Assembly (NCBI GenBank): GCA_016209155.1
Contig: JACQWU010000133.1
Location: 1-20,878 of the forward strand
Length of the DNA stretch: 20,878 bases
Source: Candidatus Desantisiibacteriota bacterium
GTDB lineage: Bacteria > JACRDZ01
Direction: 5' to 3'
Below are positions 1-20,878 of this stretch, piece after piece (the stretch's first letter is position 1; the number at the start of each line of letters is the position of its first letter). The translations under genes were made by a program, and so were the position numbers. The notes below the pieces were generated by a model, which saw nothing but the letters and a program-made list of their open reading frames with translations, did no database searches and was not told where the DNA came from.

Positions 1-1
1 G

Positions 2-418
2 AATTATAGAATACCTGGGAAGTTATTTATAAACATAGGAATATTTAATGTGCGAGGACCAAGTATATGGGAAATATGCCATCCATTATATGTGACGGAA
101 CGATTTAAAGCACCGATTGAACGAGGGAAATGGAAATTGTTTTGGTATGAGTATGATATTAGGTTGGTGGGGTTGGAGGAGAAGCATAAAGATATAAATT
201 CATATAATGATTTTCTGAGTTATCTTGCGTCACAAAATGAATGGATTTTTGAGGTTTATAAAAAAAATGAAATAGATATTAATTTTGATAATATTTTTAA
301 GAAGTGGAAAAAAATAGCAATTAAATGTGGTGCTACTCCTGGTGACCTTGGAATATTTAGAGAATTATTTAGGTTAAAAAAAATTTATTATAATATTGAA
401 AAGGAGAATAAAAAATGA
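2..418 (+). CDS. 3' end of an unrecognised protein gene (partial, runs off the left edge)
   Basis: The frame is open from the first codon of the window (position 2) to the TGA at 416-418, so the gene almost certainly begins outside. A GTG at 50 is the first possible start inside the window, but it has no Shine-Dalgarno site and the preceding in-frame codons read as normal protein. About 138 residues are visible. They are rich in aromatic and charged residues (for example GPSIWEICHPLYVTERFKAP, then several W/Y/F-rich stretches) and end in a lysine-rich tail. I see no signal peptide, membrane segment or metal motif, and I do not recognise the family. Its stop overlaps the start of the next gene by four bases (ATGA), so the two are probably co-transcribed and translationally coupled. 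That suggests, but does not show, a related role. Confidence 0.6.
   Translation, partial: NYRIPGKLFINIGIFNVRGPSIWEICHPLYVTERFKAPIERGKWKLFWYEYDIRLVGLEEKHKDINSYNDFLSYLASQNEWIFEVYKKNEIDINFDNIFKKWKKIAIKCGATPGDLGIFRELFRLKKIYYNIEKENKK
401..418 (+). promoter_or_regulatory. Strong Shine-Dalgarno and ATGA stop/start overlap
   Basis: AAGGAG at 401-406 sits eight bases before the ATG at 415. The ATG shares bases with the TGA stop (416-418) of the upstream gene. This fixes the start of the giant secreted-protein locus and indicates translational coupling. Confidence 0.8.
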
Positions 419-1803
419 GATTAAAAAATATACTATTTAAATTATTAGTAATCATTTTTTTGTTTAATAGTTATCTACAAGCACACGATAATATTGTCGT
501 GCACCCATTCACACTCACAAGTAAAGGAGTAAAATTATTGTTTGAAAGTACTGGCGGAAAGCTGAAATATCAAGATTCTATATATTATGAGTTATTCACC
601 TATTTTTATGACGCTATACCAAGTGGATATAAAGGTGAAAAGAAATGGAAAATCTTACCAAAACCGCATTACGAATATGAATACAATTTCGATAAAATAA
701 TCAAAAGAGGTACCTTGGGTACAATAAGAGAAGATAGACCTGATTCTGGTGGTGAACTTTTTGATGAAATGAAAGATTATAGTTTCCCTGATGGAAAGCT
801 TTTATATTTAGCTCAGGAATATGGAAATCCAGTTGAACCTTCAAATTTTGCAAAACAGGAGATAGCCCCACAATTATCAGTACGACATCATTTTTATAAT
901 CCCGCAACTAAAGAAGGATTATCCACAGGATATCCCAATCAAGAATTATCGGATATATTGTTATCTACAAAAAACCTATTGAATTTACCATCACTACCAA
1001 CAGACTTATATTGGGAAAACACAATAGATTATGGGAAAAAATTATGGGAAGCATCAATAGAATTTTATAATGAAGGAAATTATCCAATGGCATACCTGCA
1101 ATTAGGTAAATCTCTGCATCTTTTGGAGGATATGAGCATGCCAAGCCATGTGTTTAATGTATTTCACATAGCATTTCTTGCAAGCTTAATGGATAACTTT
1201 GAATCATGGAGTGATGCGTTAAACCCAGCATGTGATTCAAATATAGCATATTTAGGAACATTAAATGGAAATAATATAAAACCCATAACAAGCTATGAAC
1301 AAAGCATAATTGACTTATCAACAGAGACATATAAAATGGCGAGAATACAGGGACATTTAGAAGTAATACATCCGGATAGTGTATGGCCAGTAAGAGAAGT
1401 AATAGCAACCGGAGAAATAGCAGAAATGTTCCCTGAAGGACATATACAATATCTTGAATATGTGGGAAATATCCAATACCCTTTATTGCGATCATGGGTA
1501 ATATTTGATGTTGGAAAATTCACAGGAATAGCAGATTATAATAATGAAGCTGAACCTGATATATTATTTAACGAATGGTGGAAAGCAGATAATTTTTCTG
1601 GTGAAACAGGTGAATATTATTACATAGAAGCAGTAAACCGAGTTATCCCGCTTAAATTTAGAAATCATATATATAATCCAGAGAAAAAAGAGAAATTGGC
1701 AAAATTTTTTGCTGATGAAATTATACCTGAATCCATCGAATACACAGCCGGATTAATGAAATTATGGTATGACATAGTAAATGAACCGCCATATGTAAAG
1801 TGA
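415..1803 (+). CDS. Secreted zinc-dependent phospholipase C / P1-nuclease-like domain protein (N-terminal fragment of the giant gene)
   Basis: This is a 462-residue product. Residues 1-23 form a signal peptide: a basic start, a hydrophobic core (ILFKLLVIIFLF), and a likely cleavage after LQA giving mature HDNIVVHP. The zinc PLC/S1-P1 nuclease-like signature is HLLEDMSMPSH at 235-245 (His235, Asp239 and His245 as likely zinc ligands), preceded by a paired histidine in RHHFYNP (157-163). Members of this superfamily bind a zinc cluster and hydrolyse phosphodiester bonds in phospholipids or nucleic acids. Which substrate applies here cannot be read from sequence, and the domain may be degenerate. 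The product should act outside the cytoplasm. The ORF ends at a TGA created by the junction of the 88-bp tandem duplication; without the duplication the protein continues into the next ORF. Confidence 0.75.
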   Translation: MRLKNILFKLLVIIFLFNSYLQAHDNIVVHPFTLTSKGVKLLFESTGGKLKYQDSIYYELFTYFYDAIPSGYKGEKKWKILPKPHYEYEYNFDKIIKRGTLGTIREDRPDSGGELFDEMKDYSFPDGKLLYLAQEYGNPVEPSNFAKQEIAPQLSVRHHFYNPATKEGLSTGYPNQELSDILLSTKNLLNLPSLPTDLYWENTIDYGKKLWEASIEFYNEGNYPMAYLQLGKSLHLLEDMSMPSHVFNVFHIAFLASLMDNFESWSDALNPACDSNIAYLGTLNGNNIKPITSYEQSIIDLSTETYKMARIQGHLEVIHPDSVWPVREVIATGEIAEMFPEGHIQYLEYVGNIQYPLLRSWVIFDVGKFTGIADYNNEAEPDILFNEWWKADNFSGETGEYYYIEAVNRVIPLKFRNHIYNPEKKEKLAKFFADEIIPESIEYTAGLMKLWYDIVNEPPYVK

Positions 1804-1888
1804 TGAAATTATACCTGAATCCATCGAATACACAGCCGGATTAATGAAATTATGGTATGACATAGTAAATGAACCGCCATATGTAAAG
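1713..1888 (+). repeat. Perfect 88-bp direct tandem duplication that breaks the giant gene
   Basis: Bases 1713-1800 and 1801-1888 are identical over all 88 positions. Because 88 is not a multiple of three, the second copy shifts the frame by one and creates a TGA at 1801-1803 exactly at the junction. Both copies encode the peptide ending in MKLWYDIVNEPPYVK, in different frames. Deleting one copy restores reading through into KRITINQKNG, which is why I regard the duplication as the lesion. The absence of any mismatch means it is very recent, gene-converted, or an assembly overlap that was not merged. Confidence 0.95.
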
Positions 1889-4800
1889 AGAATAACAATA
1901 AACCAAAAAAATGGCATTGAATTTGGTGCGCATTGGGAAAATAAAGAGAACATAGATACAGGTGAGCGGACTCGTGAATACACAATAGATTTTACCCGTC
2001 TGGATGATTTTTCCATCCCACCCATTTCAATACTTAACGGTACAGCAAAAATAGACATAGAATTCAGCAAACCGGTAGAAGGAGTATATGTGGGATTAAC
2101 CGGCACAACTGAAATATGGGATATAGCAAACGGTAAGTTGGATGAAAGCGGGAAAATATGGCATGGGGAAATATATTGGAATTGGTATGCAGGGAAGAAA
2201 GTGCTGAGCACATTCGGCGGAAATCAAAAACTTGTAATTCAGGCGAAAGACAAAAATAACCATTACAAACGTGAAGCGCAGGGACTGCCGGAACATGGCT
2301 ATGAACTTGATACCAGTCCTGAGACAATAGCAGTCTGTAATAGCGTATCACCGTATGAATGGAACAAATATGAAATGGCAAAAACATTTATACTGGATAA
2401 AAATCCTCCATACCATTTAGCCAGACCTGCTGATACAAATATTGATTTAAACATAATAAATATCCCGCTCAACAACGAAATCAAACCGGACGAAACAGTG
2501 GCAGTAGGTGGAGTAAGGATGAAGGCTGAAGGCGGAAGGCAGAATGAAGGAAAAATAAAAGTACTTGTAAATGGTTTTTTTGATGAATGTATTTCATACC
2601 TAAAGAGTTTAAACATAGAAGCAGGCACAATTTCTGTAAACGCAGATTACAGCGAACTTACAGGAGTCTCTCTGGTTATAATCCCGACAGGCGGATTAAC
2701 AGGACTCGGCGAATCAGAGCAGATGCATGAAATATTCACAACATACACAGCCTCCGGCGGAACGATTTTATGTTTCAGCCAGGCGCAGGGTGAGGACTAT
2801 AACGTACTGCCGGGAATTAATGAAGGATTATTTGATACCACATTAAGTTCACAAAGCAGAGCATATTTTTACGGTTTTCAGACTGACATGAGCTGCTGGA
2901 TGCGATCAGTAGTGCTTGGACAATATCATCCCGTACTCGCAGGGATGGAAAATAAAACCCCTAATATAGAAATTGACGGATTTATATATCGCGCACCGGA
3001 AAATGCGAATATTATACTTTCCCGTACAGCGAACTATTATCCTGCATATATAGTGTATAAAACAGGAAATCAACAAACGACAAATGCGCAGGGCAGTATA
3101 GTAATCACAAACCAATATAGCGACTGGGGACTTGCTCACAGCCAGACATCACATGAGAATTCCCGCCTTATAAAAGACACAATATCCTGGCTTGTAAGTC
3201 CAAAAATGTATTTTGACACAATCAAGCCCGTATATGGCAGCAGTATAACATATAATTACAATATGTCAATAGAAAAAATAGTACTGAAGAACGAAAGTTA
3301 TGACACAGCATATTACGCAAAAGTGTGGATAGATGATCCTGAAGGAAATAATGCGCCAGTATGGAATAATAATAATCCGATATATAATAACATCATAGAC
3401 CTGACAAATGCACCCATACCGCCATATAACTCAACAAACATAAGCGCAAATATTAATCTAAATATCGATTCAACATGGATATATGGAATATACAATATTG
3501 GATATGAATTAGGTAAAAATTCCACATGGAGCTCAACAGCAATAATAACAGAAAACAAATGGGCAGGAAGTTTTGGATTGCATAAAGACATAAAAGAAAA
3601 ATATAACACAACAAACATCACAGTAACACTTGTCTCAGACAAAGATGATTACGTAAAAGGTGAGATAGGAACATTTACAGCAATAATACGGAATAAAATG
3701 ACAGATAAGCCTGCCCCGTTATACTGTGAAATATATGTTGAACATACAGGCTGGATACAAAATAGCAGAAAAGAAGTAACAGTTCCTCCCGGCGGAGAAG
3801 AGAAATTTGATATAAAAGCAGGTCCAATGGACAAAACCGGTACATTTTTTTGTTCAATTAAAGCCGGATATGACCTCGCAGCAACAAGAAAATTTACAGT
3901 TTATGATAGACAGGTGGAAATGGAAATAAAGCCGGACAGAAAAGTCTACCTGCCGTATGAAACAGCGAAAATAGAGATAGAAGTAAAAAACAATCTATAT
4001 ATTAATCCCGGAGCATTAAGAGTTGAAACCAGAATATTAAATGATTTAAATGCGGAAAAATGGAATGCATATAATGTAATAAACTCAATCGATGCATTAT
4101 CAATAGCTAAAATATATGAATCAACAACATTTGATCCCGGATGGATGCGAGGGAAATATTACATAGAATCAAGAACATATGACGGAGGATTGAATGTAAT
4201 AGGTTATGACATAAAGACAATAGATTATTCCGAAACCAGAATAGAAATAACCGGTACCCCTGATTTCTCACACATGACATGGAAAGAAACTAATCCGCTT
4301 ACATTTAATATAACAAATACCGGAGGAACTAAATGCAGTGGAGGAGAAATAGCAATAAGTATGTATAGCCAAAATGGCGGAGACATAATAGCCAATAATA
4401 TTGTAAACATCCCTGCGCTTGATACAGGAAATTCCATATCAGTAACAGGAGAATTAAGCATAGATTGGAGCAGATTTTCAGAGGAAAAATACAGAATATA
4501 TTACACCCTGAGATATGATAACAGAGCATACACATATTCGGTGGAAATAGATGCATTTAAATATCTTGTAAAAAACAAATTCGATTCAGCATGGTACAGA
4601 CAGAAAGACACATTATCCGGAATTACAACAGTAAATTATCTGGGTAATATAGAAGACAGTACAGAGATAAAATTTAAAATATTAAATATCCCTGAACTTG
4701 CGGCATGGGAAACAAGCTGGATGTATAGATATGGCAGGACAACAAGAAGCAAAGAAAACACATACAAATATAACATACTTATACCGGAAAACATAAATAA

Positions 4801-7800
4801 AGGTGTATATGACATAGAACTTAAAGTAACAAAAAATGGAACAGACTTAAGAAGCTGTATAGACAGATTTATTATCCCCGGCTTTAGATTAAGTTCAAGG
4901 ATTATAGGATACGAAAGTACCAGTAACTCAGAAATAATAGAAATAGCAAACAGCGGAGGAATAAGAGGAAAAGGTGAATATAAAATTGAACTGCGAGATA
5001 ACACTGATTATCCTGTTATGTTTGCAAGATATGAAACAACACTCAACGTAAGAGATAAAATAGAAAAAGAAATTTTATTCCCTGACGGACTAAGAACAGG
5101 GAAATATTATTTTAAACTCAATGCATATGATTCAATAAATTTTGGAGAAACAAAATGGGATGAGATGAATATAACCGGCATAAGCGCGAATCTTACTGCT
5201 CTGCCGGTAGACTCTACGATATATAATACAACAAGCGCAAAAGTAAAAGTGGAAATAAAAAGTACAAGTAATCTGTCAATAAATAACAGTAAATTAAAAA
5301 TAAAAATAGGAAAACCAAATATAGCGCTTGTCCCGCCGGATGAAATAGATACCACATTCACCTTTACAATTAAAGAAAAACCTAATTCATTCAAAATGTA
5401 TAAATTTTCAAACAATGAAGAATGGATAATATGGGAGATGAATGGGGATATATACCTGAATTCAAAATTCAAAATTCAAAATTTAAAAATAGTTGCCGGC
5501 GGGAATAACCATGAGCCGGTAATGATTGAAGACAAAAGTCATAAATTATGGCTTGTTTATCGTAAAAATAACTCAATCTGGTACAGCACAACCAATAACT
5601 ATGGAACATCATGGGCAGAAATACAAATGGGGACAAAGGAACCGGAGAAGGAAATAGTATCAGGAACTAATCCGAAAATAATAGAAGTCGGGAGGGCGGG
5701 AAGCTCGGGAAGTGAGATACTGATATTTTATCTTAGACAGGATAAAGAGATTGCGTATAGATCGAATATTGATAATTTTACAGAAGAGGAAATTGTCCCG
5801 CTTCCGAAGGGATATAAAAGCAGTTTTGATGTGCTTGTTGACTCATCAACTCAAATATGGCTTTCATATGTTGGGGAGGATAGAAATATATATTATACAA
5901 AAGCAAATATAAACGCAGGAGCAGGTTTCGAATCCGCCCGTTCCTCAATAGCATGGCAGGGTAATTATCTCAGCGCAACAGGATATGCGAGGGAAAATAA
6001 AATTGCAGTGGCTGAAGCGGAGGAAATGATTTTAAGTGGAAAAAGTAAAGGAGTAACAAAGATAGAAGACAGAAGTCAGAATGCAGAAGTTATAACTGGA
6101 GTAAAATTATCGACTGGGTATGAAGCCGGATGGATGGAGAGTGAAGAAATTAGTTTACCGGATGTTGCAGAGATATTGAGTATAACACCGGTAACTCACG
6201 AACCCTTTTACTCATCCACACCTCAACTGAAATACAGATTCAGTGTCGGGGAAAAGTTATATGATTCAGTAATAAATAAACCTATGTTTAAAGTTAGGGA
6301 AGGCTGGCCCAAAAAATTATATGACGACTATTGGCTGTTTACATGTAACCCTGCGGTTGGAGATATAGACGGAGACGGTGAAAAGGAAGTAATTATAAAT
6401 ACAAGGAAAAATTTATATTCATGGAATGGAGACGGTACAAAATATGACAGTTTATTTCTTAATCCGTATAATACCGGATTTGGCGGATTTTCTGTCGTAC
6501 TGGATGATTTTAATCAGGATGGGATTGATGAAAGAGCAATTACCAGCCCATCGGGGAATCAAAGCAAAATTTCAATTATAAATAAATATAAACAGAATAT
6601 TTTTGATGAGATAATAACCCATTACTCTCAATTCAGCATACATTCCGGAGATATAACCGGAGATGGTAAGCCTGATTTGTTAGCATTTACTGAATTACCA
6701 AGAGGGTACAGTGGTCATTATTATATTGATTTGTATGGTTTACATTTATGGGACGTAGCGAATAAAAAAAAGATCGATGCTTACTATGCAACAACTGCAA
6801 CTGAAGGATACACATTACCATATATGGTAACATCGTATTGCGGAGGTTTGGGGACAGGTCTTTTTGATGTAGATAATGACGGGGCGGAAGAAGTAATTGC
6901 ATATAATGATACCGGATGGCTGAAAACATATGATACATATTATGATACAAATAATATTTCATTAAGATGGAAAGAAATAAAGAGTCTGTATAATAGTGAA
7001 AGTTATACCTATTATCCCGGGCTTGCTGTAGGGAATATGTTATTAGAGAGTGAATCAACAAAGATAGTAAAATTCAGCAATTATTTTATGAAAATATATG
7101 ATGTTAAAATGAATGGGCAGTGCGAACAAAATTCATGGTATATGCCTGGAAGAGATATGGGGCAGATTTCTCTTGGTGATATAGATGGAGATGGGAAGCT
7201 GGAAATAATGCTTTTATCCGGACGTTCACAAGGAGGATTATTTGATGTTATCAATTTAGACGGGAAAAAATATAACTTTCCGCTAAATTTGCCTGAACAC
7301 GCAAGTCATTTGAATTTTCCAATGCCGCAGGCTATAACAGGCGATATAAATGGAGATGGAGAGCAAGAAATAATTATAGCATCGGGAGATAAAATGTATG
7401 GATATCATAACACAGGAGAAGTGATAAAAAATTTTCCAATGAGATTTTATGATTCAGCAAGAAACATTTATGATCCTGTTTATTTTAATGGGGCAAGAGA
7501 TTTTACTAATTGCTATGTGCCTTTACCTTACAATTCACCGATATTAACAGACCTTGATGATGACGGAAAATTGGAGATAGTGGCAGCAGGTACAATAAAA
7601 AATTTTAATCAAACACAATGGGGCAGGCATCCTGTTATATATGTAATTGACACAAATGCATGGTATGACGAAGAAAATATTGAATGGGCACAGTTTGGCG
7701 CGAATAAAAAGCATAATGGCCGTTATGGCGATAATAAAGGTAAATTCTGGTATAAGCTGCAATATGCAAAATGGGCAAATTTAGAAGACAGAAGTCAGAC

Positions 7801-10800
7801 ATCAGAAGACAGAGGGCAGAAGACAGATGACAGAATAAAATTAAAAGCGGAATTTTTTAAAAATGGAATGGGAGACAGCACTTTGCCGGTGCTGGATAAA
7901 TTTAATATAGCGTATTTAGCAGGAATAAAAGGCGTAAATCCTCACATTATTGAACTGCCTGATGGGCGCAAAATAGTAGCATACAAAGAAAAAGGGCAGG
8001 TAAATTATACATGGAAATATGCCAAGCTTGAGGATTCACAGCCAATATTACCTATAGCACTTACAGACAAAGATATACAAAATGTAAATTTTTCATGGAT
8101 AGGTGATGAATTATATGAGGTGTGGTGCGAAAGTGACAGCACCGGATATACATTTAAAAGAGGTAAAATTGAGGGTGCTGGAATAGACTCATCAAATATT
8201 TTTTATACCTACGAAAGCACAATACCTGCGATTGCAGGAGGAGAAAGCATATCATATACGGTTGATTTTGGAAAAATACCGGAGTCGGGAAATTATCTTA
8301 TTGAAGCAGAGTTGAAATCTGACTTTGGGCAGAAAATAAGTGAAAACCAAAGCGAAATAATAGTGATGTCAGAGTCAGGTATTGCTATCAGGCTTGATAC
8401 AGATAAAAAGTTTTATTCTTCGGGAGAAAATGTAAATATAGATGTAACAGTTACAAATAACGGGATAAATACATATAACGGAGATGTGAAAGTTTTAAAA
8501 ATTACAGACATAACACCGGACGGGATAGAAATATATTCACAGAATGTTACGCTTACACCCGGTGAAATATATCAGTGTACAACAGGCACAATAGCTGAAG
8601 AGAATTTTCAGCTTATAGCAAAAGCCAATCCTTATGCTCTCCGAAACATCAAAATTGCAAAACCGGAAATACAGGCATACATTGATGCTCCGCAAATTGC
8701 AGGGAGAGAGAGTTTCCCTGTAACTTTAAGATTGTATAATCCGGCTGAAATGGAAATAAAATTAAATATAGCAATTAGCAATGAGCAACGTGCAATGAGC
8801 AATAATGAATTAGTTATAAAACCGGAAGAGTGGCAAATAGTAAAAAATGATATGAATATACAAGCTGATACGATTATTACTTATCAAATATCGTGTAATA
8901 ATTTTCCATCTATAAATAAAACAATTCAAAAAGAAATAAAATTCGGCGAAAAAACTGAAATTGTAATCACCCCTGAATATATTTATCCTGAAGGGAAAAT
9001 AAGTATACCGTACAGAATGAAGAACACTGGAGAACTTTTTCAAGACGCTATACGGGAAATAGAAATACGAAATAAAGCAAATGAAATAATATTGCATAAT
9101 AAAGCACAAGCATATATAGCAAAAGACGGATCAATAAATGATAATGTAATATTTACTTCATATCCTGGACAGTATGAGTTAAAAATAAAATTCGGGTTTG
9201 ACAGCAGTATACAGGGAATAAACGTATTACCGAAAGAAAAAGCAGAAATAGAAAAAGTAAATATAGGTAATTGCATTGATGGACTTGTCCCGATAAATTT
9301 CAATATATGCAATACCGGATATAACAATATAGGCGGACAGATAAAAATAAAAACAGGGTTTTACAGTGAAAGCCGGAGTATAAATATATCAAATGGAGAA
9401 GAAAAATGGTATACATTCAGGCTTAATCCGCAGGGAGTATCAGGCGGGAAATATCCTCTTTCTATAAATGTTGAAAGCGGTTCAGGAATAAATTTTGCAT
9501 ATGATACAAGCATAGAGATTAGCGGTTATGAATTTACAGCTATTCCTGTTACTCAAAATCCTGAGTATACGGCGGGAGCAGAAGGTGTATTTGCCATAAG
9601 AGTAAAAAATATTGGTGATAGATGGGGAAAAGCGGGTGTAACAATAAAAATGGGATCGTTCTACGAAGAAACAAAAACAGTATTGCTTGAAACAGACCAG
9701 TCGAAAGAAGAGGAAATAAACTTTAAAGTACCGGATGATATACCGGAAGGAGAATATAAAGTAGAAGTAAAAATTGAAAATAAAAAGGATCCTGTAATAA
9801 TTCCGTTCAGAGTAAAAGGATTAACCCTCGAAGTAAAAGCTGAGCTCGATAATAATGGATATAGAATAAATGATTCTCTTAAACTGAGGCTTGATATAAC
9901 AAATCATACAACATCAATCTCGCCAAAAATTTACATCAACGTTAAATATGATACCACTGATATAGAAAGAGATGTATCTCTGACAGGTATAAATAACCAG
10001 CTTGAGTTTAATATAAATTTAAGCAGAATAACAGGGCAGAAACTGTTTGTTGGGATCTATGATGGAAATACACACAGATCAATATATCTGAATGAATTAT
10101 ATGTGCGTGAAGCCGGAGAAATAATTAATGTTTTTGTTGATAAACAAGTATATTCCCCCGGTGATATTGTAAATATTACCATACAAAATGCGGATAACGG
10201 AGAAATAACACTTATCGGGCCGGCAGATTTTAAGATGACAAAACAAATAACAGCAGGAGAAACAAAAGAAGCGTTTACACTCGGACGCATTATTCCTGCC
10301 GGGCAATATTTCATTCAATATAATTACAAAATTCCTGACGGTGATAATAAATTTGAGGAAATAACCGGCAGTACAGCATTCGACATATCCGGAATAAATC
10401 TTGAAATATTATATTCAGGTCTTGAAAAAAATAAATACAGCTCAAAAGATACAATACGCGGAACATTAATTATAAAAAGCAGCAGCATGATAAAAACAAA
10501 TTTAATAGCATGGGTAAATGATCCTGAGGGAAATAATACCAATCTTTCAAATGGTGAATACAATATACGAATAGGAGAAAATGAAATAAAATTCAGCGGA
10601 GAATTTAATACACAAATAGCCGGCATCCATAAGGTGTTATATCTGATACAGGAAAAAGAAACAGGTGAATATTTAACAGGAGGAAGCTTTACTATAGAAG
10701 CGGGGAATATGAATCTAAGCGGAATAAAACTTGAGACGGAAGAATATCCTTACGGTACGGAACCTGTTAATATTATGGTATATACTTATGGAATAAATGG

Positions 10801-13800
10801 GGTATCCGGTGACATGGATATTGTGCTTGATACAACAACAATACAGACCAAACAGGTTCAAACCTCAGGAATAAACGGGTATAAAATGGAATTAACGCAG
10901 GATAAAATAATCCCAGGTAAACATATAATTACAGTAAAATTAAGAAGCGGAGAATTAACAAGCGAAGAAAAAACCGGATTTGATTACGGTACTAAATTGC
11001 CTGATCTTATTATAAAAAAAGTATCAGTTGATAATGCTATTGAAGAGGGATATAAAAAGATAAAAGTGGAAATTGAAAAACAAAGAGAATTGCAGGCAAG
11101 GAATATTGAGGTAAAAGCAGAGACGCAAAATTTTGCGTCTGTACGAACAATAGGAGAAACAATTATTCCTGAGCTTATTGAAAATGGAGCAAAAACAAAT
11201 GTTGAGTTTATATTTGATTCCTCAACCTTTAGTCTTCAGTCTTCATCCTTCAACCTGATTATAACAGTTGATCCTGAAAATATGATACGTGAATATGATG
11301 AAAGCAACAATATCCGGAAAGAGGGAATATATATTCCGGCTGCACCTGTAATAAATGAACTGCCTTTATCGACCAATCAAAAAGATATTAAAATAACCGG
11401 AACAGCAGATGCATATAGTCTTATAAAAATATACTGTAATGGAAAATTTATCGGTGAAGCATACGCTGATGGTGAAGGTAATTTTGAATACATAATAACA
11501 CTGAAAGAAGGCAAAAACACAATAACAGCAGAAGCATACAATAGCAAAGGAGAAAAAAGTTTTATTTCATTGGCATATACAACTTTATTTGATACTGCTT
11601 TGCCGCCGCCGGAACCGGAATGCAAACTCAATATAAACAGCAGTATGAATAAAGAATACAAAAAAGCGCTGGTTTATTTAGGACATGATGCTGAATATGA
11701 TTCCGGAACAATAGCAAAAATTTTGGACAGCACTAATGCCGGTTACAGCATAATTAAAGCATGCAGAAATACTTTTCGCAGTGAACTGCGCAGCGGACAG
11801 TATAACATGTATATAATCGATAATGCATCGAAACATGATGAAAAAAAGTGCAATGTATGCGGTATAAAAGTTTCTTCGGGTGAATGGAAAGACACTATGT
11901 ATGAATTGTCCGAGGCAGTTTATAGAGGGGATGGATTTATATTTATAAAAACAGACCCTGAAACATTTTATCCGGGTTTGTTTAAAAATCTCCTTGGAGT
12001 AAAAGGAGGCGGATATAAAGATAAAAAAGAACTTACTTTAAGAGTTACAGATACAACCTGGCATGATAATCTGGAAATTGAGCTTGCAAGTGACATCTTT
12101 GAAGTAAAACCTACATCCGGAATAATAAGAGCAGATCTGGAATTTTATAATAAAACATTAAAAGAAAAAGTATGGCCGGCTATAGTTACCAATAACTATG
12201 GCAGAGGAAAAACAGTTACATTGACATATGAACCTGAAAATAGTCTTGACGTAGAAAACAAAGCAAAATGCGATATGCTTATGAAAACAATGATAAAGTA
12301 TCTTGAACCTGATGAAATAAAAGCAGAACCGTTTGAGATGATACCTGTTAATGTAAGTGTAAAAGCAGATAAAGCCTGCGATTTGATTTTATGGGGAAAT
12401 CATCAAGATAATCTCAGCCTTAAAAACACAGACGGACAAATAACAAGTCCGCATGATATACGGTGGAATGTAAACATCTTAGACAGTACGGAAATAAAAA
12501 ATACTCAGTCTATTTTTATTTTACCTGATGAAAAAGGAACATCCTCGTATTCAATTTTAACGCAATATAAAAATGGAGATAATTGGCATATTTATAACAC
12601 AACCACTATAAATCTTGAAATTAAAGAAATTATTGAGGAAAAGCTTGATAGGACAAAGCTCTGTGTAGAAAATCTGGAAATAAATGAAAATGATGAAGAT
12701 GAGCATGAAATAAAAGAATACATTATATATAAACTAAATCTGATTAAAAACAGAGGGAAAAACAGCATAGATGATATTGAAAGAAGCATAAATGATCTTA
12801 TTGATTGTATAAAAAAAATAGAAAAGCTTGAAGAAGAAGGAACATCCTTATTAATTGAAATACAAAAAATACACTTTGAACTGTCATATATAATGCAGGG
12901 TTATGAAGGTATGTACAGCAGAAAAATTGAAGATGAACCTCCCGTAAGTGACACTGTTCCACCGGAAATAATCACAAAATATCCTGATAATTTGTCGCTT
13001 AATATAAAATCCGGTGCGATAATAAATGCCATATTCTCAGAAGATATGGATAGTTCGAGTGTAAATACAAATACGTTTTATATAGAAGACAGAAGTCAGG
13101 AATCAGAAGACAGAGTTGAAGGCAGGGTAAATTATAATAATCGAATTGTAACCTTTACGCCAACAAATTTATTAGAACCGAATACAACTTATACAGCTAC
13201 GATAACAAAAGGAGTTAAAGATATTTCCGGCAATTATATGGCGGAAGATTATATATGGAGTTTTATAACAATAAATCCTGAAGTGGAAATAATCTTTCCG
13301 GAAATATTATCAGCAAGTCCATATGATGGCGGAATAGATATAGTGCGGGATACAACAATCAGCGCAGTTTTTTCAAAGGATATGGATACATCAAGTATAA
13401 ATGGAAGTACGTTTTATATAGAAGACAGAAGTCAGGAATCAGAAGACAGAGTTGAAGGCAGGGTAAATTATAATAATCGAATTGTAACCTTTACGCCAAC
13501 AAATTTATTAGAGCCGAATACAACTTATACGGTTACGATAACAAAAGGAGTTAAAGATATTTCCGGCAATTATATGGCGGGAGATTATATATGGAACTTT
13601 ATAACAGAAAAAGAGCCGGATATAATAGAACCCCCTATTCCCGACACGATACCTCCTGAAATCATATCAACCAATCCGGAGAATAATGCTGCTTATATAA
13701 ATCCGGGGATAATATTAAGCGCAGTTTTTTCAGAAAAAATTGATAATGCAAGTATAAAAGAGGATTCATTTATATTACAGAATGTAAATAATAATATTAT

Positions 13801-16039
13801 TTCAGGACAGCTTTTGCGCGGAACAAAATCAATCGTATTTATACCGTATAATAATCTGGAATATAACATGGGATATAAAGTAAAAATATTGTCAGGGATA
13901 AAAGATTTAAGCGGTAATAAAATAACGGAAGACTATATATGGAGCTTTAGTACCCCGGATAAAATATTTCCTGAAGTATTAAGTGTGAGTCCGGCTGATG
14001 GTACGAAAGATGTATTATGTGACACAAAAATAAATGTGAAATTTACAAAAGCAATGGATACATCGACAATAAATATGAATACATTTATATTAAAAGATAT
14101 TAAAAATAATACCGTACCCGGTAGTTTTATTTTTACTGATACAACTTTTGTATTTATTCCATCTGCTCCTTTTAAAGAATCAATGATATATATTGCTGAA
14201 ATTAAAAGTGAGATTAAAGACAAAACAGGTAATAATTTACTTAAGGGATATATATGGAATTTTTCTATAAAGGAATATGGATGGATAAAAGCGGCAAGCG
14301 GTACAAGTCATACAATAGCAATTAAATCAAATGGAGCGCTCTTTACCTGTGGAGCAAATAATTTTGGGCAATTGGGCGATGGAACAAATACAAATAAAAA
14401 CACCCCGGTTCAGATAGGCGCTGATAATGAATGGCTGGAGGCAGCAGGCGGTGTAAGTCATACTGTTGCAATAAAAACAAACGGGACATTATGGGCATGG
14501 GGGAAAAATGATTACGGGCAATTGGGCGATGGAACTCTATCAAACAGAAATGCTCCTGTACAAATTACAAATGATGGAAATTGGTTGAAAATAGCATCCG
14601 GATGGTATCATAACACTGCAATAAAAACAGACGGTACATTATGGGGCTGGGGATATAATTATTACGGACAATTAGGTGATGGAACAAATGTAACCAGATA
14701 TTCACCTGTACAAATCGGAACAAATAATAATTGGCTAAAAGCAGCAGCTGGAACCGGATATACAATGGCGATAAAAACAGATGGTACATTATGGGCCTGG
14801 GGATATAATAATTATGGACAATTAGGCGATGGAACAAATACAAATAAAAGTGTGCCTGTACAAATCGGCACAGGGACGGATTGGACAGAAATAGCCTGCG
14901 GCAGTGACCGTTCAGCAGGAATAAAATCTAATGGAACGCTCTGGATGTGGGGATATGGAATTAATAATATTCCCGTGCAAACAGGCACTGATAGAAACTG
15001 GAGTAAAGTAGTATGCAGTCAATATCATACAGTAGCAATAAAGACAGACGGCACATTATGGGCATGGGGATCTAATGATTACGGACAGTTAGGCGATGGG
15101 ACGAATATAGACAAAAGCACACCGGCACAAATAGGCACATTAAATAACTGGTCATTAATATCTGCCGGATATGAGTATACGATAGCTCTTACATCCGATG
15201 GTTCTATTTTTACCTGGGGACGCAATATATCAGGACAATTAGGCGATGGAACAACAGTAAATAAAAATAAACCGATAGAAATCGGTCAGGATACTTTAAG
15301 ACCAATGATTATATCAAATAATCCGCAAAATAATTTGCAAAATATTGCTCTAAGTACAACGATTGGTGTCAGGTTTTCTGATGAAATGGATATATCAAGT
15401 TTAAATCCGGATACCTTTACAGTTTATACAGGCGGGATAAAAGTAATCGGCACAGTAGTATATAATAATAATGAAGCAGTATTTATTCCGGAAATTTTAC
15501 ATCCTGATACTAAATATACAGCAGTAATTACAACAGGCGTAAAAGATAGTTCCGGAAATGCTTTAAAAGAAAATTATATATGGAGTTTTAAGACAATTGA
15601 TACAATGCCGCCTGAAATTGTATCTGCTATACCCTGTAATAATGCTATCGGTGCAGCACCTGACACAATAATCAGGGTTAAATTTTCAGATTTTATGGAT
15701 AGCTCGAGCATCAATGAAAATACATTTATACTAAAAGCCCGGAGTGGAGATATTACGCATGGAACAATAGCATATAATGGACTTGAGGCAAAATTCACGC
15801 CGGTAAATATTCTTGCGCCATATGTTAATTATTATTTAGAAATAAATGGAATAAAAGATAAAGCAGGTAATTTAGTTGAAACAGAGATATATACATTTAA
15901 AACAGGCAGTATGGAAATAACCCCTGCATGGATAAAAATAGGAAAAGGCGCAGATTTTACTGCAGCGCTCAAATCTGATGGTACGCTCTTCACATGGGAA
16001 AATAATAATAACGGACAATTAAGCGACGGAACAAAGTAG
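1844..16039 (+). CDS. Giant modular beta-sandwich/beta-propeller protein (central piece of the split gene)
   Basis: This is a 4,731-codon ORF. The first ATG, at 1844, is only the first start in frame; it lies inside the duplicated 88 bp with no ribosome site, and the frame is open from 1799. Domain order by residue: amidotransferase-fold-like region (about 238-450); many Ig-like/NEW3/CARDB-like beta-sandwich repeats (about 453-1176); an Asp-box near 1250; FG-GAP calcium-loop repeats (about 1500-1960); more Ig-like domains including a CARDB (about 3053-3164); a second amidotransferase-like region (about 3270-3486); a charged helical segment (about 3593-3690); four Big_5 domains (about 3703-4144); an RCC1 propeller (about 4146-4483); two Big_5 domains; and the start of another RCC1 array. 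In known families these are extracellular binding and spacer modules, so a cell-surface or secreted adhesin-like role is the reasonable inference. It stops inside an RCC1 blade. If it is not rejoined to the signal peptide it would be cytoplasmic and probably not made. Confidence 0.8.
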   Translation: MKLWYDIVNEPPYVKRITINQKNGIEFGAHWENKENIDTGERTREYTIDFTRLDDFSIPPISILNGTAKIDIEFSKPVEGVYVGLTGTTEIWDIANGKLDESGKIWHGEIYWNWYAGKKVLSTFGGNQKLVIQAKDKNNHYKREAQGLPEHGYELDTSPETIAVCNSVSPYEWNKYEMAKTFILDKNPPYHLARPADTNIDLNIINIPLNNEIKPDETVAVGGVRMKAEGGRQNEGKIKVLVNGFFDECISYLKSLNIEAGTISVNADYSELTGVSLVIIPTGGLTGLGESEQMHEIFTTYTASGGTILCFSQAQGEDYNVLPGINEGLFDTTLSSQSRAYFYGFQTDMSCWMRSVVLGQYHPVLAGMENKTPNIEIDGFIYRAPENANIILSRTANYYPAYIVYKTGNQQTTNAQGSIVITNQYSDWGLAHSQTSHENSRLIKDTISWLVSPKMYFDTIKPVYGSSITYNYNMSIEKIVLKNESYDTAYYAKVWIDDPEGNNAPVWNNNNPIYNNIIDLTNAPIPPYNSTNISANINLNIDSTWIYGIYNIGYELGKNSTWSSTAIITENKWAGSFGLHKDIKEKYNTTNITVTLVSDKDDYVKGEIGTFTAIIRNKMTDKPAPLYCEIYVEHTGWIQNSRKEVTVPPGGEEKFDIKAGPMDKTGTFFCSIKAGYDLAATRKFTVYDRQVEMEIKPDRKVYLPYETAKIEIEVKNNLYINPGALRVETRILNDLNAEKWNAYNVINSIDALSIAKIYESTTFDPGWMRGKYYIESRTYDGGLNVIGYDIKTIDYSETRIEITGTPDFSHMTWKETNPLTFNITNTGGTKCSGGEIAISMYSQNGGDIIANNIVNIPALDTGNSISVTGELSIDWSRFSEEKYRIYYTLRYDNRAYTYSVEIDAFKYLVKNKFDSAWYRQKDTLSGITTVNYLGNIEDSTEIKFKILNIPELAAWETSWMYRYGRTTRSKENTYKYNILIPENINKGVYDIELKVTKNGTDLRSCIDRFIIPGFRLSSRIIGYESTSNSEIIEIANSGGIRGKGEYKIELRDNTDYPVMFARYETTLNVRDKIEKEILFPDGLRTGKYYFKLNAYDSINFGETKWDEMNITGISANLTALPVDSTIYNTTSAKVKVEIKSTSNLSINNSKLKIKIGKPNIALVPPDEIDTTFTFTIKEKPNSFKMYKFSNNEEWIIWEMNGDIYLNSKFKIQNLKIVAGGNNHEPVMIEDKSHKLWLVYRKNNSIWYSTTNNYGTSWAEIQMGTKEPEKEIVSGTNPKIIEVGRAGSSGSEILIFYLRQDKEIAYRSNIDNFTEEEIVPLPKGYKSSFDVLVDSSTQIWLSYVGEDRNIYYTKANINAGAGFESARSSIAWQGNYLSATGYARENKIAVAEAEEMILSGKSKGVTKIEDRSQNAEVITGVKLSTGYEAGWMESEEISLPDVAEILSITPVTHEPFYSSTPQLKYRFSVGEKLYDSVINKPMFKVREGWPKKLYDDYWLFTCNPAVGDIDGDGEKEVIINTRKNLYSWNGDGTKYDSLFLNPYNTGFGGFSVVLDDFNQDGIDERAITSPSGNQSKISIINKYKQNIFDEIITHYSQFSIHSGDITGDGKPDLLAFTELPRGYSGHYYIDLYGLHLWDVANKKKIDAYYATTATEGYTLPYMVTSYCGGLGTGLFDVDNDGAEEVIAYNDTGWLKTYDTYYDTNNISLRWKEIKSLYNSESYTYYPGLAVGNMLLESESTKIVKFSNYFMKIYDVKMNGQCEQNSWYMPGRDMGQISLGDIDGDGKLEIMLLSGRSQGGLFDVINLDGKKYNFPLNLPEHASHLNFPMPQAITGDINGDGEQEIIIASGDKMYGYHNTGEVIKNFPMRFYDSARNIYDPVYFNGARDFTNCYVPLPYNSPILTDLDDDGKLEIVAAGTIKNFNQTQWGRHPVIYVIDTNAWYDEENIEWAQFGANKKHNGRYGDNKGKFWYKLQYAKWANLEDRSQTSEDRGQKTDDRIKLKAEFFKNGMGDSTLPVLDKFNIAYLAGIKGVNPHIIELPDGRKIVAYKEKGQVNYTWKYAKLEDSQPILPIALTDKDIQNVNFSWIGDELYEVWCESDSTGYTFKRGKIEGAGIDSSNIFYTYESTIPAIAGGESISYTVDFGKIPESGNYLIEAELKSDFGQKISENQSEIIVMSESGIAIRLDTDKKFYSSGENVNIDVTVTNNGINTYNGDVKVLKITDITPDGIEIYSQNVTLTPGEIYQCTTGTIAEENFQLIAKANPYALRNIKIAKPEIQAYIDAPQIAGRESFPVTLRLYNPAEMEIKLNIAISNEQRAMSNNELVIKPEEWQIVKNDMNIQADTIITYQISCNNFPSINKTIQKEIKFGEKTEIVITPEYIYPEGKISIPYRMKNTGELFQDAIREIEIRNKANEIILHNKAQAYIAKDGSINDNVIFTSYPGQYELKIKFGFDSSIQGINVLPKEKAEIEKVNIGNCIDGLVPINFNICNTGYNNIGGQIKIKTGFYSESRSINISNGEEKWYTFRLNPQGVSGGKYPLSINVESGSGINFAYDTSIEISGYEFTAIPVTQNPEYTAGAEGVFAIRVKNIGDRWGKAGVTIKMGSFYEETKTVLLETDQSKEEEINFKVPDDIPEGEYKVEVKIENKKDPVIIPFRVKGLTLEVKAELDNNGYRINDSLKLRLDITNHTTSISPKIYINVKYDTTDIERDVSLTGINNQLEFNINLSRITGQKLFVGIYDGNTHRSIYLNELYVREAGEIINVFVDKQVYSPGDIVNITIQNADNGEITLIGPADFKMTKQITAGETKEAFTLGRIIPAGQYFIQYNYKIPDGDNKFEEITGSTAFDISGINLEILYSGLEKNKYSSKDTIRGTLIIKSSSMIKTNLIAWVNDPEGNNTNLSNGEYNIRIGENEIKFSGEFNTQIAGIHKVLYLIQEKETGEYLTGGSFTIEAGNMNLSGIKLETEEYPYGTEPVNIMVYTYGINGVSGDMDIVLDTTTIQTKQVQTSGINGYKMELTQDKIIPGKHIITVKLRSGELTSEEKTGFDYGTKLPDLIIKKVSVDNAIEEGYKKIKVEIEKQRELQARNIEVKAETQNFASVRTIGETIIPELIENGAKTNVEFIFDSSTFSLQSSSFNLIITVDPENMIREYDESNNIRKEGIYIPAAPVINELPLSTNQKDIKITGTADAYSLIKIYCNGKFIGEAYADGEGNFEYIITLKEGKNTITAEAYNSKGEKSFISLAYTTLFDTALPPPEPECKLNINSSMNKEYKKALVYLGHDAEYDSGTIAKILDSTNAGYSIIKACRNTFRSELRSGQYNMYIIDNASKHDEKKCNVCGIKVSSGEWKDTMYELSEAVYRGDGFIFIKTDPETFYPGLFKNLLGVKGGGYKDKKELTLRVTDTTWHDNLEIELASDIFEVKPTSGIIRADLEFYNKTLKEKVWPAIVTNNYGRGKTVTLTYEPENSLDVENKAKCDMLMKTMIKYLEPDEIKAEPFEMIPVNVSVKADKACDLILWGNHQDNLSLKNTDGQITSPHDIRWNVNILDSTEIKNTQSIFILPDEKGTSSYSILTQYKNGDNWHIYNTTTINLEIKEIIEEKLDRTKLCVENLEINENDEDEHEIKEYIIYKLNLIKNRGKNSIDDIERSINDLIDCIKKIEKLEEEGTSLLIEIQKIHFELSYIMQGYEGMYSRKIEDEPPVSDTVPPEIITKYPDNLSLNIKSGAIINAIFSEDMDSSSVNTNTFYIEDRSQESEDRVEGRVNYNNRIVTFTPTNLLEPNTTYTATITKGVKDISGNYMAEDYIWSFITINPEVEIIFPEILSASPYDGGIDIVRDTTISAVFSKDMDTSSINGSTFYIEDRSQESEDRVEGRVNYNNRIVTFTPTNLLEPNTTYTVTITKGVKDISGNYMAGDYIWNFITEKEPDIIEPPIPDTIPPEIISTNPENNAAYINPGIILSAVFSEKIDNASIKEDSFILQNVNNNIISGQLLRGTKSIVFIPYNNLEYNMGYKVKILSGIKDLSGNKITEDYIWSFSTPDKIFPEVLSVSPADGTKDVLCDTKINVKFTKAMDTSTINMNTFILKDIKNNTVPGSFIFTDTTFVFIPSAPFKESMIYIAEIKSEIKDKTGNNLLKGYIWNFSIKEYGWIKAASGTSHTIAIKSNGALFTCGANNFGQLGDGTNTNKNTPVQIGADNEWLEAAGGVSHTVAIKTNGTLWAWGKNDYGQLGDGTLSNRNAPVQITNDGNWLKIASGWYHNTAIKTDGTLWGWGYNYYGQLGDGTNVTRYSPVQIGTNNNWLKAAAGTGYTMAIKTDGTLWAWGYNNYGQLGDGTNTNKSVPVQIGTGTDWTEIACGSDRSAGIKSNGTLWMWGYGINNIPVQTGTDRNWSKVVCSQYHTVAIKTDGTLWAWGSNDYGQLGDGTNIDKSTPAQIGTLNNWSLISAGYEYTIALTSDGSIFTWGRNISGQLGDGTTVNKNKPIEIGQDTLRPMIISNNPQNNLQNIALSTTIGVRFSDEMDISSLNPDTFTVYTGGIKVIGTVVYNNNEAVFIPEILHPDTKYTAVITTGVKDSSGNALKENYIWSFKTIDTMPPEIVSAIPCNNAIGAAPDTIIRVKFSDFMDSSSINENTFILKARSGDITHGTIAYNGLEAKFTPVNILAPYVNYYLEINGIKDKAGNLVETEIYTFKTGSMEITPAWIKIGKGADFTAALKSDGTLFTWENNNNGQLSDGTK
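2516..2543 (+). repeat. Heptanucleotide repeat, AGGATGA family
   Basis: Four consecutive 7-mers, AGGATGA AGGCTGA, AGGCGGA AGGCAGA, followed by a decayed unit. They lie in frame in the giant gene and are translated as part of the linker MKAEGGRQNEG, just before the first amidotransferase-like domain. Confidence 0.7.
2555..3195 (+). other. Amidotransferase-fold-like domain 1 within the giant protein
   Basis: The translated segment starts KIKVLVNGFFDECISYLKSL, then has SLVIIPTGGLTGLGESEQ and TASGGTILCFSQAQGEDYNV. The alternation of hydrophobic strands with a 'decide that it is a path, then a glycine-rich turn' pattern resembles the class I glutamine amidotransferase-like (ThuA/DUF4350-type) fold. 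I see no convincing nucleophile-elbow Cys-His-Glu triad, so it is more likely a structural or binding domain. The assignment rests on pattern only. Confidence 0.4.
5459..5486 (+). repeat. Heptanucleotide repeat, AATTCAA family
   Basis: Three exact AATTCAA units followed by AATTTAA, contiguous and translated in frame as the linker NSKFKIQNLK. A 7-bp unit cycles through all three codon phases, so the protein repeat is also seven residues. Confidence 0.85.
5590..5613 (+). other. Asp-box (sialidase-type) motif in the giant protein
   Basis: The residues TTNNYGTSW fit the S/T-x-D/N-x-G-x-x-W Asp-box found in beta-propellers of sialidases and other secreted proteins. The surrounding sequence (KLWLVYRKNNSIWYST) alternates like propeller strands. 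One box only is clear. Confidence 0.45.
6065..6092 (+). repeat. Heptanucleotide repeat, GAAGACA family, copy 1
   Basis: Four 7-mers: GAAGACA, GAAGTCA, GAATGCA, GAAGTTA. In frame, they encode EDRSQNAEV, between the Asp-box segment and the FG-GAP region. Confidence 0.75.
6340..7720 (+). repeat. FG-GAP/VCBS-type calcium-binding propeller repeats in the giant protein
   Basis: Seven calcium-loop signatures recur: GDIDGDGEKE, DDFNQDGIDE, GDITGDGKPD, DVDNDGAEE, GDIDGDGKLE, GDINGDGEQE and TDLDDDGKLE. Each is followed by a short beta strand such as VIIN or EIVAAG. Seven units match a seven-blade integrin-alpha-like propeller. In known proteins the DxDxDG loops bind Ca2+, so folding outside the cell would depend on calcium. 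Confidence 0.85.
7784..7832 (+). repeat. Heptanucleotide repeat, GAAGACA family, copy 2 (longest)
   Basis: Seven consecutive 7-mers, variants of GAAGACA (GAAGACA, GAAGTCA, GACATCA, GAAGACA, GAGGGCA, GAAGACA, GATGACA). They are translated as EDRSQTSEDRGQKTDDR, a seven-residue periodic hydrophilic linker just after the FG-GAP propeller. Confidence 0.9.
8771..8805 (+). repeat. Heptanucleotide repeat, GCAATGA family
   Basis: Five 7-mers: GCAATTA, GCAATGA, GCAACGT, GCAATGA, GCAATAA. Translated in frame as AISNEQRAMSNN inside an Ig-like domain. Confidence 0.8.
11121..11140 (+). repeat. 20-bp perfect palindrome inside coding sequence
   Basis: AGACGCAAAA followed directly by TTTTGCGTCT, a perfect inverted repeat with no spacer, lying in the CARDB-like domain and encoded as ETQNFAS. 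Palindromes with this AGACGC...GCGTCT layout are, as I recall, common dispersed intergenic elements in cyanobacteria and some other lineages. Here it has been accommodated in frame. Confidence 0.8.
11227..11254 (+). repeat. Heptanucleotide repeat, opposite orientation (CTTCATC)
   Basis: CTTTAGT, CTTCAGT, CTTCATC, CTTCAAC. The reverse complement belongs to the GATGAAG/GACTGAAG type and so resembles the families seen elsewhere in the gene on the plus strand. It is translated as FSLQSSSFN in the CARDB-like domain. The insertion therefore tolerates both orientations. Confidence 0.7.
11650..12300 (+). other. Amidotransferase-fold-like domain 2 within the giant protein
   Basis: Starts KKALVYLGHDAEYDSGTIAK, with YNMYIIDNAS, YRGDGFIFIKTD and GRGKTVTLTYEPEN, the strand/turn order of the amidotransferase-like fold seen near the N-terminus. 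A CNVC pair lies in an insertion (KKCNVCGIKVSSGEW). No catalytic triad is obvious. The two copies bracket the central Ig-like/FG-GAP part of the protein. Confidence 0.35.
12610..12910 (+). other. Charged helical segment of the giant protein
   Basis: About 100 residues rich in E, K, I and L (IEEKLDRTKLCVENLEINEN, SIDDIERSINDLIDCIKKIE, IQKIHFELSYIMQGYEG), with hydrophobic residues every three to four positions. It is the only clearly helical part of an otherwise beta protein and separates the second amidotransferase-like domain from the Big_5 array. Role unknown: a stalk, dimerisation helix or flexible joint. Confidence 0.5.
13072..13268 (+). repeat. Near-identical duplicated block, copy 1
   Basis: Matches 13408-13604 at an offset of 336 bp (112 codons, one Big_5 unit), with about six mismatches counted by eye over some 197 bases. 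It includes the heptanucleotide array. Confidence 0.85.
13085..13119 (+). repeat. Heptanucleotide repeat, GAAGACA family, copy 3
   Basis: GAAGACA, GAAGTCA, GGAATCA, GAAGACA, then a decayed unit. Translated as EDRSQESEDR in the first Big_5 domain, between its two sheets. Confidence 0.8.
13408..13604 (+). repeat. Near-identical duplicated block, copy 2
   Basis: Second copy of the 13072-13268 block in the next Big_5 unit. The flanks diverge at once on both sides, so the exchange was confined to part of the domain. Confidence 0.85.
13421..13455 (+). repeat. Heptanucleotide repeat, GAAGACA family, copy 4
   Basis: Same units and the same order as the copy at 13085, at the equivalent position of the second Big_5 domain. 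It was therefore carried along by the domain duplication rather than inserted independently. Confidence 0.8.
14275..15290 (+). repeat. Complete seven-blade RCC1 propeller in the giant protein
   Basis: Seven units of about 50 residues, each with an AIKTDGTLWAWG-type strand pair. All but the fifth carry GQLGDGT; the fifth lacks it and is shorter. Seven blades equal one closed propeller. The first blade has FTCG in place of WAWG. Bacterial RCC1-repeat proteins are mostly extracellular binding scaffolds, so a nuclear-exchange-factor role is not implied. Confidence 0.9.
15295..15905 (+). repeat. Two further Big_5 domains between RCC1 arrays
   Basis: Units begin RPMIISNNPQNN and PPEIVSAIPCNN. They carry FSDEMD and FSDFMD motifs; the first ends with NYIWSF and the second with a shortened IYTFKTG. 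They act as spacers between the first and second RCC1 propellers. Confidence 0.85.
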
Positions 16040-16045
16040 TTACCT
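16023..16045 (+). other. Second frame break, inside an RCC1 blade
   Basis: The upstream frame reads GQLSDGTK then TAG at 16037-16039. The adjacent frame is open from 16023 and, from 16041, reads YLIIALKTNGTLFAWG, the second half of a blade. The 23-25 residues that normally lie between GDGT and the AIKT strand are missing, so a deletion that is not a multiple of three has occurred. Confidence 0.8.
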
Positions 16046-16106
16046 TATTATAGCATTAAAAACCAATGGGACACTCTTTGCATGGGGATTAAATAATTAT
16101 GGAGAG

Positions 16107-17768
16107 TTGGGAGATGGAACACATACAAATAGAAACATACCGGCACAAATAGGGAGTGATAATGATTGGATAGAAATTGCTGCCGGTGGAGAAGAGTTAT
16201 ACGCACATACGGCTGCTATAAAAAAAGATGGGACGCTTTTTGCATGGGGTTCAAATGGCTGTGGACAATTAGGTGATGGAATAAATATTGATAGAAATGT
16301 CCCAACTCAAATAGGCAGTGATAATGATTGGGTAAGTATTTCCTGCGGCATGGATTTTACAATGGCGCTTAAGTCAAACGGTACATTATGGGCATGGGGA
16401 AGCAATGGGTATTATCAATTGGGAGATGGAACGAATATAAACAGAAATATCCCTGTACAAATTACAACAGGCAGAGATTGGCTAAAAATAGCTGCCGGAA
16501 AAATCCACAAAATTGGAATAAAAAAAGACGGCACACTATGGGCATGGGGATGGAATAGTCATGGACAGCTTGGAGATGGAACGAATTTTTTTACCGGCAT
16601 ACCGCATCAAATAGGGACATCAAAAGATTGGCTGGAAGTAAAAGCAGGTACGGATTATACAATAGCAATAAAGAAAGACGGCTCATTATGGTCCTGGGGC
16701 TGGAATGCTTCAGGACAATTGGGTAATGGAACAAATATAGATAAAAATATACCTGAAAAAATTGATAAATGGGCAAAAGCAGCCTGCGGAGAATCTCATG
16801 TTCAGGCAATAAAGACAGATAGCAGAGTTTGGTCATGGGGGAAAAATGATTATGGACAATTAGGTGATAGAACAAATATAAGCAGAAATATACCAATACC
16901 TGATGTGACATGGCAGGCAATATCCTGCGGTACTGATAATACAATAGCAATAAGAGATGATGGCACTCTATTTAGCTGGGGATCGGGAATAGTTAAACCG
17001 GTTCAGATTGGCGAAAAAACAATTTTTAAAGAAATAGCACAAAGTAAATCTTCATATACAATGAGAATAAAAGATAATGGGACATTATGGGTATCCGGAT
17101 TAAATAATTACGGACAATTGGGCGATGGAACATATGTAGATAAATATACACCTATGCAATCAGGCAATGAAAACACATGGAAAATAGTTCAAAACGGCAA
17201 ATATCATAGCGCTGCAATAAAAACAGATGGTACATTATGGACATGGGGATACAATGGATATGGCGAGTTAGGTGATGGTTCATGGGCAGACAGCAATGAA
17301 CCTATAAAAATAAATAATAATACTAACTGGTCAAAAATAGCGGCAGGTGATTATTATACAATAGCGCTAAAGGGAGACAGCACCTTATGGACATGGGGAT
17401 GCAATGAATCGGGCGAGTTAGGAGATGGCACAACAATAAACAAAAATATTCCTGCGCAACTGGGAATAGATACAAACTGGAAAGATATAGCATGCGGCAG
17501 GTATCATACAATAGCGTTAAAGGGAGACGGTACATTGTGGGCCTGGGGACATAACTATTACGGCGAGTTAGGTGATGGAACAAATGTTGATAAATATTTA
17601 CCTGTACAAATTGGTACTCTCAATAATTGGACGGGAATATCAGCCGGAGCATATTATTCAATCGGGACAAAAAATAATGGAACTTTATGGACATGGGGAA
17701 TAAATGAATACGGACAATTGGGATCTGGTACAGGAGAGGATGTAAATGCACCGGTTGAGGTTAAATAG
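16107..17768 (+). CDS. C-terminal RCC1-repeat piece of the split giant protein
   Basis: The open frame really begins at 16023. The TTG at 16107 falls inside the ELGDGT motif and has no ribosome site, so this is not an independent gene start. The product is made wholly of RCC1 blades: with the two half blades around the break I count about 13 units, and the expected number for two closed propellers is 14. One unit (SWGSGIVKPVQ) is short like the fifth blade of the first propeller. WVSGLNNYG replaces the usual WxWG once. The protein ends GSGTGEDVNAPVEVK with no anchor or sorting signal. Downstream lies a REP array rather than a clear terminator. It is translated only if the frame is restored. 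Confidence 0.75.
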   Translation: MGDGTHTNRNIPAQIGSDNDWIEIAAGGEELYAHTAAIKKDGTLFAWGSNGCGQLGDGINIDRNVPTQIGSDNDWVSISCGMDFTMALKSNGTLWAWGSNGYYQLGDGTNINRNIPVQITTGRDWLKIAAGKIHKIGIKKDGTLWAWGWNSHGQLGDGTNFFTGIPHQIGTSKDWLEVKAGTDYTIAIKKDGSLWSWGWNASGQLGNGTNIDKNIPEKIDKWAKAACGESHVQAIKTDSRVWSWGKNDYGQLGDRTNISRNIPIPDVTWQAISCGTDNTIAIRDDGTLFSWGSGIVKPVQIGEKTIFKEIAQSKSSYTMRIKDNGTLWVSGLNNYGQLGDGTYVDKYTPMQSGNENTWKIVQNGKYHSAAIKTDGTLWTWGYNGYGELGDGSWADSNEPIKINNNTNWSKIAAGDYYTIALKGDSTLWTWGCNESGELGDGTTINKNIPAQLGIDTNWKDIACGRYHTIALKGDGTLWAWGHNYYGELGDGTNVDKYLPVQIGTLNNWTGISAGAYYSIGTKNNGTLWTWGINEYGQLGSGTGEDVNAPVEVK

Positions 17769-17809
17769 ATTTATTCAAATAGCTTTTTAGACTGAAGGTG
17801 GTTTTTGTA

Positions 17810-17833
17810 AGGAGCAGGCATTTATGCTTGCTT
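17810..17833 (+). repeat. REP-like hairpin, first type
   Basis: AAGGAGCAGGCATTTATGCT continuing into TGC, with GCAGGCAT and the near-complement ATGCTTGC as arms. It begins the cluster of palindromes between the giant gene and the transposase. Confidence 0.5.
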
Positions 17834-17837
17834 TGAA

Positions 17838-17862
17838 GCAAGGCTGAAGCCTTGCCCTACAG
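17838..17862 (+). repeat. REP palindrome, left of the transposase gene (forward)
   Basis: GCAAGGCTGAAGCCTTGC hairpin followed by the tail CCTACAG. The same unit occurs downstream of the transposase gene at 18437 and 18482. Confidence 0.85.
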
Positions 17863-17874
17863 TTTTGTCAATAG

Positions 17875-17899
17875 TGTAGGGCAATCCTTCAGGGTTGCA
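17875..17899 (+). repeat. REP palindrome, left of the transposase gene (reverse)
   Basis: TGTAGGGCAATCCTTCAGGG then TTGCA, with its CCTACA tail in the opposite orientation to the unit at 17838. The pair is separated by about 12 bases. Two inverted REPs with a short spacer form the mobile REPIN/BIME arrangement. Confidence 0.8.
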
Positions 17900-17962
17900 T
17901 TAAATTATCTGGTTATCAAGGCTTTAACCATTGTTTTTTTATTCATTAATCAGGTGAAAAAA

Positions 17963-18433
17963 TTGAATAAATACAAAAAACGCATTCGATTAAAAAATTT
18001 TGATTATATTGGAATATATCGATATTTTATAACTTTATGTACTCATGATAATAGCCCAATATTTAATAATAATATTCTTATTACAAAACTCACAAATATT
18101 CTAAAAATAGAATCAGAAAAATTTAGATTTAAGATATGGATATATTGTTTTATGCCTGATCATGTACATCTTCTAATAGAGGGTAAAGATTTAGAATCGG
18201 ATATGAAGAAATTAATATCAACATATAAACAATATACAGGATTCTATTACAAAAAAGACACAGGAAAATGTCTTTGGCAAGTTAATTATTATGAACATGT
18301 GTTAAGAAAAGAAGAAGATACATTAAGTGTTGCGAAATATATTTTAAATAATCCGGTAAGGAAAGGATTAGTAGAAGATTATAAGCAATATGATTATATC
18401 GGTTCATTTGAATTAGATATAATGCAATTATGA
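17963..18433 (+). CDS. REP-associated tyrosine transposase (RAYT, Y1/IS200-like)
   Basis: 156 residues from a TTG start, chosen because AGGTGA at 17952-17957 sits five bases upstream and because the protein then begins NKYKKRIRLKNFDYIGIYRY, where RAYT proteins normally begin. The longer frame from 17852 starts inside a REP palindrome and is not credible. The HUH-type motif DHVHLL has His67 and His69. The family signature LWQVNYYEHVLRKEED follows at 104-119, then YILNNPVRKGL at 126-136. RAYTs are single-strand nucleases that cut and join REP sequences; the nucleophile tyrosine should be one of those in the STYKQYTGFYY stretch or beyond, which I cannot assign. REPs lie on both sides, the downstream one beginning three bases after the stop. 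The key residues are intact, so it may be active. Confidence 0.9.
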   Translation: MNKYKKRIRLKNFDYIGIYRYFITLCTHDNSPIFNNNILITKLTNILKIESEKFRFKIWIYCFMPDHVHLLIEGKDLESDMKKLISTYKQYTGFYYKKDTGKCLWQVNYYEHVLRKEEDTLSVAKYILNNPVRKGLVEDYKQYDYIGSFELDIMQL

Positions 18434-18436
18434 AAA

Positions 18437-18506
18437 GCAAGGCTAAAGCCTTGTAGGGCAATCCTTCAGGATTGCTTTGAAGCAAGGCTAAAGCCTTGCC
18501 CTACAG
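18437..18506 (+). repeat. Cluster of three REP palindromes downstream of the transposase
   Basis: Unit 1 (18437-18453) is GCAAGGCTAAAGCCTTG. Unit 2 (18452-18476) is the reverse form with TGTAGGGCAATCCTTCAGGA. Unit 3 (18482-18506) is GCAAGGCTAAAGCCTTGC with the CCTACAG tail. Units 1 and 2 overlap. As stable hairpins they could also end or protect transcripts from the left. Confidence 0.9.
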
Positions 18507-18516
18507 GAAAAATATG

Positions 18517-18546
18517 TTGACATAAATTGAATTTTTAATATATTAT
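18517..18546 (+). promoter_or_regulatory. Sigma-70-type promoter for the purC operon
   Basis: A consensus -35 TTGACA (18517-18522), an 18-base AT-rich spacer, and a -10 TATTAT (18541-18546). Transcription should begin near 18553, leaving a leader of about 50 bases. It starts 10 bases after the last REP. I see no obvious operator or riboswitch. Confidence 0.75.
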
Positions 18547-18605
18547 ACTCTCACTGACATTAGCTAATATAAATGATAAATAGGTAAAAGAGGATTTAAA
18601 TTAAA

Positions 18606-19661
18606 ATGGGTAGTGTAAAAGATCTTGAAGTTATAAAAGATGCAGAACCTGACAGCTATGGAACAGGGCGATTTATTTTTTCAGACAGATATTCAGTTTT
18701 TGACTGGGGAGAAATGCCTGATCTTATAGATCATAAAGGCGAAGCCATTGCTATGCTTGCCGCATATTTTTTTGAAAAATTTGATGAGATAGGAATATCC
18801 AATCATTATACCGGGCTTGTGGAAAATAAAATAGTAAAAAAATTTATTGATATAAAAAATCCTGTTAATGTTATGGAAGTAAAACTTCTTCGGGTTGCAA
18901 AACCGGTTTTTAAAGATAATAATTATGATTATTCCATATATAAGACTTTAAAGGGATGTTTTTTAGTGCCTTTGGAAGTTATTTACCGTAACTTTCTTCC
19001 CCAGGGAAGCAGTGTTTTTAAGCGGTTATCAAACAAAGAAATAACACTTAAAGATCTCGGATTGGACGCAAGGCCATATCCAAATCAAAAACTTGAAAAG
19101 CCTATTTATGATGTTTCTACCAAGCTTGAAATAACCGATAGATATCTGACATGGGATGAAGCGCAAAAAATATCGGGATTAAGCGAAAATGAATTGCTTG
19201 AATTAAAAAATATAACTGATAAAGTTAATAAGTTAATTACAGGTGAATTTGCAAAAATAAATCTTGTAAATGAAGACGGAAAAATTGAAGTCGGATTTAA
19301 TCCTTTACGCCGGTTAATTGTAGTTGACGTTGCAGGAACACTGGATGAATGCCGGTTTACACCTCTTGGAAATACAGGACTTCCGGTAAGCAAAGAAATT
19401 GCAAGAATTTATTATCGTAATACTGTATGGTATGATGCTGTTTGTGAAGCAAAACAGAAAGACATACAGCACTGGAAAGAAATATGCAGGGAAAAACCCA
19501 AACCTCTGCCTCAAAAACTTAAAACATTAATATCACAAACATATTGCGCATGTACTAATGAGATAACCGGCAGAAAATGGTTTTCAAATATACCCCCGCT
19601 TGATGATATATTATGTGAGATTAAGGAAAATTTACCTCTTTCGGACAGCAGTAAATATTAA
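18606..19661 (+). CDS. purC: Phosphoribosylaminoimidazole-succinocarboxamide synthase (SAICAR synthetase)
   Basis: Ligates aspartate to CAIR with ATP in de novo purine synthesis, in the cytoplasm. The 351-residue protein has the expected order of motifs: GSVKDL at the N-terminus (nucleotide-binding loop region); FSDRYSVFDWGEMPD at 25-39; VPLEVIYRNFLPQGSSVFKR at 121-140; STKLEITDRYLTWDEA at 171-186; and the DGKIEVGFN metal/substrate strand at 224-232. It is about 100 residues longer than the E. coli-type enzyme, with an unplaced C-terminal extension (CxC at 314-316). The ATG at 18606 has AAGAGGA upstream at 18588-18594, rather far at about 11 bases, but the encoded MGSVKDL is where the family begins. 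A promoter precedes it, and a zinc-ribbon ORF follows 25 bases after the stop. Confidence 0.85.
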   Translation: MGSVKDLEVIKDAEPDSYGTGRFIFSDRYSVFDWGEMPDLIDHKGEAIAMLAAYFFEKFDEIGISNHYTGLVENKIVKKFIDIKNPVNVMEVKLLRVAKPVFKDNNYDYSIYKTLKGCFLVPLEVIYRNFLPQGSSVFKRLSNKEITLKDLGLDARPYPNQKLEKPIYDVSTKLEITDRYLTWDEAQKISGLSENELLELKNITDKVNKLITGEFAKINLVNEDGKIEVGFNPLRRLIVVDVAGTLDECRFTPLGNTGLPVSKEIARIYYRNTVWYDAVCEAKQKDIQHWKEICREKPKPLPQKLKTLISQTYCACTNEITGRKWFSNIPPLDDILCEIKENLPLSDSSKY

Positions 19662-19686
19662 AAAATTAAAAAGAAGGAGCAGCAAA

Positions 19687-19890
19687 ATGCCAAAATTATG
19701 CCACTTCTGTAACAATGAAATGATTCTGGAACATGAGGAAAATAAAAATGTATCAGATGGGCAAAAAAAATCGGATTTAGACAAATCACAAAAAATACTT
19801 AATACATTTTTAGAGAAAAAAAATGGGGTAAAAGTTACTAATTATGAATGTCCTTCATGCGGAATTACTGAATCACATATGGTTATTTAA
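19687..19890 (+). CDS. Small zinc-ribbon protein downstream of purC
   Basis: 67 residues, starting MPKLCHFCNNEM. The ATG at 19687 has AAGGAG at 19674-19679, seven bases upstream; an earlier in-frame ATG at 19600 lies inside purC and has no such site. Two CxxC pairs (Cys5/Cys8 and Cys55/Cys58) give a complete four-cysteine zinc ribbon. Between them is a lysine- and glutamate-rich helical linker of about 45 residues (KSDLDKSQKILNTFLEKK). I do not recognise the family. A nucleic-acid-binding or regulatory role is possible, but position after purC is the only functional hint, and co-transcription with purC is likely from the 25-base gap. Confidence 0.75.
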   Translation: MPKLCHFCNNEMILEHEENKNVSDGQKKSDLDKSQKILNTFLEKKNGVKVTNYECPSCGITESHMVI

Positions 19891-19906
19891 TTATAAAAAT
19901 TAATAT

Positions 19907-19981
19907 GGCGATATCGTCTAACGGTTAGGACGGTTGGTTCTCAGCCATCAAATCGGGGTTCGGTTTCCCGTATCGCTACCA
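19907..19981 (+). tRNA. tRNA-Glu (anticodon CTC)
   Basis: 75 bases with encoded CCA. The acceptor GGCGATA pairs with TATCGCT (G1-T72 as a wobble). The D arm is GTCT/GGAC with the loop AACGGTTA. The anticodon loop TTCTCAG gives anticodon CTC (Glu codon GAG), with the four-base variable loop typical of tRNA-Glu. Oddities: a T-T mismatch in the anticodon stem (28-42); the T loop reads TTCGGTT rather than TTCGATT or TTCGAAT; and the pair expected to be G53-C61 is G-T. It may be functional, a divergent paralogue, or slightly decayed. It has no matching TTC-anticodon partner in view, and no integrase or duplicated 3' end suggests an attachment site. Confidence 0.85.
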
Positions 19982-19992
19982 AATTATCTGAA

Positions 19993-20040
19993 AGTGCCAT
20001 TAATACGTAAGCTTTTTAAGGCTTACGATGAATTGGCACT
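19993..20040 (+). repeat. Imperfect 48-bp inverted repeat after tRNA-Glu
   Basis: Outer arms AGTGCCA (19993-19999) and TGGCACT (20034-20040) and inner arms CGTAAGC (20006-20012) and GCTTACG (20021-20027) pair on either side of a small internal loop. It lies 11 bases after the tRNA and could be the transcription terminator or a palindromic repeat element. There is no good T run. Confidence 0.6.
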
Positions 20041-20079
20041 AAAATAAATAATAAAGAACTCCTATCAGAGACAGAAGAT

Positions 20080-20105
20080 ACCCTGCGGTCTCTCTGCCGC
20101 AGGGT
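20080..20105 (+). repeat. Strong GC hairpin, REP-like or terminator
   Basis: ACCCTGCGG (20080-20088) and CCGCAGGGT (20097-20105) form a 9-bp stem with an 8-base loop, much richer in G+C than its surroundings. It is followed only by TCTTC, so a simple intrinsic terminator is uncertain. ACCC-GCGG hairpins of this shape are dispersed in many genomes. Confidence 0.55.
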
Positions 20106-20186
20106 TCTTCATAAAAATATGAAACGTTCATACTAACAAGCTGGCTCAAAGGGACATGAAAATTCGGCATAGAGGAGAAATAAAAA

Positions 20187-20738
20187 ATGCCAACAGATAA
20201 AGAACGATTTGAGATATTATTAGAACATGTAATTAGTAAAATTGATGTAGTTGCTGAAGGTCATGGAATATTGGTAAATAAAATTGATACTCTTGATCGT
20301 AAAGTTGACGATACCCGCACAGAATTAGTAAATATGATAATGACCAGCAATAAAGTTTTACATGAGAAAATAGATAATGTAGAAATGAAGCTAACAGAAA
20401 AAATAGATAATGTAAAAATAGAGCTGAATGAGAAAATAGATAATGTTGAAACAAGACTAAATGAGAAAATAGATAATGTTGAAATGAAGCTAACGGAAAA
20501 AATAGATAATGTAAAAATAGAGTTAAATGAGAAAATAGATAATGTTGAAACAAAATTAAGTGAAAAAATAGATAATATTGATAAGCGTTTGATTAATGTT
20601 GAGAAAAAGGTTGATAGAATTGAACCTTTAGAAAAAAAAGTTGATAAAATAAATGACACACTATCATACGTTCTTAAACGTCAGGATGCTCAAGAAGAAA
20701 AAACAGATAAAATTTATAGAAAAGTGTTTGTAAATTAA
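20187..20738 (+). CDS. Hendecad-repeat coiled-coil protein
   Basis: 183 residues. The ATG at 20187 is nine bases after AGAGGAG (20171-20177). Residues 60-136 are seven 11-residue repeats of the type EKIDNVxxxL, i.e. 33-base DNA units starting at 20364, 20397, 20430, 20463, 20496, 20529 and 20562. Eleven-residue periodicity predicts a weakly right-handed or nearly straight coiled coil rather than a heptad one. The three repeat variants (EMKLT, KIELN, ETRLN) occur in the same order twice, so a 99-base block was duplicated (20364-20462 and 20463-20561, about 7 mismatches). Flanks are charged helices ending KTDKIYRKVFVN. No signal peptide or membrane segment. Function is unknown; low-complexity proteins of this kind often scaffold or bind membranes. 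It has its own ribosome site and probably its own promoter, which I could not identify. Confidence 0.85.
   Translation: MPTDKERFEILLEHVISKIDVVAEGHGILVNKIDTLDRKVDDTRTELVNMIMTSNKVLHEKIDNVEMKLTEKIDNVKIELNEKIDNVETRLNEKIDNVEMKLTEKIDNVKIELNEKIDNVETKLSEKIDNIDKRLINVEKKVDRIEPLEKKVDKINDTLSYVLKRQDAQEEKTDKIYRKVFVN
20364..20594 (+). repeat. 33-bp tandem repeats in coding sequence (seven units)
   Basis: Seven contiguous 33-base units starting GAGAAAATAGATAAT or GAAAAAATAGATAAT, organised as a duplicated 99-base triplet plus one terminal unit. Such arrays expand and contract by slippage in whole hendecads without breaking the frame. Confidence 0.9.
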
Positions 20739-20758
20739 AAATTATACATAAAATTATA

Positions 20759-20786
20759 TTGTTTTTTTTATTTACTATGATATTAT
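20759..20786 (+). promoter_or_regulatory. Possible promoter of the next gene
   Basis: TTGTTT (20759-20764), 16 bases, TATTAT (20781-20786) in a very AT-rich interval. Such matches are expected by chance in DNA of this composition. Confidence 0.25.
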
Positions 20787-20849
20787 ATTAATCTAATTAA
20801 TTTTAATATACATAATAAAGTTATATACTACTAAGGTGTTATATCATTT

Positions 20850-20878
20850 ATGACAATAAATATCTCAGCAAGTGAAAA
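20850..20878 (+). CDS. Possible start of a further gene (partial)
   Basis: ATG at 20850 begins MTINISASE and stays open to the window edge. A weak AAGG (20833-20836) lies upstream. Only nine codons are visible, so a real gene is plausible but unproved and nothing can be said about its product. Confidence 0.35.

Follow-up and report, generated by a model that had tools for sequence, protein, structure and literature searches.

Heptanucleotide tandem repeats in frame within a giant modular gene family of a Candidatus Desantisiibacteriota genome rich in period-7 arrays

The locus analysed here raises the question of how tandem repeats with a 7-bp unit, which is not codon-sized, can occupy a coding region, and of what gave repeats of differing sequence the same period. 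The window, that is, the whole stretch of 20,878 nucleotides from a Candidatus Desantisiibacteriota bacterium (contig JACQWU010000133.1), was described in the first-pass annotation as holding eight such arrays embedded in frame in one coding region. Tandem Repeats Finder (TRF) confirmed all eight, each with a 7-bp period and 0% indels, and the ORF listing places them within a single ORF (Table 1). Head-to-tail 7-bp units free of indels are what characterizes heptameric simple sequence repeats, the prokaryotic long simple sequence repeats (LSSR), although the window arrays are short and imperfect, with TRF matches of 75–95%. Those at 13084 and 13420 are less strong than the rest and are mutual copies within a duplicated Big_5 domain, so that the independent arrays number seven. 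An AlphaFold model of an array-bearing Big_5 domain (mean pLDDT 80) places the array in a predicted loop between strands 43–47 and 58–63; where a Big_5 domain of this protein has no array, the loop is shorter by three or four residues.

Table 1. Period-7 arrays of the window and the ORF that contains them
Feature	Position	Strand	Peptide	Remarks	Source
Array AGGATGA/AGGCTGA/AGGCGGA/AGGCAGA	2515..2544	+	VRMKAEGGRQN	WGAAGNC superfamily	TRF
Array AATTCAA	5459..5488	+	NSKFKIQNLK		TRF
Array AGAAGAC	6059..6089	+	KIEDRSQNAE		TRF
Array AGAAGAC	7783..7835	+	LEDRSQTSEDRGQKTDDR	About 7 units	TRF
Array AGCAATG	8769..8803 (TRF 8770..8803)	+	IAISNEQRAMSN		TRF
Array CTTCAGT/CTTCATC	11227..11256 (TRF 11227..11245)	-	TFSLQSSSFNL	WGAAGNC superfamily, opposite orientation	TRF
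Array AGAAGAC	13084..13114	+	IEDRSQESEDRVEGR	Loop of Big_5 domain	TRF
Array, second copy of the 13084 array	13420..13450	+		Via domain duplication	TRF
Giant modular ORF, 4731 aa	1844..16039	+		CARDB, FG-GAP, MG2, six Big_5, RCC1 repeats	Pfam

Several other features surround the giant gene. An exact 88-bp tandem duplication (88 is no multiple of 3) lies at 1713–1888, between the giant ORF and an ORF at 415–1803 with a signal-like hydrophobic N-terminus, and it could be a recent mutation, a phase switch or an assembly artefact. Past the stop of the giant ORF (16022–16110), RCC1 repeats run on in a different frame in an ORF at 16107–17768, and the gene may thus have been broken a second time. A Y1 transposase gene (IS200-like, possibly RAYT) follows shortly downstream at 17852–18433. 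In addition, coding tandem repeats of 33 bp (99 bp) occupy 20362–20581 in an ORF (20187–20738) resembling a coiled coil.

The units had been assigned to several unrelated families, and this part of the description did not hold. AGGATGA is a rotation of TGAAGGA, and so is CTTCATC once it is reverse-complemented; this heptamer is one or two base changes away from GAAGACA. Furthermore, TGAAGGC, TGAAGAC and AGAAGAC are single-substitution steps apart, and mixed arrays of them were found in paralogues. The five names collapse to three families, namely WGAAGNC, AATTCAA and GCAATGA.

The periodicity was examined by a lag-7 scan of the giant ORF, which at threshold 11 gave six arrays with period 7 and none with period 6 or 8. 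The mean number of period-7 arrays fell to 0.06 when the ORF was shuffled by an order-3 Markov model and to 0.01 when codon order was shuffled. When synonymous codons were shuffled with the protein kept, the mean was 0.34 with a maximum of 2 in 200 shuffles. Because this shuffle preserves the protein and the arrays nevertheless vanish, a seven-residue protein repeat, which had been named as the reading that would undo the observation, is no explanation; the period-7 pattern resides in DNA, not merely in protein.

The scan was extended to 762 kb of the 3.08-Mb host genome. At threshold 13, 35 arrays had period 7, compared with 2 for period 6 and 8 for period 8, bearing out the suspected genome-wide excess over the neighbouring periods, a further feature of prokaryotic LSSR. 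In a 592-kb subset (33% GC) at the same threshold, period 7 gave 22 arrays against a Markov expectation of 0.25, while periods 6 and 8 gave 1 and 6, respectively. With genes called crudely as the longest ORFs of at least 90 aa, array density at threshold 11 was 229 per Mb in intergenic DNA, 8 per Mb in ordinary coding DNA and 412 per Mb in coding DNA on contigs bearing giant-family genes. In the proposed comparison of intergenic with coding DNA, arrays are thus frequent between genes and on the giant-family contigs, and rare in other genes. The composition of the arrays was as follows: none of the 18 sampled intergenic arrays was of the WGAAGNC type, and, genome-wide, exact matches to three AGRNRNC units were confined to three giant-family contigs.

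Some intergenic arrays of this genome occur as inverted pairs around an AT-rich loop (L055 394–498, L279 436–549, L294 and L295 at about 1450–1640, and L006 2829–2905), with RNA fold z-scores of -3.3 to -8.0. A constant loop core common to the intergenic GCAATGA hairpins was rejected, as a search with up to 3 mismatches matched the source copy alone. Outside the window's genome, neighbouring array pairs were inverted in 23 of 96 cases, compared with 7.2 expected.

How these arrays fit into a reading frame follows from their arithmetic. A 7-bp array gives the same seven-residue cycle in all frames, so that a stop-free unit is safe in each of them and only the net length counts. On the other hand, a pure AGGCTGA or GAGCAAT array gives a TGA every 21 bp, and intergenic GCAATGA arrays do retain the TGA-bearing unit. 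The claim that the coding arrays avoid stops was supported by varied escapes at the stop-phase units, where the would-be TGA is replaced by GGA at 2515, CGT at 8769, CGA in paralogue L082 and TTA in paralogue L085. Among the WGAAGNC-type coding arrays, 20 of 22 lie in the orientation that gives hydrophilic peptides of E/D/R/S/Q/K, counts that are not independent as they include duplicated domains and paralogues. It thus seems that the protein acts as a filter through which only stop-free, hydrophilic versions of the arrays survive.

Relatives of the giant ORF were found on contigs C287, C285, C313 and C45, with 33–44% identity over long stretches, and a weaker one on C196. Note that these contigs were chosen by protein similarity, not for arrays. 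Five of 17 paralogue arrays coincided with window arrays, compared with a random mean of 0.84 and a maximum of 4 in 500 trials. The two Big_5 array sites, which in the window score under the scan threshold, likewise coincide. Specifically, the site at 5459 holds AATTCAA in the window and an AGAAGAC array in L085; at 6059, paralogues carry shorter or different sequence; at 7783, L082, L084 and L085 hold shorter AGGCAGA/TGAAGGC sequence, with arrays or remnants of varying length; and at 8769, AGCAATG is present in the window and L082, AGGCTGA runs into AGAAGAC in L084, and L060 has no array. The same loops are therefore occupied again in paralogues, although length or repeat family has frequently changed. 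The paralogue array sites examined showed neither a target-site duplication nor a constant boundary.

The phase of neighbouring blocks bears on how such changes arise. Blocks differing by up to 2 bases shared a 7-bp phase in 104 of 110 cases, while blocks of clearly different families did so in 1 of 10, as expected from mutation plus slippage or re-amplification. Together with the Okeania differences described below, this phasing is consistent with mutation and re-amplification within an array, and with different families being born or inserted separately. Hybrid arrays that switch family on an unbroken 7-bp grid, which would have hinted at a sequence-blind maker, were discarded on the same count.

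We consider it probable that the arrays are heptameric simple repeats in a genome prone to them, which arise in a slippage-like manner, are remodelled and pass a reading-frame filter. In this scheme, arrays would be born locally through slippage-like tandem duplication, altered by point mutation, re-amplified and later lost. Ordinary proteins would be intolerant of them, whereas large modular proteins would tolerate arrays in loops and inter-domain linkers, as long as the overall length preserves the frame and TGA is avoided. WGAAGNC may be common in the giant family since the majority of its units carry no stop in any frame and specify E/D/R/S/Q/K. The arrays may be no more than tolerated linkers. 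Several points count against this explanation. Slippage by a single unit would throw the gene out of frame, so that slow evolution would be expected of coding arrays, and yet their per-base density in the family is like that of intergenic DNA; moreover, a swap of repeat family at one site is an unnatural outcome of slippage alone. Nor does the explanation account for the split of genomes into rich and poor ones, and the one clean change in unit number was seen in Okeania, not in this species. The absence of WGAAGNC-type units from the sampled intergenic arrays means that the dominant coding family may have spread within the gene family by recombination rather than by fresh births.

Comparison with other bacteria separates the period from the unit sequence. 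Three AGAAGNC units were present in 13 of 290 bacterial genomes from many families, and four GAAGNC units were found in more than 10 phyla among the matches listed (Cyanobacteria, Verrucomicrobia, Planctomycetota, Acidobacteria, Nitrospirota, Nitrospinota, Omnitrophota, Bacteroidota, Calditrichota, Chloroflexota, Proteobacteria and others). In 546 kb around these listed loci, each selected for carrying one array, 200 arrays had period 7, 7 had period 6 and 18 had period 8. In DNA not picked for arrays, ten WGAAGNC- or GCAATGA-positive genomes gave 35, 5 and 7 arrays for periods 7, 6 and 8, respectively, and 20 WGAAGNC-negative genomes gave 19, 3 and 0, nearly all from four genomes. The sampled genomes are thus split into heptamer-rich and heptamer-poor ones, some with none in 20 kb. 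Units other than WGAAGNC were identical across phyla in 5 cases compared with 4.6 expected, supporting the view that what genomes have in common is the period, not the sequence, and removing a global sharing of all families from consideration. Read backwards, AGAAGAC and GAGYAAY each yield a rotation of the starting unit or a close relative of it; reversed patterns are therefore no independent control for these units and did not serve as a null.

Change in orthologous arrays was visible in Okeania. One orthologous array site measured 70, 70, 63 and 60 bp in four genomes. At a second site, two genomes carry AAGAAGG-type arrays, a third an insert with heptamer arrays of other families, and the fourth 7 bp. 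The single clean case of a changed unit number (70 vs 63) comes from Okeania only; the genomes searched included none from the genus or family of the window's host. At L200 1104–1337 and 6682–6908, Okeania has many-copy repeats some 200 bp long with TAATTAT heptamer arrays at their borders.

It is unlikely, in our judgement, that the arrays are mobile or recombining sequences that have been dispersed by copying between sites, chiefly inside the gene family, and so came to occupy many loops in similar form. The confinement of exact AGRNRNC matches to family contigs, the phylum range of the listed GAAGNC matches and the other-family arrays in the Okeania insert would be in line with such copying; however, no such mark of insertion as a target-site duplication or constant boundary was seen at the paralogue sites, unit families differ at shared sites, and most families other than WGAAGNC are not common to phyla above chance. 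Improbable to a similar degree is a dedicated machine, present in certain lineages, that would produce tandem 7-nt units regardless of their sequence; the first-pass annotation had raised a shared maker of heptamers as a possibility. The surplus of period 7 relative to 6 and 8, seen in this genome, in the ten positive genomes pooled and in 4 of 20 others, the uneven richness of genomes and, WGAAGNC aside, the chance-level sharing of units would all suit it. The candidate genes, on the other hand, did not follow: in small groups of 11 rich and 14 poor genomes, reverse transcriptase (RVT_1) was missing from 9 of the 11 rich ones and Y-family polymerase from 5 of 11, and in a further comparison Y1 transposase counts did not differ between WGAAGNC/GCAATGA-positive and other genomes (p = 0.42; groups of 15 and 21 genomes). 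Y1/RAYT transposase, reverse transcriptase, MutS loss and Y-family polymerase were accordingly rejected as a common factor, as none tracked rich or positive genomes, and the out-of-phase blocks of different families also speak against the machine. Likewise rather unlikely, and offered as a tentative proposal, is that some lineages might possess a process that expands DNA in 7-nt steps irrespective of sequence, with tolerant protein loops as lasting sites of heptamer-family replacement.

Phase-variable contingency switches, in which one 7-bp unit lost or gained turns the giant protein on or off, are very unlikely: a one-unit change does shift the frame, and heptamer repeats are discussed for Haemophilus phase variation (PMC8262952), but the near-perfect, slippable array of a contingency locus was not found, the eight window arrays being scattered along the gene and as imperfect as their TRF matches indicate. 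Protein-level selection for seven-residue hydrophilic linkers is scarcely credible as the origin of the repeats and is refuted as their sole cause, for although the peptides are mostly hydrophilic, lie in loops and favour the sense orientation 20 to 2, the DNA period is lost on synonymous shuffling, intergenic DNA is also array-dense, and a seven-residue period requires a 21-bp period only, not one of 7.

Heptameric simple repeats in a prone genome, our preferred reading, have known counterparts. The bacterial preference for seven-base simple repeats has been remarked since 2007, together with a guess at the polymerase footprint: according to PMC4692102 and PMC4679880, period 7 is the most abundant class of LSSR in most genomes (Mrazek and co-workers 2007), and slippage tied to the polymerase footprint was proposed as the cause. 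The same period-7 abundance is seen here. Polymerase-footprint slippage alone would not explain rich versus poor genomes, and as the sampled genomes split in this way, the cause of the excess is testable by association. In the same papers, coding units are likeliest to be multiples of three, whereas the present 7-bp arrays are in frame, about as dense as in intergenic DNA, and occupy conserved sites at which families have been swapped. The likeness to cyanobacterial heptanucleotide repeats noted at first reading was supported: the short tandemly repeated repetitive sequences (STRR) of Calothrix and the GGGGA(C/T)T repeats of Nostoc (PMC4692102) are also tandem heptanucleotides with several sequences per genome, but the Nostoc heptamers are mostly intergenic, of other sequence and in a cyanobacterial host, unlike the coding arrays of this different bacterium. 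The TAACTGA repeats of Beggiatoaceae (PMC4679880) are alike in being dispersed heptamer arrays across distant phyla, and their author also remarks that stop codons limit repeats in genes; they differ in being a single sequence, mostly intergenic, for which translational regulation was proposed. Borg tandem repeats (PMC9879509) are alike in that DNA repeats make new, often disordered stretches in extracellular proteins, but Borg in-ORF units are all divisible by three, so that the 7-bp arrays do not belong to that type. A heptameric excess in many bacteria is thus already published; as far as the searched literature shows, what is new is that the arrays have an in-frame refuge in coding DNA, that sites are conserved while families are exchanged at them, and that stop codons are escaped. 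This gene family also shows how a repeat of non-codon size can still colonise coding DNA.
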